From the NCBI RefSeq assembly GCF_003060885.1, contig NZ_QAIG01000012.1:307885-371884 (forward strand): 64,000 bases of DNA, in the 5' to 3' direction. A program made the position numbers and the translations under genes. The notes beneath the pieces are model-generated. The model saw only the letters and a program-made list of their open reading frames with translations, was not told the origin of the DNA and ran no database searches. Below, piece by piece: positions 1 to 64,000 of this stretch. The stretch comes from Pseudomonas sp. HMWF032. GTDB lineage: Bacteria > Pseudomonadota > Gammaproteobacteria > Pseudomonadales > Pseudomonadaceae. The first letter of the stretch is position 1; every line of letters starts with the position of its first letter.

Positions 1-1
1 C

Positions 2-799
2 GGCGCGCTGTTCGATATCGAAGTCAACGCCAGCCCGATCCTCGCCGCGGAAACCCTGCGGCGTAACTTGTGGAACGTCGCCTACGGCGCGCTGGTGACC
101 TCCGCGACCTTGACTGCGTTGGGTACCTTTGACCGTTATCGTATGCGCGCCGGGTTACCCAAGGCTGCGGTTACGGCAGTGGTACCAAGCCCGTTCCACC
201 ACGCCGATGCCGGTGTGCTGCGGGTGCCCAACCTGAACGCCGATCCACGCGATGCGGTGGCCCATACGGCGGCGATCATTCGCGAACTGCCGGGACTGGT
301 GGAAGGCTCGCGCGGCACCCTGGTGCTGTTCTCCTCGCGCAAGCAGATGCAGGACGTGTTCGATGGGCTGGAGCGCGACTGGCGCAAGCGCGTTTTTATT
401 CAGGGCAACCTGTCCAAGCAGGAGACCCTGAACAAGCACAGGGCGCGGGTGGACTCCGGCGAAGAAAGTGTGTTGTTCGGCCTGGCCAGCTTTGCCGAGG
501 GGGTCGATCTGCCAGGGGCCTACTGCGAACACGTGGTGATTGCCAAAATCCCCTTTGCCGTACCGGATGATCCGGTCGAGGCCGCGCTGGCCGAATGGAT
601 CGAAGCCCGTGGCGGCAATCCGTTCATGGAAATTGCCGTGCCGGATGCCTCCCTGCGCCTGGTGCAGGCCTGCGGGCGCTTGCTGCGTACCGAAGCGGAT
701 CGCGGCATCATTACGCTGTTAGACCGGCGAGTGGTGACTCAGCGCTACGGTAAGTCGATTCTCAATGCCTTGCCGCCCTTTCGCCGGGAAATCAGCTGA
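2..799 (+). CDS. dinG: ATP-dependent DNA helicase DinG, C-terminal part
   Basis: Partial gene: the frame is open from base 2 and continues off the left edge, leaving about 265 residues of a roughly 700-residue protein. DinG is a superfamily 2 (XPD-like) 5'-3' helicase that unwinds forked DNA, R-loops and D-loops. Helicase domain 2 is visible: TSATL near the start, a VLFSSRK strand, the GLASFAEGVDLPG block, and motif VI with QACGRLLRTEADRG, which carries the arginine finger. The protein ends about 45 residues after motif VI, as usual for DinG. The iron-sulfur cluster cysteines would lie in the missing N-terminal part. The following genes match the dinG neighbourhood of P. aeruginosa as I recall it. 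Confidence 0.93.
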   Translation, partial: GALFDIEVNASPILAAETLRRNLWNVAYGALVTSATLTALGTFDRYRMRAGLPKAAVTAVVPSPFHHADAGVLRVPNLNADPRDAVAHTAAIIRELPGLVEGSRGTLVLFSSRKQMQDVFDGLERDWRKRVFIQGNLSKQETLNKHRARVDSGEESVLFGLASFAEGVDLPGAYCEHVVIAKIPFAVPDDPVEAALAEWIEARGGNPFMEIAVPDASLRLVQACGRLLRTEADRGIITLLDRRVVTQRYGKSILNALPPFRREIS

Positions 800-935
800 G
801 AGATGAACCTGTCGTGCTGGATAACGTCTTAACGCCACACCACAATAGCCGTGCGGTACAACCAAGCCAGATTGCTGCGGCGGGCGCTCTACCCGTCGTG
901 GCCGTGATCAAGCTGTAAGTCGAGGAGTGAGGTTC

Positions 936-3140
936 GTGAAGGTTAAGTGCAGGCTGCAGGCGGGCGTACTGTTAACAGTCTTATTGGGTTATGGCAGCAC
1001 AGTCCTGGCTACGGAGCGGCAAGAGTTATTCAACTTTGTCCGGCCTCTGGATGTGGTACAGGTCACCACCAAGGATGCTGATCTGCCCAACCGCATCGGT
1101 GAGCCGACTGCACAGGGTGAAGTGCTACGACGTGTTGCTTTCCATCCGGCGCAGCAACCGAGCTTGCGTCTATCGCCGCAAAGCGGCAGTTGGGATTGGT
1201 CGCAACAAACCGTGATCAGTCTGCGTGTGCAGAACGCCATGGATTGGGCGCTCACCCTCGATGTACAGATCGACAGTCTGGATGGGCAGCGTTTGCAGAC
1301 CCGCATTGCCCTACCAGCAGGGCCGGTGCAAACCTTGCTGATTCCGCTCAAGGCCACAACGCCACGTGATCAAGGCATGCGCGCTGGGTTGCCGATGCCA
1401 TGGACGCACAAAGGTCAGCGATGGCTGCTTGCCGATACGGTCAGCGGTGCGCTGGACCTGAGCCAGGTCAGCGCTGTCACAGTGTCCATCCCGCAACCGA
1501 AAGCGAAGCAGCAAATCCTGATCAGCCAGTTCGCCGTGAGCAGCGAGCCGCTTTCGCAGGCGGCCTATGCCGGTATTGTTGACCGCTATGGTCAGTTCAC
1601 CCGTGCCGATTGGCCCGAAAAGGTGAAAAGCGATCCGCAACTGCAAGACGCCATCGCTCAAGAGCAAAAACAACTGCAAGATTGGCTGGCCGAGCGGCCC
1701 GCCCAGGACAAATTTGCCGGTTGGCTGGGCGGGCAACCATTTGAAGCCAGCGGTTTTTTTCGTACCGAAAAACGTGATGGCCGCTGGTACTTGATAACCC
1801 CAGAGGGTCATCCGTTCTATTCGCTGGGCGTCAATGCGGTCACCGCGCAGCAGAGTGCAACTTATATTGAGGGCCGTGAAGGCATGTTCAGTGAGTTGCC
1901 TCCAGCGGGTGATGCCTTGGCCATTTATTTCGGCAGCTCTGACAGCCGCAGTGATACTGGTGCGAATAAAGGTCGGGCCTACGCCTCGGGCCGTTGGTTT
2001 GACTTCTACAAGGCCAATGTGCAGCGCAGTTATGGTCAATTCGAGCCGGCTGCCTGGGGCTCGCGCAGTCAGGATCGCCTGCTGGCCTGGGGGTTCAACA
2101 CGTTGGGCAACTGGAGTGAGCCGGCCCTGGCAGACGACAAACGGATGCCTTTTAGCATTCCGTTGTCGATTCATGGTGATTACGCCACCATCAGCACGGG
2201 TGTTGATTGGTGGGGTGCCATGCCGGATCCATTCGATCCGCGTTTTGCCATGGCCACCGAGCGAGCCGTGGCAATTGCCTCGCGCGATCATCGGGATAAT
2301 CCCTGGTTGCTGGGCTATTTCGCGGACAACGAGCTGGCTTGGGCCGGCCCGGCGGATGATCCCCATGGCCGTTACGCGCTGGCGTATGCCACGCTGCGAC
2401 TGACCACCGATATTCCGGCCAAGCGGGCTTTCCTCAAGCAGCTGCGCGACAAGTACCGTAACCAAAATGGCCTGTCCCATGCCTGGGGGATCGAGCTGGA
2501 AGCCTGGGAGCTAATGGAAGACCCAGGGTTCCAGGCACCGTTGCCGAGTGCTGAGTTCCCGGCCATCGAGCAGGACATGCAGGCATTCCTGCGTCTGTAC
2601 GCTGAAACCTACTTCAAGACCATCGCTGACTCGCTTGACTGGCATGCGCCCAACCACCTGCTACTGGGCGGTCGCTTTGCCAGCAGCATCCCTGAGGCGG
2701 TGAATGCCTGCGCGCGCTTCTGTGATGTGTTGAGCTTCAACTTCTATACCCGCGAACCGCAGCACGGCTATGACTTTGCAGCACTTCGCCAGCTGGACAA
2801 GCCGTTGATGGTCACCGAGTTCCACTTCGGCTCGCGTGACCGTGGGCCGTTCTGGGGCGGCGTTGCCGAGGTTTACAAGGAAGAAGAGCGCGGCACGGCC
2901 TATGCGCACTTCCTGGCCAAGGCCCTGGAAGAGCCGCAGATCGTCGGCTTGCACTGGTTCCAGTACCTCGATCAGCCGGTCACCGGGCGTCTGCTGGACG
3001 GTGAAAATGGTCATTTGGGACTGGTCGCCATCACCGATCGGCCTTGGGACGGTTTTGTCAAAGCCGTACGCAAAGCCAACCTGGATGTGCCGAAAACGCT
3101 GCTCAAGCCTGTAGCCGCGCCAGACTCTGCCGCGCCGTAA
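936..3140 (+). CDS. Secreted GH50/agarase-like glycoside hydrolase
   Basis: About 734 residues with an N-terminal signal peptide (hydrophobic stretch ending STVLA), so probably periplasmic or exported. I prefer the GTG at 936 to the in-frame GTG at 927 because GAGGAG sits about 8 bases before it. The N-terminal third is a beta-rich carbohydrate-binding-like region. From about residue 265 a clan GH-A (TIM barrel) catalytic domain begins with FFRTEKRDGRWYLITPEG and GHPFYSLGVN, typical of GH50 beta-agarases. Candidate catalytic acids are the Glu in FADNELAW (about 465, acid/base) and the Glu in LMVTEFHFGS (about 628, nucleophile). The substrate is unproven: agarase annotation in pseudomonads is by family only, and another beta-galactoside or exopolysaccharide is equally possible. 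It stands alone downstream of dinG. Confidence 0.75.
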   Translation: MKVKCRLQAGVLLTVLLGYGSTVLATERQELFNFVRPLDVVQVTTKDADLPNRIGEPTAQGEVLRRVAFHPAQQPSLRLSPQSGSWDWSQQTVISLRVQNAMDWALTLDVQIDSLDGQRLQTRIALPAGPVQTLLIPLKATTPRDQGMRAGLPMPWTHKGQRWLLADTVSGALDLSQVSAVTVSIPQPKAKQQILISQFAVSSEPLSQAAYAGIVDRYGQFTRADWPEKVKSDPQLQDAIAQEQKQLQDWLAERPAQDKFAGWLGGQPFEASGFFRTEKRDGRWYLITPEGHPFYSLGVNAVTAQQSATYIEGREGMFSELPPAGDALAIYFGSSDSRSDTGANKGRAYASGRWFDFYKANVQRSYGQFEPAAWGSRSQDRLLAWGFNTLGNWSEPALADDKRMPFSIPLSIHGDYATISTGVDWWGAMPDPFDPRFAMATERAVAIASRDHRDNPWLLGYFADNELAWAGPADDPHGRYALAYATLRLTTDIPAKRAFLKQLRDKYRNQNGLSHAWGIELEAWELMEDPGFQAPLPSAEFPAIEQDMQAFLRLYAETYFKTIADSLDWHAPNHLLLGGRFASSIPEAVNACARFCDVLSFNFYTREPQHGYDFAALRQLDKPLMVTEFHFGSRDRGPFWGGVAEVYKEEERGTAYAHFLAKALEEPQIVGLHWFQYLDQPVTGRLLDGENGHLGLVAITDRPWDGFVKAVRKANLDVPKTLLKPVAAPDSAAP

Positions 3141-3252
3141 AGGGCTATTCGCCGGGCTGATGGTAGGATTATCAGCCTTGTGCTGGGTTCACCGCAGGCG
3201 TCAGAGCTGAAACAATCTGCCAAGCATTTGGCCGAGTAAGAGAAGGGGCAGA

Positions 3253-4401
3253 GTGGTGCAGATACAGGGTTATTTCGACCTCAAGTTCGAGGTGTTGAGA
3301 GACGCCTTTGCGGCGTTGTTCGAGGAGCCGCAGGAGCGCGGCATGGCGCTCTGCGTGCAAATCGGCGGCGAAACCGTAGTGGATCTGTGGGCCGGGGTTG
3401 CCGACAAGGAGGGTCAGCAGGCCTGGCATAGTGACACCATCCTCAATCTGTTTTCCTGTACCAAGACCTTTACAGCTGTGACTGCGCTGCAACTGGTGGG
3501 CGAGGGCAAGCTGGAACTGGATGCGCCCGTCGCACGCTACTGGCCCGAGTTTGCCGCAGCCGGCAAGGACAAGATCACCCTGCGTCACTTGCTCAGCCAT
3601 CAGGCCGGGCTGCCTGCTTTGCGCGAGATGTTGCCGGCCGAAGCCTTGTACGACTGGCAGGCGATGACCACGGCTCTGGCCGCCGAACAGCCTTGGTGGC
3701 CATTGGGTGAGGGCCATGGTTATGCTCCGATCACCTATGGCTGGCTGGTGGGTGAGGTGTTGCGCCGGGTCGAAGGGCGCGGGCCTGGCGAGTCCATCGT
3801 CGCGCGCACGGTCAAACCACTGGGGCTGGATTTCCATGTCGGCCTGGCGGATGAAGAGTTCGACCGGGTGGCGATTATCTCCCGTGGCAAGGGCAACTTT
3901 GGCGACGCCGCCGCTCAGCGTCTGCTCAAAACCATGATGAGCGAACCCGCGGCCATGAGCACGCGGGCCTTTACCAACCCGCCATCGATCATGACCAGTA
4001 CCAATAAGCCTGAGTGGCGGCGCATGCAGCAGCCGGCGGCGAATGGCCATGGCAATGCCCGTAGTCTGGCCGGTTTCTACAGCGGTCTGCTGGATGGCCA
4101 GTTGCTTGAAAGCGAGTTGCTGGCCGAGCTGACCCGTGAACACGCGGTAGGTGAAGACAAGACCCTGCTGACCCGCACACGCTTCGGTCTGGGCTGCATG
4201 CTGGATCAGCCCGAGGTTGCCAACGCCACCTATGGCATGGGCCCGCGCGCCTTTGGTCACCCCGGAGCTGGCGGCTCCATTGGCTTTGCCGACCCTGAGC
4301 GGGATGTGGCCTTTGGTTTTGTCACCAACAACCTGGGACCGTTCGTCTTGATGGACCCCCGCGCGCAGAAACTTGCGCGTCTTCTGGCTGATTGTTTGTA
4401 G
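3253..4401 (+). CDS. Serine hydrolase / esterase of the class C beta-lactamase family (EstB-like)
   Basis: 382 residues, no signal peptide, so cytoplasmic. The penicillin-binding-protein fold is marked by S-x-x-K in LFSCTKTF (near residue 67; Ser nucleophile and Lys base), a Tyr in ITYGWLVG (about 161) in the Y-x-N position, and HPGAGGS near 336 replacing the KTG box, as in EstB-type esterases. Members usually hydrolyse short-chain esters rather than beta-lactams. The start is the first of two adjacent GTG codons, preceded by an AGAAGGGG ribosome site. The native substrate cannot be read from the sequence. Confidence 0.87.
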   Translation: MVQIQGYFDLKFEVLRDAFAALFEEPQERGMALCVQIGGETVVDLWAGVADKEGQQAWHSDTILNLFSCTKTFTAVTALQLVGEGKLELDAPVARYWPEFAAAGKDKITLRHLLSHQAGLPALREMLPAEALYDWQAMTTALAAEQPWWPLGEGHGYAPITYGWLVGEVLRRVEGRGPGESIVARTVKPLGLDFHVGLADEEFDRVAIISRGKGNFGDAAAQRLLKTMMSEPAAMSTRAFTNPPSIMTSTNKPEWRRMQQPAANGHGNARSLAGFYSGLLDGQLLESELLAELTREHAVGEDKTLLTRTRFGLGCMLDQPEVANATYGMGPRAFGHPGAGGSIGFADPERDVAFGFVTNNLGPFVLMDPRAQKLARLLADCL

Positions 4402-4490
4402 CGGGCTCGGCTAAACTGCGCGCAACCTGGTATGGCCTGAATGGATCAGGCCGTACCCCGTTTTTTTGCCCATCACGATGTGGATTTCCG

Positions 4491-5174
4491 ATGCCTGCCA
4501 ACAAAATTCTCGCTATTGCCTTGTCTGTGCTAATTACCGGCTGCAGTGCCTTTGATAAAGCCGACAAGCCTGAACCGAAGAAGGCAGTGCCGATGCCGCC
4601 CCCGGCAGTGACTCAGGCGTGGCTGGACGTGTATGAACCGAAGGTGCGTGAAGCCATCAAAGGGACTCATTTCGAGTTTGAACGCCGGGAGAATCTGCTG
4701 GTGGTTACCGCGCCCGTACAGGGTTCGTTCAATCCGGACCGGCCGCATATGATGCTGCCGACAACCCTGGGGCCGTTGAGCCGCATGGCCAAGTTGCTGG
4801 AAAGTGATGAAACCATTGGTGTGCTGATTCTTGGCCACGCCGATAGCAGCGGTGAAGTAAAAGCCAATCGTGAACTGAGTCATCAGCGTGCCCGTGCTTT
4901 TACTTCGATCTTTCGTCTCAGTGGTCTCAAGCAAAACCGCTTGATGGTCAAAGGCTTGGGCTCCGACATGCCGCGTGCGGCCAATGACAGTCAGCAAGGG
5001 CGTTCACTCAATCGTCGGGTGGAGATTTTGCTGACATCCAAAGACACGCTGAATGCCCTGATTGCCAAGTACAGCCAGCCGGCTCAGGCCACTACCGTGG
5101 CGGCAGCCAAGCCGGCCACTGACAAGACCGCCAAAGCAGTGGCTAAAGCTGATAAGCCGGCGACCCAGCAGTAG
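4491..5174 (+). CDS. OmpA-family outer membrane lipoprotein
   Basis: 227 residues. The ATG at 4491 is chosen because it gives a clean lipoprotein signal: MPANK, a hydrophobic stretch, then the lipobox LITGC, so Cys 18 should be acylated. An OmpA C-terminal peptidoglycan-binding domain covers roughly residues 80-190, with VLILGHADSSG, the NRELSHQRARA helix and GRSLNRRVEI, where the conserved Asp and Arg contact diaminopimelate. A low-complexity Ala/Lys tail (AAAKPATDKTAKA) follows. It probably anchors the outer membrane to peptidoglycan. Longer starts upstream (to 4392) would put residues before the signal and are rejected. Confidence 0.9.
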   Translation: MPANKILAIALSVLITGCSAFDKADKPEPKKAVPMPPPAVTQAWLDVYEPKVREAIKGTHFEFERRENLLVVTAPVQGSFNPDRPHMMLPTTLGPLSRMAKLLESDETIGVLILGHADSSGEVKANRELSHQRARAFTSIFRLSGLKQNRLMVKGLGSDMPRAANDSQQGRSLNRRVEILLTSKDTLNALIAKYSQPAQATTVAAAKPATDKTAKAVAKADKPATQQ

Positions 5175-5262
5175 ACACTGGCGCAGTGGCGTGTTGCTGT
5201 AGATCAAGCCAAACAGAGCGCTCGCAGTTAAGCTAGGCAAACCTTCATCAGAGGATTTGCCG

Positions 5263-5910
5263 ATGACTCAAACCCTGGCTGACATGCGCCGTGATTACAC
5301 CCGTGACGGCTTGAGCGAAGCGCAGGCCCCGCTGGAGCCCTTTGCGCTGTTCGAGCAATGGTTTGCCGATGCGGTTAAAACCGAGCAATTGCCGGTTGAA
5401 CCCAATGCCATGACCCTGGCGACTGTCGATGCCCAAGGGCGTCCGCATTGTCGAGTGCTGTTACTCAAAGGTCTGGATGCGCGTGGTTTTACCTTCTTCA
5501 GTAACTACGACAGCGCCAAGGGGCAGCACCTGGCGGCCAATCCCTTTGCGGCCATGACTTTCTTCTGGCCCAGCCTGGAGCGTCAGGTTCGTATTGAAGG
5601 GCAAGTAGAGAGGGTGACCGCGGCAGAATGCGATGCCTACTTCCAGGTGCGACCCTTGGGGAGTCGTCTAGGTGCCTGGGCATCACCGCAGAGTCAGGTC
5701 ATTGCTGACCGTGCTGAACTGCAAGGGCTGCTGGCGCAGACTGAACAGCGTTTTCTCGATCGCGCGCCGCATTGTCCGCCGCACTGGGGGGGCTATCGCC
5801 TGCTGCCGGAACGCATCGAGTTTTGGCAAGGCCGTTCCAGTCGTCTGCATGACCGCCTCAATTTCCGTCTGCAGGGTGCGAACTGGCTACGTGAGCGCCT
5901 GGCGCCCTGA
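5263..5910 (+). CDS. pdxH: Pyridoxine/pyridoxamine 5'-phosphate oxidase
   Basis: 215 residues, the normal PdxH length. The FMN enzyme oxidises PNP or PMP to pyridoxal 5'-phosphate, the last step of vitamin B6 synthesis and salvage. Recognisable blocks: [27 protein letters not shown] (flavin binding), [17 protein letters not shown], the [12 protein letters not shown] strand, WASPQSQVI, and a C-terminal [11 protein letters not shown] containing the PLP/FMN-contacting RxHDR motif. The ATG at 5263 is preferred to the TTG at 5257 because AGAGGA lies 8 bases before it. Confidence 0.96.
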
Positions 5911-5917
5911 TTGCGCT

Positions 5918-6154
5918 TCAGTCGCCGGTGTATTGCCTGGCGACTTGCTCCAGCCAGGCAGGCAAGGCATTGCGCTTGACCCCAGCGGCCTGGGCCTCGC
6001 TCAGGCAGGCAAGCATGTACTCGCGTTTGGCGGGCGAATCGCCTGCCAGCGACAAAGCCAGATCACGGTCGATCCAGCGTTTTATCCGGACGTACAGCCA
6101 CCAGTGGAAGTACAGCCCGGCAGCGCTGGTAATGACGACAATAAAGTAATCCAT
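5918..6154 (-). CDS. Small single-span membrane protein, conserved hypothetical
   Basis: 78 residues starting MDYFIVV. AGGAG lies 4 bases before this ATG, which is why it is preferred to the Met four codons upstream. One N-terminal transmembrane helix (about residues 3-22) is followed by a charged cytosolic tail of roughly 50 residues. The gene is convergent with pdxH, with 7 bases between them. A small protein is found in the same place next to pdxH in P. aeruginosa, as I recall. No function can be assigned. Confidence 0.75.
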   Translation of the reverse strand: MDYFIVVITSAAGLYFHWWLYVRIKRWIDRDLALSLAGDSPAKREYMLACLSEAQAAGVKRNALPAWLEQVARQYTGD

Positions 6155-6327
6155 ACCGCTCCTCATTCAGGCCGTAGCATAGCCAAGTCAATCACTGCAC
6201 TGTACGTGGCGCAATGTCACGGCATCGCTCTGTAGCGCTGTGTAGCTATAGTCGCAGGACACACAACAAGTGACATATGCGCCCCGCTGGCGTTCTAATG
6301 AGAACCTGCCCAATTGGAGAACTGATC

Positions 6328-6789
6328 ATGCGTAAACACCTGCTGCTGGTTGCCTCATTTGCCACTATGGCCACGCTCGCTGGTTGTGCCTCCAGCCTGA
6401 CCGGAGACACATACTCGCGAGATGAGGCGCGTGCTGTGCAGACTGTGCGTATGGGTACTATCGAGGCATTGCGACCGGTGAAAATTGAAGGCACCAAAAC
6501 CCCCATCGGTGCTGGTGCAGGTGCCGTGATTGGGGGCGTTGCCGGCAGTGGCGTAGGTGGCGGTCGCGGCAGTGCGGTGGCAGCGGTCGTGGGTGCAGTA
6601 GCCGGTGGTTTGCTGGGTGCCATGACCGAAGAGGGGCTGACCCGAACTCAGGGTGTGGAAATCACGATCCGTGAAGATGATGGCAGCATGCGCGCATACG
6701 TTCAGGCTGTTGAGGAGAATCAGGTATTTCGTGTTGGGGACCGTGTGCGCATCCTCACTGTGAACGGTACCAGCCGCGTAACGCACTAA
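6328..6789 (+). CDS. slyB: SlyB-like glycine-zipper outer membrane lipoprotein
   Basis: 153 residues. The ATG at 6328 follows TTGGAGA and gives a lipoprotein signal with lipobox LAGC (Cys 19 acylated). The middle is a glycine-zipper segment (GAGAGAVIGGVAGSGVGGGRG, then AVVGAVAGGLLG), a paired hydrophobic hairpin typical of the SlyB/Pcp/YgdI group. The C-terminal part is a small beta-rich domain. SlyB-type proteins stabilise outer membrane protein-LPS assemblies under envelope stress and are often PhoPQ-regulated; no PhoP box was identified here. A clear terminator follows. Confidence 0.85.
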   Translation: MRKHLLLVASFATMATLAGCASSLTGDTYSRDEARAVQTVRMGTIEALRPVKIEGTKTPIGAGAGAVIGGVAGSGVGGGRGSAVAAVVGAVAGGLLGAMTEEGLTRTQGVEITIREDDGSMRAYVQAVEENQVFRVGDRVRILTVNGTSRVTH

Positions 6790-6798
6790 GTCGCCCGA

Positions 6799-6834
6799 AA
6801 ACCGGATCAGTCGCGAGGCTGATCCGGTTTTTTT
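6799..6834 (+). terminator. Rho-independent terminator of the slyB-like gene
   Basis: Twelve-base perfect stem (AAACCGGATCAG / CTGATCCGGTTT) with an 8-base loop and a T-run, 9 bases after the stop codon. Confidence 0.92.
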
Positions 6835-6908
6835 ATGGCTGTTATTGAGCCTGTCTAGTGGCTTGCCGGGTTCCTGCGAAGTCCGTGCGGATTTTTAGTA
6901 ATAATTCT

Positions 6909-6938
6909 ATCCATGACGGTTAGGCGATAGTTATGGAT
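6909..6938. promoter_or_regulatory. Inverted repeat in the sha operon leader
   Basis: ATCCATGAC (6909-6917) faces GTTATGGAT (6930-6938), a 9-base near-perfect inverted repeat in an AT-rich stretch of the 304-base gap between slyB and shaA. It could be an operator or a leader hairpin. No -35/-10 pair is clear enough to place. Apart from this and the slyB terminator nothing else is seen in the gap. Confidence 0.35.
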
Positions 6939-7093
6939 AATCGCTACCGCGTTGCATCGCTGCGCATCCGCTATTGGGCAATACTTCTGTGCCGGCTGCG
7001 CTGCAGGTAGGTCCTGTGATGGGCAGCCTCTAAGCAGGTTTGGCAGTCAGCAAGCCGGGTGCGTGCACCTGGTTCGTACTAAGGGGTTTTTCT

Positions 7094-9886
7094 ATGACGC
7101 TTGCGCTGATCATCGCCTTGCCGTTTCTCGGCATCCTTCTGCCTTTGCTGGCTGAGCGTCTCGGGCGTTCTGCCTGTGCCGTGGCGACTGCAGTCGCGCC
7201 CCTGATTGCGCTGATTCTGCTGCTCTCCCAGCAGGCGGCGGTATTTACGGGCGAGCCCCTGGTGGCACGGCTCGACTGGCTGCCGGAGCTGGGCCTGAAC
7301 CTCAGCCTGCGTCTGGATGGCCTGGGTTTTCTGTTTGCCCTGCTGATTCTCGGTATCGGCCTGCTGGTGATTCTCTACGCACGTTACTACCTGGCCGACA
7401 AGGAGCCGATGGGGCGTTTCTTTGCCTTCCTGCTGCTTTTTATGGGCGCGATGCTCGGCGTGGTGCTCTCGGAAAACCTGTTGTTAATGTTGATGTTCTG
7501 GGAACTGACCAGCCTCGCATCGTTCCTGCTGATCGGTTTCTGGGGTGGCCGCTCGGATGCCCGCCAGGGCGCACGCATGGCCTTGGCGGTGACCGGTGGC
7601 GGGGGATTGGCCCTGCTCGCCGGGATTCTGCTGCTCGGGCATATCGTGGGCAGCTTCGAGTTGTCCGCGGTGCTGGCCGCCGGTGATCTGATTCGCGCGC
7701 ATGCCTTGTACCCGTTGACCCTGATCCTGGTGCTGCTCGGCGTGTTCACCAAATCGGCGCAGTTTCCTTTCCATTTCTGGCTACCGCATGCGATGGCTGC
7801 GCCGACGCCGGTGTCGGCCTATCTGCACTCGGCGACCATGGTCAAGGCCGGGGTGTTCCTGCTGGCGCGGCTGTACCCGGCGCTGGCCGACTCCGACTGG
7901 TGGTTCTACCTGGTCAGCATGACCGGCTTGCTGACGTTGCTGTTCGGCGCCGGCATGGCCTTGTTCCAGCATGACCTGAAGGGCTTGCTGGCCTACTCGA
8001 CGATCAGTCACCTGGGCCTGATCACCTTGTTGTTCGGCCTGGATACCAGCCTGTCGACCGTGGCGGCGGTGTTTCACATCATCAACCACGCCACCTTCAA
8101 GGCTTCGCTGTTTATGGCCGCGGGGATCATTGATCACGAGACTGGCAGCCGCGACATGCGCCGCGTCAATGGCATGTGGCAGTACATGCCACACACCGCG
8201 TTACTGGCGATGGTGGCGGCCTCGGCCATGGCTGGGGTGCCGCTGCTCAATGGCTTCCTGAGCAAGGAGATGTTTTTCAGTGAAACCCTCAATCAGGGCC
8301 TGTTTGGCAGCTTCAACTGGGTAATTCCCGCACTCGCGACCTTGGCCGGGGTGTTCTCCGTGGCCTATTCGCTGCGCTTTATCCATGACGTGTTCTTTAA
8401 CGGCAAGCCGATCGACCTGCCGAAGTTTCCGCCTCACGAGCCGCCGCGTTATATGAAGGTGCCGGTGGAGATTCTGGTGTTTCTCTGCCTGCTGGTCGGC
8501 ATTGTGCCGGCTTATACCGTCGCTCCGTTGCTCGCGGTCAGCGCTTCGGCCGCCTTGGGTGGCGATCTGCCGAGCTACAGCCTGGCGATCTGGCATGGCT
8601 TCAACCTGCCGTTGTTGATGAGCTTTATTGCCCTGCTGGGCGGGATTGCGGTCTACACCTGCCGCCAGCCGCTGTTTCGCTGGTACGACCGCTTGCCGAG
8701 TCTCGATGCCTTGCAGTTATTCGAGCGGGCGATGCGGGCGCTGCAAGGGTTGGCACGCAGCGTGACCCGGCGTTTGGAAAACGGCTCGCAGCAGCGCTAC
8801 CTGGCCTGGATGCTGGGCAGTGCCCTGGTCTTGACGGTACTGGCTTTGAGCCCGCTGCAGCACGTGCAGGGGCCGCTAGCCCTGACGCCGATTGATGCTG
8901 TGACAGCGCTAGGGATGGCCATTCTGTGCCTGACAGCGCTGCTCACTGTGGTGTTCCATCGCCAGCGTCTGATTGCCTTGATGATCCTCGGCGCGGCCGG
9001 CCTGATGGTCGCCCTGGGCTTTGCGCGGTTTTCCGCGCCGGATCTGGCCCTGACGCAGATATCCGTCGAGGTGGTGACCCTGATCCTGCTGATGTTGGCG
9101 CTGTATTTCATGCCGGATCGCACCCCTGTCGAGTCCAGCCGTCTGCGCATACTGCGCGATGTTGGTCTGGCCGGCGGGGTGGGCGTGCTGATCGCGCTGC
9201 TTGCCTATGCGGTGATGACGCGGCCGTATCAGAGCATTGCTGCGTTCTTCCTGGAGAACAGCGTGCCGGGTGGCGGCGGTACTAACGTGGTCAACGTCAT
9301 CCTGGTCGACTTCCGTGGCTTCGATACCCTGGGCGAAATCGGCGTGCTGGCGATTGCTGCCGTCGGCATCTATGCGCTGCTGCATGGGCTGCACCTGCCG
9401 CATCCTGAGCGCGATGTGCATGGCCGCCTGTGGTCCACCGACAGCCACCCGATGATCCTCGACAAGCTCTCGCGGGTTCTCCTGCCGCTGGCGCTGCTGA
9501 TCTCGGCGTTTATCTTCTTGCGCGGCCACAACTTGCCGGGCGGCGGCTTTATCGCCGGGCTGATCACCGCCGTGGCGCTGATTCTGCAATACATCTCCCA
9601 CGGCGTGACCTGGACGCAAACCCGCCAGCCGCTGAGTTATCACGTGGTGGCCGGTAGCGGCGTGCTGTTGGCCGGGTTGACCGGGCTGGGCAGCTGGTTG
9701 TTCGGCTATCCGTTCCTGACCACCACCTTCGGACATTTCCATATCCCGCTGATTGGCGAAATCGAATTGGCCAGCGCCATGCTGTTTGACCTGGGGGTGT
9801 ACCTGACCGTGGTCGGGGCGACCTTGTTGATCCTTTCCAATCTCGGCCACGTCAGTCAGGACGAATCCAGCCAGGAGGTGCTCTGA
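7094..9886 (+). CDS. shaA: Na+(K+)/H+ antiporter subunit A, fused A-B type
   Basis: About 930 residues. The ATG at 7094 follows AAGGGG by 7 bases. This is the largest Sha/Mrp/Pha subunit, homologous to NuoL, with some 18-20 membrane helices. The antiporter core shows the conserved helix with [22 protein letters not shown], the [11 protein letters not shown] segment (proton-channel Lys/His region), and [14 protein letters not shown]. The C-terminal 250 residues (from about [15 protein letters not shown]) correspond to the MnhB subunit, so A and B are one polypeptide, as in the six-gene group 2 operons of Pseudomonas and Sinorhizobium. The complex exports monovalent cations in exchange for protons for pH and salt homeostasis. 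First gene of a six-gene overlapping operon. Confidence 0.95.
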
Positions 9887-10218
9887 TGGAGGCGCTATTT
9901 GCAATCACCCTCGGCGTTTTGGCCGCCAGCGGCACCTACCTGTTGCTGCGCGCGCGCGTCTATCCGGTGGTGCTGGGGCTGACGCTGCTGTCCTATGCGG
10001 TGAACCTGTTTCTGTTGGCCATGGGCCGCCTGGTGACCGGCGGCGCAGCCGTGATCGGCTCAGGCAGCAGCCAGTATGCCGACCCTGTGCCGCAGGCATT
10101 GGTGCTTACCGCGATCGTGATCGGTTTTGCCATGACTGCGTTTGTCGTGGTGTTGTCGCTGCGCGGGCTGGGCGAACTGAAAACCGATCATGTTGACGGC
10201 GAGGAGCCGCGCCGATGA
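9886..10218 (+). CDS. shaC: Na+/H+ antiporter subunit C (NuoK-like)
   Basis: 110 residues, three membrane helices, homologous to NuoK and MnhC. The motif YPVVLGLTLLSYAVNLFLLAMGR and the DPVPQALVLTAIVIGFA block are characteristic of the subunit and hold the buried acidic residue. The start codon shares a base with the shaA stop (TGATG), indicating translational coupling. Confidence 0.94.
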   Translation: MEALFAITLGVLAASGTYLLLRARVYPVVLGLTLLSYAVNLFLLAMGRLVTGGAAVIGSGSSQYADPVPQALVLTAIVIGFAMTAFVVVLSLRGLGELKTDHVDGEEPRR

Positions 10219-11720
10219 ATCATCTGTTGATCCTGCCGATTCTGTTGCCGATGTTTATCGGGGCCGTGCTGCTGATTGCCCACCGCATGGGTAAGCCGGG
10301 CAAGCGTTTGCTGTCACTGCTGGCCACCTGGGCGCTGGTGCCTGTCGCGGTCTGGCTGTTGCTGCTGGCGGGCGATGGTCAGTTGCGGGTGTACGCGCTG
10401 GGTAATTGGCAGCCGCCGTTCGGCATCATCCTGCTGCTGGATCGCCTGAGTGCGCTGTTGCTGCTGTTGACGGCGCTGCTGGGCGGCTTTGCGTTGCTCT
10501 ACGCCAGTCGTGGTGATGATGAGCGTGGCCCCAACTTCCACGCCCTGTTCCAGTTTCAGCTGCTCGGTATCAACGGCGCGTTTCTCACCGGCGATCTGTT
10601 CAACCTGTTCGTGTTCTTCGAGATTCTGCTGATCTCCTCCTATGCCTTGCTGGTGCATGGCAACGGTGCGGCGCGGGTCAAGGCGGGCATGCATTACGTG
10701 GTGCTGAACCTGCTCGGTTCCTCGTTCTTCCTGATCGGCGTGGGCATGCTCTATGGCCTGACCGGCACCCTGAACATGGCCGACCTGGCCGCCAAGGTCG
10801 CCGCTGCCGACCCTGAGCAGGCCCCGTTGCTGGCCGCCGCCGGTTATCTGCTGTTGGTGGTCTTCGCGCTCAAGGCGGCCATCCTACCGCTGTATTTCTG
10901 GTTGCCGCGTGCCTATGCCGCCGCCAGTGCGCCAGTTGCCGCGCTGTTTGCGATAATGACCAAGGTCGGCCTGTACGCGATCCTGCGGGTGTTCACCCTG
11001 ATTTTTGGCAGCGCGGCCGGTGCCTTGGCCAACCTGGCGCATGAGCTGCTCTGGTGGCTGGCGGCCCTGACCATTGTCGCTGGGGTGCTGGGCGCGCTGG
11101 CGGCGCGGCAGCTGCAGGTGTTGCTGGCGTACCTGGTGGTGGTGTCGGTCGGCACCTTGCTCGCGGGTATTGCTCTGGGCAGCGCTGAAGGCTTGAGCGC
11201 GGCGCTGTATTACCTGCTGCACAGCACGCTGGTGGCCGGTGGCCTGTTCCTCCTGGCGGACCTGATCGTGCGTCAGCGCGGCGAGGCGGGCGGTGAGCTG
11301 TTGCAACAGCGCGCGCTGCGCCAGCCTCTGCTGTTGGGCAGTCTGTTCTTTGCCGCGGCTATTTCAGTGGCGGGCTTGCCGCCGTTCTCCGGTTTTCTCG
11401 GCAAGGTGATGCTGCTGCGTGCGGTGCCGCTGGACGGCCATGCCCTGCTGCTCTGGCCGCTGCTGCTGGTCGGCGGCTTGGGTCTGCTGATTGCCCTGAG
11501 CCGGGCGGGCAGTGCGCTGTTTTGGGCAGGCCAGCAACAGCCAGCGGCAAGCGCCGAGAAGGCTGATCCGCGGCGCCTGTTGGCGGCCTGCGGTCTGCTG
11601 CTCGGCAGTTTGCTGCTGGTGGGCGCGGCGCAGCCGATTACCGCGTACCTGCAGGCAACCGCCAATCAGTTGCTGGACCTGCAACCCTACCTGGCGATTA
11701 TTCGTGGAGGTGAAGCATGA
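10215..11720 (+). CDS. shaD: Na+/H+ antiporter subunit D (NuoM/N-like)
   Basis: 501 residues with about 14 membrane helices, the second NuoL/M/N-type antiporter module of the complex. The conserved NLFVFFEILLISSYALL helix carries the essential Glu. ALKAAILPLYFWLPRAYAAASAPVAALFA carries the channel Lys, and LPPFSGFLGK lies near the C-terminus. It overlaps shaC by 4 bases (ATGA). Required with ShaA for ion translocation in the family. Confidence 0.94.
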   Translation: MNHLLILPILLPMFIGAVLLIAHRMGKPGKRLLSLLATWALVPVAVWLLLLAGDGQLRVYALGNWQPPFGIILLLDRLSALLLLLTALLGGFALLYASRGDDERGPNFHALFQFQLLGINGAFLTGDLFNLFVFFEILLISSYALLVHGNGAARVKAGMHYVVLNLLGSSFFLIGVGMLYGLTGTLNMADLAAKVAAADPEQAPLLAAAGYLLLVVFALKAAILPLYFWLPRAYAAASAPVAALFAIMTKVGLYAILRVFTLIFGSAAGALANLAHELLWWLAALTIVAGVLGALAARQLQVLLAYLVVVSVGTLLAGIALGSAEGLSAALYYLLHSTLVAGGLFLLADLIVRQRGEAGGELLQQRALRQPLLLGSLFFAAAISVAGLPPFSGFLGKVMLLRAVPLDGHALLLWPLLLVGGLGLLIALSRAGSALFWAGQQQPAASAEKADPRRLLAACGLLLGSLLLVGAAQPITAYLQATANQLLDLQPYLAIIRGGEA

Positions 11721-12214
11721 AGCGCTGGCTGCCCCATCCGGGCCTGACCCTGCTGCTGACGTTGATCTGGCTGCTGCTGGTCAACAGTTTCAGCCTAGGC
11801 CAGTTGCTACTGGGGGCTTTCCTGGGCTGGGGAATAACTCTGCTGACCCGGCATTTCCTCCTCGACGTGCCCCGCGTGCGCAAGCCGCTAAAGCTGTGTC
11901 TGTTTATGCTCAAGGTGTTCTACGACATCGTCGTGGCCAACCTGCATGTCGCCAAATTGGTGTTGGGGCCGCGCAATCAGCTGAGCCCGGCGTTCGTCGA
12001 GGTGCCCATGGCGATCGACAACAACTTCGTCCTCGCCGTGCTGGCCAGCGTCGTCACTCTGACTCCGGGCACGGTGTCCGCTGGCCTTAGCGCCGATCAC
12101 AAGACCCTGTTGCTGCATGGCCTCGATGTGCCGGACGAGCAGGCCCTGATCGACGAAGTGAAGAGCCGTTACGAAGCGCCGCTGCTGGAGATATTCGAAT
12201 GCTTGCCTACGTAA
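11717..12214 (+). CDS. shaE: Na+/H+ antiporter subunit E
   Basis: 165 residues. Two or three N-terminal helices are followed by a cytoplasmic domain with SVVTLTPGTVSAGLSADHKTLLLHGLDV, the signature of MnhE/MrpE. It overlaps shaD by 4 bases. MrpE is an accessory subunit needed for stability of the membrane complex and has no Complex I counterpart. Confidence 0.93.
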   Translation: MKRWLPHPGLTLLLTLIWLLLVNSFSLGQLLLGAFLGWGITLLTRHFLLDVPRVRKPLKLCLFMLKVFYDIVVANLHVAKLVLGPRNQLSPAFVEVPMAIDNNFVLAVLASVVTLTPGTVSAGLSADHKTLLLHGLDVPDEQALIDEVKSRYEAPLLEIFECLPT

Positions 12215-12468
12215 TTCCCCTGTGTTTTTTCCTCCTCGGCAGCGCGGCGCTGCTTAACGTGCTGCGCCTGATTCAGGGGCCGAGCATGCCGGACCGCGTG
12301 CTGGCGCTGGACACCCTGTACATCAGCGGCCTGGCCCTGATTGTGCTGTTCGGCATCTGGCTGAACTCGGATGTGTTCTTCGAAACGGCGCTGTTGATTG
12401 CCGTTATGGGCTTTGTCAGCACTGTGGCAGTGGGCAAGCATTTGCTGCACGGCGACATCATTGATTGA
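12199..12468 (+). CDS. shaF: Na+/H+ antiporter subunit F
   Basis: 89 residues, three membrane helices. The central GPSMPDRVLALDTL motif is diagnostic of MnhF/PhaF. It overlaps shaE by 16 bases in another frame, a tight coupling usual in these operons. Confidence 0.93.
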   Translation: MLAYVIPLCFFLLGSAALLNVLRLIQGPSMPDRVLALDTLYISGLALIVLFGIWLNSDVFFETALLIAVMGFVSTVAVGKHLLHGDIID

Positions 12469-12478
12469 AGGAATCACC

Positions 12479-12811
12479 ATGCCTTTATGGATCGAAGTAC
12501 TGGTTTCGCTGTTTCTGGTTGTGGGCAGTCTGTTCACCCTGATCGGGGCTATTGGCCTGTATCGCCTGCCAGATTTTTTCACCCGCCTGCACGGCCCAAC
12601 CAAGGGCACCACTCTGGGCGTGGGCGGGGTGATTATCGCCTCGATGATTTTCTTCAGCAGCCAGGTACCGGGCCTGAGCCTGCACGAGCTGCTGATTACC
12701 CTGTTTCTGTTTATCACTGCGCCGGTCAGCGCGCATATGCTGTCCAAGGCAGCGATGCAGAAGAAGGTCAAGCTCTACGAGCGTACCCGCGGCAAACCCT
12801 GGGAGTCCTGA
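12479..12811 (+). CDS. shaG: Na+/H+ antiporter subunit G
   Basis: 110 residues, three membrane helices. IGLYRLPDFFTRLHGPTKGTTLG is the MnhG/PhaG signature. The ATG at 12479 follows GAAGGAATC, and longer upstream reading in the same frame lies inside shaF. Last gene of the antiporter operon. Its TGA stop is completed by the first base of the MITE-like repeat at 12811, so any native terminator has been displaced or replaced. Confidence 0.93.
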   Translation: MPLWIEVLVSLFLVVGSLFTLIGAIGLYRLPDFFTRLHGPTKGTTLGVGGVIIASMIFFSSQVPGLSLHELLITLFLFITAPVSAHMLSKAAMQKKVKLYERTRGKPWES

Positions 12812-12951
12812 GAACCTATTTACGATCTGCTGCGCGTCGGCCCTGCTGCGTTAAAAACAGACTTGGAATGCTCATGTACAAAAGTACACTCCGCTTCCTC
12901 ACCTTTTTTTGCCTTGCATGTTCCTGGCTCGCGAGCTCGTAAACAGGTTCT
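12811..12951. repeat. MITE-like palindromic element, copy 1
   Basis: A 141-base non-coding unit bounded by near-perfect 15-base terminal inverted repeats (AGAACCTATTTACGA at 12811-12825 and its inverse at 12937-12951, 14 of 15 matching). Inside lie a TGTAC...GTACA inverted pair and GCGCAGCAGATC-type subterminal blocks shared with the copy at 36430-36550. It begins exactly at the last base of the shaG stop codon. I believe similar units are dispersed in P. stutzeri/mendocina-type genomes, but this was not searched. Confidence 0.7.
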
Positions 12952-13046
12952 GCTACTTGTTGAGGTACAGCTTTACTCTGCCACTGTGTCTGTTGCCCCA
13001 GATGCTGCCTGGTTAGACTGGCGTTTTAAGCGCAGCGGCGGTTGGT

Positions 13047-13952
13047 ATGCAAAGGCAAGGGCAAGGCGTAGCTATCGGTTGCCTGATCGTGGCCATGGCG
13101 CTGTGGGGCAGTTCCTTTATTGCGCTGAAACTGGCCTTTGCCGAATTGCCGCCGCTGTGGGTGATCTTCGGCCGTATGGCTTTGGGCAGCCTGGTGTTTC
13201 TGCTGGCCTGGCGCTGGCGCGGGCAGATGCACTACCGCACCGGTGATTGGAAGTACCTGCTCGGCCTGGCCGCCTGTGAACCCTGTCTGTATTTCCTCTT
13301 TGAAGCCCTGGCGCTGCAGCACACCAGTGCAGCGCAAGCGGGTATGGTCACGGCCTTGCTGCCGCTGTTGGTGGCGGTGGGGGCCTTTGTCTTCCTGCGC
13401 GAACGGATCAGCCGCACGATGCTGGCGGGGTTTCTGCTCGCGGTGGTGGGTGCGGTGTGGCTGAGCCTGGCCGGTAGCGCCGACGAGCATGCCAGTAACC
13501 CGATTCTTGGCAACTTCTACGAGCTGCTCGCGATGCTTTGCGCCATGGGTTACACCCTGCTGCTCAAGCATCTGTCATCGCGCTACTCGCCCTTTCTGCT
13601 GACCGCCATGGTGGCCTTTGTCGGCACTCTGTTTTTTCTGCCACTGGCGCTCGTCACTGAGCCACTGCCCACAAACATCAGCCCGATGGGCCTGGGCGCG
13701 GTGGCGTACCTGGGGATTCTGGTCACGGTGGGCGCTTACGGGTTGTACAACTTTGGCGTCAGCCGCTTGCCGGCCAGCCAGGCCTCGGGCTTTACCAACC
13801 TGATCCCGGTATTCACCCTGCTGTTCGCCATACTGTTATTGGGCGAAAGCCTGAATGGCATGCAGGTGCTGTCTGCAGTCTTGGTATTTGCTGGCGTGTT
13901 GTTGAGTCAATGGCGTGGGGCACGTGTGTTACCAGCCGGTGTTCTGGATTAG
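13047..13952 (+). CDS. DMT-superfamily (EamA) permease
   Basis: 301 residues with ten predicted membrane helices in two EamA repeats. The first contains MALWGSSFIALKLAF and PLWVIFGRMALGSLVFL, the second MGYTLLLKHLSSRYSPFLLTAMVAF and SGFTNLIPVFTLLFAILLLGE. This is the RhaT/EamA class, typically exporters of amino acids or metabolites. No substrate can be assigned. The start is ATG 13047 with only a weak ribosome site. The next gene begins 10 bases downstream, so the two may be co-transcribed. Confidence 0.87.
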   Translation: MQRQGQGVAIGCLIVAMALWGSSFIALKLAFAELPPLWVIFGRMALGSLVFLLAWRWRGQMHYRTGDWKYLLGLAACEPCLYFLFEALALQHTSAAQAGMVTALLPLLVAVGAFVFLRERISRTMLAGFLLAVVGAVWLSLAGSADEHASNPILGNFYELLAMLCAMGYTLLLKHLSSRYSPFLLTAMVAFVGTLFFLPLALVTEPLPTNISPMGLGAVAYLGILVTVGAYGLYNFGVSRLPASQASGFTNLIPVFTLLFAILLLGESLNGMQVLSAVLVFAGVLLSQWRGARVLPAGVLD

Positions 13953-13962
13953 GGGGTAAGGT

Positions 13963-15057
13963 ATGAGCGATTCAAGAAGCTGGGCGCGCGAAGCCATTCG
14001 CATCATTGCGGCGGATTTTCAGCGCAGCGCCGACACCCACCTGATTCCCTTGGCGTTGCCGGGTTTGCCGGGCGTTGAGCTGTATTTCAAGGACGAATCC
14101 AGCCACCCCACCGGCAGCCTCAAACACCGCCTGGCGCGCTCGCTGTTTCTTTATGCGTTGTGTAACGGCTGGCTCAAGCCCGGTGCTCCGGTGATCGAGG
14201 CGTCCAGCGGTTCCACGGCGATTTCCGAGGCCTATTTCGCCCGCTTGCTGGGGCTGCGGTTTATCGCGGTGATGCCGGCCAGTACCTCAAAGGAGAAGAT
14301 CGCGCAGATCGCCTTCTACGGCGGCCAGAGCCATCTGGTGGACGACCCGACGCTGATTTACGCCGAGTCCGAGCGCCTGGCCCGTGAAACGGGTGGGCAT
14401 TTTATGGACCAATTCACTTACGCCGAGCGCGCCACCGACTGGCGGGCCAACAACAACATCGCCGAGTCGATCTTCCAGCAGCTGCGCAGCGAGCGCTTTT
14501 CCGAGCCGAGCTGGCTGGTTTCCAGCCCTGGCACCGGCGGTACGTTGGCGACCCTGGGACGCTATGTGCGCTATCGCTGCCACAGCACCCAAGTGCTGTG
14601 CGCCGATGCCGAGCGCTCGGTGTTCTTCGATTATTACCGCACGGGTGATGCCAGCCTGTGTTTGAACCATGGCTCGCGCATTGAAGGCATCGGTCGTCCA
14701 CGGGTCGAAGCGTCGTTTCTGCCGTCTGTGATTGATGCCATGTGCAAGGTGCCCGATGCCCTGTCATTGGCTGCCATGCACTACCTGGCGCAGCGTTTGG
14801 GGCGCAAAGTGGGCGGCTCCAGCGGCACCAACCTGATTGGCGCACTGCTGGTGGCGCAACGCATGGTCGCGGCGGGGGAGTCCGGTTCGGTGGTGGCGAT
14901 TCTCTGCGACGGCGGCGAACGCTATGCCGACACCTACTACAACCCAACCTGGCTCAGCGCTCAAGGTTTCGAGCTGACTGAGCTAATCGAAGCCGTGGCC
15001 GACTGCACCGAGCGTGGCACTCCATTGCCCATCGATCTGCCCAGCGCAGGGCTCTAA
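13963..15057 (+). CDS. PLP-dependent cysteine synthase / cysteine desulfhydrase family protein
   Basis: 364 residues, fold type II PLP enzyme. The cofactor lysine is Lys 54 in HPTGSLKHR. The substrate loop is [15 protein letters not shown], the phosphate loop is [15 protein letters not shown], and a C-terminal [12 protein letters not shown] is typical of the family. The SSGSTA loop and length fit the Cds1-like L-cysteine desulfhydrase subgroup rather than CysK or CysM. It could release H2S from cysteine or act on a related amino acid; this is inference. The preceding permease, 10 bases upstream, may handle the same metabolite. Confidence 0.83.
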
Positions 15058-15077
15058 CGCAAAAAGGTGCGCCGCTC

Positions 15078-15224
15078 TGTGGGAGGCGCTTTAGCGGCGA
15101 GCAGTTGCCAGCCCATTCGCGGCTAAAGCCCCTCCTACAAAGCTGGAGTGACTGAACCGCCGTAACCCGGATGCAATCTGGGCTACGGACTGCGCCGTTT
15201 TGTGAGCGGCGCTTCAGCGGCGAC
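15078..15224. repeat. REP-like repeat cluster (inverted pair plus a third unit)
   Basis: TGTGGGAGGCGCTTTAGC (from 15078) faces the inverted GGCTAAAGCCCCTCCTACA ending at 15139, a classic Pseudomonas REP doublet. A third related unit, TGTGAGCGGCGCTTCAGC, starts at 15201. Between them CCCGGATGCAATCTGGG (about 15168-15184) is another short palindrome common in Pseudomonas. They lie between convergent genes and may stabilise 3' ends or terminate transcription. Confidence 0.75.
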
Positions 15225-15246
15225 CAAGTTTGGCATCAGCCGTGGG

Positions 15247-16863
15247 TCAAGCTTCTGCAATCCCCAGCATGTCGCGAATCACCGCCTCGGCCACGCGAAT
15301 GCCATCCACCCCGGCGGAGAGAATGCCGCCGGCGTAACCCGCGCCTTCGCCAGCCGGATACAAACCGCGCACGTTAAGGCTCTGCATATCCGCGCCACGG
15401 GTGATGCGCAGCGGCGAGGAGGTGCGGGTTTCGATGCCAGTCAGCACCGCGTCATGCAGGTCAAAGCCTTTGATCTGCTTGCCGAAGGCCGGTAGCGCTT
15501 CGCGGATTGCCTCGATGGCAAAGTCCGGCAGCGCCAGAGCCAGGTCACCGAGCTTGATTCCGGGTTTGTACGAAGGCTCTACGCTGCCCAGTTCGGTAGA
15601 GGGCTTGCCGGCAATAAAGTCGCCAACCAGCTGTCCCGGTGCTTCGTAGCTGCTGCCGCCGAGCAGATAGGCCTGCGACTCCAAACGCTCCTGCAATTCA
15701 ACACCGGCCAGTGGGCCGCCTGGGTAATCCTGCTCTGGAGTAATGCCGACGACGATGCCGGCGTTGGCGTTGCGTTCGTTTCGTGAGTACTGGCTCATGC
15801 CGTTGGTCACCACGCGGTTCGGCTCCGAGGTGGCCGCAACCACGGTGCCGCCAGGGCACATGCAGAAGCTGTAGACCGAGCGGCCGTTCTTGGCGTGGTG
15901 CACCAGTTTGTAGTCGGCTGCGCCCAATTTCGGGTGGCCGGCGTATTTGCCCAGGCGGGCGCGGTCGATCAGGCCTTGCGGGTGCTCGATACGGAAGCCC
16001 ACCGAGAACGGTTTGGCTTCCATAAAGACCTCGCGCTTGTGCAGCATGCGGAAGGTGTCACGCGAGCTGTGGCCCAGGGCCAGGATCACCTGGCGGCTGA
16101 GAATCTGCTCGCCGCTGTCGAGCACCACGCCCTTGAACTGACCGTCTTCAATCAGTACATCACTGACGCGTTGCTGGAAGCGCACTTCGCCGCCCAGCGC
16201 TTTGATCTCTTCGCGCATGGTGGCGACCACGCCGGTGAGGCGGAAGGTGCCGATATGTGGCTTGCTGACGTAGAGAATTTCCTCTGGCGCGCCGGCTTTG
16301 ACGAACTCCTGCAGTACCTTGCGCCCGTAATGTTTGGGGTCTTTGATCTGGCTGTACAGCTTGCCGTCGGAGAAGGTGCCGGCACCGCCTTCGCCGAATT
16401 GCACGTTGGACTCGGGGTTAAGCACGTTCTTGCGCCACAGGCCCCAGGTGTCCTTGGTGCGCTGGCGCACTTCGGTGCCGCGTTCCAGCACGATGGGCTT
16501 GAGTCCGGCCTGGGCGAGAATCAGCGCGGCGAAAATCCCGCACGGGCCGAAACCGACTACCAGTGGACGCTCTGCGAGGTTCTCGGGCGCCATGCCAACT
16601 GGCTTGTAAGCGGTATCCGGGGTGACGCTGATATGCCGGTCATCGCTGAACGTGGCCAGCAGCGCCGCTTCATCGCGCAGCTCGCAGTCGAGGGTGTAGA
16701 TAAAGTGCATTTCAGTGGATTTCTTGCGCGCATCGTAGCTGCGCTTGAACAAGGTGAAGTCGAGCAGCTCGCTGTCGGCAATCCCCAGGCGCTGGACGAT
16801 AGCCGGGCGCAGGGCCTCGTCGGGATGATCGAGGGGCAGCTTGAGTTCGGTGATACGAAGCAT
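15247..16863 (-). CDS. NAD(P)/FAD-dependent oxidoreductase (COG2509 type)
   Basis: 538 residues. The N-terminal ~90 residues form a small alpha/beta domain typical of this family. Then comes a Rossmann FAD-binding motif, PLVVGFGPCGIFAALILAQAGLKPIVLERG (about 100-130). FSDGKLYSQIKD and a second dinucleotide-like segment VILALGHSSRD follow. The C-terminal motif GLYPAGEGAGYAGGILSAGVDGIRVAEAV closes the FAD site. These uncharacterised dehydrogenases are widespread and of unknown substrate. Start ATG at 16863. Confidence 0.85.
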   Translation of the reverse strand: MLRITELKLPLDHPDEALRPAIVQRLGIADSELLDFTLFKRSYDARKKSTEMHFIYTLDCELRDEAALLATFSDDRHISVTPDTAYKPVGMAPENLAERPLVVGFGPCGIFAALILAQAGLKPIVLERGTEVRQRTKDTWGLWRKNVLNPESNVQFGEGGAGTFSDGKLYSQIKDPKHYGRKVLQEFVKAGAPEEILYVSKPHIGTFRLTGVVATMREEIKALGGEVRFQQRVSDVLIEDGQFKGVVLDSGEQILSRQVILALGHSSRDTFRMLHKREVFMEAKPFSVGFRIEHPQGLIDRARLGKYAGHPKLGAADYKLVHHAKNGRSVYSFCMCPGGTVVAATSEPNRVVTNGMSQYSRNERNANAGIVVGITPEQDYPGGPLAGVELQERLESQAYLLGGSSYEAPGQLVGDFIAGKPSTELGSVEPSYKPGIKLGDLALALPDFAIEAIREALPAFGKQIKGFDLHDAVLTGIETRTSSPLRITRGADMQSLNVRGLYPAGEGAGYAGGILSAGVDGIRVAEAVIRDMLGIAEA

Positions 16864-16985
16864 GAGGGACGATCCACTTTCAGGGCCGGAGGCAACCCGG
16901 CAGCTTTTAAAAGGCGGCGATTATACGCCTGATCGGTGGTTAAAGGCCGCCACCGATCTCGGGCAGCGGCTTGGCATGCTGAGGG

Positions 16986-17993
16986 TTAGCGTGCTTCAGG
17001 TTTAACCCAGGCCAGCATCACATCGAGCATGCGGTTGGCGAAGGCCCATTCGTTGTCATACCAGGCCAAGACCTTGACCAGATCGCCCTGTACGCGGGTG
17101 TGGCTGAGGTCGACCACGCAGGACACCGGGTAACCATTGAAGTCGCTGGACACCAGTGCCAGCTCGTTGCACTCCATGACTCCAGGCGGTAACTGCAAGG
17201 CACCGGCTTGTAGCGCGACGTTGATCGCTTCACGGCTGGTCGGGCGTTCGCTGGTAAACGTCAGGTCGACCAGCGAGACGTTGGGGGTCGGTACGCGTAT
17301 CGACAGGCCATCCAGGCGGCCAGCCAGCTCCGGCATGACCAGGCCGATGGCCTTGGCCGCGCCGGTGCTGGTGGGGATCATCGACAGGGCGGCGGCGCGG
17401 GCGCGATAGAGGTCGCTGTGGGTCTTGTCCAGCAGGTTCTGGTCATTGGTGTAGGAATGGATGGTGTTCACCAGCCCCTGACGAATGCCCACGGCCTCGT
17501 GCAGCACCTTGGCCATCGGCGCCAGGCAGTTGGTGGTGCAGGAGGCGTTGGACACGATCTGCTGATCCCCCAGCAGTTGGTGATTAACGCCGTAGACCAC
17601 AGTCAGGTCAGCGCTGTCCAGCGGGTGTGAAAGCAGCACACGTGGGCTACCGGCGCTGATGTGCTGTTCGACCTGTTCGCGCTTCTTCAACTTGCCAGTG
17701 CATTCGAGCACCAGATCCACTGCTTGCTCACGCCAGGGTAAGTGTGTCACTTCGCGCTCGCGCAGCAGCTGGATCGGATGACCGTCTACCCGCAAGGTGT
17801 CGCCGTCCAGGCTGATCTGCCCAGGAAAGCGGCCGAACGTGGAGTCGAAGCGGGTGAGGTGGGCGAGGGTGCTTTGCTCACCCAGGTCATTGATGGCGGT
17901 GAGGTGGATCTGCTGCTGCAGTTTGCGCTCGAACAACGCGCGCACCAGGCAACGACCGATACGTCCATATCCATTGATGGCAATGCGCAGCAT
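16986..17993 (-). CDS. Glyceraldehyde-3-phosphate / erythrose-4-phosphate dehydrogenase family enzyme
   Basis: 335 residues. N-terminal NAD-binding MLRIAINGYGRIGR; catalytic Cys 152 in SNASCTTN; catalytic His 179 in NTIHSYTNDQ; and the C-terminal VLAWYDNEWAFANRM. All residues needed for phosphorylating aldehyde oxidation are present. The N-terminal region (TAINDLGEQSTLAHLTRFDSTFGRF) resembles Epd-type proteins more than glycolytic GapA, so an erythrose-4-phosphate (vitamin B6 route) or gluconeogenic role is possible. Neighbours do not decide between these. Confidence 0.88.
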   Translation of the reverse strand: MLRIAINGYGRIGRCLVRALFERKLQQQIHLTAINDLGEQSTLAHLTRFDSTFGRFPGQISLDGDTLRVDGHPIQLLREREVTHLPWREQAVDLVLECTGKLKKREQVEQHISAGSPRVLLSHPLDSADLTVVYGVNHQLLGDQQIVSNASCTTNCLAPMAKVLHEAVGIRQGLVNTIHSYTNDQNLLDKTHSDLYRARAAALSMIPTSTGAAKAIGLVMPELAGRLDGLSIRVPTPNVSLVDLTFTSERPTSREAINVALQAGALQLPPGVMECNELALVSSDFNGYPVSCVVDLSHTRVQGDLVKVLAWYDNEWAFANRMLDVMLAWVKPEAR

Positions 17994-18089
17994 AGTGATC
18001 TTCCTTTGGCTGACTTCCCTCTCAGCTTAGGTCAATTGCCTGTCAGGTAACTGATCTATCTCAGCTCACTGCGCATTGATGTGGTGTGG

Positions 18090-18761
18090 TTAGTCGTTAC
18101 GTGCGCCGCCTAGGTAGCCGCAGCCGCGCAGGATTTGACCGTTGAGGCGCAACTCGGCACTCAGGTGCTGGATGGCGCCACTCATGCTGTCGACACAGCG
18201 TTGTTTGGCTACCCAGAGTTCAAGGCGCTGGCCATTGGCCTCGCTGCTCAGGTTCAGCCGGCCTTCCGGCAGTTGTTCTTCCAGATAGGGCAGCGCCTGA
18301 GGCTCTTGTCCCGGGCGGTGCAGGACCAGTCCCTGGTTACTCACCGCAATGCTCCAGTCCGGTTCATGGCCGCTGGCACGCAGCAGGGTGCGGGCAAAGT
18401 TAATGTCCTTACAGCCATGCCCTTCGGCCTGCAAGCGATACACCTGGCTGGGGAGAAATTTGCCGTCGACATCTTTCTGGGAGCTGGCCTGCAACAGCCC
18501 ACGCATATCGACATACAAGCTGCTAGGGCCGTTAGCCAGAAGGCCGACCGCATCGCGGCTCAATCCATTTGCTCCGGCATCCTCAACCACAAACTGGCGC
18601 TGCTCCTGGCAGGGGCGAAAGCGCAGTTGTCCGGCGTTCAGGCTCAGCTCACCCTGCAGACGGCTCTGTGTGGGCGCGGTTTCAGTGGGTTTGTCGGTAA
18701 ACACCTGGCAACTGGCGAGCAGTGGCAGCAAGACAAGGCAGAACGGACGGCTGAAACGCAT
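18090..18761 (-). CDS. Outer membrane-type lipoprotein, conserved hypothetical (COG3650-like)
   Basis: 223 residues from the ATG at 18761, which has CAGGAG 8 bases upstream and yields a signal with lipobox LLASC. The longer frame (to 18788) is rejected. The mature protein is beta-rich with two similar halves, each containing a Cys followed by a Trp/Val strand (LRFRPCQEQRQFVV; LELWVAKQRCVDSMSG), as in the COG3650 family of predicted membrane proteins. No known function. It is the last conserved gene before the accessory island. Confidence 0.75.
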   Translation of the reverse strand: MRFSRPFCLVLLPLLASCQVFTDKPTETAPTQSRLQGELSLNAGQLRFRPCQEQRQFVVEDAGANGLSRDAVGLLANGPSSLYVDMRGLLQASSQKDVDGKFLPSQVYRLQAEGHGCKDINFARTLLRASGHEPDWSIAVSNQGLVLHRPGQEPQALPYLEEQLPEGRLNLSSEANGQRLELWVAKQRCVDSMSGAIQHLSAELRLNGQILRGCGYLGGARND

Positions 18762-19178
18762 CGTGACACTCCTGAAAAGTGCGCTCACGTTACCTAGGCA
18801 CCTGAATGATCACAAGGGGAATGGAGGAGCAATTGAGCGGATTATGGTTGAGAAAAATCAGTGGTATAACCAGTCAGTAATTAGCCGTTCATGGTTTAAA
18901 TAATAACGAAAACTGAATGCTGGGTTGCACCGAAATAGTTGCTGGCAAACTTTAAGAGGTTGCCGGCCTGGTATTAACATGCAGGCAAAGCGCTGTGGCC
19001 GATGAAGAATTGCGAGTATCGACCCAGAAGAGAACGGATGTCAGTCATATAACGAGCCGAAACCAAATGAACTCAGATAATTTGTAAAAGCAAAGGGCTG
19101 ACTTGGATGTTGCGATTTTGTGTCCTGCACATATTTTTATGCTTCCTTGCATCTTAAGTCCGCTGATTTTATAGCCGC
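18762..19178. other. AT-rich non-coding stretch at the left edge of the cassette island
   Basis: About 420 bases without a credible ORF or ribosome site on either strand. Composition is clearly more AT-rich than the neighbouring lipoprotein gene. Possibly a gene-less cassette remnant or the distal junction of the integrated element. No repeat matching the tRNA-Ser fragment at 23024 was seen here. Confidence 0.5.
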
Positions 19179-19244
19179 TTCTAACGTTTGGCTAAGGGGG
19201 CACGTTCAGTGAGCACAGCGAACAGTTCGAACCAGTTGTTACGT
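19179..19244 (-). other. attC site 5 (end of glyoxalase-family cassette)
   Basis: Read on the minus strand: left core ACGTAAC, spacer AACTG, GTTCGAA (2L), a central palindrome, CCTTAGC (2R), spacer CAAAC, right core GTTAGAA. The 66-base length and arms match the other attC sites in the window. 2L carries the extra C that sets minus-strand orientation. Confidence 0.82.
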
Positions 19245-19604
19245 GCTTGCGGGCTCATTAAATAGCACTTTATTTGAAAACGGGTCCGTAACGGTAAAAC
19301 AACGATCACCCCATGGGGCCTGCTCAATTTCTGGCTTATTGTACTTATACGGCCGGGAGGTTACCTCATGATAAAGAGTTTCAATGTCACTTACGTTGAC
19401 AAAAACCTTACTGCCTGGCGTGCAATCACCTGAGTGCTCGCTGAGATGGAAAACAAGATTTCCTTTTGACACCTGCATGTATATCGGAAAATTTTCCTCA
19501 AAGCGATGCTCCCAATCGAGGCTCATACCCAAAAAGTCGAGGTAGAACTCTTTCGCTTTACCTTCATCGAAAATCCGCAAAATGGGTATTGTTTGAAATT
19601 CCAT
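19239..19604 (-). CDS. Glyoxalase/bleomycin-resistance superfamily protein (cassette gene)
   Basis: 121 residues. The ATG at 19604 is preferred to the frame extension to 19673 because AAGGA sits in front of it. The VOC-fold pattern is visible: IPILRIFDEGKAKEFYLDFLGMSLDWEHRF, NLVFHLSEHSGD with a candidate metal/ligand His-Glu, and the terminal strand DRCFTVTDPFSNKVLFNEP. Proteins of this family are common in integron cassettes; they may bind hydrophobic drugs or act as metal enzymes. Its TAA stop lies inside the attC core, a typical cassette arrangement. Codon use and GC are lower than in the core genes. Confidence 0.85.
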   Translation of the reverse strand: MEFQTIPILRIFDEGKAKEFYLDFLGMSLDWEHRFEENFPIYMQVSKGNLVFHLSEHSGDCTPGSKVFVNVSDIETLYHEVTSRPYKYNKPEIEQAPWGDRCFTVTDPFSNKVLFNEPAST

Positions 19605-19687
19605 GATTGATCCTTGATTGTACATAGGGCCGAATTCAGCGGTGGTTTTTAAATTGTGGTTTATGGGATGCATTTGCGCAGCAAAAA

Positions 19688-19751
19688 CATAAAGCTGAGA
19701 ACTAAAAGCTGTCCAGTCACGAAGTCGCGATACTGGAGCGACTTGTTATGT
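19688..19751 (-). other. Degenerate attC-like site 4
   Basis: On the minus strand a left core ACATAAC (19745-19751) is followed by a 64-base segment with a CCAGT...ACTGG stem, ending in TTTATGT where GTTATGT is expected. Position, between the 19806-20171 and 19239-19604 genes, is right for an attC, but arms 2L/2R are poor and the crossover G is changed. Confidence 0.45.
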
Positions 19752-19805
19752 GGTTTTTAGAAGAAACTTAACTAATTTTTATAAATAAACGGTTGATGAG
19801 TCTGG

Positions 19806-20171
19806 TTATTCAGCTATCTGTTTTTTTGTAAAAAATATAACAAGTGGAGTGGCAATAACCAAAAACAATATTTGATAGAGAGGTATAAATATGAAGGCGA
19901 GGCCGCCTTGTGCGTCTGGGTGATAATATGATATGTCAACCATGCAAGCTATACCTATCCCGCCAGCCACTAGCTCTAACAGAGTAATGGTTTTTAAAAA
20001 GGTGACGTTTTTATTTACAAATGCAAGAAATAAAATATAAAGCCAAGGGGAAATTCCCCACAGGCTAAAATATACCGCCTCCAAAGAAAAGAGTTTATTT
20101 ATCATGCTAAGAATTAAAAATAGAACAACGCTAATAATTAGCGCAGACAGCAAATAACATAATTTTCTCAT
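19806..20171 (-). CDS. Hypothetical four-helix membrane protein (cassette gene)
   Basis: 121 residues, almost entirely hydrophobic, with four predicted transmembrane helices (about 5-25, 35-52, 60-78, 90-112) and a basic FFTKKQ tail. It begins about 10 bases inside the cassette after the attC 3 half at 20181 and is AT-rich relative to the genome. No family recognised. Typical of small unknown membrane proteins in cassette arrays. Confidence 0.7.
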   Translation of the reverse strand: MRKLCYLLSALIISVVLFLILSMINKLFSLEAVYFSLWGISPWLYILFLAFVNKNVTFLKTITLLELVAGGIGIACMVDISYYHPDAQGGLAFIFIPLYQILFLVIATPLVIFFTKKQIAE

Positions 20172-20180
20172 TCTGGCCCC

Positions 20181-20224
20181 ACATAATGCTTGATTAAGGA
20201 GTGGGCTTAGCCCGTCCCAGTGAG
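20181..20224 (-). other. attC site 3, right half (split by the IS)
   Basis: The central palindrome (GACGGGCTAAGCCC on the minus strand) and the right end of a pseudomonad attC are present. The right core reads ATTATGT instead of GTTATGT, with CTTAATC for 2R, so the crossover base is mutated. The left half lies at 21602-21614 across the IS. Confidence 0.75.
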
Positions 20225-21601
20225 TGCTGTAATGGACTCTCCCCGCGCCACAGTTCTATACCCAGAGCCGTGGTGACTGAACAAAGGGCGAGGCGCGATG
20301 AAGCGAATTGCAGTTGATCTGGCCAAGTCCATTTACCACGTTGCCGAGAGTGTCCGTTCCGGCCAGGTGGTGCAGCGCAAGCGGCTGAACCGAGAGGCAT
20401 TATAGGCGATAGATACAGGAGCAGGCCGAACCGGTCGAGTGGGTGATGGAGGCCTGTGGTACAGCCCACTACTGGGGGCGCGTAGCGCAGTCCTTGGGGC
20501 ATCGGGTGAAGTTGATCCGTGCGCGCTATGTGCAGCCCTATCGCCGGCGCAACAAGACCGACCGTACGACTGCGACGCAATACTGGAAGCGGCGCGCTGC
20601 AAGGATATCTATCCCGTCCCGGTGAACCCCACGAGCATCAACTGCTGCAGCAACTGCACGGGCTGCGCGAGACCTGGAAGAAAAGCCGCACCCAGCGTAT
20701 CAACTTGTTGCGCGGCATCCTGCGCGAGGCGGGTATCGAAGCCCCAGCATCGACAGCGGTTTCTATCCGTGCCGCCCACGCGTTGGTTGACCGCCCAGAA
20801 TTGGCCCCCTTGCGGCATCAACTGCATATCGATCTGGCGGAAATCAACCTGTAAGAACCATGCATGGTCGAGTGCGAGCAGCAGCTCAAACGTTGGCACG
20901 CTGACGATGAAATAGTGTGCAAGCTGGATGAAGTCAGCGGTATTGGCCTGCTGACGGCCAGCGCCCTGACAGCGGCTGTCGGCAAGCCGGAGCGCTTTGC
21001 CAGTGGCCGCCAGCTGAGCGCCTGGCTGGGCATGACACCGCGTGAGTTCAGCAGCGGCGACCGCCGCAAGCTCAGTCATATCAGCCGACAGGGCAACGTC
21101 TATGTACGCACCCTGTTGATCCATGGTTCCCGAGCGGCCTTGCTGGCGGCGCAGCGCTGCCAGGCAAGCCCGCCGGAGAAACTGACCGAGTTACAACGCT
21201 GGGCAGTCGAAACGGCAGCCCGTATTGGCCACAACAAAGCGACTGTGGCGCTGGCCAACAAATTGGTCAGGATCTGCTGGGCGGTGTGGTGCCATGAGCG
21301 GCGTTTCAATGGCACTTGGCAGAGCACAAAGTCCGTCTGACGCCGGGGGTAATCAGAAGGGAGTGATGTTTTCTTGTGGTTGCGGTGAGCAGCACTGTCG
21401 GAACAGGCGAGTCCTGCAGCGGAATAAGGCCGATAACAATCATGATCCGCATGATCGATTGAACGCTTGGCCCCCGCTGCGCGAACTACAGAATGGCCAG
21501 GGCGGAACAGCCCAAAACAGGCCGCATATACGAATGCAACCGCGCTGACGAAAAGTGCAAAAGAAAAGCTTTGCTCACTACTTGAGGGGAGATTCCATAT
21601 A
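20225..21601 (+). mobile_element. IS110-family element, IS1111-attC type, decayed
   Basis: Imperfect inverted ends ATGGACTCTCCCC (from 20232) and ATGGAATCTCCCC (minus strand, from 21598) enclose a degenerate transposase. IRs are slightly internal, with 3 bases (ATA) outside on the right, as in the IS1111 subgroup. The element sits in an attC: its right edge is exactly 13 bases from the end of the left core. The exact left edge is uncertain by a few bases because of flanking sequence outside the IR. Confidence 0.82.
20298..21340 (+). pseudogene. IS110/IS1111-group transposase, multiply disrupted
   Basis: Reading starts MKRIAVDLAKSIYHVAES (first Asp of the DEDD domain). It hits an in-frame TAG near 20403 and resumes one frame over with WVMEACGTAHYWGR and RYVQPYRRRNKTDRT (Glu/Asp of DEDD). 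It shifts again into LLQQLHGLRETWKKSRTQR, meets a TAA near 20852, then continues with the C-terminal transposase_20 domain (SGIGLLTASALTAAVG, SAWLGMTPREFSSGDRRKLSHISRQGN). At least two frameshifts and two stops, so it is inactive. This family uses a RuvC-like DEDD domain plus a C-terminal Ser region. Confidence 0.85.
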
Positions 21602-21614
21602 CGCATTGTTATGT
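21602..21614 (-). other. attC site 3, left half (split by the IS)
   Basis: Minus strand: core ACATAAC then AATGCG, directly followed by the IS end. The stop codon of the 21609-21971 gene lies in this core. Confidence 0.75.
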
Positions 21615-21971
21615 TGCATTGCGCTGTTGGCTTTTTCTGTGAGCTAGGCAACCGCCTATATAGGCTAAAATCATAGCTAAGCCAACACTTGACCAGAGTC
21701 TGATTTTTGCCGCTACCTCTACTTTTGCGTAAGCCTCTGGAGGTACTTTTTTGAGCAGGGTGAGAAGTTTTGTATCTAGTTCTTCTCTGCTGGTTAGGTT
21801 GCTGCGAATAGCTTCATATTCGGATGAAAGATCACCGGAAAAGAAAACGTGATCCATATACTTTTGATAAGCCATTTTCATTAGCCCGTCAGCGCAAAAG
21901 AAAGCAAAACTGAGAGTGATGAAAATTATTGCTGTAGTTATTTTTTGCTTTGATGGCTTAAGTAGATTCAT
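21609..21971 (-). CDS. Hypothetical two-helix membrane protein (cassette gene)
   Basis: 120 residues. One helix near the N-terminus (about 12-30) and one near the C-terminus (about 92-108) bracket a soluble, mildly acidic segment of some 60 residues with SSEYEAIRSNLTSREELDTKLL, probably helical and exported or periplasmic. The C-terminus is basic (HRKSQQRN). The start lies just inside the cassette after attC 2. No family recognised. The TAA stop is in the attC core, consistent with an intact cassette gene. Confidence 0.7.
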   Translation of the reverse strand: MNLLKPSKQKITTAIIFITLSFAFFCADGLMKMAYQKYMDHVFFSGDLSSEYEAIRSNLTSREELDTKLLTLLKKVPPEAYAKVEVAAKIRLWSSVGLAMILAYIGGCLAHRKSQQRNAT

Positions 21972-21981
21972 TGATTATGCT

Positions 21982-22057
21982 ACATAACGTTTGGTTAAGG
22001 GGCGGGCTTTAGCCCGTCCCAGCGAGCAGAGCGAGCGATTTGAACCAGTTGTTAGGC
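21982..22057 (-). other. attC site 2
   Basis: 76 bases. Minus strand: GCCTAAC, AACTG, GTTCAAA (2L with the extra C), a central GACGGGC/GCCCGCC palindrome, CCTTAAC (2R), CAAAC, GTTATGT. Near identical to the sites at 63918 and 63510. Confidence 0.92.
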
Positions 22058-22060
22058 GCA

Positions 22061-22324
22061 TTACTGCTGCTCTTTATTGCGGATTAAAGTGACCAGTTCC
22101 TCAAGACTTTTCGCGATGCGTTCGTTTGATTCAACAATGCGCTCATTAACTGCATTCGTCTTTTTGGCGCCTAAGCGTATTGCAGCCCACAATACGAAAA
22201 AAATCAGAAGAACAGGAGCGGTTGCAACTATGAGATTTTCGAATGCTGATTTTGATACAGATTCTGCCGCATAAGCAGAAAGCGGAAGTATAAATGCAGA
22301 GGCGAGGGCGGTAATTTTTTCCAT
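22061..22324 (-). CDS. Hypothetical membrane protein with coiled-coil tail (cassette gene)
   Basis: 87 residues. A cleavable-looking signal sequence ends at AYAAES, then one transmembrane helix (about 31-50, IVATAPVLLIFFVLWAAI). A polar heptad-like tail follows, VNERIVESNERIAKSLEELVTLI, with the NERI unit repeated, suggesting a coiled coil facing the cytoplasm. No family recognised. Lies between attC 1 and attC 2 as a standard single-gene cassette. Confidence 0.7.
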   Translation of the reverse strand: MEKITALASAFILPLSAYAAESVSKSAFENLIVATAPVLLIFFVLWAAIRLGAKKTNAVNERIVESNERIAKSLEELVTLIRNKEQQ

Positions 22325-22351
22325 GTTTGATTACACCTTATTTCCTTATGC

Positions 22352-22427
22352 GCCTAACGATTAAGCTAAGGGGCCGGCTTCGCCGGTCCCAGCGAACGGA
22401 GTGAGCGCTTTGAGCGCATTGTTAGGA
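22352..22427 (-). other. attC site 1
   Basis: 76 bases. Minus strand: TCCTAAC, AATGC, GCTCAAA, central GGGACCGGC/GCCGGCCCC palindrome, CCTTAGC, TTAATC spacer, GTTAGGC. More diverged arms than attC 2 but all six blocks are in order. Confidence 0.88.
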
Positions 22428-22445
22428 GCCGTTGGCGCTGAATAG

Positions 22446-22673
22446 CTATTTGCCACGATATTCAAGCCCGAATCCCTTACATGCGTGGCAATGTGAGTTT
22501 TCGATGCTACCGCTGCCGGCACAAGCTGAACATTGAACAAGCTCTCCTTCAAGAATGCCGTGCAGCGAAGATTTGCATCTTGAGCCATCACCTAGGTCGG
22601 CCAAGCAAGGATCATTTGAGTATCTCATGCTTAGATTGCGGCAACTTCTGCAAACTGAGTTTGGTGTGCGCAT
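22446..22673 (-). CDS. Small Cys-rich zinc-finger-like protein (cassette gene)
   Basis: 75 residues with nine cysteines. The C-terminal half has C-x-x-C-x-G-x-G followed by C-x-x-C-x-G-x-G (CSACAGSGS and CHACKGFGL), the pattern of the DnaJ central zinc finger, but only two of the four repeats are present. The N-terminal half has another C-x-x-C (CRSC). Likely a small zinc-binding protein of unknown partner. The ATG is 14 bases after the cassette core at 22687-22693. First recognisable cassette of the array. Confidence 0.65.
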   Translation of the reverse strand: MRTPNSVCRSCRNLSMRYSNDPCLADLGDGSRCKSSLHGILEGELVQCSACAGSGSIENSHCHACKGFGLEYRGK

Positions 22674-22686
22674 TCTTATTGAAGGC

Positions 22687-22717
22687 TCCTAACTATAAAT
22701 AGACACCAATTGGTGTC
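22687..22717 (-). other. Cassette core site and perfect 16-base palindrome upstream of the first cassette
   Basis: GTTAGGA (minus strand, 22687-22693) is a cassette core crossover site. Nine bases upstream lies the perfect palindrome GACACCAATTGGTGTC (22702-22717). No standard attC arms are present on the upstream side, so this could be an attI remnant, a truncated attC, or an operator/promoter region for the array. Confidence 0.5.
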
Positions 22718-22902
22718 ATAACGTTTATGGGGTGTGGTGGATAACATTCCTTGTCATGCGATAAGCTTTTGAATTCCTTGCATTTCCCAAAAGAAAATAC
22801 GACACAGCAAAAATGAAAAGCGGCATGGTGCTGAAGACAAGCTGGACTCATACTTTAATGGTGATAGAGGCTACTGGTCGGTGTTGTGGCTGTCTAGCCA
22901 GC

Positions 22903-23024
22903 GTGTCGATAAGTGTCGAAATCACTAGCCAGAGAAGGCCGGCATTGGACAGAATGGTGGTGTTTAGCTGTGCTGGCTTGCTGGTTTTATCCAACAAAGG
23001 TCAGCTACGGAGGGGTGTCGAAAC
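22903..23024 (+). repeat. GTGTCGAAA-type short direct repeats beside the tRNA scar
   Basis: GTGTCGATAA (22903-22912) and GTGTCGAAAT (22913-22922) are directly adjacent, and GTGTCGAAAC recurs at 23015-23024, abutting the tRNA fragment. The same unit occurs twice at 61732-61752 in the end of the recombinase remnant. They could be integrase arm-type sites or the leftover 3' end of an integrase gene. The rest of 22718-23014 contains nothing recognisable. Confidence 0.45.
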
Positions 23025-23050
23025 GGGTTCGAATCCCACCTTCACCGCCA
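23024..23050 (+). pseudogene. 3' fragment of tRNA-Ser (att scar)
   Basis: Contains GGGTTCGAATCCC (T arm), the 3' acceptor strand CTTCACC, discriminator G and CCA, matching the 3' end of a pseudomonad tRNA-Ser. The matching 5' acceptor GGTGAAG, D arm and anticodon arm are absent upstream. The tRNA terminator follows directly. P. aeruginosa has, as I recall, a tRNA-Ser next to earP in this position. Confidence 0.72.
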
Positions 23051-23062
23051 GATTGATTAACG

Positions 23063-23092
23063 AAAAGCCCGACCCTGTGTCGGGCTTTTTCG
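23063..23092 (+). terminator. Terminator of the former tRNA-Ser gene
   Basis: Perfect 11-base stem AAAAGCCCGAC / GTCGGGCTTTT with a 5-base loop and a T-run, 12 bases after the tRNA fragment. Confidence 0.9.
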
Positions 23093-23149
23093 TTTCTGCA
23101 TTCAGCGGTCGGCTTGGCTACTTCTATGGTGTGTTTTCTGGAGTGGAGC

Positions 23150-24283
23150 ATGCGTGCAACCTGGGACATTTTCTGCCGTGTGGTCGACAACTACGGTGAT
23201 GTTGGCATTACCTGGCGACTGGCGCGGCAGTTGGTGGCTGAGCATGGGGCTGCTGTACGTTTATGGGTCGATGACCTCGAGGCTTTTGCCTGCTTGTGTC
23301 CGCAGGCCGATGTGCAGGCGTTATGTCAGGCACGACATGGTATTGAGATACGGCTATGGAACGCTGATTGGCAGGTGGTTGAGCCGGCCGATGTGGTGAT
23401 TGAAGCATTCGCTTGTGAGTTGCCCGCATCTTACATCGAAGCAATGGCCGGGCGCGGGCGCAAGGTTTTGTGGCTCAATCTTGAGTACCTCAGTGCCGAG
23501 GCTTGGGTTGAGGGTTGCCATGGTTTGCCCTCGTTGCAGTCGAATGGGTTGTCGAAGTTTTTCTTTTTCCCAGGATTTACGGCCGGCAGTGGCGGTTTGC
23601 TACGTGAGCGCGAGCTGTTGGCGCAGCGGCGAGCTTTTCAGGCCGATGAGGCTGCGCGTCGGATATTTTTACGCAGCTTGGGGGTTGAGTTTGTGGCGGG
23701 AGCCCGACTTATTTCTCTGTTTGCTTATGAAAATAACTCGCTGGACGGTTGGCTTGAGGTGTTGGCGAGGGGAGGGCAGCCAACTCAGTTGTTGGTGCCT
23801 GAGGGGCGCATCCTCGGTAGTTTACAAGCATGGCTGGGCGGTTCTGCATTAAATGTTGGCGATCGCATTCAGCGCGGTCAGTTGCATGTCCAGGTGCTGC
23901 CATTTATGCAGCAGGATCAATACGACCGTTTGTTGTGGTGCTGCGATTTTAATGCGGTGCGTGGCGAAGACTCCTTTGTGCGTGCGCAGTGGGCGGGCCG
24001 GCCGCTGCTTTGGCATATTTATCAGCAGGCTGATGATGTGCATCTGGAGAAGCTCGATGCATTTCTGGCTCTTTATAAAGAGGGCCTTTCGGCGGATGCG
24101 CAGGTGGCCTTGACCGGGCTGTGGCATGCCTGGAATGGCGGCGGTGCGATGGCGCAAAGCTGGAATCAGTTGCTGCAGAGCTGGCCAGAGCAGCAGGCGC
24201 ATGCTGAAAAGTGGTGCCTAGAGCGGGGCTCTCAGGCTGATCTTGCTACGGCGCTGGTGCAGTTTTATCTAAATTGGCTATGA
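23150..24283 (+). CDS. earP: EF-P arginine rhamnosyltransferase
   Basis: 377 residues from the ATG at 23150 (GGAG just upstream; 12 in-frame codons before it are not needed). EarP transfers rhamnose from dTDP-L-rhamnose to Arg 32 of elongation factor P, with inversion. The catalytic N-terminus is intact: [19 protein letters not shown] gives Asp 13 and Asp 17. The nucleotide-sugar site [21 protein letters not shown] near residue 270 carries the essential Arg and Glu. The protein is a GT-B fold enzyme. Its substrate efp starts 46 bases downstream, the conserved pairing. Confidence 0.95.
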
Positions 24284-24329
24284 TATGCGGCCAAGAATTC
24301 TGTCACTCCATCCAAATCCGGATATTCGT

Positions 24330-24902
24330 ATGAAAACCGCACAAGAAATGAAGCCTAACAGCGTGGCGCTGATCGATGGGCACCCATGGCTGATTCAAAA
24401 GGCCGAATTCACCAAGTCCGGCCGTAACAGCGCCATCGTAAAGATGAAGCTGAAGAACCTGATCAACGGTTCCAAGACTGAAACCGTCTACAAAGCTGAC
24501 GACAAGATGGAACCGGTTATCCTTGAGCGCAAGGAAGTGAACCTGTCCTACATCAGCGGTGAGGACTACGTGTTCATGGATCCGGAGTACAACTCCTATG
24601 AACTGCGTGCTGAAGATCTGGAAAGCGTTCTGCCCTTTATTGAAGAAGGCATGACTGACGTCTGCGAAGCGGTGTTCTTCGAAGGTAAAGTGATTTCCGT
24701 TGATCTGCCGACCACTATCGTGCGCCAGCTGACTTACACTGAAGCTTCCGCTCGTGGCGACACCAGCGGCAAAGTGATGAAGCCGGCCAAGCTGAGCAAC
24801 GGCACCGAAGTGAAAGTGGCTGATTTCTGTGAAATCGGTGACTGGATTGAAATCGACACTCGTACCGGTGAGTACAAGTCGCGCGCCAAAGCTCCGGCCT
24901 AA
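24330..24902 (+). CDS. efp: Translation elongation factor P
   Basis: 190 residues, three OB-like domains. EF-P binds the ribosome between P and E sites and relieves stalling at polyproline. The tip of the domain I loop reads TKSGRNSA with Arg 32, the rhamnosylated type that pairs with EarP, rather than the Lys used with EpmA. The ATG at 24330 is chosen because it starts the standard MKTAQEMK. Domain III ends with [13 protein letters not shown], as usual. Confidence 0.97.
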
Positions 24903-24936
24903 GCCTGCGTCGACGGCGAATAATTAGTACGCCAGA

Positions 24937-24990
24937 CCGTTCCGTAGTGCTGCAGATTTTTGGCTCAGCAGTACTACGGGCGGTTAATTT
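24937..24990 (+). terminator. Possible terminator after efp
   Basis: Interrupted inverted repeat CCGTTCCGTAGTGCTGC / GCAGTACTACGGGCGG followed by the weak T-rich tail TTAATTT. Plausible but imperfect. Confidence 0.45.
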
Positions 24991-25128
24991 AAAAGCTGCA
25001 TGTTTTGCCCTCTCTTGCTGGCTTCAGCCAGATCAGTTTGCCGTTCTCTACCTTTATCGAAGCCGTTCTTCTTGCCTGCGACTGCGCAGGCGTGTTCATG
25101 GCTGTGCCTGATCAAAAAAACGTGAGCA

Positions 25129-25157
25129 TAAAAAAGCGAAGCCTGATGGCTTCGCTT
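25129..25157 (-). terminator. Terminator of the DEAD-box helicase gene
   Basis: On the minus strand a perfect 10-base stem AAGCGAAGCC / GGCTTCGCTT with a 4-base loop and T-run, 12 bases after the stop codon at 25169. Confidence 0.9.
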
Positions 25158-25168
25158 GGGGGCTATGG

Positions 25169-26614
25169 TCACGGTTTGCGTGGTACGGGCTTGAGTAGCT
25201 CGTCTGGTGGCATTTCGCAGGCGATCTTGCGGCCCAGTAGGGCTTCGATGGCAGGCAAGGCGTAGGCGTCGTCTTCCCCGGCAAAGCTGATCGAGGTGCC
25301 GTTGGTGCCAGCGCGCCCCGTGCGGCCAATGCGGTGCACATAATCGTCCGGGGTTTCCGGCAGGGTGAAGTTGATTACGTGGCTGATGGCGTCGACGTGG
25401 ATGCCACGGCCGGCCACATCGGTGGCAACCATCACGCGGATCTTGCCTTCACGGAAGCCTTCCAGGGCGCGGATACGCTTGTGTTGCGGCACATCGCCGG
25501 ACATTTGTACGGCGCTGATGCCGTCGCGGGTCAGGCGTTCTTCAATGCGCCGCACTTCATCCTTGCGGTTGGCGAAGACCATCACGCGAATCCAGTCGTT
25601 CTGGGTGATCAGGTTGTACAGCAGCTTGTACTTGTCGCTGCCGGCTACGGCGTAGACATGCTGCTCGACGGTGTCGCTGGCAACGTTTTCTGGTTCGATC
25701 TCAACGATGGCCGGGTCGGTGGTCCACTGCTTGGCCAGGTTCATCACATCGTCGGTGAAGGTGGCGGAGAACAGCAGCGTCTGGCGTTCGCCCTTCATCG
25801 GGGTCTGGCGGATGATCTGGCGGACCTGCGGGATAAAGCCCATGTCGAGCATGCGGTCGGCTTCGTCGAGCACCATCACCTCGACCATGTCCAGGTGCAC
25901 TTCGCCGCGCTGGTTGAAGTCCAGCAGTCGGCCGGGCGTGGCTACCAGGATGTCGCAGAAACGCGATTCCAGCAGTTTGAGCTGTTTGTCGAAGTCCATG
26001 CCGCCGACGAAGCTCATCACATTGAGGCCGGTGTATTTTGTCAGGGCGGCGGCGTCTTTGGCGATCTGCACCACCAGCTCGCGGGTGGGCGCAATGATCA
26101 GGGCGCGGGGTTCGCCCATATAGCGTTCTTTCGGTGCCGACGTCTGTTGCAGTTGGGTGATGATCGAGATCAGGAAGGCTGCCGTTTTGCCTGTACCGGT
26201 CTGGGCTCGGCCAATCGCATCGCGACCGCTGAGGGTGTAACCCAGCACCTGAGCCTGGATCGGTGTGCAATAGGGGAAGCCGAGATCATGGATCGCGTGC
26301 ATCAGCTCGGGGGAGAGCTTGAAGTCGTGGAAGCGGGTCTTGCCTTCAGCCGGCTCGACGGCAAAGTCTTCCAGCTTCCAGGTATCGACAGGCTTGGCTG
26401 GGCGTTCGCGACGCGATTTTGCCGGTTTTCCCTGGCGCGGCGACGGTGTTTCAGTCGTTTCTGTTGCATGCGGTTTGCTGTTGCGACTGTCGTTGTCCGC
26501 GTGTGCATCCTGCTTGGCGCGCGGTGCGCTGGGCGTTTCGTGCGGGCTTGCTAGGCTGGGCTGCTCGCCCTCGGCTTTGCCGAATATTTTCTTGAGTGCT
26601 TTGAGCACGGTCAT
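25169..26614 (-). CDS. DEAD-box ATP-dependent RNA helicase, RhlB-like
   Basis: 481 residues. An unusual basic/polar N-terminal extension of about 75 residues ([17 protein letters not shown]) precedes the helicase core. The Q motif is [10 protein letters not shown]; motif I AQTGTGKT; Ia [29 protein letters not shown] and [19 protein letters not shown]. The core unwinds short RNA duplexes, and the extension probably binds RNA. Sequence resembles pseudomonad RhlB-like proteins; whether it enters a degradosome is unknown. Transcribed alone, convergent with efp. Confidence 0.93.
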
Positions 26615-26708
26615 CTCATCAATTGGTTAAGGAGTGAACGGACGCCAGTGTAAAGCAAGAAGCCTGCGCGGCGAAGTGCCATGCCGGATTGCGCTCGGTG
26701 GCGAGGTT

Positions 26709-27872
26709 TCAGTTTGTAGGCAGGTTACTCAACAGCAGGCGCTGCACATTACCTCCCATGATGGCTGTAATGTCCGCCCGACTGAACCCAGCCTTGAGCA
26801 GGCCTTCGGTTAGTTGCGGCAGGCCGGTAACATCAAATGGTGCATGAATGGTGCCGTTGAAGTCTGAACCCAGCGCTACGTGCTCCACACCGATCAAGCT
26901 GGCGGTATAGCGAATGGCGTTGACGATGGCCTCGACCGAGGTGGCGCATACCGCAGCATCCCAGTAACCGATCCCGATGACGCCGCCAGTGGCCGCGATG
27001 GCTCTCAGATGCTTGTCGCTGAGGTTGCGCGGGCCTTTGCAGGTACCTTCGACACCGGTGTGGGAAACCAGAACCGGGCGTGTGGTGATGGCCAGTACAT
27101 CATCGATCAGCGGGCGCGAGGCGTGAGCCAGATCGATCAGCATGGCTTTTTCTTCCAGGCGCTTGATCACGTGTCTACCTAGCGGAGTCAGGCCGCCTTT
27201 CTCAAGGCCGTGTGCTGAGCCACCGATTTCGTTATCGAAGAAGTGGGTCAGGCCCGTGATGCGAAAGCCTGCCTCATAGAGCGCGTCGACGTTTTCCAGT
27301 TTGCCTTCGATCGGTTGCAGGCCTTCGGTGGCGAGAACTGCCGCGACACGCTGCGGGTCTTTCTGCCAGGCGCTGACAAAGCTGGCGAGGTCGCTTTGGG
27401 TTTTGATCAGTACCAGGCGGCCGTTACTGTTGATGCTGGCGTCATTGAGCTTGTGCGCCTGATAGAGCGCACGCTGTAGCAGACTGCTCCAGGTTTCTTT
27501 GGGCCAGCGCTGGGCCATCGCCAACATCGTGATGTTGTCGGTGTCGCCGCTGTTACGTTCGTAGTTGATGCCACGCGGCGTTTTGGTCACGGTGGAGAAC
27601 ACCTGCAGGCCGACGCGACCTTCGAGCATGCGTGGCAGGTCGGAGTGGCCAAAATCGTAGCGCTTGAGCACGTCGCGCTCCCACAGCAGCACGTCGTCAT
27701 GCAGGTCGGCGATAAACAGCTGTTGATGCAACTGGTTGGCCGACTCGCTGGCGGGATAGGGCGCGGGGGATTCGACGCTGTTCATCTTGCGGTCAAGCAA
27801 GGAGGGGAGGGCGAACACGCTGCCTGCAGCGATCAACAGGATTATCAGTAAGGTGATCAGCATTTTGCGCAT
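26709..27872 (-). CDS. Membrane-anchored dipeptidase, peptidase family M19
   Basis: About 387 residues from the ATG at 27872. An N-terminal hydrophobic segment (MLITLLIILLIAAGSVFALP) is a signal or anchor, placing the enzyme in the periplasm. Zinc ligands of renal-dipeptidase-like enzymes are visible: HxD in FIADLHDDVLL, Glu in VLATEGLQPI, His in IDLAHASR and VLVSHTGVEG, and the GSDFNG motif near the C-terminus. It should hydrolyse dipeptides, including D-residue peptides, from wall turnover or nutrition. The start is not firmly fixed; a second Met lies three codons in. Confidence 0.9.
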   Translation of the reverse strand: MRKMLITLLIILLIAAGSVFALPSLLDRKMNSVESPAPYPASESANQLHQQLFIADLHDDVLLWERDVLKRYDFGHSDLPRMLEGRVGLQVFSTVTKTPRGINYERNSGDTDNITMLAMAQRWPKETWSSLLQRALYQAHKLNDASINSNGRLVLIKTQSDLASFVSAWQKDPQRVAAVLATEGLQPIEGKLENVDALYEAGFRITGLTHFFDNEIGGSAHGLEKGGLTPLGRHVIKRLEEKAMLIDLAHASRPLIDDVLAITTRPVLVSHTGVEGTCKGPRNLSDKHLRAIAATGGVIGIGYWDAAVCATSVEAIVNAIRYTASLIGVEHVALGSDFNGTIHAPFDVTGLPQLTEGLLKAGFSRADITAIMGGNVQRLLLSNLPTN

Positions 27873-27980
27873 AGAAGGTGATCCGGGCGTTGTTGTTATG
27901 CGCAGCACTTTAGGGGGTGGTTCTGCGTCGTCGCAAGCCGTGATTCGGCGGCGCGTGCTGTTGGGTGGAGCGCGTACCAG

Positions 27981-28919
27981 CTAATAGCACAGGCAATTGC
28001 GCCCTTGTTGCTTGGCTCGATACAAGGCGCAATCGGCGCGGGCGATCAGGCCTTGCAGGCTGTCTTTGGGCTGCATCTGGGCCAGTCCGATTGACATGGT
28101 TACACCAGGCAGGACGCCAATGGGGGAGTGGAAGGAGTTGACATGGCGCAGCCCTTGGCACAGACGCTCACCGATTGTGCGGGCTTCGTCGATGGCAATT
28201 TCCGGGAGCAGAATGACAAATTCTTCACCGCCATAACGGGTCAGGCTGTCTTTGGGGCGCAGCTGGCTGCGTAATGTATGAGCCACCAGGCACAGTGCGT
28301 AGTCGCCAGCAAGATGGCCGTGTTGATCGTTGTAGGCTTTGAAGTGGTCGACGTCGAGCATCAGCATGCACAACGGTTTTTCATTGAAAGCGCTGCGGGT
28401 ACTTTCGCGTTCGAAGATATGCTCCAGCCAGCGCCGGTTATAGGCGCCGGTCAGCGCATCGATGTTGGCGGTCTGTTCGCTGTCGAGGATGAGCCGGTTG
28501 CCCTTGCGTACGCGGTCGCAGAGCAGTTCAAGCAAGTTTTGCATCAGCTCAGGCGATTGCCGGAATAGGTTGAACAAGGATTCACGGTGCAGGCGGAGCA
28601 CACAGGAGGATTCAGTGGCAACGACATAGGCGGATGGATGTTCATTGTCGATGAAGCTGATTTCGCCAGCACAGTCGCCGACTTTCAGGGTGCTGACAGC
28701 TTGGCTGTCGAGGGAGCCAAGGTAGACCTTGAGTTGCCCTTTGAGCAGAACATAGAGGTACTGATTGCGGTTAAACGGTGAGAGGAGGATTTCACCGGCA
28801 TCCAGATCGCAGGCGCGAAATGCCTTAAGCAGCTGGTTGATACTGCTGGCGGCGACATTATTGAACAGTCGCATATGACGAAGTTGCTGCAGGTCAGCCT
28901 GCCACTTGGCATTTTTCAT
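27981..28919 (-). CDS. Diguanylate cyclase with N-terminal cyclic-nucleotide-binding-like domain
   Basis: About 312 residues. Residues ~15-135 form a cNMP-binding fold (LFNNVAASSINQLLKAF, GQLKVYLGSLDSQAVSTLKVGDCAGEISFIDNEHPSAYVVA), the sensor part. The GGDEF domain follows, with active site RYGGEEFVIL and an inhibitory I-site RPKD five residues ahead of GGEEF, so product feedback by c-di-GMP is expected. The arrangement resembles P. aeruginosa PA2771 (Dcsbis) from memory. The start at 28919 is chosen by that comparison; the frame is open to 28991 and no ribosome site clearly decides. Confidence 0.88.
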   Translation of the reverse strand: MKNAKWQADLQQLRHMRLFNNVAASSINQLLKAFRACDLDAGEILLSPFNRNQYLYVLLKGQLKVYLGSLDSQAVSTLKVGDCAGEISFIDNEHPSAYVVATESSCVLRLHRESLFNLFRQSPELMQNLLELLCDRVRKGNRLILDSEQTANIDALTGAYNRRWLEHIFERESTRSAFNEKPLCMLMLDVDHFKAYNDQHGHLAGDYALCLVAHTLRSQLRPKDSLTRYGGEEFVILLPEIAIDEARTIGERLCQGLRHVNSFHSPIGVLPGVTMSIGLAQMQPKDSLQGLIARADCALYRAKQQGRNCLCY

Positions 28920-29111
28920 TGCGCGTGCAGCTGTGGCCGAATTGTCGAACCGATGGGCATCGCTAATGCTCCCTACAAGAAGGGCGAACACCAGCTCTGA
29001 CCATATTCCGCTGTTTGAGGGCTGACAATCCTTACAGTGGGTGGCGCGACCAATGGTCTACAAAATGAATGGTTGTTCACAAAACTGGCGCGTTCCTTGC
29101 GCCATTCGCTG

Positions 29112-31013
29112 CTAGCGGGTGTGGTGCAGTTCGATGGCGACGGAAAAGCCAGCCAGGCGTTGGGTAACGGCCTCGGCCAGCGCAGCCTGATCTGTGGGCA
29201 GGTAGATGTGGGCGACCTGGCCGCGCTTGTCGTCGCTCAGCACCTCCACGCGCAGGTGTGCATCCAGCTCTGTCAGTGCAGCTTGATAGACGCGCGTAAT
29301 AGCATCAAAGCGCAGCGCCGGTTTGAAGGTTTTACCCACGGCGGTCAGCGGGATGGCGTCGATGACCCAGGCATCCTTGGGTATCGCTGCGCGCTCGGGT
29401 ATGTGCTCGGCCGCATGGGTCAGCAGTTCGGCTTCGCTGACCTGTATGCCGGGCTTGAGTTGCACGTATACCACTGGCAGCTCGCCGGCTTTCTCATCGG
29501 GTTTGCCGACCGCAGCGGCGAGCGCCACGGCGGGGTGCTTGTGCAGCGCGTCCTCGATCATCTGTGGGTCGATATTGTGGCCACCACGGATGATCAGGTC
29601 CTTACTGCGCCCGGTCAGCCAGATATAGCCGTCGGCATCCACGCGGCCGAGGTCGCCGGTGTTGAACCAGTCGCCATCGACCCAGATGCCGGCATTCTTG
29701 CTGGCCTGCAGGTAGCCCTTGAATACCGTGGCACCGCGGATGCACAGGTTGCCGATTTCATTGTTTGCCGCATCCCTTAAGTAGTTGCCCTGTTCGTCGA
29801 GCACCTTAATGCTCACCTCACAATAGGGCATTGGCAGGCCGATGGAGCCAGGGCGGCGTTCGCCAGCGGGTGGGTTGGCGCAGCTGCCGCAGGTGCCTTC
29901 CGTGAGGCCGTAGCCTTCGATCAGGGTCAGTCCGGTTTTACTTTCGAACTGGCGGATCAGCTCCACTGGCATCGGTGCCGCGCCGCACAGGGCGTATTTC
30001 AGCGAGCTGAGGTCATGGCCTTCGCTCGGCACCTGCAGCAGGCCGGCGTAGATGGTCGGCACGCCGCTGAAGAAGCTGACCTTGTAGCGCTCGATGATTT
30101 TCCAGAAGTTGCTGATCAGTGCTGTGTTGCGGTAACCCTGCGGGGTGGCCAGGAGGATTTCGGCACCGCCGATAAAAGCGGTGAGGCCGGTCACGATCAC
30201 GCCGTTGACGTGGAACAGGGGCAGGCCGCAGAGGGTGACATCGCCGGGCTCGAAGCGGGTGACCAGGTTCATGCTGTAGGCCATCGCCACTTCGTTGCCA
30301 TGGCTGTGCGGCGCGAGTTTCGGCGTGCCGGTGGTGCCGCCGGTGTGGAAGTAGCTGGCAATGTCGTCGGGTGCGATGACGCGGCCGCTTTCCAGGTGAT
30401 CATCCGGGCAGCTGGCGATCAGCGCATCGAAATCCAGTACGCCGGCAGGCAAGGCTCCGCGCTGGGCCTTGAGGCCACTGCGCTGCGGTTCTGGCAGCAG
30501 ATTGGCCATGTCGACGCAGATAATCGCCTTGAGGTTTGGCAGCTGATCGCGCAGGCCTTCGACCTTGGCCCACAGGTCGGTGCCGGGGAAGGGCGCGAGG
30601 GTGACCAGCAGTTCGGAGTCGGATGCCTGAATAAGCTCGGCGATATGTTCTGGGTCGAGCAGTGGGTTGATTGCGTTGACGATCCCGGCGGCTTCGCCAC
30701 CCCAGATGGTGAAGTGGGTGTGCGGCAGGTTGGGCAGCAGGAACGACACCGCCTTACCTGGACGCAGGCCCAGGCGGTAAAAGGCGTTGGCGGTCTGGGT
30801 GATCTTGCCCAGCAGTTGGCGGTAGCTCAGGCGATATGCCGGCTCGTCCACGTTGCCCTGCAGGATGAAGGACAATGCCGGCGCGTCACCCAGTTGCGCT
30901 GCACTGCGACGGATCAGCTCATAGGTACTGGTAGGCAGGTCGCGCTCTGCCAGCGGAGTTTGCTCGATCAGTTGGATATCGTGCTGGGTCTTGATTTCAG
31001 GGGTGACAGGCAT
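29112..31013 (-). CDS. Acyl-CoA synthetase (AMP-binding, ANL family)
   Basis: 633 residues. The AMP-binding P-loop YFHTGGTTGTPKLAPHSHGN (about 225-245), the adenine motif EGYGLTEGTC, the NTGDLGRVDADGYIWLTGRSKDLIIRGGHNI hinge, and the catalytic Lys in TAVGKTFKPALRF are all present. It should activate a carboxylic acid, probably a medium or long-chain fatty acid, to the CoA thioester. An extra C-terminal stretch of about 40 residues follows the last motif. Starts 18 bases after the downstream carboxylesterase gene ends, so the pair may be one transcript. Confidence 0.88.
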   Translation of the reverse strand: MPVTPEIKTQHDIQLIEQTPLAERDLPTSTYELIRRSAAQLGDAPALSFILQGNVDEPAYRLSYRQLLGKITQTANAFYRLGLRPGKAVSFLLPNLPHTHFTIWGGEAAGIVNAINPLLDPEHIAELIQASDSELLVTLAPFPGTDLWAKVEGLRDQLPNLKAIICVDMANLLPEPQRSGLKAQRGALPAGVLDFDALIASCPDDHLESGRVIAPDDIASYFHTGGTTGTPKLAPHSHGNEVAMAYSMNLVTRFEPGDVTLCGLPLFHVNGVIVTGLTAFIGGAEILLATPQGYRNTALISNFWKIIERYKVSFFSGVPTIYAGLLQVPSEGHDLSSLKYALCGAAPMPVELIRQFESKTGLTLIEGYGLTEGTCGSCANPPAGERRPGSIGLPMPYCEVSIKVLDEQGNYLRDAANNEIGNLCIRGATVFKGYLQASKNAGIWVDGDWFNTGDLGRVDADGYIWLTGRSKDLIIRGGHNIDPQMIEDALHKHPAVALAAAVGKPDEKAGELPVVYVQLKPGIQVSEAELLTHAAEHIPERAAIPKDAWVIDAIPLTAVGKTFKPALRFDAITRVYQAALTELDAHLRVEVLSDDKRGQVAHIYLPTDQAALAEAVTQRLAGFSVAIELHHTR

Positions 31014-31031
31014 ATTTTCACTCGCAGGCAG

Positions 31032-31843
<812 letters not shown>

Positions 31844-32171
31844 ATGCACCTCAGGGGCTGATGACGTTGTCCGCCGGTGGTAACACTGCCACCTGATCGG
31901 ACGCGCAGCAGACTGAAACGCCTTGTACCAGGCTTTTCAACCGGTTCGCCAGGTGCTGCATGCTGTGCGACAAGTCACTTGCTATCTGTCTCTGGCCCAT
32001 TCAAATAATGGGCGGGTACGAGTTTATGGCCGCTGGAGCAATCGGCAACTAGACTCGACCAAGGTCTGAATCCCGGCTGATTGTGTTGCTGCCGACACAG
32101 TCAACGCGCCCCATAAGGGTACGGTGCTAGGGCCGAGACTCCAAACACAACAAAAGCAACTGGAGGTTTTA

Positions 32172-33200
32172 ATGAAGATGGTGAAATCCACACTGGCAGT
32201 ACTGACCACCGCCGCTGTTCTCGGTGTCAGCAGTTTTGCTCAAGCAGGCGCTACGCTGGACGCAATCCAGAAGAAAGGTTTTGTTCAGTGCGGTATCAGC
32301 GATGGTCTGCCTGGCTTCTCCTATGCCGATGAGAAGGGTAACTACCTGGGTCTCGACGTTGATGTATGCCGTGCCGTTGCTGCTGCAGTATTCGGTGACG
32401 CGACCAAGGTCAAATACAGCCCGCTGACCGCCAAGGAGCGCTTCACTGCGCTGCAATCCGGTGAAGTCGACATCCTCTCGCGTAATACCACCTGGACCAG
32501 CTCGCGTGATTCGGGCCTGGGTCTGAACTTTGCCGGCGTCAACTACTACGACGGTCAAGGCTTCCTGGTTAACAAGAAGCTCGGCGTTTCCAGTGCTAAA
32601 GAACTCGATGGCGCAACTGTCTGCATCCAGGCAGGTACTACCACCGAGCTGAACCTCTCCGACTACTTCCGCGCCAACGGCCTGAAGTACACCCCGATCA
32701 CCTACGATACCTCCGATGAGAGCGCCAAGTCGGTTGAAGCAGGCCGTTGCGACGTGCTGACGTCCGACCAGTCGCAGCTGTATGCACAGCGTATCAAGCT
32801 GGCTGATCCGGACTCCTACGTGGTACTGCCGGAAGTGATCTCGAAAGAGCCGCTGGGTCCGGTCGTACGCCAGGGTGACGAAGAGTGGTTCGACATCGTG
32901 CGCTGGTCGCTCTACGCCATGATTAACGCTGAAGAGCTGGGTGTGACTTCGGCCAATGTTGAAGAACAAGCCAAATCCACCAAGAACCCCGACGTAGCAC
33001 GTCTGCTCGGCGCTGAAGGTGAATTCGGCAAAGATCTGAAACTGCCGAAAGACTGGGCCGTAAAGATCGTCAAGCAAGTGGGTAACTACGGCGAAAGCTT
33101 CGAGCGCAACGTCGGTACCGGCAGCGAGCTGAAGATCGAACGTGGCCTCAACGCCCTGTGGAACAAGGGTGGTCTGCAGTACGCACCGCCGGTGCGCTGA
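32172..33200 (+). CDS. aapJ: General L-amino acid ABC transporter, periplasmic binding protein
   Basis: 342 residues. The ATG at 32172 follows CTGGAGG and starts a clean signal peptide ending FAQAGA. The mature protein is a type II periplasmic binding protein of the AapJ/BztA class: LDAIQKKGFVQCGISDGLPGFSYAD, YSPLTAKERFTALQSGEVDILSRNTTWT, and GATVCIQAGTTTELNLSDYF. It captures a broad range of L-amino acids. First gene of aapJQMP and separated from aapQ by a strong hairpin, which fits the usual excess of binding protein over membrane parts. Confidence 0.95.
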   Translation: MKMVKSTLAVLTTAAVLGVSSFAQAGATLDAIQKKGFVQCGISDGLPGFSYADEKGNYLGLDVDVCRAVAAAVFGDATKVKYSPLTAKERFTALQSGEVDILSRNTTWTSSRDSGLGLNFAGVNYYDGQGFLVNKKLGVSSAKELDGATVCIQAGTTTELNLSDYFRANGLKYTPITYDTSDESAKSVEAGRCDVLTSDQSQLYAQRIKLADPDSYVVLPEVISKEPLGPVVRQGDEEWFDIVRWSLYAMINAEELGVTSANVEEQAKSTKNPDVARLLGAEGEFGKDLKLPKDWAVKIVKQVGNYGESFERNVGTGSELKIERGLNALWNKGGLQYAPPVR

Positions 33201-33253
33201 CCGTCCGCTGCCAGCCACTCGTCCTGTGTGGCTGGCATTGTTCTGATTGATGT

Positions 33254-33288
33254 GAACCTCATGCCCGCTAATGCGGGCATGAGGGTTC
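33254..33288 (+). promoter_or_regulatory. Intercistronic hairpin between aapJ and aapQ
   Basis: GAACCTCATGCCCGC faces GCGGGCATGAGGGTTC across a 4-base loop, a very stable stem without a T-run. It probably acts as an RNA-stabilising or partial-attenuation structure lowering aapQMP expression relative to aapJ. Confidence 0.75.
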
Positions 33289-33301
33289 TAAGAGGGCTCC
33301 T

Positions 33302-34486
33302 ATGCAAACCACTGCAAATGTCCCGCGCCCAGGTGGATCGGTTTGGACCGACCCCAAGGCGCGTGCCTGGCTATTTCAAATTCTTGCCGTTATCGCCGTT
33401 GTGGCGCTCGGCTGGTTCCTGTTTGACAACACCCAGACCAACCTGGAAAAACGCGGCATCACGTCCGGCTTTTCCTTTCTCAACAACAGCGCCGGTTTCG
33501 GCATTGCCCAGCACCTGATCGACTACAACGAAAGCAACTCTTACGGGCGTGTTTTCGTGGTGGGTTTGCTCAACACCCTGCTGGTGTCGGTGATTGGTAT
33601 TGTCCTGGCGACGCTGTTGGGGTTTCTGCTCGGAGTGGCGCGTCTGTCGCCCAATTGGCTGGTCAGCAAGCTGGCCACCGTGTACATCGAAACCTTCCGT
33701 AATATCCCGCCACTGCTGCAAATCTTCTTCTGGTACTTCGCGGTGATGCTCGCCTTGCCGGGACCACGGCAGAGCCTGGGCGTGGGTGAAACGTTCTTCC
33801 TCAACAGCCGTGGCCTGTATATGCCGGCCCCTAGCCCGACCGACAGCTTTGCGCTGTTTGCTGGCGCGGTGATCGTGGCGATCATCGGCGTGGTGCTGTT
33901 GTCGCGCTGGTCGAAAGCGCGCTTCGAGGCCACCGGCCAGTTGTTCCCGGTATCGCTGGGGGCGATTCCGCTGCTGATCGGCCTGCCAGGTCTGGCGATT
34001 TTGCTGGGCGGCAACCCGCTGCAATGGAGTGTGCCGGAATTGACCGGTTTCAACTTCAAAGGCGGCTGGGTGCTGATCCCTGAGCTGATGGCATTGACCC
34101 TGGCGTTGACCATTTACACTGCCGCCTTTATCGCCGAGAACGTACGCTCCGGGATCATGGCCGTCAGTCACGGGCAGACCGAGGCGGCGCGCTCTCTGGG
34201 CCTGCCTGCCGGCAAGACGCTGCGTCTGGTGATCATTCCGCAGGCGCTGCGGGTCATCATTCCGCCGCTGACCAGCCAATACCTCAATCTGGCAAAAAAC
34301 TCTTCGCTGGCGGCCGGTATCGGTTATCCGGACATGGTGTCGCTGTTTGCCGGCACGGTGCTCAATCAGACCGGTCAGGCCATTGAGGTGATTGCCATCA
34401 CCATGAGTGTGTACCTGGCGATCAGTATCAGCATTTCCATGCTGATGAACTGGTACAACAAGCGCATTGCGCTGATCGAGCGGTAA
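33302..34486 (+). CDS. aapQ: General L-amino acid ABC transporter permease
   Basis: 394 residues with about eight membrane helices, longer than typical HisQM permeases because of an extra N-terminal part, as in AapQ/BztB. The ABC-2 type EAA loop is visible as SHGQTEAARSLGLPAGKTLRLVIIPQALRVIIPPLTSQYL. It pairs with AapM to form the membrane channel. Confidence 0.94.
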   Translation: MQTTANVPRPGGSVWTDPKARAWLFQILAVIAVVALGWFLFDNTQTNLEKRGITSGFSFLNNSAGFGIAQHLIDYNESNSYGRVFVVGLLNTLLVSVIGIVLATLLGFLLGVARLSPNWLVSKLATVYIETFRNIPPLLQIFFWYFAVMLALPGPRQSLGVGETFFLNSRGLYMPAPSPTDSFALFAGAVIVAIIGVVLLSRWSKARFEATGQLFPVSLGAIPLLIGLPGLAILLGGNPLQWSVPELTGFNFKGGWVLIPELMALTLALTIYTAAFIAENVRSGIMAVSHGQTEAARSLGLPAGKTLRLVIIPQALRVIIPPLTSQYLNLAKNSSLAAGIGYPDMVSLFAGTVLNQTGQAIEVIAITMSVYLAISISISMLMNWYNKRIALIER

Positions 34487-34495
34487 GGGGCAGCC

Positions 34496-35593
34496 ATGCA
34501 AACTCATACATTCAAACCTGATCTCCCGCCACCCGCGCTCAGCGTCGGGGTGGTCGGCTGGCTGCGTGCCAACCTGTTCTCCAGCTGGTTCAACACGCTG
34601 CTGACGTTGTTCGCGGTCTATCTGGTCTGGCTGATGCTGCCGCCGCTGATTCAGTGGGCGTTTATCAACGCTGACTGGACGGGCACTACCCGTGCCGATT
34701 GCACCAGCGGTGGGGCCTGTTGGGTCTTTGTGCAGCAACGCTTTGGCCAGTTCATGTACGGTTTCTACCCCAGCGAGCTGCGCTGGCGAGTAGACACCAC
34801 GCTGTGGCTGGCGATCATCGGTGCTGCACCGCTGTTCGTGCCGCTTATGCCACGTAAGGCGCTGTACGGCCTGGGCTTCCTGGTGGTTTATCCGCTGTTG
34901 GCCTTCTGGTTGCTGCACGGTGGTTTCTTCGGTATGTCGACCGTGTCGACCAGCCAGTGGGGCGGCCTGATGCTGACCCTGGTGATCGCTGCTGTGGGTA
35001 TTGCCGGGGCTTTGCCGCTGGGCATTCTGCTGGCGCTGGGGCGGCGTTCGGACATGCCGGCAATCCGCGTGATCTGCGTGACCTTCATCGAGTTCTGGCG
35101 TGGCGTGCCGTTGATCACCGTGCTGTTCATGTCCTCGGTGATGCTGCCGCTGTTCCTGCCGGAGGGCCTGTCCTTTGACAAGCTGATGCGTGCGCTGATC
35201 GGGGTGATCCTGTTCCAGTCGGCCTATATCGCCGAAGTGGTACGCGGTGGCCTGCAGGCCATTCCCAAGGGCCAGTATGAAGCCGCTGCGGCCATGGGCC
35301 TGGGCTACTGGCGGATGATGGGCCTGGTGATTCTGCCGCAAGCCCTGAAACTGGTGATCCCTGGCATCGTCAACACCTTTATTGCGCTGTTCAAGGACAC
35401 CAGCCTGGTGATCATCATCGGCCTGTTCGACCTGCTTAACAGCATCAAGCAAGCCACCACCGATCCGGCTTGGCTGGGCATGGCCACTGAAGGCTATGTG
35501 TTTGCCGCGCTGATTTTCTGGATTTTCTGTTTTGGTATGTCCCGCTACTCCCAGCATCTGGAGCGCAAGCTGGACACCGGCCACAAGCGTTAG
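34496..35593 (+). CDS. aapM: General L-amino acid ABC transporter permease
   Basis: 365 residues, several membrane helices. The EAA loop is IPKGQYEAAAAMGLGYWRMMGLVILPQALKLVIPGIV and the first half carries the AapM/BztC-type extension. Starts 9 bases after aapQ. Confidence 0.94.
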   Translation: MQTHTFKPDLPPPALSVGVVGWLRANLFSSWFNTLLTLFAVYLVWLMLPPLIQWAFINADWTGTTRADCTSGGACWVFVQQRFGQFMYGFYPSELRWRVDTTLWLAIIGAAPLFVPLMPRKALYGLGFLVVYPLLAFWLLHGGFFGMSTVSTSQWGGLMLTLVIAAVGIAGALPLGILLALGRRSDMPAIRVICVTFIEFWRGVPLITVLFMSSVMLPLFLPEGLSFDKLMRALIGVILFQSAYIAEVVRGGLQAIPKGQYEAAAAMGLGYWRMMGLVILPQALKLVIPGIVNTFIALFKDTSLVIIIGLFDLLNSIKQATTDPAWLGMATEGYVFAALIFWIFCFGMSRYSQHLERKLDTGHKR

Positions 35594-35602
35594 GAGTGAG
35601 TT

Positions 35603-36364
35603 ATGAGTGAAGCCAACAAGCAACCCAGCGCCGAGCCGATGATCTTGCTGCAGGGCGTGAACAAGTGGTACGGGCAGTTCCATGTGCTCAAGGACATCAA
35701 CCTGAGCGTGCAGCCGGGTGAGCGGATCGTGTTGTGCGGGCCATCAGGCTCGGGCAAATCGACCACCATCCGTTGCATCAATCGTCTGGAAGAACATCAG
35801 CAGGGGCGCATCGTGGTCGATGGCACTGAGCTGACCCAAGACCTCAAGCACATTGAAGCGGTGCGCCGCGAGGTTGGCATGGTGTTCCAACACTTCAACC
35901 TGTTTCCACATCTGACTGTGCTGCAGAACTGCACCCTGGCGCCCATGTGGGTGCGCAAGATGCCTAAGCGTCAGGCAGAAGAGATTGCCATGCACTTTCT
36001 TGAGCGAGTGCGCATTCCGGAGCAGGCCCATAAGTACCCAGGGCAACTCTCTGGCGGTCAGCAGCAGCGTGTGGCGATTGCCCGTGCGCTGTGCATGAAA
36101 CCCAAAATCATGCTGTTTGACGAGCCGACCTCGGCCCTCGATCCGGAAATGGTCAAGGAAGTGCTGGATACCATGATCGGCCTGGCCGAAGACGGTATGA
36201 CCATGCTCTGCGTAACCCACGAAATGGGCTTCGCCCGGACGGTGGCGAACCGGGTGATCTTTATGGACAAGGGTGAGATCGTGGAGCAGAACGAGCCCAA
36301 CGCCTTCTTCACCAATCCGCAGAACGAGCGCACCAAGCTGTTCCTCAGCCAGATCATTCACTGA
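35603..36364 (+). CDS. aapP: General L-amino acid ABC transporter ATPase
   Basis: 253 residues. Walker [11 protein letters not shown]-loop [11 protein letters not shown], signature LSGGQQQR, Walker [15 protein letters not shown] and switch His in CVTHEMGFA are intact. It closes the aap operon, 9 bases after aapM and followed by a terminator. Confidence 0.95.
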
Positions 36365-36380
36365 GTTTCAGCCGCAATAC

Positions 36381-36408
36381 AAAGGGAGCCTTAGGGCTCC
36401 CTTTTTCT
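36381..36408 (+). terminator. Terminator of the aapJQMP operon
   Basis: Stem AAAGGGAGCC / GGCTCCCTTT with a 4-base loop and T-run, 16 bases after aapP. Confidence 0.92.
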
Positions 36409-36429
36409 TTGCGTAAAGTTTGTGCGCTT

Positions 36430-36550
36430 AGAGTCTGTTTCAGCGCTTGCGAGCTGGAACCAAACACGGCGCTACGTAGGTAAAAGTCTTTAGCTGTTAC
36501 TGCGTTGCAAGGCCGTTTGGCCAGCGCGCAGCAGATCCAAGACGGGCTCT
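36430..36550. repeat. MITE-like palindromic element, copy 2 (diverged)
   Basis: A 121-base unit with AGAGTCTGTTT at one end and the partly matching AAGACGGGCTCT at the other. It shares CTTGCGAGCTGGAAC and GCGCAGCAGATC blocks with the reverse complement of 12811-12951 in the same order. Its outer base completes the TAA stop of the HslJ-like gene at 36550, the same relationship as copy 1 to shaG. Confidence 0.62.
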
Positions 36551-36954
36551 TATTTGCTTTGCGGCCATAGGCGTAATGGCTTGCCTTCGGCGGGCCACAG
36601 CTGCAGTTGCTCGGTGGCGGAGAAGTCCCAGCGCTCTACCTTGCTCAGGCTGTCGAGAAAGCGCGCTTCCTGCTCCATCAGCGCCGGTGCGCACAGCTTG
36701 CGGGTGCTGCCGGCGGCGCTGAAGCTGAGCTTGTCGCCCTCCAGGGTGTAGCCGGCAAACCAGTGGTTGCAGCCGGCGTTGCCATAGGCGCGGCCGTCGT
36801 CACCAAGGGTGATAGTCAGATGACTGCGGTCGATCAGTGGACGTTCGCCGATCCATTCCACCTGGTAGCTGTGCTCGGTTTCCAGCTGCGGTGCGGATGT
36901 GGCGCAGCCCACGAGACCGGCAGCCAGCAGGCTGATAGTCAGTACGCGTTTCAT
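36550..36954 (-). CDS. META-domain (HslJ-like) lipoprotein
   Basis: 134 residues. The ATG at 36954 is used because it begins a lipoprotein signal (MKRVLTISLLAAGLVGC, Cys 17 acylated); the frame further upstream lies in the previous gene. A META domain follows with GNAGCNHWFAGYTLEGDKL, STRKLC and LDSLSKVERWDFS, two cysteines likely bonded. META/HslJ proteins are envelope stress or novobiocin-tolerance associated, with no known chemistry. It overlaps its upstream neighbour by 4 bases. Confidence 0.85.
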   Translation of the reverse strand: MKRVLTISLLAAGLVGCATSAPQLETEHSYQVEWIGERPLIDRSHLTITLGDDGRAYGNAGCNHWFAGYTLEGDKLSFSAAGSTRKLCAPALMEQEARFLDSLSKVERWDFSATEQLQLWPAEGKPLRLWPQSK

Positions 36955-37391
36955 ATAGCCTCCTTGTTGATGCATTTCGGGCACAGGTGCTTGGCGTTTT
37001 TCGATTGCCAGCCCAGTTCCTTGATTCGCGCTTCGGCGGCTGGTGCCTGGGCCTTTTTGCCAAGAGCGGCGTCGACGGCGAACTCGAAGTCCAGCTGCGT
37101 ATTGCAGCTGTCGCAGTTGGCCTGCCAATTGAAGATCGCCAGTTCCTTGAAGGCCGGGCCGGTGGCCACGGCGACCCACTGGCCACGCGGGTTGATCAGG
37201 TGACGAACCTTGTCGGCCAGCAGGCGCATGGACAGCTCACGGCTACCCTTGAGAGTGACCAGCAGGGTGTCACCGCTCTGGATTGAGCCGCCATTGCCGG
37301 TCACTTGATAACGGCCCGGTGCCAGCGCGCGGCATTCGATCAGGGTGTGCTCGGGGTTGAGCAGGTTGTAGCGAAAATCGTGTTCAGCCAT
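36951..37391 (-). CDS. Conserved hypothetical protein with C-terminal zinc-ribbon-like cysteines
   Basis: 146 residues from the ATG at 37391. The N-terminal half is beta-rich (YQVTGNGGSIQSGDTLLVTLKG). Two C-x-x-C pairs, NCDSCNTQLD and LCPKCIN, about 45 residues apart, could bind a metal. No family recognised by name. The 3' end overlaps the HslJ-like gene (ATGA), so they are co-translated. Confidence 0.72.
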   Translation of the reverse strand: MAEHDFRYNLLNPEHTLIECRALAPGRYQVTGNGGSIQSGDTLLVTLKGSRELSMRLLADKVRHLINPRGQWVAVATGPAFKELAIFNWQANCDSCNTQLDFEFAVDAALGKKAQAPAAEARIKELGWQSKNAKHLCPKCINKEAI

Positions 37392-37418
37392 GGGTCCTCC
37401 AAATGGACGCAAATGCTA

Positions 37419-38411
37419 TCACGCAGTGGCGTGCACCAGATTGATTGGTGCATTGGCCAGCCAGGCGGCGATATTGTCGCGGGTGGTGCTGGCGATCGCG
37501 GCCAATGCTTCGTGGGTGAGAAAACCCTGGTGCGCAGTAATCAGCACATTGGGGAAGCTCAGCAGGCGCGCCAGCACATCATCCTGCAGGGGCTGTTCGG
37601 AGCGATCCTCGAAGAACAGCTCGGCTTCCTCCTCATAGACATCCAGGCCCAGATAGCCCAGTTGCCCGCTTTTCAGCGCGCCGATCAGCGCCGGGGTATC
37701 GATCAGGGCACCGCGCCCGGTATTGATCAGCATCGCGCCGCGCTGCATCTGCTGCAATCGCGCGGCGTTGATCAGGTGGTGGGTAGCGGGGGTGAGCGGG
37801 CAGTGCAGGCTGATGATGTCGCTGCCTTCCAGCAGCTGATCCAGCCCGACCTGCTGCGCGCCGGCAGGTAGCTCGGCGATAGGCGTTGGATCATGGATCA
37901 GCAACTGGCAGCCGAAGCCGGCCATGATCCGCGCAAAGGTCAGTCCGATCTGTCCGGCACCGATAATGCCGACCTGTTTGCCGTGCAGATCGAAGCCAAT
38001 CAGCCCGTGCAGGGAGAAGTCGCCCTCGCGGGTGCGGTTGAAGGCGCGGTGAGTACGCCGGTTAAGGGTCATGATCAGCGCCAGGGCATGTTCGGCGATG
38101 GCGTGTGGTGAATAAGCCGCTACTCGTACCACAGTGAGCCCGAGCGCGCGCGCGGCGTGCAGGTCGACATGGTTGTAGCCGGCCGAGCGCAAAGCAATCA
38201 GCCGTGTACCGCCAGCGGCCAGTTGCTGCAGTACGGCGGCGCTGAGGTCGTCATTGATAAAGGCGCAAACCACTTCGTAACCGGCGGCCAGGCCGGCGCT
38301 GTCCTGGCGCAGGCGTGCTTCCTGAAAACTCAGCTGCCAGTCGCACGGGAAACCCGCTGCACTAAAGCTCTGTTGGTCGTAAGGCTTGCTGCTGAACAGG
38401 AGGATGCGCAT
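37419..38411 (-). CDS. ldhA: Fermentative D-lactate dehydrogenase / 2-hydroxyacid dehydrogenase
   Basis: 330 residues. The NAD-binding motif VGIIGAGQIGLTFARIMAGFG, the catalytic Arg in LINTGRGALIDTPAL, Glu in YEEEAELFF and His in LITAHQGFLTHEAL match D-LDH of the LdhA type. It reduces pyruvate to D-lactate with NADH, a fermentative or low-oxygen route. In P. aeruginosa, as recalled, ldhA lies just before gacS, as here. Confidence 0.93.
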   Translation of the reverse strand: MRILLFSSKPYDQQSFSAAGFPCDWQLSFQEARLRQDSAGLAAGYEVVCAFINDDLSAAVLQQLAAGGTRLIALRSAGYNHVDLHAARALGLTVVRVAAYSPHAIAEHALALIMTLNRRTHRAFNRTREGDFSLHGLIGFDLHGKQVGIIGAGQIGLTFARIMAGFGCQLLIHDPTPIAELPAGAQQVGLDQLLEGSDIISLHCPLTPATHHLINAARLQQMQRGAMLINTGRGALIDTPALIGALKSGQLGYLGLDVYEEEAELFFEDRSEQPLQDDVLARLLSFPNVLITAHQGFLTHEALAAIASTTRDNIAAWLANAPINLVHATA

Positions 38412-38446
38412 GGGGCTCCTTGACGTCTGGTTTCGCAGCGCCTGAA

Positions 38447-41197
<2,751 letters not shown>

Positions 41198-41278
41198 GCG
41201 ACGCCTCCTGGGGTGTGATGTCGGCAGTGTAGCGATTCGGCGAGTGAGAATCTGTAGGTGAGTGTGGGGGGAGTAGCA

Positions 41279-41298
41279 TGTAGAATAATTCTCATTTG
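41279..41298. promoter_or_regulatory. Fur box between gacS and pirR
   Basis: Minus-strand reading GCAAATGAGAATTATTCTAC closely fits the Fur consensus core GAGAAT-x-ATTCT. It lies about 17 bases before the pirR start, so iron repression of pirRS is expected. Confidence 0.72.
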
Positions 41299-41314
41299 CT
41301 ATGGTGTCGGTCTC

Positions 41315-42025
41315 GTGTTGAGCTGTGAAATTTCCATCGCACGCATTCTTCTGGTTGAAGACGATCCTTTGCTGGCCAGCCACATGCAGCGCCGCCTGGA
41401 AGACTGCGGCTACAGCGTCTGCCATAGCCGCGATGGCGGTGAAGGGTTGCGGCTGGCGGCGGATGAGCATTTTGATCTGGTTCTTCTGGACATTCTGCTT
41501 CCGGGGCTGAACGGTTTGCAGGCACTACAGCGGTTGCGCCAATACCGCAGCGTGCCGGTGATTCTGATTTCCGCCTTGGGCGGCGAGCAGGATCGGATTG
41601 CCGGTTTCAGTCAGGGCGCGGATGACTACTTGCCCAAGCCTTTCAGCATGGATGAGTTGAGTGTCCGGGTTGCGGCTGTGCTGCGGCGCGTGGCTTATGA
41701 GCGGCGTGAATGGCTGCCTGCTGGGGTGGATCCCCATTTGCAGTTTGATGAGGTCCGTATGGATATCTCGCTGCAAGGGCGCTGGGCTGAGCTGACCCAT
41801 ACCGAGTTTCGCCTGCTGGAGCTGTTTGTCCGCCACCCCGAAGAGTTGTTGAGCAAAGCCTTTCTTTATCAGCAGGTGCTGCGCCGAGCTTTCTCGCGCC
41901 ACGACCGTAGCCTGGACATGCACATCAGCCATGTGCGCCGCAAACTGCTGGCGCTGGGGTACACCGCTGCGCGTCTGGAAACGATCTGGGGCAAAGGTTA
42001 TCTGTTTACCCGCGAGGGCGTTTGA
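41315..42025 (+). CDS. pirR: OmpR-family response regulator PirR
   Basis: About 236 residues. The start is taken as GTG 41315, preceding ARILLVEDDPLL; the longer frame to 41258 has no ribosome site and would cross the Fur box. Receiver phospho-acceptor Asp in FDLVLLDILLPGLNG and Lys in DDYLPKPFSMDEL; C-terminal winged helix with THTEFRLLELF and RSLDMHISHVRRKL. It activates pirA in response to catecholate siderophore. Operon with pirS, 3 bases apart. Confidence 0.9.
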   Translation: MLSCEISIARILLVEDDPLLASHMQRRLEDCGYSVCHSRDGGEGLRLAADEHFDLVLLDILLPGLNGLQALQRLRQYRSVPVILISALGGEQDRIAGFSQGADDYLPKPFSMDELSVRVAAVLRRVAYERREWLPAGVDPHLQFDEVRMDISLQGRWAELTHTEFRLLELFVRHPEELLSKAFLYQQVLRRAFSRHDRSLDMHISHVRRKLLALGYTAARLETIWGKGYLFTREGV

Positions 42026-42028
42026 GCC

Positions 42029-43369
42029 ATGCCGGGACGTCACTCGTTGTTCTGGCGGCTGGCTTTACTGGTCATGGCTTTCTGCCTGCTGATCATCTGG
42101 GTTAGCTGGTCCTGGGGCGGGCGTATCGAGTTTCGCGGTTATCTGCTCAGTGAAGCGGCGCAGCAGCAACTGCTTGGTTATGCCGCTGAGGCAGAGCAGG
42201 TCTGGCGCAGTGCCGGTGCCGAAGGCGTCGAGCGCTGGCAGGCGCAGATGCAGCAGCGCGAATCTGTCTGGTTGAAAGTGATTGGCCGTGATTTGCGTGC
42301 GCTGGGTACACAGGCCTTGAGCCTTGAAGAAAGCGAGCGTTTGACGGCCATGCGCCGTATCGATTGGCCGATGAGCAAGCGCGCCAGTGGCCTGCCGGTC
42401 ATTGCCTTGCCGTTTCTGCAGCAGCCACAGGATGGCCAACTGGTGATCGAGTTGCCGGAGCGTTTTCTGCCGCAGGGTTTTACCTGGCATGCCCAGTTGT
42501 TGGTGCACGGCCTGTTGCCTTGTGGGCTGGCGCTTTTGCTCTGTGCCTTGTTGTATCGCCTGCTGATTACCCCGTTGCAGCACCTGCGTGAGCAGGCCAA
42601 CGCCCTGCGTGATGAGCAACTGAGTGTGCGCATGGCCAGTCAGATCAGTTCGCGCCGGGATGAACTGGGCGAGCTGGGCCGCGCCTTCGACCATATGGCC
42701 GAGCGCCTGCAGGGCATGCTCAGCCTGCAGCGTCAGTTGCTGCGCGATCTGTCCCATGAACTGCGCACGCCTCTGAGCCGATTGCGGGTGGCCTGTGAGA
42801 GTGGCCTGGATGCTGAGCTGTTGCGCCAACGCCTGGAGCGCGAGGTCAACGGCATGCAGTGCCTGGTGGATGACACCCTGGAGTTGATCTGGCTGGGGAC
42901 GGAGCGTCCGCAGCCTGAGTTAGAGCCGATCAGCCTGCCATCACTATGGGCCGTGTTGGTCGAAGATGCCTGCTTTGAAAGCGGCTGGCCGCAGGCGCAG
43001 GTGCGCTGCCTGTTGCCTGACGACTGCTGCGTGCTCGGACACCTCAATGGTTTGGCGCAGGCGCTGGAAAACGGTTTGCGCAATGCCATTCGGCATTCAC
43101 CCTCTGGCGCAATGATCAGCCTGGGTGGGCGCTTGGAACAGGGCGATTGGCTGTTCTGGCTGGAGGATCAGGGTGGCGGCGTTGCGGCCACGCAGCTTGA
43201 ACAGATGTTCTTGCCGTTTATTCGATTGTCTGCGGATCGGCCAGGCGGTGATGGCTTTGGCCTGGGGTTGGCGATTGCCCGTAGTGCCATGCAGATGCAG
43301 GGCGGAGAACTGTGGGCCGAGAATAGCGGGGCTGGACTGCGCCTGAGTTTTCGGTTGAAAAGTGTATAG
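42029..43369 (+). CDS. pirS: Sensor histidine kinase PirS
   Basis: 446 residues. Two transmembrane helices (about 8-28 and 155-178) flank a periplasmic sensor domain of some 125 residues. HAMP, then HisKA with LRDLSHELRTPLSRLR (phospho-His) and an HATPase with GDGFGLGLAIARSAMQMQGG. Signals to PirR in the family, inducing the ferric-enterobactin receptor. Confidence 0.9.
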   Translation: MPGRHSLFWRLALLVMAFCLLIIWVSWSWGGRIEFRGYLLSEAAQQQLLGYAAEAEQVWRSAGAEGVERWQAQMQQRESVWLKVIGRDLRALGTQALSLEESERLTAMRRIDWPMSKRASGLPVIALPFLQQPQDGQLVIELPERFLPQGFTWHAQLLVHGLLPCGLALLLCALLYRLLITPLQHLREQANALRDEQLSVRMASQISSRRDELGELGRAFDHMAERLQGMLSLQRQLLRDLSHELRTPLSRLRVACESGLDAELLRQRLEREVNGMQCLVDDTLELIWLGTERPQPELEPISLPSLWAVLVEDACFESGWPQAQVRCLLPDDCCVLGHLNGLAQALENGLRNAIRHSPSGAMISLGGRLEQGDWLFWLEDQGGGVAATQLEQMFLPFIRLSADRPGGDGFGLGLAIARSAMQMQGGELWAENSGAGLRLSFRLKSV

Positions 43370-43391
43370 ATTGTAAATGAACTTTACTGCC

Positions 43392-43411
43392 AAATAAGAA
43401 TAAGTATCATC
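43392..43411 (+). promoter_or_regulatory. Probable Fur box upstream of pirA
   Basis: AAATAAGAATAAGTATCATC resembles the 19-base Fur consensus (GATAATGATAATCATTATC) and lies about 100 bases before pirA in a 136-base gap. Confidence 0.6.
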
Positions 43412-43505
43412 TGCGCCGTTCCCGCGTACGGGGTGGGTTGGCGCAGTGCTTTGCTGTCAGCGCCTGCGCCTGGATGCGGACTAATCGCCACAGGAGAGGG
43501 TGTTC

Positions 43506-45746
43506 ATGCAGTCGCGATTCAAGCTCAGTCATCTGTCATTGGCCATTGTTGCGGCCGGTCTTTCCCCCTGCACGCTGTTTGCCGCTGATGCGGTCGATGC
43601 TGAGGTGGATGCCCTGAGCGCAACCGCCGAGCCCGCCGATGCGATCACGCTCAAGGACGCCGTGGTCACCGCTAAGCAGGAACTCAAGCAGGCGCCGGGC
43701 GTATCGATCATCACCGCCGAGGACATCAAGAAGCGTCCGCCGGCCAATGATCTCTCCGATGTGATCCGCCGCGAGCCCGGGGTCAATCTGACGGGTAACA
43801 GCACCAGTGGCAGCCGGGGCAACAACCGCCAGATCGACCTGCGCGGCATGGGCCCGGAAAACACCCTGATTCTTATCGATGGCCGTCCTTCCAGCTCGCG
43901 CAACGCCGTGCGTTACGGTTGGACCGGTGACCGTGACACCCGTGGCGAAACCAACTGGGTGCCGGCTGAAGAAGTCGAGCGTATCGAAATCCTCCGCGGC
44001 CCGGCCGCCGCCCGCTATGGCTCTGGGGCCATGGGTGGGGTGGTGAATATCATCACCAAGCGGCCTACCGAGGAGTTGCGTGGCTCGGTCACCCTGTACG
44101 CGATCCAGCCGGAAGACGATGCCGAAGGGGCCGGCCAGCGTGCCAACTTCAACCTCAGCGGTGCGCTGAACGACAGCCTGGCCTTCCGCCTCTATGGCGG
44201 TGCCAACAAGACCAATGCCGATGATGCCGACATCAACGGTGAGCATCAGGTGGGGGCCGATACGTTGGTTGCAGGTCGTGAAGGCGTGCGCAACAAGGAC
44301 ATCAGCGGCCTGCTCAGCTGGCAGTTGAACCCCGACCACAGCCTGGACCTGGAAGCCACCTACAGCCGTCAAAGCAACATCTATGCCGGCGACACCATGC
44401 TCAATGGCGGTGGCGCATTCGTGAACCAGCTGTATGGCAAGGAAACCAATATCATCCAGCGCAGCAGCTACGCGCTGACCCATAACGGCAGTTACGACTG
44501 GGGCAGCTCCACCGCCTCGCTGGCCTACGACTACACCCGCAACGAGCGCCTCAATGAGGGCCTGGCCGGTGGCGGTGAGGGCGCGCCGGCGGAAGGGGCC
44601 GGGGTGTTCATGTCGCGCCTGCGTAACACCCGCGCCAATGCCGAAGTCAACCTGCCGCTGGAGGTGGGCGCGCCGCAAGTGCTGACCCTGGGCGGCGAAT
44701 ATCTTTATGAAAGCCTGAATGACCCAGGCTCCATGCGCACGCAGACCTGGGACCCGGGTGTCGGCGGTGTGCCAGCGATTCCCGGTTTTGACCGCAGCCA
44801 AACCAAGACCACCGCGCACAGCTTTGCCCTGTTTGCCGAAGACAATATCGAGGCGGGTGAGCGCACCATCGTTACCCCGGGGCTGCGCTATGACGATCAT
44901 GAGGAATTTGGCGGCAACTGGAGCCCGAGCCTCAATGCCTCCCATGAACTGACCGATGAGCTGACCCTCAAAGGCGGTATCGCCCGGGCCTACAAGACCC
45001 CCAACCTGTATCAGTCCAACCCCAACTACCTGCTCTATAGCATGGGTTTTGGCTGCAACGCGGCAGAAGCCAATGCTGGCGGCTGCTACCTGATCGGTAA
45101 CCCGGACCTGAAGCCGGAAACCAGTATCAACAAGGAAATCGGTCTGGCCCTGGACAAGGGCACCTGGCGTACCAGCGCGACTTACTTTCGCAACGACTAC
45201 AAGAACAAGATCGTTTCCAGCAACACGGCGGACTTCCGCCTGGCGAACGGTCGTCGTGTACAGAACTGGGAAAACTCTGGCAAGGCGGTGGTCGAGGGGG
45301 TTGAAGGCAACCTGTTCGTCACCCTCAGCCCGACGCTGGAATGGAACACCAACTTCACCTACATGATCGAGTCCAAGGACAAGGACAGCGGCGAGCCGCT
45401 GAGCATCATCCCCGAGTACACCCTCAACACCAGTCTGGACTGGGCTGCCACCGAGAAGCTGTCGCTGCAGGTCAGTGGCACCTACTACGGTACCCAGGAG
45501 TCCCCCAGCTACAACGCTCGGCGCAACGTGGCGATCGACAGCCAGGCACAGAAGGACATCGATCCTTACGGCCTGATGGGCGTCAGCGCCGGCTATGCCT
45601 TCAATGAGCAGTACAGCGTGCGCATGGGGATCAACAACCTGTTCGACAAACGCCTCTACCGCGAAGGCAACGCCACCGAAGCCGGGGCCAACACCTACAA
45701 CGAAGCCGGACGTGCCTACTTCGCCTCGGTCACCGCATCCTTCTAG
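43506..45746 (+). CDS. pirA: TonB-dependent ferric catecholate (enterobactin-type) receptor
   Basis: 746 residues. AGGAGAG precedes the ATG at 43506; a GTG at 43500 is too close. Signal peptide ending LFAADA, TonB box ITLKDAVVTA, plug domain (PGVSIITAEDIKKRPPANDLSDVIRREPGVNLTG, then ERIEILRGPAAARYGSGAMGGVVNIITK), and a beta-barrel ending in aromatic F after ASVTASF. A Cys pair in GFGCNAAEANAGGCYLIG matches the FepA/PirA extracellular loop. It imports Fe-enterobactin and analogues. Regulated by PirRS and Fur. Confidence 0.95.
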   Translation: MQSRFKLSHLSLAIVAAGLSPCTLFAADAVDAEVDALSATAEPADAITLKDAVVTAKQELKQAPGVSIITAEDIKKRPPANDLSDVIRREPGVNLTGNSTSGSRGNNRQIDLRGMGPENTLILIDGRPSSSRNAVRYGWTGDRDTRGETNWVPAEEVERIEILRGPAAARYGSGAMGGVVNIITKRPTEELRGSVTLYAIQPEDDAEGAGQRANFNLSGALNDSLAFRLYGGANKTNADDADINGEHQVGADTLVAGREGVRNKDISGLLSWQLNPDHSLDLEATYSRQSNIYAGDTMLNGGGAFVNQLYGKETNIIQRSSYALTHNGSYDWGSSTASLAYDYTRNERLNEGLAGGGEGAPAEGAGVFMSRLRNTRANAEVNLPLEVGAPQVLTLGGEYLYESLNDPGSMRTQTWDPGVGGVPAIPGFDRSQTKTTAHSFALFAEDNIEAGERTIVTPGLRYDDHEEFGGNWSPSLNASHELTDELTLKGGIARAYKTPNLYQSNPNYLLYSMGFGCNAAEANAGGCYLIGNPDLKPETSINKEIGLALDKGTWRTSATYFRNDYKNKIVSSNTADFRLANGRRVQNWENSGKAVVEGVEGNLFVTLSPTLEWNTNFTYMIESKDKDSGEPLSIIPEYTLNTSLDWAATEKLSLQVSGTYYGTQESPSYNARRNVAIDSQAQKDIDPYGLMGVSAGYAFNEQYSVRMGINNLFDKRLYREGNATEAGANTYNEAGRAYFASVTASF

Positions 45747-45783
45747 GTCATCGTGCTCCTTACCCGTTGCTACGGCGGGTTTC

Positions 45784-45816
45784 GGCTCCGTCAGGCGTGT
45801 CCTGGCGGAGCCTTTT
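45784..45816 (+). terminator. Terminator after pirA
   Basis: Stem GGCTCCGTCAGG / CCTGGCGGAGCC with a short loop and T-run, 38 bases after pirA and just ahead of the methyltransferase gene. Partial read-through would still allow co-expression. Confidence 0.85.
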
Positions 45817-45835
45817 CAGTGCAGGAAAACGCTTA

Positions 45836-47326
45836 ATGCAAGTGTGGAATCAGGGGTATCTGGCCGAGTTGCCCTATCCCCATCATGTGCAGCCGCAGTT
45901 GGCACCCAGCTGGTTGGTGGCGCTGCAGACGGCCCTCGGGCAACGCGCAAGCAGCCTGTTGTCGGGGTTTCGCTATTGCGAACTGGGTTGTGGGCAAGGC
46001 CTGAACAGCCTGTTGCTGGCCGCCAGCAATCCCGAAGGGCAGTTCGTGGCGGTGGATTTCAACCCCCAACATATCGCCCATGGCCGTCGACTGGCCGCCG
46101 CTGCGCAGTTGAGCAACATCGAGTTTGTGCAAGCCGATTTCACCGAGCTGCTCGCGCAACCGGGTGAGGGTTACGACTTTATCGTGGCCCATGGGGTGTA
46201 CAGCTGGGTAGCGCCCGCACAGCGTGAGGCTATCCGTGGCTTTGTCGAGCAGCGCCTCAACGCCAATGGGCTGCTGTGCCTGGGTTATATGTGTCAGCCC
46301 GGCATGGCGCCGTTGGCAGCGGCTCAGCGTTTTATCTGGCAACACGCACAACACAGCGAAGGTTCACCGCCGCAGCGTGTGCAGGCGGCGCTGGAGGCAT
46401 TGCAGGCCTTGCAACAAGGCGGCGCCGGCTATTTTATTGAGCAGCCTGAGATGGCCCGGCTGCTGGCGCGCAGTGCCGAGCAGGGGTTGGATTATCTGGC
46501 CCATGAGCTGTTGTGTGAGCATTGGCAGCCGTTGCCGGTGGCCGACGTCATGGCGGAATTTGCCCGCCTTGGCTGTCAACTGATCGGCAGCGCCATTCCA
46601 CTGGAAAACATCGATGCAGTGTCGTTGCCCGGTAACTGCCTGGTCGCGATTCAGCGCCTGACTGACCCGCTGCTACGGGAAACCGCCAAGGACCTGGCAC
46701 GTAACCAGGCCCAGCGCAGTGACCTGTACCAACGCGGCGATCAGGCCCTGTCGGCCACAGCGCATCGGCACGCCTTGCTGGACAGCTGTTGGGCATTGTT
46801 GCCCGCAGCGCCAGCACCGGGGGCGATTGAGTTCGCCACGCGCATCGGTTCGTTGCAGGGAGCTGCCGAGTTGTATCAGCCGCTGCTGCAGGCCCTTGGC
46901 GAGGGGCCGCAGAGCTTTGCCGAGCTGGCGCGGCGCCCCGCCCTGGCGGCGCAGGTTGGCCAGCTCAGCGGTGCCTTGCAGCTGTTGATGTGGGCGGGCT
47001 ATGCCCATCCGTTGCTGCACGCGCCGGTGGATGTCACGCGCTGTCAGGCACTCAACCGTCTGTTGGCCGAAGGGGCCTTGCAAGGTGAGGGCTACGCGCA
47101 CCTGGCGGCACCGAGCCTGGGCGCGAGCGTGCCTGCAGATAAGCTTGAAATGGCTGCCACTCGTGTGTTGCTGGAGCATCCGCAGTTACGCGGCGTTTTA
47201 CTGAGTGAAACCACTCAGGCCCTGCTACGCCGCCACGGCGTAACGGTGGAACAGGCCGCCGAGCGCGTGCAGCGCTTCGAGCAATACACCTTGCCCCGTT
47301 GGCAAGTACTGGGGGTAGTGCCATGA
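45836..47326 (+). CDS. SAM-dependent methyltransferase with regulatory domain
   Basis: 496 residues from the ATG at 45836 (AGGA before it). N-terminal class I methyltransferase: ELGCGQGLNSLLLAASNP (motif I), VDFNPQHIAHG, FVQADFTEL and GVYSWVAPAQREAI. The rest (about 230-500) resembles the methyltransferase regulatory domain found in bacterial fusion proteins of this kind. Substrate unknown. It opens a five-gene overlapping operon with siderophore functions, so methylation of a siderophore, its receptor or a regulator is possible, but this is only inference. Confidence 0.78.
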   Translation: MQVWNQGYLAELPYPHHVQPQLAPSWLVALQTALGQRASSLLSGFRYCELGCGQGLNSLLLAASNPEGQFVAVDFNPQHIAHGRRLAAAAQLSNIEFVQADFTELLAQPGEGYDFIVAHGVYSWVAPAQREAIRGFVEQRLNANGLLCLGYMCQPGMAPLAAAQRFIWQHAQHSEGSPPQRVQAALEALQALQQGGAGYFIEQPEMARLLARSAEQGLDYLAHELLCEHWQPLPVADVMAEFARLGCQLIGSAIPLENIDAVSLPGNCLVAIQRLTDPLLRETAKDLARNQAQRSDLYQRGDQALSATAHRHALLDSCWALLPAAPAPGAIEFATRIGSLQGAAELYQPLLQALGEGPQSFAELARRPALAAQVGQLSGALQLLMWAGYAHPLLHAPVDVTRCQALNRLLAEGALQGEGYAHLAAPSLGASVPADKLEMAATRVLLEHPQLRGVLLSETTQALLRRHGVTVEQAAERVQRFEQYTLPRWQVLGVVP

Positions 47327-48219
47327 AGCGCTACTGGTTGTGGTTGTTCTGTCTGTCCTGGCTGAACGTAGTGAACGCTGCGGATTATCCCGGTTACCAA
47401 CGGCTTGAGCCGTTTCATGTGCAGTCGGCAGATGCCGAGCGCAGCTATCAAGTGCAGCTGCTGGTACCGGTGCGTGCAGCGCCGGCCAGCGGTTTCCCAG
47501 TGCTTTATCTGCTTGATGGCCATGCCGCGCTGGCGGCGCTGAAGGCGCAATGGCTGGCCGAACTGGAGGCGGGGACGCCGCCGCTGCTGGTGTTTATCGG
47601 GCATGCCGGTGAGCGGCCCTTCAATGTGCCGGCACGCACCCTCGATTACACCCCGGCACGTCGCGATGGTCAGCCGATGCAGGCCTTCAATGGCGTGCAG
47701 GGTGGCGGTGCCGCGGCCTTTCTGGCGTTGCTAGAGCAGCGCATCAAGCCGCAGGTGGCCGCGCAGCAACCGATTGATCCGGCGCAACAGGCGCTCTGGG
47801 GGCATTCGTTCGGCGGGCTATTCGTGCTCAACACCCTGCTCACTCAGCCCGCGAGCTTTAGCCGCTACATCGCCGCCAGCCCGTCGCTGTGGTGGCAATC
47901 CGGGCTGGTGCTGGAGACCGAACGCGGTTTTGCCGGGGCCACTGCCCAGCTGTTGATCCTACGCGGCAGTGACGAAGGTTTGCCCGGTAACGCTCGACCC
48001 GGTGTCGACCCGGCGCAGCTGGAGCAGCGGCGCAAGGCCATGGCCGCGGTTCCGGCCGATGCCGCGCGGCAGATGGCCGAACGCCTGGCGCGCTGGCCGG
48101 GCATGCAGGTGACCTATCAGGAATTTGCCGGCTTGGGCCATGGGCCGATGTTGGCCGCGTCCCTGCGGCCGGCACTGCGGATGGCGGCTGGTTTGGCGCA
48201 GGAGGGAAGCGATGAGTAA
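47323..48219 (+). CDS. Periplasmic esterase, IroE/PfeE-like (predicted siderophore esterase)
   Basis: 298 residues. ATG 47323 overlaps the methyltransferase stop by 4 bases; signal peptide ends VVNAAD. Alpha/beta hydrolase of the Fes/IroE type: FPVLYLLDGHAALA, RTLDYTPAR, nucleophile in LWGHSFGGLFVLNTL, ASPSLWW, and a late His in GLGHGPML. Such enzymes hydrolyse the trilactone of enterobactin after import, releasing iron. Being next to pirA fits P. aeruginosa PfeE, which pairs with another enterobactin receptor. Confidence 0.82.
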   Translation: MKRYWLWLFCLSWLNVVNAADYPGYQRLEPFHVQSADAERSYQVQLLVPVRAAPASGFPVLYLLDGHAALAALKAQWLAELEAGTPPLLVFIGHAGERPFNVPARTLDYTPARRDGQPMQAFNGVQGGGAAAFLALLEQRIKPQVAAQQPIDPAQQALWGHSFGGLFVLNTLLTQPASFSRYIAASPSLWWQSGLVLETERGFAGATAQLLILRGSDEGLPGNARPGVDPAQLEQRRKAMAAVPADAARQMAERLARWPGMQVTYQEFAGLGHGPMLAASLRPALRMAAGLAQEGSDE

Positions 48220-48508
48220 GGCCGCAGAAACAACCCAGGCGTGGCCGATCTGTTCACGGGTGTTGGCCGGGCTGCTGGGCGGCTATGTGTTCACCTACGC
48301 ATTGACCGCCGCCCTGGCGCAGCTGTTGCCGCTGGACCGGGTGGATGCGCTGCTGATTGCCAGCTTGCTGTCATTCACCGTCTACACCCTGGCGATTCTC
48401 TGGGCGTTTGCCGCGCGCAGCGTCTGGCGCGCCTGGGCGGTGGTGCCGGCCGCTGCGCCGCTGGCGCTGATTGGCTTCTGGCCACACCTACTGGAGCGCC
48501 TGGCATGA
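48212..48508 (+). CDS. DUF3649-type small membrane protein
   Basis: 98 residues, three membrane helices (about 17-38, 45-66, 72-92). Starts inside the esterase end (8-base overlap). The block ICSRVLAGLLGGYVFTYALTAALAQLLPL is typical of DUF3649 proteins, which occur with PepSY and DUF3325 proteins beside siderophore receptors. Role unknown, probably a partner of the PepSY protein. Confidence 0.75.
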   Translation: MSKAAETTQAWPICSRVLAGLLGGYVFTYALTAALAQLLPLDRVDALLIASLLSFTVYTLAILWAFAARSVWRAWAVVPAAAPLALIGFWPHLLERLA

Positions 48509-50034
48509 AACAGACCCTGACTCAATCCATGGCCTGGCTGCACACCTGGGGTGGCCTGCTGTTCGGCTGGCTGTTGTTCGCCATTTTCCTCACCGGCAGC
48601 CTGGCGGTGTTCGATCAGGAGATTGATCACTGGATGCAGCCGGAGATCCAACAGACGTCGGTCAGCAATGCTCAGGCTGTTGAGCACGCCGTGGCTTATC
48701 TGCAACGCCAGCATGCCGATGCCAGCGCCTGGAACATCAGCCTGCCCAGCGAGCGCATGCCTGCCTTGCAGGTGACGGCTGGCGATCGGCGTTCGGGTAT
48801 CAACACCTACCTGGACCCGCAAACGGGCGAGCCGCTGGCGGTGCGCGAGAGTGCCGGTGGCAGCTTCTTCTTTCATTTCCATTACACCCTGAGTCTGTCG
48901 CGCAATCCGGGCATCTGGATTGTCGGCCTGGCCGCCATGGCCATGCTGGTGGCGCTGGTTAGCGGCATCATCATTCACAAGAAATTCTTCAAGGAGTTCT
49001 TCACCTTTCGGCCCAACAAGGGGCAGCGCTCCTGGTTGGATGCGCACAACGCCGGGGCGGTTTTGCTGTTGCCGTTTCACCTGATGATCACCTACACAGG
49101 CCTGTCGATCTTTGCCCTGATCTACATGCCGGCGGCGCTGGACAGCCTTTACAAAGGTGATTTTGCGGCGTTCTATCGCGAGCACATCGAGGTCATGGAG
49201 GCGCCGCGTCAGGCGCCGACTCACCCGGCGCCGCTGACGGCGCTGGCCCCGCTATTGGCTCAGGCCGAAGCACGCATGGGACCGCTGAGCGGTGTGGTGA
49301 TCGAGCACCCCGGCCGCAGTGATGCGCATATCGAAATGCGCCGGGTGCTGGGTAACCGCATTGCCCTGACCAAAGGCCACAACATGGTGTTTGACGGTGT
49401 CACCGGTGAGCTGCTGGCCGGACCGCCTGAGCTGCGCCCCAGTGTGCTGGCGCAACGGGTGATGTTTGGCCTGCACTTTGCGCAGTTCGGCGGCTACCCG
49501 ATGCGCTGGTTGTACTTTGTCTGCGGCGTGCTCAGCAGCGCCATGATCGCCACCGGGCTGGTGCTGTTTACCGTCAAGCGGCGGCGTAAATACGCCAGTG
49601 AAAGCCCCCTGGGGCAACAGCTCTATCGCCTGGTGGAAAGCCTCAATGTGGCGGTGATCAGCGGTCTGGCCGTCGCCTGTATCGGCCTGCTGTGGCTCAA
49701 CCGCCTGTTGCCACAGGAGCTGGCTCAGCGTGCCGTTTGGGAAGTGCGTGGTTTCTTTGCGCTGTGGCTGCTGAGCCTGCTGCACGCCTGGCTGCGCCCG
49801 CGCCTGCAGGCCTGGCGCGAGCAGCTGAGCCTGGCGGCGTTGCTGTGCCTGGGCTTACCGCTGCTCAGTGCAGTCAGTGACGGCCAGGCCTGGGGTGACA
49901 GCATGCGCCTGTGGCTGGAGGTGACGGTGATAGCACTGGGCCTGCTGCTGGCCTGGAGTGTCTGGCGTTTGCGTCAGCCGCAGGTGCAACACAGCGAGCG
50001 GCGGGTGCGGCATGCACAGGCGCAGGTGAATTGA
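48505..50034 (+). CDS. PepSY-associated transmembrane protein (PiuB/FoxB-like iron reductase family)
   Basis: 509 residues; ATG 48505 overlaps the previous gene by 4 bases. Helix 1 (WLHTWGGLLFGWLLFAIFLTGSLAVFDQEID), a periplasmic PepSY-type domain, then helices with FHFHYTLSL, NAGAVLLLPFHLMITYTGL and GLHFAQFGGYPMRWLYFVCG, whose His pairs could bind haem. A basic linker KRRRK precedes three further helices. FoxB-type proteins are thought to reduce or release iron from imported siderophores. Confidence 0.85.
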   Translation: MKQTLTQSMAWLHTWGGLLFGWLLFAIFLTGSLAVFDQEIDHWMQPEIQQTSVSNAQAVEHAVAYLQRQHADASAWNISLPSERMPALQVTAGDRRSGINTYLDPQTGEPLAVRESAGGSFFFHFHYTLSLSRNPGIWIVGLAAMAMLVALVSGIIIHKKFFKEFFTFRPNKGQRSWLDAHNAGAVLLLPFHLMITYTGLSIFALIYMPAALDSLYKGDFAAFYREHIEVMEAPRQAPTHPAPLTALAPLLAQAEARMGPLSGVVIEHPGRSDAHIEMRRVLGNRIALTKGHNMVFDGVTGELLAGPPELRPSVLAQRVMFGLHFAQFGGYPMRWLYFVCGVLSSAMIATGLVLFTVKRRRKYASESPLGQQLYRLVESLNVAVISGLAVACIGLLWLNRLLPQELAQRAVWEVRGFFALWLLSLLHAWLRPRLQAWREQLSLAALLCLGLPLLSAVSDGQAWGDSMRLWLEVTVIALGLLLAWSVWRLRQPQVQHSERRVRHAQAQVN

Positions 50035-50035
50035 G

Positions 50036-50374
50036 ATGATGACGGCATTCTTGGGCAGTTTGTTGCTGGCCTACAGCAGCATGCTGGCGCTGTGTCAGGG
50101 CCTGGAGCGGCACTACAAGCAGGTCTGGGGCAAGGCGCCGACGCGGCTGCAACGTCGCATTCTGCGTGGCAGTGGCTGGTTGCTGCTGGTGGCCAGCCTG
50201 TGGGGTTGCGCGCAAGCCTGGGGCTGGGCGATGGGCCCGGTGGGCTGGTTCGGCATGCTGTCGCTGAGCGGCTTTGCCCTGGCGCTGCTGTTGCCTTATG
50301 CACCGCGCCTGGCGGTGTACGCACCGGTGCTGGGGCTGCCGTGCTGGCTGTTGCTGTATGCCCTGGCGGGTTAA
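50036..50374 (+). CDS. DUF3325-type small membrane protein
   Basis: 112 residues, three membrane helices. The N-terminal FLGSLLLAYSSMLALCQGLERHYKQVWG is typical of DUF3325, the third member of the DUF3649-PepSY-DUF3325 set. The gene starts 1 base after the PepSY stop. No biochemical role known; context suggests siderophore-iron reduction. Two adjacent ATG codons could serve as start. Confidence 0.75.
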   Translation: MMTAFLGSLLLAYSSMLALCQGLERHYKQVWGKAPTRLQRRILRGSGWLLLVASLWGCAQAWGWAMGPVGWFGMLSLSGFALALLLPYAPRLAVYAPVLGLPCWLLLYALAG

Positions 50375-50468
50375 TTTTGCTGCGTTGTAGTGGTGTTCGC
50401 TGATATGGCCGAGCGCAGTTTGCCGTTATCATGGCGCTCTTCTTTGCTTCTGGATCATTTCGTTCGCC

Positions 50469-51365
50469 ATGAGCCTGCATTACCCAACCATCGCCGATTG
50501 CGTCGGCAACACCCCGCTGGTGCGCCTGCAGCGCTTACCGGGTAACACCAGCAACACCCTGCTGTTGAAGCTGGAAGGCAACAATCCGGCCGGTTCGGTA
50601 AAGGACCGGCCGGCGTTGTCGATGATCACCCGCGCCGAGCAGCGCGGTGACATTCAGCCCGGTGATGTGTTGATCGAAGCCACCAGCGGCAATACCGGTA
50701 TTGCCTTGGCCATGGCGGCGGCGATCAAGGGGTATCGCATGGTGCTGATCATGCCCGACAACTCCACTGCGGAGCGTAAGGCGGCAATGACCGCCTACGG
50801 TGCGCAGCTGATTCTGGTGGGCGGCATGGAAGAGGCGCGCGACCTGGCCTTGCAGATGCAGGCGGATGGCAAGGGCAAGGTGCTCGATCAGTTTGCCAAC
50901 GGCGATAACCCCATTGCCCACTACACCAGCACCGCCCCGGAAATCTGGCAGCAGACGGGCGGGCAGATCACCCATTTCATCAGCTCCATGGGCACCACCG
51001 GGACCATCATGGGCGTGTCGCGCTTCCTGAAAGAGCAGAAGCCCGAGGTGCAGATTGTCGGTTTGCAGCCCATGGAAGGCTCGGCCATTCCCGGTATCCG
51101 GCGTTGGCCGCAGGAGTACCTGCCGAAGATCTATCAGGCCGAGCGGGTGGACCGCATCATCGACATGAGCCAGCAGGAGGCTGAAGACGTGATGCGTCGT
51201 CTGGCGCGTGAGGAAGGCATCTTCTGCGGGGTGTCTTCCGGCGGTTCGGTGGCGGCGATGCTGCGTCTGTCCCAGGAAGTGGAGAACGCGGTGATGGTGG
51301 CGATCATCTGCGACCGGGGCGACCGTTACTTGTCCAGTGGCGTTTACGACGCCCCGAGCAACTGA
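50469..51365 (+). CDS. cysM: Cysteine synthase B (O-acetylserine sulfhydrylase)
   Basis: 298 residues. PLP Lys in [13 protein letters not shown], substrate loop [13 protein letters not shown], phosphate-binding loop [14 protein letters not shown] and [14 protein letters not shown] identify CysM, which makes cysteine from O-acetylserine and sulfide or thiosulfate. Its stop and the rlmD start share a base (TGATG). Confidence 0.95.
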
Positions 51366-52717
51366 TGGCCAAGAAAGACGGCGGTCTGCGCTTTCAACCC
51401 AGCGGTGGTTCCCGGGCGCCCCAGGTGCCAGTGGGCAAGAAGCAGAAACTGGCTATTGAGCGTTTGGCCAACGATGGCCGTGGCATCGCTTTCAGCGAAG
51501 GGCGTACCTGGTTTATCAGCGGCGCACTGGCTGGCGAGCAGATCGAAGCGCGGGTGCTGAGTGCCCATGGCAAGGTGGTCGAGGCGCGGGTCGAGCGCAT
51601 TCTCACCGCCAGCGCTGAGCGGCGTGACGAGGCCTGCACACATGCCAAAGTCTGTGGCGGTTGCAGCTTGCAACATATGCCCCATGCCGATCAGCTTGCC
51701 CTGAAACAGCGCATGCTCGCCGAGCAGCTCAGCCGCTTGGCCAATCTTGAACCGCAAGAGTGGGCGGCGCCACTGGTCGGCCCTGAGCTGGGCTATCGCC
51801 GCCGCGCACGGATTGCCGTGCGCTGGGACAACAAGGCCAAGCGCCTGGATGTGGGTTTTCGTGCAGCGGCGAGCCAGGACATTATTGCCATCAGCGATTG
51901 CCCGGTGCTGGTACAACCCTTGCAGCCGATCCTGCGTGCATTACCCCAGGTGCTGCGTGAGTTGGATAAACCTCAGGCCATTGGTCATGTTGAGTTGTTC
52001 AGCGGCAGCTCCAGTGCTGTGCTGATAAGGCATACCGCCGCATTGAGCGAGACAGATCTGGCCCGGTTGCAGGCGTTCTGCACTGAGCAGGCTGCGCAGC
52101 TCTGGTTGCATGGCACGGCGGAGCCGCAGCCGTTTGATCCTGCGCAGCAACTGAGTTATCGCCTGGATGCGTTTGCTCTCGACTTGGCATATCGACCTGG
52201 TGATTTTGTGCAGGTCAACCAGCCGGTGAATGACGCCATGGTCGCGCAGGCGCTGGATTGGCTGGCGCCGCAGGCCGATGAGCGGGTGCTGGATCTATTC
52301 TGCGGCCTGGGCAACTTCGCCTTGCCGCTGGCCCAGCGGGTGCGTGAATTGATTGCCGTGGAGGGCGTGCAGGCCATGGTGGAGCGTGCCGCGCTGAACG
52401 CCAGGATAAATGGTTTGGGCAATGCGCACTTTTTCCAGGCCGACCTGTCCAAGCCGCTGGTCGAAGCGAGCTGGGCGCAGGGCGGTTTTGCCGCGGTGCT
52501 GTTGGACCCGCCGCGGGATGGCGCGTTGCAGGCGGTCAAGCAAATGACGGCGTTGGGCGTCAAACGGGTGCTGTATGTGTCGTGCAACCCAACGACCCTG
52601 GCCCGTGACAGCGCCGAGTTGCTGGCGCAAGGCTATCGGCTGGAACGTGCCGGTATCCTCGATATGTTTCCGCAAACCGCGCACGTCGAAGCGATGGCGC
52701 TGTTTGTCAGGCAGTAG
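51365..52717 (+). CDS. rlmD: 23S rRNA (uracil-1939-C5)-methyltransferase
   Basis: 450 residues. N-terminal TRAM-type domain, then the 4Fe-4S cluster cysteines in [15 protein letters not shown] plus an early upstream Cys-poor stretch. SAM motif [16 protein letters not shown], the LLDPPRDG block and catalytic Cys in [13 protein letters not shown]. The C-terminal AHVEAMALF is usual. Methylates U1939 of 23S rRNA. Confidence 0.94.
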
Positions 52718-52846
52718 ATAGAAGCGCCGTATCCCGGTGCTGCAGGGGCGTGCAGGGATTGCGCCTTAAGTGGTTAAACCGACCGGCTCAGAGAAGGCGG
52801 CGACTGTTCGGTGTGCTTGGCGCGCACCGTAGGGAAGGTAAACAAG

Positions 52847-55090
52847 ATGGTTCAGGTCAGAGCGCATCAGCCGATCAATGACGACGGCAGCATCAACCTT
52901 GAAGCCTGGCTCGAGCATGTGCTGAGTGTTGATCCGGCGTTGGATCGTGACGCACTGCGCGAGGCCTGCGAGTTCGCCCGCGAGGCCGAACAGCAGGCCA
53001 ATGCCGCCAAGAATCTGTGGACCGAGGGCGCCTCGAGTTTCCGCTCCGGTCTGGAAATCGCCGAAATTCTCGCCGACCTCAAGCTCGATCAGGACTCCCT
53101 GGTCGCAGCCGTAATCTACCGCTGCGTGCGCGAAGGCAAGGTGCCGTTGGCGCGGGTGCATCAGCGTTTCGGCCCGGTGGTGGCCAAACTGGTGGAAGGC
53201 GTGCTGCGCATGGCCGCGATCAGCGCCTCCTTGAACCCGCGTGATTCCCTGGTGCTCGGCTCTCAGGCGCAGGTGGAAAACCTGCGCAAGATGCTTGTGG
53301 CAATGGTTGATGACGTGCGCGTGGCGCTGATCAAACTGGCCGAACGCACCTGCGCGATTCGGGCGGTAAAAGAGGCCGATGACGAAAAGCGCCAGCGTGT
53401 GGCCCGCGAAGTGTTCGATATCTATGCGCCGCTGGCTCACCGTTTGGGCATCGGCCACATCAAGTGGGAGCTGGAGGATCTGTCGTTCCGCTACCTGGAG
53501 CCGGAGCAGTACAAGCAGATCGCCAAGCTGCTGCATGAACGCCGACTGGACCGCGAGCATTACATCAATGAAGTGATGGGTCAGCTGCGCGAGGAATTAG
53601 AGGCCACCGGGATCAAGGCCGACATCAGTGGCCGGGCCAAACACATCTATTCGATCTGGCGCAAAATGCAGCGCAAGGGGCTGCAGTTCAGCCAGATCTA
53701 CGATGTGCGCGCGGTGCGCGTGCTGGTGCCACAGGTGCGTGATTGCTACACCGCCCTCGGTATCGTCCACACCCTGTGGCGGCATATTCCCAAGGAGTTC
53801 GACGACTACATCGCCAACCCCAAGGAAAACGGCTACCGCTCGCTGCACACCGCTGTGCTGGGCCCGGAAGGCAAGGTGCTGGAGGTGCAAATCCGCACCC
53901 AATCGATGCACGAAGAGGCCGAGCTGGGTGTGTGCGCACACTGGCGCTACAAGGGCACCGACGTTAAAGCCAGCTCCAACCATTACGAAGAGAAGATTTC
54001 CTGGCTGCGCCAGGTGCTCGAATGGCATGAGGAGCTGGGCGATATCGGCGGCCTGGCCGAACAGCTGCGGGTGGATATCGAGCCCGACCGGGTCTATGTC
54101 TTCACTCCGGACGGTCACGCCATCGACCTGCCCAAGGGCGCAACGCCGCTGGATTTCGCCTACCGTGTGCACACCGAGATTGGCCACAACTGCCGTGGCG
54201 CCAAGATCAACGGGCGCATCGTGCCGCTCAACTACAGCCTGCAGACCGGCGAGCAGGTGGAAATCATCACCAGCAAGCACGGCACGCCAAGCCGCGACTG
54301 GCTCAACTCCAACCTCGGTTACGTCACCACCAGTCGAGCGCGGGCGAAGATCGTCCACTGGTTCAAGCTGCAGGACCGCGACCAGAACGTTGCCGCTGGC
54401 AAGCAGCAGCTTGAGCGCGAACTGCTGCGTTTGGGCTTGCCGCATGTGGACTTCGACAAGCTGGCTGAGAAGGCCAACCTGAAAACCAGCGAGGACCTGT
54501 TTGCCTCGCTCGGCGCGGGTGATTTGCGCCTGGTGCAACTGGTCAACCTGGCGCAGCAACTGGTCGAGCCGGATCGGGTCAACGAACAGCTGGAGCTGAT
54601 CCCGCGCAAGGCGCTGGGCTTCAAGCCGGGCAAGCGTGGCGATATCCAGATTCAGGGCGTCGGCAACCTGCTGACGCAGATGGCCGGCTGCTGCCAACCG
54701 CTGCCGGGCGACCCGATCGTCGGCTATATCACTCAGGGTCGTGGTGTGAGTATTCACCGCCAGGACTGCGCCTCGGTGCTGCAACTGGCCGGGCGTGAGC
54801 CAGAGCGGATTATCCAGGTCAACTGGGGCCCGGTGCCGGTGCAGACCTACCCGGTGGAAATAGTCATCAAGGCCTACGACCGTTCCGGCCTGCTGCGTGA
54901 TGTGACCCAGGTGCTGCTCAACGAAAAACTCAATGTGCTGGCGGTGAACACCCGTTCGAACAAGGACGACAACACCGCGTCCATGTCGATCACCGTGGAA
55001 ATTCCTGGGCTGGATGCGCTTGGGCGCTTGTTGGGGCGTATTTCGCAGTTGCCGAATATCATCGAAGCCCGTCGCCATCGGGTTTCCTGA
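52847..55090 (+). CDS. relA: (p)ppGpp synthetase RelA
   Basis: 747 residues from the ATG at 52847 (AGGGAAGG upstream). The HD hydrolase half is degenerate: LVAAVIYRCVREGKV replaces the HD-containing motif, so it is RelA, a monofunctional synthetase. The synthetase has YDVRAVRVLV and ENGYRSLHTAV. TGS domain VYVFTPDGHAIDLPKGATPLDFAY, a zinc-finger-like CCQPLPGD near 630 and a C-terminal ACT domain follow. It makes ppGpp at stalled ribosomes in the stringent response. Confidence 0.96.
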   Translation: MVQVRAHQPINDDGSINLEAWLEHVLSVDPALDRDALREACEFAREAEQQANAAKNLWTEGASSFRSGLEIAEILADLKLDQDSLVAAVIYRCVREGKVPLARVHQRFGPVVAKLVEGVLRMAAISASLNPRDSLVLGSQAQVENLRKMLVAMVDDVRVALIKLAERTCAIRAVKEADDEKRQRVAREVFDIYAPLAHRLGIGHIKWELEDLSFRYLEPEQYKQIAKLLHERRLDREHYINEVMGQLREELEATGIKADISGRAKHIYSIWRKMQRKGLQFSQIYDVRAVRVLVPQVRDCYTALGIVHTLWRHIPKEFDDYIANPKENGYRSLHTAVLGPEGKVLEVQIRTQSMHEEAELGVCAHWRYKGTDVKASSNHYEEKISWLRQVLEWHEELGDIGGLAEQLRVDIEPDRVYVFTPDGHAIDLPKGATPLDFAYRVHTEIGHNCRGAKINGRIVPLNYSLQTGEQVEIITSKHGTPSRDWLNSNLGYVTTSRARAKIVHWFKLQDRDQNVAAGKQQLERELLRLGLPHVDFDKLAEKANLKTSEDLFASLGAGDLRLVQLVNLAQQLVEPDRVNEQLELIPRKALGFKPGKRGDIQIQGVGNLLTQMAGCCQPLPGDPIVGYITQGRGVSIHRQDCASVLQLAGREPERIIQVNWGPVPVQTYPVEIVIKAYDRSGLLRDVTQVLLNEKLNVLAVNTRSNKDDNTASMSITVEIPGLDALGRLLGRISQLPNIIEARRHRVS

Positions 55091-55117
55091 GGCGATTACG
55101 ACCTAACGGGATTTGCC

Positions 55118-55948
55118 ATGTACCAACTCGACGACCTGCTGCACCTGATGGCCCGGCTGCGCGACCCGCAGCACGGTTGCCCATGGGACCTCAAACAGAG
55201 CTACGCGACCATCGTGCCGCACACCATTGAAGAGGCGTACGAGGTGGCCGATGCCATCGAGCGCGGTGACTTCGATCATCTGCCGGGTGAGCTGGGCGAC
55301 CTGCTGTTTCAGGTGGTGTATTACAGCCAGCTGGGGCGTGAAGAAGGGCGCTTCGAGTTTGCCCAGGTGGTCGATGCCATCACCACCAAGCTGATTCGCC
55401 GTCATCCCCATGTGTTCCCCGATGGCGATCTGTATGGCGCAGTGGACGTGGCCAAGCTGGAAGAGGCCGCGGTCAAACAACGCTGGGAAGAGATCAAGGC
55501 CGGAGAGCGTGCCGAGAAGGCTGTGGCCCCAGAGCAACTCTCGCTGCTCGATGATGTGCCTACGGCGTTGCCGTCGCTGAGCCGGGCGATCAAGTTGCAG
55601 AAGCGTGCCGCGCAGGTTGGTTTCGACTGGCCCGAGGCTTTGCCTGTGGTGGACAAAGTGCGCGAAGAGTTGGATGAAGTGCTCGAGGCCATGAGTGAAA
55701 ACGACCCCGAGGCGATTGGCGAAGAAATCGGCGACCTGCTATTTGTGGTCAGCAACCTGGCACGGCATCTCAAGGTTGATCCAGAAACCGCTCTGCGTGC
55801 GGCTAACGCCAAGTTCGAGCGACGTTTTCGTTTTATCGAGCAGGCATTGCGCGAAGCGGGGCGCAGCATGGAAGATTGCGCCCTGGATGAGTTGGACGCG
55901 CTCTGGGGTGAAGCCAAAAAACTGGAAAAGCAGACCCCGAGTTGCTGA
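55118..55948 (+). CDS. mazG: Nucleoside triphosphate pyrophosphohydrolase MazG
   Basis: 276 residues, two MazG repeats. Each has the E-x-x-E...E-x-x-D metal site: ELGDLLFQVVYYSQL in the first, EIGDLLFVVSNLARHL in the second. CPWDLKQSYATIVPHTIEEAYEVADAIE is the classic start. Hydrolyses NTPs and can lower ppGpp-linked toxicity, fitting its place 27 bases after relA. Confidence 0.95.
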   Translation: MYQLDDLLHLMARLRDPQHGCPWDLKQSYATIVPHTIEEAYEVADAIERGDFDHLPGELGDLLFQVVYYSQLGREEGRFEFAQVVDAITTKLIRRHPHVFPDGDLYGAVDVAKLEEAAVKQRWEEIKAGERAEKAVAPEQLSLLDDVPTALPSLSRAIKLQKRAAQVGFDWPEALPVVDKVREELDEVLEAMSENDPEAIGEEIGDLLFVVSNLARHLKVDPETALRAANAKFERRFRFIEQALREAGRSMEDCALDELDALWGEAKKLEKQTPSC

Positions 55949-56088
55949 GCCCTTAGGGTGGATGACGTTATTCTCATCCACCGTCGGCAGGCACACGCAG
56001 GATGGTGAAGCGTCATCCTCTGTGCGAATAATGCGTCACGATTGCGCTGGGTACGCCCAGTTAATATTGAAGGTTGGAAAGGTAGGTT

Positions 56089-56628
56089 ATGGCTCTCTCA
56101 CTACGCGATCAGCTGCTCAAAGCCGGGCTGGTCAACGAAAAGCAGGCCAAGCAGGCCGGCAAGCAGCAGCAGAAACAGCAGCGCCTGGTGCATAAAGGTC
56201 AGGCCGAGAAGGACGAATCGCAAAAGCTTGCCGCCCAGCAGGCCATGGCTGAAAAGGCCGCGCGTGACCAGGAGCTGAACCGTCAGCAGCAGGAAAAGAT
56301 CGAGCAGAAGGCCCGTGCCGCGCAGATCAAGCAGCTGATTGAAGTCTCGCGCTTGCCCAAGCTGACCACCGAGGATTACTACAACTTCGTTGACGACAAG
56401 AAGGTCAAGCGTCTGTCGGTCAACACCCTGATGCGCAATAAGCTCAGCAGTGGCTCGCTCGCCATCGTCCGCCACGGCGGCGGCTATGAAGTGATTCCGC
56501 GTGAAGCGGCGTTGAAGATTCAGGAGCGCGACGCCCAGCGTGTGGTGCTGCTCAATACCCCGACTGAAGCGCCGGATGCCGATGATCCCTATGCGGCCTA
56601 TCAGGTGCCGGACGATCTGATGTGGTAA
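56089..56628 (+). CDS. DUF2058 family protein (YaiL-like)
   Basis: 179 residues. The Lys/Gln-rich helical first half (KQAKQAGKQQQKQQRLVHKG, repeated K/Q) suggests RNA or ribosome contact. The second half has DYYNFVDDKKVKRLSVN and GGYEVIPREAALKIQERD, the DUF2058 signature. The E. coli homologue is a nucleoprotein of unknown precise role. Transcribed after mazG with a 140-base gap. Confidence 0.85.
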   Translation: MALSLRDQLLKAGLVNEKQAKQAGKQQQKQQRLVHKGQAEKDESQKLAAQQAMAEKAARDQELNRQQQEKIEQKARAAQIKQLIEVSRLPKLTTEDYYNFVDDKKVKRLSVNTLMRNKLSSGSLAIVRHGGGYEVIPREAALKIQERDAQRVVLLNTPTEAPDADDPYAAYQVPDDLMW

Positions 56629-56663
56629 TGGCGCCGAGCCGAACCTACGGACATCAGCCCAAT

Positions 56664-56692
56664 AAAAAGCCGAGCACGTAGCTCGGCTTTTT
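56664..56692. terminator. Bidirectional terminator between DUF2058 and DUF3108 genes
   Basis: Perfect 12-base stem AAAAAGCCGAGC / GCTCGGCTTTTT with a 5-base loop; T-runs on both strands serve the convergent genes. Confidence 0.9.
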
Positions 56693-56704
56693 CATGGTGT
56701 TAAC

Positions 56705-57421
56705 TCAGTCCTGGCGGCCTACAACGGCTTTACCGTCGACGGTGCCGTCCTTGAGCATGATCTGGTATTCCTTGCCGTCTTTCTCGACCTGATGCAAGCG
56801 CACCAGCAGGAAGTCCCAGTCCTTGGCAAACCAGAGGATGGTCTTGCGGCTGCTTTGCGTCGGGTCGCGCACGCGTTCGACTTTGATTGCGTCGATAAGA
56901 CCGGCCTTGGTGCGCACGGCTTCCTCGCCGAGCACGCGGAAATCGTAGGTTTCCACTTCATCACCATCGACCACTTGATAGCTCATGGTCTTGGTGCCGG
57001 CGGCCACGTCGTATTGCAGGGCCAGTTGGTAGGTTGACTTGTCCAGCAGGCCACGGTTCAGCGGCAGGCGCACCGGGGTGTCGCGATCACTGCCAATGAC
57101 CTGTTTGGCACTCCAGTCGAAGTCGTGCTCGATCTTCTTGCCCTTGCCCAGGCCGTTGCGCTCATACAGGTAGGTCTGCGGCAGGAAGACTTCTTTGTCC
57201 ACGCGCAAGGTGCTTTGTTCGGTCAGGCTGGCGACCAGCATGGAGGCTTCGAAGTTCAGCTTCCATACGCCGTTATCCAGGGCTTCAAGGCTGCGTTCGG
57301 CGCTGCCGCTGACGGGCAGTTGCTTCCAGTCGGCGGTGTAGCTGGCGGAGAAGGGTTTCAGCTCGACGGCCAGTGCCGGCAGGCTCAAAAGTGTCAGTGC
57401 GAACAATAAGGCGCGACCCAT
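56705..57421 (-). CDS. DUF3108 periplasmic protein
   Basis: 238 residues with a signal peptide (ALLFALTLLSLPALAVE). The beta-sheet-rich body with LKPFSASYTADWKQLPVSG, QPQTYLYERNG-like strand and a C-terminal WFAKDWDFLLVRLHQVEKDGKEYQIML matches DUF3108. Role unknown. 13 bases after purN ends on the same strand... the gene is downstream of the purMN pair. Confidence 0.85.
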   Translation of the reverse strand: MGRALLFALTLLSLPALAVELKPFSASYTADWKQLPVSGSAERSLEALDNGVWKLNFEASMLVASLTEQSTLRVDKEVFLPQTYLYERNGLGKGKKIEHDFDWSAKQVIGSDRDTPVRLPLNRGLLDKSTYQLALQYDVAAGTKTMSYQVVDGDEVETYDFRVLGEEAVRTKAGLIDAIKVERVRDPTQSSRKTILWFAKDWDFLLVRLHQVEKDGKEYQIMLKDGTVDGKAVVGRQD

Positions 57422-57434
57422 GGTGTCTCCTTGA

Positions 57435-58085
57435 TTACGTTCGAATTAGCTGTCCAGTGCTCGGTAACAGTTGCTCATCCAACATCGCCCCCTGCGCGGC
57501 CAGCTGCAAACGGCCTTCGGCAAACCAGCGCACGGCCAGCGGGTAAATCACATGTTCCTGCTCGTGTACACGTTGCGCCAGGCTGGTGGGCGAGTCATCC
57601 GACTGTACCGGTACCACTGCCTGTACGACCAGTGGTCCACCATCGAGTTCCTCGCTGACGAAGTGCACGCTGCAGCCGTGTTCGCTGTCACCCGCTTCCA
57701 GCGCCCGCTGGTGGGTGTGCAGGCCTTTGTATTTCGGCAGCAAGGAGGGGTGGATATTCAGCAGACGGCCGGTGTAGTGGCTGACGAAGGCGGGGGTGAG
57801 AATGCGCATAAACCCCGCCAGCACCACCAACTGCGGATCAAACGCATCAATGGCCTCGACCAGCGCGGCATCGAAGGCTTCGCGGCCGTCGAATTGCTTG
57901 TGATCGAGCACGGCGGTGGCGATGCCAGCCTGTGTGGCGCGCTCCAGGCCATAGGCATCGGCGCGGTTGGAAATCACCGCGGCGATGCGTGCCGGATTGC
58001 CGTCATGGGCGATGCTGTCGATCAGCGCCTGCAGGTTACTGCCGGAGCCGGAGATCAGCACCACCACATTGCACTGTGCCGACAT
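57435..58085 (-). CDS. purN: Phosphoribosylglycinamide formyltransferase
   Basis: 216 residues starting MSAQCNVVV at 58085; the frame to 58160 is purM-overlapping and rejected. ISGSGSNLQALID, formyl-folate site FMRILTPAFV, and NIHPSLLPKYKGLHTHQRALEAGDSEHGCSVHFV with catalytic Asn/His are intact. It transfers formyl to GAR in purine synthesis. Its ATG shares a base with the purM stop (TAATG). Confidence 0.96.
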   Translation of the reverse strand: MSAQCNVVVLISGSGSNLQALIDSIAHDGNPARIAAVISNRADAYGLERATQAGIATAVLDHKQFDGREAFDAALVEAIDAFDPQLVVLAGFMRILTPAFVSHYTGRLLNIHPSLLPKYKGLHTHQRALEAGDSEHGCSVHFVSEELDGGPLVVQAVVPVQSDDSPTSLAQRVHEQEHVIYPLAVRWFAEGRLQLAAQGAMLDEQLLPSTGQLIRT

Positions 58086-59143
58086 TAGTGCTGTTTCAGG
58101 TTGTTCAGCACGACCTGGGCGGCCCCTTCGGCAGCTGTGCCGATTTGCCCGATCACCCATGGTTGCTCGCCAGCGGCGGTCAGGGTCTGCAGGGTGACGT
58201 CGACTTGATCCTGCGCCACGCAGATCACCATGCCGACGCCGCAGTTGAGCACGCGGTGCATCTCGTGCTCATCCACATTGCCTTTTTCCTGCAGCCAGTC
58301 GAATACCGCCGGGCGCGTCCAGCTGGCCACGTCGACCACGGCCTGGGCGCCTTTGGGCAGCACGCGCGGGATGTTGTCGAGCAAACCGCCACCGGTGATG
58401 TGGGCCATGGCTTTAACTGCACCCGTTTCTTTGATCAGCTTGAGCAGCGGTTTGACGTAGATGCGCGTCGGTGCCATCAGCAGGTCGGTCAGCGGCTTGC
58501 CATCGACCTGGGTGGTCTCGATATCCGCCCCGGAGACTTCGATGATCTTGCGGATCAGCGAGTAGCCGTTGGAGTGCGGGCCGGAGGACGGCAGGGCGAT
58601 CAGCGCGTCACCGGTGGCGACTTTCGAGCCGTCAATGATTTCGGCTTTTTCTACTACACCGACGCAGAAACCGGCCAGGTCGTAGTCTTCGCCTTCGTAC
58701 ATGCCGGGCATCTCAGCGGTTTCACCGCCAACCAGGGAGCAGCCTGCCAGTTCGCAGCCGGCGCCGATGCCGGTGACCACGGTGGCGGCGACGTCGACAT
58801 TGAGCTTGCCGGTGGCGTAGTAATCGAGGAAGAACAGCGGCTCGGCACCACAGACGACCAGGTCGTTGACACACATGGCAACCAGGTCCTGGCCAATGCT
58901 GTCATGCTTGTTCAGGTTCAGCGCCAGGCGCAGCTTGGTGCCCACGCCATCGGTGCCGGAGACCAGCACCGGTTGTGTGTAGCCAGCCGGGATCTCGCAC
59001 AGCGCGCCGAAGCCGCCCAGCCCACCCATGACTTCCGGACGCGCGGTGCGCTTGGCCACGCCTTTGATGCGTTCGACCAGGGCTTCGCCCGCGTCGATAT
59101 CTACACCTGCGTCCTTGTAGCTGATGGAGGGTTGCTTGCTCAT
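58085..59143 (-). CDS. purM: Phosphoribosylformylglycinamidine cyclo-ligase
   Basis: 352 residues. [33 protein letters not shown], and [11 protein letters not shown] are the PurM ATP/substrate motifs. Converts FGAM to AIR, upstream of the PurN gene in one transcript. Start ATG 59143. Confidence 0.96.
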
Positions 59144-59455
59144 AGATCCAGGCCTTTAGGGGGAAATTCGGATTGGCACCACCGCTTATGGCGGCGGTCT
59201 GCGAAGGCGCGCGATTTTATCAGGCTTGCCCGGCAGCGGCCACCCGCGAAGGTTGCCGGTGTAGGGGCGGCTGTTTAAGCTCGAAATGGGGTTGTTCTTG
59301 GCTACCTGCGACTGAAAAGGGCTTTGGAATGCGCCTTAACAGCACCTAAACTCGCACTCTTGAGCCAGCGACTCCTGCTTTATGTGGTGTGGGTTGGCCG
59401 TAACTGTTGTTAAACCTGGCCTGCGCGCCACTTTCCGTCCGTCGAGAATTCATCC
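59144..59455. other. Divergent intergenic region purM / DUF2066
   Basis: 312 bases holding the promoters of both genes. No ORF, terminator or clear PurR-like site was identified; a CACCGC/GCGGCGG inverted pair near 59180 is the only structure noticed. Confidence 0.5.
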
Positions 59456-60505
59456 ATGCGTTTGACCGCTCGCCTGCTTCTAGTCTGTTTGTCGCTGTCT
59501 GGCCTGCCGGCGTTTGCTGCGCCAGTGAGTGATCTGTACCAAGTCCGCGAAGCGGTCAGCAGCCAGCAACCGGAAGAGCGCGCTGCGGCTCTGAGCCGCG
59601 CGCTGGATACCCTGGTGCTGCGCCTGACCGGCAAGGCCGATGCGGCACAGAACCCGGCACTGGCGGCGCTGCGCAAGGACCCGCAACAGATCATCAGCCA
59701 ATATGGCTATGAGGGCGAGCAGCTGCTGGTCGACTTTGACCCACTGAGCACCGATCGCAGCCTGCGTCAGGCGGGCCTGGCGTTGTGGGGCGCCAATCGC
59801 CCGAGCATTTTGCTGTGGTGGCTGAGTGATGCCAGCGACGGCAGCCGTCTGCTCGGCGATGGCCAAGCTGCTGCCGCACCTCTCAACCAGGCCGCGCATC
59901 ACCGCGGTCTGCCACTGCGCTTGCCGTTGGCCGACCTGGCCGAGCAACTGGTGGCGGTGCCAGAGAACCTCATGGCCAATGATCCGGCTGCCTTGCGTGA
60001 AGCCTCCGAACGCTACGCCGCCGATGCCTTGCTGGCAGTTGTGGCGCGCGAAGCAAGCGGTCAATGGCAGGCCGAGTGGCGCTTGTGGCTGGGTGATGAG
60101 CGTGAGCAGGGCACTGTGCAGGGTGCCGATCAAGCCGTGTTGGCCGATGCTATTCTGTTGGACGTTAACCAGCGTCTGGCCCCCCGCTTTATTGTCGCAA
60201 TCGGTGCCGCCAGTGCTCTTAATGTGGAAGTGCAGGGCGTTGACCTGGCGCGTTACGCCGAATTGCAGCGCATTCTCGAACCCTTCGCGGCGCAACTGCG
60301 TAAGGTTCAGGGTGATACGCTGACCTTTGTGGTCAATGCCAATGCAGAGCAGTTGCGTGCGCAACTGGGGCTGGCGCGCCTGCAGGAAGTGCCGGCAGAA
60401 GCACCAGTGGTTGACGCCAGCCAGTTGGTTACGCCGCCGGCTACTGCGGCTGAGCCCGTTTCCGCAGTGGTAGCGCCTGAGAATGTGCTGAGGTTTCGCT
60501 GGTGA
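59456..60505 (+). CDS. DUF2066 exported protein
   Basis: 349 residues with a signal peptide ending PAFAAP. DUF2066 features: SDLYQVREAVSSQQPEERAAALSRALDTLVLRLTG near the N-terminus and SILLWWLSDASDGSRLLGDG. Function unknown; gene always beside purMN in pseudomonads as I recall. A terminator follows. Confidence 0.86.
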   Translation: MRLTARLLLVCLSLSGLPAFAAPVSDLYQVREAVSSQQPEERAAALSRALDTLVLRLTGKADAAQNPALAALRKDPQQIISQYGYEGEQLLVDFDPLSTDRSLRQAGLALWGANRPSILLWWLSDASDGSRLLGDGQAAAAPLNQAAHHRGLPLRLPLADLAEQLVAVPENLMANDPAALREASERYAADALLAVVAREASGQWQAEWRLWLGDEREQGTVQGADQAVLADAILLDVNQRLAPRFIVAIGAASALNVEVQGVDLARYAELQRILEPFAAQLRKVQGDTLTFVVNANAEQLRAQLGLARLQEVPAEAPVVDASQLVTPPATAAEPVSAVVAPENVLRFRW

Positions 60506-60533
60506 CTGCGACAATTACCCCGGTCCCTGATTT

Positions 60534-60563
60534 GAAAACCGCAGCTATCGAGCTGCGGTTTTC
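60534..60563 (+). terminator. Terminator after DUF2066 gene
   Basis: Perfect 13-base stem GAAAACCGCAGCT / AGCTGCGGTTTTC with a 4-base loop, 28 bases after the stop. Confidence 0.9.
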
Positions 60564-60627
60564 TTATGTAACGGGCCTCGCGGTTTGAGTATTTCTGGAT
60601 AAAACGTTGGCATATGGAGCGCTGGGC

Positions 60628-61698
60628 ATGATCGATTCGCACCGTTGGATATGGATAGTCGCGGCACTGCTGCTGTGCGGCCTGGTGTACCTGCTGGCGC
60701 CGATTCTCTCGCCGTTTCTGATCGGCGTGCTGCTGGCCTATATGGGCGACCCGCTGGTCGACCGTCTGGAGCGCTGGAAGCTGTCGCGGACCTGGGGGGT
60801 GGTGGTGGTTTTTGCCCTGATCACCCTGATCATGGCCATTCTGCTGTTGGTATTGGTGCCCATGTTGGGCAAACAGCTGGTGCGTTTGTATGAACTGGCA
60901 CCGCAGATGCTCGATTGGGCACAACACCAGGCATTGCCGTGGGTTCAGCTCAAGCTGGGTCTGAGTGATGGTTTCTGGCGCTTTGATCAATTGAAGGCGG
61001 CTTTCTCCGGGCAACTGGGTAAAACCACCGATATCGTTAGCACGCTGCTGTCCACGGCCACGGCCTCGGGTATGGCGCTACTGGCCTGGCTGGCTAACCT
61101 GGTGCTGATTCCGGTGGTCAGCTTCTACCTGATGCGCGATTGGGATCTGATGGTCGCCAAACTGCGCAGCCTGCTGCCGCGCGGCCGTGAAGGCCTGGTT
61201 GTGCAGCTGTTCGGCGAGTGTCACGAAGTGCTCGGGGCTTTCCTGCGTGGTCAGCTGCTGGTGATGTTGGCTCTAGGTGTGCTGTATGCCACCGGTCTGA
61301 TGGTGATTGGCCTGGAACTCGGGCTGCTGATTGGCGTGCTGGCCGGTTTGGCCAGCATCGTGCCTTACCTGGGTGTGGTGGTCGGCATCGGTGCCGCGCT
61401 GACGGCGGGACTGTTCCAGTTCGGTCTGGATTTCTACCCGCTGATGGGCATTGCTGCAGTCTTTATCGTCGGGCAAATGCTCGAGGGCATGCTGTTGACG
61501 CCGATGCTGGTGGGTGACCGCATCGGCCTACATCCGGTCGCCGTGATCTTCGCCATCATGGCGGGCGGCCAACTGTTCGGCTTTACCGGCATCCTTCTGG
61601 CTCTGCCCGTGGCGGCGGTGATCATGGTGTTAGTGCGTCATCTGCATGATTTCTATAAACAATCGGACACTTATGGCGCTACGCCTGAAAACGATTGA
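60628..61698 (+). CDS. AI-2E/PerM family permease
   Basis: 356 residues; ATG 60628 follows GGAGC by 8 bases. Eight helices typical of AI-2E transporters, with LLAYMGDPLVDRLER, VPYLGVVVGIGAALTAG, and MLLTPMLVGDRIGLHPVAVIFAIMAGGQLFGFTGILLALP. In pseudomonads hda normally follows directly. Here the C-terminus is 2 bases from the end of a recombinase remnant, so hda has been separated. Substrate unknown. Confidence 0.87.
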   Translation: MIDSHRWIWIVAALLLCGLVYLLAPILSPFLIGVLLAYMGDPLVDRLERWKLSRTWGVVVVFALITLIMAILLLVLVPMLGKQLVRLYELAPQMLDWAQHQALPWVQLKLGLSDGFWRFDQLKAAFSGQLGKTTDIVSTLLSTATASGMALLAWLANLVLIPVVSFYLMRDWDLMVAKLRSLLPRGREGLVVQLFGECHEVLGAFLRGQLLVMLALGVLYATGLMVIGLELGLLIGVLAGLASIVPYLGVVVGIGAALTAGLFQFGLDFYPLMGIAAVFIVGQMLEGMLLTPMLVGDRIGLHPVAVIFAIMAGGQLFGFTGILLALPVAAVIMVLVRHLHDFYKQSDTYGATPEND

Positions 61699-61699
61699 T

Positions 61700-61917
61700 T
61701 TATAAGAAATTTATTTCGCGCTGTTTTTCGTGTGTCGAAGAAGTGTCGAAACCATCCAGCGGGTTGAGACGCAGCGCACCACGCAGATGGGAAGGGGACA
61801 AGTGGGCATAGCGCATGGTCATGGTCAGCGACGAATGCCCCAGCACCTCCTTTAAGGTCAGGAAATGTCCGCCGTTCATAATGAAGTGGCTGGCAAAGGT
61901 ATGACGTAGCATGCGCA
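61700..61917 (-). pseudogene. Tyrosine recombinase (phage-type integrase), C-terminal remnant
   Basis: About 70 residues in frame: LRHTFASHFIMNGG, LKEVLGHSSLTMTMRYAHLSP (second Arg, His and Tyr nucleophile), then LNPLDGFDTSSTHEK. These match P2-like/genomic-island integrases, not the IntI class (no IntI-specific insert). The gene is cut at its upstream end by IS1111-like sequence near 61912; the His of the H-x-x-R box reads Arg. Non-functional. Confidence 0.85.
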
Positions 61918-62525
61918 GCAGCTGCATAACCTGCGCGAGATGTGGAAGAAGTCCCGTACTCAGTAGATCAACCAGCTGCGCGGGATCTTCCGTGAGATGG
62001 GCACCGAAGCGCCGGCCAGCACAGCCGCTTTCTTGCGGGCAGCTGGTGAGTTCCTGGAGCGCCCGGAAGTCTGTGTCTTGCGTGGGGCGCTGCAGGTCGA
62101 TCAACCTGTACGAGCAGTCGATGCACGAGTGCGAAGCGCAGCTGGCATGCCTACGACTAGATCGTACGCAAACTCGACGAAGTCAGCGGCGTCGGCCTGC
62201 TGACAGCGAGTGCGCTGAAAACCGCAGTAGGCCGCCCGGAACGCTTTACCAATGGCCGCCAGCTCAGCGCCTGGCTGGGCATGAGCCCGAGAGAACACCG
62301 CAGCGGCGAGCGCCGCAAACTGGTGCATATCAGCCGGCAGGGCAACACCTACGTGCGCACGTTGCTGATCCGCGTGATCGATTGAACGCTTGGCCCCCGC
62401 TGCGCGAACTACAGAATGGCCAGGGCAGAACAGCCCAAAACAGGCCGGATATACGAATGCAATCGCGCTGACGACAAGTGCAAAAGAAAAGCTTTGCTCA
62501 CTACTTGCGGAGGAGAGTCCATATA
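61912..62525 (+). mobile_element. IS1111-like fragment, 5'-truncated and internally deleted
   Basis: Shares LQQLHNLREMWKKSR-type start, transposase C-terminal SGVGLLTASALKTAVG and SAWLGMSPREHRSGERRKL-like blocks with frame changes, and the same terminal sequence as the copy at 20225-21601, including GGAGAGTCCAT at the end. Lacks the first half of the transposase and the segment corresponding to 21120-21440. Confidence 0.8.
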
Positions 62526-62538
62526 CCAGTTGTTAGGA
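62526..62538 (-). other. attC half-site (site d), cut by the IS
   Basis: Minus strand: core TCCTAAC followed by AACTGG and the IS end, exactly 13 bases, the same spacing as at 21602-21614. Confidence 0.8.
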
Positions 62539-62940
62539 GTTTGATCCCTCTGTTACATATAGCTCGAAACTGTATGGCTCAGCCAGCATTAAGTACTTGT
62601 CGCACTTGGGGAAAGATGCCGCAAACCAATCACCTGAATATGTTCGAAACTCTAAATCAACTTTTGCGCCAAGTATTTCGTAACTTACCACAACGAAATC
62701 AGCAGCAGAATAAAACTTGTATGAGATAGAATTTCCGTTTGATTCTAGGGGCGGTGGGTAATTGGAAATCCCTAGTGAGTGCGGTAGTTTTTCTAGAAAT
62801 TTATAAGGGGCATCATCTAAAATTTTGGGCTCGGATAAATTGCCGAATACTATTTTAAACACTTCATCATGATCACATACGTATATCACGCCATCTTTTG
62901 GCAGAGTCAAACCTCGAATTCTTTCCGATATTCTTGGCAA
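62533..62940 (-). CDS. Hypothetical cassette protein
   Basis: At least 136 residues of an AT-rich reading frame with no recognised family; sequence includes DGVIYVCDHDEVFKIVFGN, LGISNYPPPLESNG and YSGDWFAASFPKCD, soluble-looking, mixed alpha/beta. No ATG occurs near the cassette start: the TTG at 62940 is a tentative choice, and the frame is open back to a GTG at 63027 inside attC c. Stop is in the half-attC core. Confidence 0.55.
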   Translation of the reverse strand: MPRISERIRGLTLPKDGVIYVCDHDEVFKIVFGNLSEPKILDDAPYKFLEKLPHSLGISNYPPPLESNGNSISYKFYSAADFVVVSYEILGAKVDLEFRTYSGDWFAASFPKCDKYLMLAEPYSFELYVTEGSNS

Positions 62941-62961
62941 TCCTAATTTTTTATTGATTGT

Positions 62962-63036
62962 GCCTAACGTTTGGTTAAGAGCGTGCTTTAGCCCATCCCA
63001 GTGAGCGAAGCGAACGGTTTGAACCACTTGTTAGGT
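62962..63036 (-). other. attC site c
   Basis: 75 bases. Minus strand: ACCTAAC, AAGTG, GTTCAAA, central stem with GGGATGGGC, CTTAACC, CAAAC, GTTAGGC. Slightly mispaired central stem compared with sites a and b. Confidence 0.9.
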
Positions 63037-63042
63037 GAGGCC

Positions 63043-63486
63043 TCATAGTACATCTAGGCAGTCTTCTTCTGCTGGAACTTCTAGTGAGTGGTAGAGATCC
63101 TGGAAAGTAACTGCTGCGATGATTCCATCGATTGCGGCATCTAAACCTCTTGATTGTGGTAAAAAAGGGTCGGCACTACAATAATCATTTCTTAGGTATT
63201 CAATGATTTCCGACTTTAACGTAGCAATATCTATATCATGTTTATCAAGATGAATTTCAATACGGTTTGTGGTGTTAAGTATGCTAAATATTTTTTGCCA
63301 AACAGTATCACCATAAAAACCAAGAACTGATATTTTCGAAATGCGCTTTACCTCGCCTGATGGGTAAAGGATCAAAGAGCCAACATTTTCATTATTTAAT
63401 TTCTTTTGAGACTTGAACTGTGACAGCTCAAACACGCCTGAATTAATTGGTATTAATGCTTTTTTGTTGCGATCAAGAAGTATCAT
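63043..63486 (-). CDS. Hypothetical cassette protein
   Basis: 147 residues, ATG start 24 bases after the core of attC b. Soluble, no signal or membrane helix; motifs seen: ILLDRNKKALIPINSG, SLILYPSGEVKRISKISVLGFYG, and a C-terminal acidic tail EVPAEEDCLDVL. AT-rich codon use. No family recognised. Confidence 0.7.
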   Translation of the reverse strand: MILLDRNKKALIPINSGVFELSQFKSQKKLNNENVGSLILYPSGEVKRISKISVLGFYGDTVWQKIFSILNTTNRIEIHLDKHDIDIATLKSEIIEYLRNDYCSADPFLPQSRGLDAAIDGIIAAVTFQDLYHSLEVPAEEDCLDVL

Positions 63487-63509
63487 TTGAGGTCTCTAAC
63501 TGTCTATTC

Positions 63510-63585
63510 ACCTAACGTTTGGTTAAGGGGCTGGCTTTAGCCAGTCCCAGTGAGCGAAGCGAACGATTTGAACCAGTTGTTAGGC
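63510..63585 (-). other. attC site b
   Basis: 76 bases; minus strand GCCTAAC, AACTG, GTTCAAA, central stem GGGACTGGC/GCCAGCCCC, CTTAACC, CAAAC, GTTAGGT. All blocks intact. Confidence 0.93.
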
Positions 63586-63586
63586 T

Positions 63587-63910
63587 TCATGCAATGCGTC
63601 CCTTCAGCGTCAGTAGACGTATGCATTCTTCTGCTCGCTCAACCCCGCCCCATTCAATGGGCTCTGCAACAAGAGGCATAAGCAAACGCGCTATTGCCTC
63701 CGCCTCCGTCCAGTCAAGTGAACACACAGCCTTTGATTCGTAAGATTTGACGGATGGTGAGCTATATCCAATGCGGCACTCGCTTTCGATTAATACGGGT
63801 AGCTCAAGCTCATATTGCTTGTTGTGAGAGTCTTGGAATACAAGCACATAGGTTCCACCATCACGGCAAACGTCGGCTGCGTATATGGAAGTAGGAACTG
63901 GGAGGTTCAT
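63587..63910 (-). CDS. Hypothetical cassette protein
   Basis: 107 residues. AT-poorer than its neighbours. Begins MNLPVPTSIYAADVCRDGG and contains YVLVFQDSHNKQYELELPVLIE, a beta-hairpin-like unit, and a C-terminal helix EWGGVERAEECIRLLTLKGR. No recognised family. Directly between attC a and attC b. Confidence 0.7.
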   Translation of the reverse strand: MNLPVPTSIYAADVCRDGGTYVLVFQDSHNKQYELELPVLIESECRIGYSSPSVKSYESKAVCSLDWTEAEAIARLLMPLVAEPIEWGGVERAEECIRLLTLKGRIA

Positions 63911-63917
63911 GGTTGAG

Positions 63918-63993
63918 GCCTAACGTTTGGTTAAGGGGCGGGCTTTAGCCCGTCCCAGCGAGCACAGCGAGCGATTTGAACCAATTGTTAGAC
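63918..63993 (-). other. attC site a
   Basis: 76 bases; minus strand GTCTAAC, AATTG, GTTCAAA, central GACGGGC/GCCCGCC stem, CTTAACC, CAAAC, GTTAGGC. Identical in its central part to attC 2 of the first array. The array continues beyond the right edge. Confidence 0.93.
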
Positions 63994-64000
63994 GCTCGGA

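Follow-up and report, generated by a model that had tools for sequence, protein, structure and literature searches.

Array A of Pseudomonas sp. HMWF032 lies in the window, the 64,000-nucleotide stretch of DNA analysed here, and is probably a secondary integron platform, which consists of an attI site (attI-A) and cassettes without an integrase gene and which, judged from its sequence, would be served in trans by the integrase IntI of a second array, array B. Formally, array A is an integrase-less cassette array (CALIN), with at least two attC sites (three found by a covariance model and one split site) and no intI nearby. It is, however, not orphan scrap: the original prediction of an orphan, scattered integron fragment is contradicted by its own attI-A, by an intact intI at another array and by strain-specific proximal cassettes, which have turned over between 99%-identical flanks.

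The attC sites and cassettes of array A

The attC covariance model was built from 30 sites, none of which lies in the window: 18 come from other genomes and 12 from array B of G154, a complete genome of the same species as the window strain. On the minus strand, it recognised the attC of cassettes 1 and 2 and the decayed distal attC (Table 1), which supports the predicted array and its orientation, but gave only 8.7 bits (E=0.4) for the site at 20181/21602, which is interrupted by an insertion sequence (IS). Folding was assessed for single-stranded DNA of the strand opposite the cassette genes against 200 shuffles per site; it favoured the attC of cassettes 1 and 2, but not the distal site, whose inner hairpin is mostly gone. 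Five attC had been predicted, of which these four stand; the unfiltered model revealed no fifth site in 18700-22000, and the stretch 19700-19765 shows some folding (4/200 shuffles equally good), yet no match to the model. Rfam at gathering thresholds gave no match in the window and four sub-threshold matches around the array. A degenerate attC pattern found no match genome-wide; it was overly strict, and the covariance model took its place.

Table 1. Coordinates of array A, its leader and the part of array B in the window (shuffles: those folding as stably as the site)
Feature	Position	Strand	Remarks
tRNA-Ser 3' remnant	23016..23050	+	
Leader, attI-A to tRNA-Ser 3' remnant	22759..23015		intI absent
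attI-A, head of array A	22690..22758	-	GTT crossover = left end, adjoins first cassette
Cassette 1 gene	22446..22673	-	75 aa, Cys-rich
attC of cassette 1	22352..22427	-	68.3 bits, E=2.9e-18; shuffles 0/200
Cassette 2 gene	22061..22324	-	87 aa, without family
attC of cassette 2	21982..22057	-	97.9 bits, E=2.1e-27; shuffles 1/200
Cassette 3 gene	21609..21971	-	120 aa, without family; within block common to G154
IS110/IS1111-type element within attC of cassette 3	about 20225..21601	+	ends approximate; transposase broken
Split attC of cassette 3, left part	20181..20224 (about 20180-20224)	-	83-87% identity to other attC
Cassette 4 gene	19806..20171	-	121 aa, without family; no attC recognised after gene
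Cassette 5 gene	19239..19607	-	glyoxalase superfamily, PF19581 160.9 bits; frame open to 19673
Decayed attC, distal end of array A	19179..19244	-	47.8 bits, E=6.2e-12; inner hairpin shortened; shuffles 133/200
Probable remnant of further cassette	18980..19178	-	without own attC
First three attC of array B (far end; complete integron)	62962..63993	-	
Array B attC	62962..63036	-	82.3 bits
Array B attC	63510..63585	-	102.6 bits
Array B attC	63918..63993	-	101.5 bits

The cassette proteins agree with their earlier description as mostly unknown: three, predicted to be membrane proteins, match no family. The predicted glyoxalase fold of the cassette 5 product is borne out by PF19581, and its scores against the named bleomycin-binding families lie below each family's cut-off. 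The product of cassette 1 is Cys-rich, as proposed, and resembles the DnaJ central domain and anti-TRAP, both under the cut-off. The stretch 18980-19241 shows 73-77% similarity to cassettes in arrays A and B of G154 and in array C.

The C-terminal part of the IS transposase (20864-21340) matches PF02371 with 75.2 bits and NF033542 with 140.7 bits (profile positions 202-341 of 343); no full-length transposase frame is present among the open reading frames of the window. Pieces of the element are 82-94% identical to elements at other Pseudomonas loci. Insertion sequences of the IS1111-attC group are IS110/IS1111-type elements sited in attC. The window element has both the transposase family and the attC position of this group, but differs from it by its broken transposase. 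In PMC11616780, IS110 insertion within attC is proposed to immobilise cassettes.

attI-A and the integrase of array B

A profile of 16 intI-adjacent attI sites, all from other genomes, recognised attI-A with 57.8 bits (E=1.6e-16) and gave no match at E<=1 on 20 shuffled windows. Over 67 aligned bases, attI-A is 90% identical to the attI of array B. Of the two hallmarks of a complete integron, array A thus possesses an attI at its head and lacks an intI beside it: tblastn found no match to IntI in the leader, which is common to L012, L025 and P. peli L016 and has the same position before earP. No intact tRNA was found within the window.

As predicted, the window contains no full intI, the only match being a weak tyrosine-recombinase stretch (24.6 bits, about 61778-61912). 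The genome encodes a single intI above the family cut-off, which is intact, lies on a different contig and heads array B; G154 also has a single intI above this cut-off. It had been stated that an intI elsewhere could turn array A into part of a complete integron. An intact intI does exist, but the arrays are separate in the complete G154 genome, where the attI sites of arrays A and B are 63 kb apart and attI-A is separated from the far end of array B by ~40 kb. The original prediction overlooked attI-A, the attC of array B and the intact intI elsewhere in the genome.

Cassette turnover between strains and competing explanations

Two strains of the species were compared. The flanks of array A show 99.2% identity on one side and 99.6% on the other, and the attI-proximal cassettes, 2 in the window strain and 42 in G154, have none in common. 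Neither cassette 1 without its attC (22428-22688) nor the cassette 2 stretch 22058-22351 has a match in the whole G154 genome, as checked with all candidates scored (40/59 in the first search). The replaced stretch extends from the attI crossover into an attC, that of cassette 2, inside which the strain similarity on its left stops; the old distal block is retained in both strains. Array A thereby displays one feature of an active platform, the exchange of attI-adjacent cassettes in closely related strains. Arrays B and C show changes of this kind as well. The profile of the second attI type was built from 13 sequences. Array D, whose attI is full but of another type, is unchanged between the strains (4/4), whereas array C, headed only by an attI tail (E=0.19), changed; attI quality alone is therefore no predictor of activity. 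In G154, cassettes A5 and B47 are 99.7% identical over 347 bp, and A32 and B9 are 97.2% identical.

The attC and attI sites, the single intI per strain, the replacement of proximal cassettes and the sharing of cassettes between arrays A and B are read directly from the sequence, and they suggest that IntI of array B itself may perform the exchange at array A. IntI would join circular cassettes, via their folded attC, to attI-A in the same way as at the attI of array B, so that new cassettes would enter beside attI-A, and the distal block, with an IS within one attC and a decayed last attC, would be frozen.

A different history can be written for the same strain difference: intI was lost, attI-A is inert, and homologous recombination across the conserved flanks brought in the proximal cassettes from strains with other arrays. 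Homology is indeed available in the flanks and in the repeated attC, and loss of intI is common, as a remnant is found at 12/18 orphan attI sites of intI-free genomes. Such an allele exchange is nevertheless unlikely, because the breakpoints coincide with the attI crossover and the inside of an attC rather than with the flanks, arrays B and C display the same pattern, and near-identical cassettes are common to A and B within one genome; moreover, any array brought in this way must itself have been assembled somewhere at this intI-less site. It is far less probable that the cassettes entered at a chance attG-like site and that the likeness to attI is accidental. Insertions into attG are described in PMC12901181 and PMC12444791, and the head of array C is a weak attI tail only, but this reading is already contradicted by the presence of attI-A, by its profile score with clean shuffled controls and by the matching sequence elsewhere, after which 71/71 attC found have the expected side and strand.

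The window strain is represented by a draft assembly (14 contigs), in which array B, with its repeated cassettes, is broken at contig ends; together with the comparison of two strains only, this speaks against the in-trans reading. A longer array A might also have collapsed in such a draft, so that the strain difference is overstated. This is very improbable, as array A is contained in one contig, and the cassette adjoining attI-A and the next one are wholly missing from G154, so that the difference holds even with assembly losses. Service of array A in trans by IntI thus remains the preferred reading.

Orphan attI sites in Pseudomonas and the wider picture

A survey of 58 genomes gave 62 attI matches: 18 beside intI (one a pseudogene, G185), 2 representing array A of both strains, 3 that were dropped because of their length of just 24-35 bases, and 39 orphan sites, 27 of which are followed by attC. 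The 58 genomes surveyed had been selected by earlier match, intI presence or as the source of studied loci, so that 44/58 is not a prevalence. At two loci that are conserved between species and lack a local intI, similarity ends at the attI crossover in 24/24 pairs compared, the sequence after the orphan attI being unrelated; this count leaves out loci III (one pair), IV (57% similarity over 400 bases before attI) and V. At the acnA locus (8 genomes), L233 was left out and pairs were taken within two subgroups. L246 and L257 were cut a few bases off the crossover, and comparisons with L235 covered 219 bases downstream. At the helicase locus, the sole intI found in 3/6 genomes is 42-49% identical to that of the window species, which makes trans action by the present integrase doubtful there. 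A further idea, that orphan and resident attI evolve in concert within each genome, fits the window species, in which the cores of A and B are 90% identical over 67 bases, whereas this locus in L012 carries the other attI type. It does not fit several genomes in which the orphan attI type differs from the extracted resident attI (G063, G177, G064, G331, G277 and G008), and is therefore not proposed as a general rule.

Array A resembles the sedentary chromosomal integron of Pseudomonas, represented by array B, in attC type, attI and common cassettes, but it has no intI and, in G154, is separated by about 63 kb from the attI that has intI beside it. According to PMC12444791, attC arrays without adjoining intI are reportedly mobilisable in trans and occupy conserved loci in Xanthomonas; array A is alike in having no intI beside its attC, but differs from what is described there by its genuine attI and the strain turnover of its proximal cassettes. 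In mobile integrons, gene cassettes of the Delta-attI type likewise carry an integrase-usable attI away from intI (PMC12901181); these are attI pieces at cassette ends inside an integron, whereas attI-A heads a separate chromosomal array. Among the titles and abstract openings retrieved from the open-access literature (subscription literature lying mostly outside this scope), none describes intI-less attI platforms.

With about even confidence, we propose that Pseudomonas has distributed integrons, in which several intI-less attI platforms, inherited at fixed loci and also present as copied leader-attI modules, would draw on a common cassette pool and be served by any resident integrase. The usual description of an integron pairs a single intI with a single attI. 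Several attI platforms for one integrase in a genome would offer more sites for capture and expression, and the inheritance and selection of attI apart from intI becomes testable. In view of integrase-less attI platforms, an attI should be looked for in arrays filed as CALIN before these are declared dead; common annotation tools generally mark attI for few integron classes only. If distributed integrons prove true, the integrase gene and its capture sites would evolve as separate genetic units.

Features of array A and the single intI of the genome

The original prediction was an orphan array (CALIN) with five attC sites and five cassettes. Searches with an attC covariance model, built on 30 sites, none of them in the window (18 at intI-bearing loci of other genomes and 12 from array B, the integrase-bearing array, of the complete same-species genome G154), revealed that the minus-strand attC array is real over 19179-22427. 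Among its three recovered attC sites, only the one at 21982 also gave a plus-strand match, at 13.4 bits. The proposed split attC site (20181/21602) does carry between its halves an IS110/IS1111-type element, which lacks a full-length transposase frame; a fifth attC site was not recovered with the model. The strand opposite the cassette genes was folded as single-stranded DNA and compared with 200 shuffles per site. The stability of the sites at 21982 and 22352 was equalled by 1/200 and 0/200 shuffles, respectively, but that of the site at 19179 by 133/200.

Array A and array B features in the window and in G154
Feature	Position	Strand	Score or context	Model
attC	19179-19244	minus	47.8 bits	attC covariance model
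attC	21982-22057	minus	97.9 bits	attC covariance model
attC	22352-22427	minus	68.3 bits	attC covariance model
attI-A	22690-22758		57.8 bits, E=1.6e-16	attI profile
G154 attI-A	3,430,846		single contig, order A -> attI-A -> B -> attI-B -> intI	
G154 array B	3,471,126-3,493,370			
G154 attI-B	3,493,742			
G154 intI	3,493,895-3,494,839			

Immediately upstream of the first cassette of array A sits an attI site (attI-A), which had been overlooked. The attI profile was built from 16 intI-adjacent attI sites of other genomes and gave no match at E≤1 when the window was shuffled 20 times; attI-A scores close to the attI of the complete integron of the species, for which the two strains give 59.7 and 62.7 bits. 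The genome of the window strain contains one intI above the family cut-off; it lies on contig C2, scores 488.9 bits and is free of internal stops. G154 likewise has one (486.3 bits), and other matches to the intI profile reach at most 82.3 bits in both genomes. This single intI heads array B, the far end of which lies in the window at 62962-63993 and the intI end on a separate contig. An IS110-type element resembling that of array A is located just before this far end (61915-62535). As each genome has a single intI, the most economical interpretation is that the IntI of array B works in trans on attI-A.

Cassette turnover in the two strains

In the flanks of array A, identity between the two strains is 99.2% on the left and 99.6% on the right. 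Two attI-proximal cassettes are present in the window strain versus 42 in G154, and none are common at 80% identity; a search of the whole of G154, in which every candidate was scored, returned no match at E≤0.01 to the two of the window strain. The distal, IS-bearing block is common to both strains. The difference extends from the attI crossover to inside the attC at 21982, where its exact end is blurred by the likeness among attC sites.

Array B has 11 and 3 attC sites at two contig ends of the window strain, where it is incomplete, versus 49 in G154; its most distal cassette is common to both strains, as are members of a ~320 bp cassette that occurs repeatedly, and the change lies at attI. 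Array C, which lacks intI, has 11 attC sites in the window strain (contig C9, L138:5358-11825) versus 3 in G154; the two most distal cassettes are common and the proximal ones differ. Its change point, TCTAATTATAGTTA, is an attI-like tail and all that heads the array; it resembles the tail end of a second type of attI but reaches only E=0.19 in the corresponding profile. Array D (contig C8:48371-51078, L139:4372-7079) is also intI-less, lies near a tRNA-Arg gene and is headed by a full attI of the second type (E=3.2e-9); 4/4 cassettes are identical between the strains, and the array is apparently frozen. In G154, arrays A and B have cassettes in common: A5 equals B47 (347 bp, 99.7% identity), and A32 matches B9 at 97.2% identity over 393 bp. 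The ~320 bp cassette has 27 members across both G154 arrays and array B of the window strain.

Origin of the array A site

The leader from attI-A to a tRNA-Ser 3' remnant is also found before earP in L012, L025 and P. peli (L016), and part of it is common to array D and four further loci. Before earP, only the 3' end of tRNA-Ser is left in the window (23016-23050); some relatives (loci L015 and L018) have an intact tRNA-Ser(gga) there, and that of G154 is located ~84 kb away, beyond intI (L147, about C1:3514936-3515025). The remnant and the distant intact gene suggest an old island insertion or rearrangement at this site. Because short tyrosine-recombinase matches occur close to L025, L139, L271 and L273, one guess is that the leader might be the end of a tRNA-targeting island. 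When the attC model was applied to 80 named genomes at their earP loci, attC sites were found only in L012 (seven, at least 98.8 bits) and P. peli (four, 26-50 bits); thus, arrays without intI have occupied this place in more than one species. The attI of L012 at this place is of the other type (E=2.8e-11), and the attI core of the present species now resembles that of the resident integrase. The L012 record is titled Kaiparowitsia implicata, a cyanobacterium; its Pseudomonas-like locus is probably a binning error.

Orphan attI sites across Pseudomonas

A query of attI plus leader, with scoring limited to two candidates per genome, matched 44 of 398 Pseudomonas genomes; of the 44, G265, G255 and G385 lacked an attI match on follow-up. 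This follow-up of 58 chosen genomes yielded 62 attI-like matches in 44 genomes: 18 beside intI, 2 representing array A itself, 3 very short and 39 without an intact intI alongside. A search for attC covered these 39 orphan sites and the G185 locus, and 71/71 attC sites have the position and strand proper to cassettes (69 belong to 27 of the 39 orphan sites, 2 to G185). An intI remnant was detected at 1/21 orphan sites whose genome has intI elsewhere versus 12/18 in genomes without intI (Fisher p=7e-5, which is only indicative, the genomes being related). The remnant query was the IntI of this species, which divergent remnants may escape, and the remnants at L252, L253 and L260 were called mostly by eye. 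In other Pseudomonas, the upstream end of many orphan attI modules (L229-L268) is a shared GGTGYATAAC motif, a sharp boundary at the position of the intI start codon in complete integrons.

Two loci conserved between genomes have an attI and no intI in the sample. One, represented in 6 genomes, is next to a gene encoding a DNA-repair-helicase domain; the other, represented in 8, is next to acnA and a chemotaxis receptor gene. Their neighbours are absent from the compared intI loci within the flanks available. At the helicase locus, 15/15 genome pairs are 66-89% similar over the 400 bases up to attI; past attI they are unrelated, with 48-53% over 300 bases against a mean of 50.3 and a maximum of 53.9 for random sequences. 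At the acnA locus, compared for 7/8 genomes in pairs within two subgroups, similarity is 84-94% (6 pairs) and 87-92% (3 pairs) before attI and 49-53% and 51-52%, respectively, after it. All six helicase-locus genomes hold an intI above the cut-off elsewhere; the intI extracted from G008, G064 and G277 is only 42-49% identical to the present IntI.

According to published work, CALIN arrays can be mobilised in trans and occupy conserved loci in Xanthomonas (PMC12444791), displaced attI pieces are acted on by the integrase in mobile integrons (PMC12901181), and cassettes may be immobilised by IS110 elements within attC (PMC11616780). Searches of open-access titles and the starts of abstracts turned up no account of attI platforms lacking intI. 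The attI, the absence of a neighbouring intI and the strain turnover at array A are all shown at the sequence level. Array A is formally a CALIN, as predicted, but its best interpretation is a secondary platform that is headed by an attI and served in trans, a mode of action by IntI that we infer.
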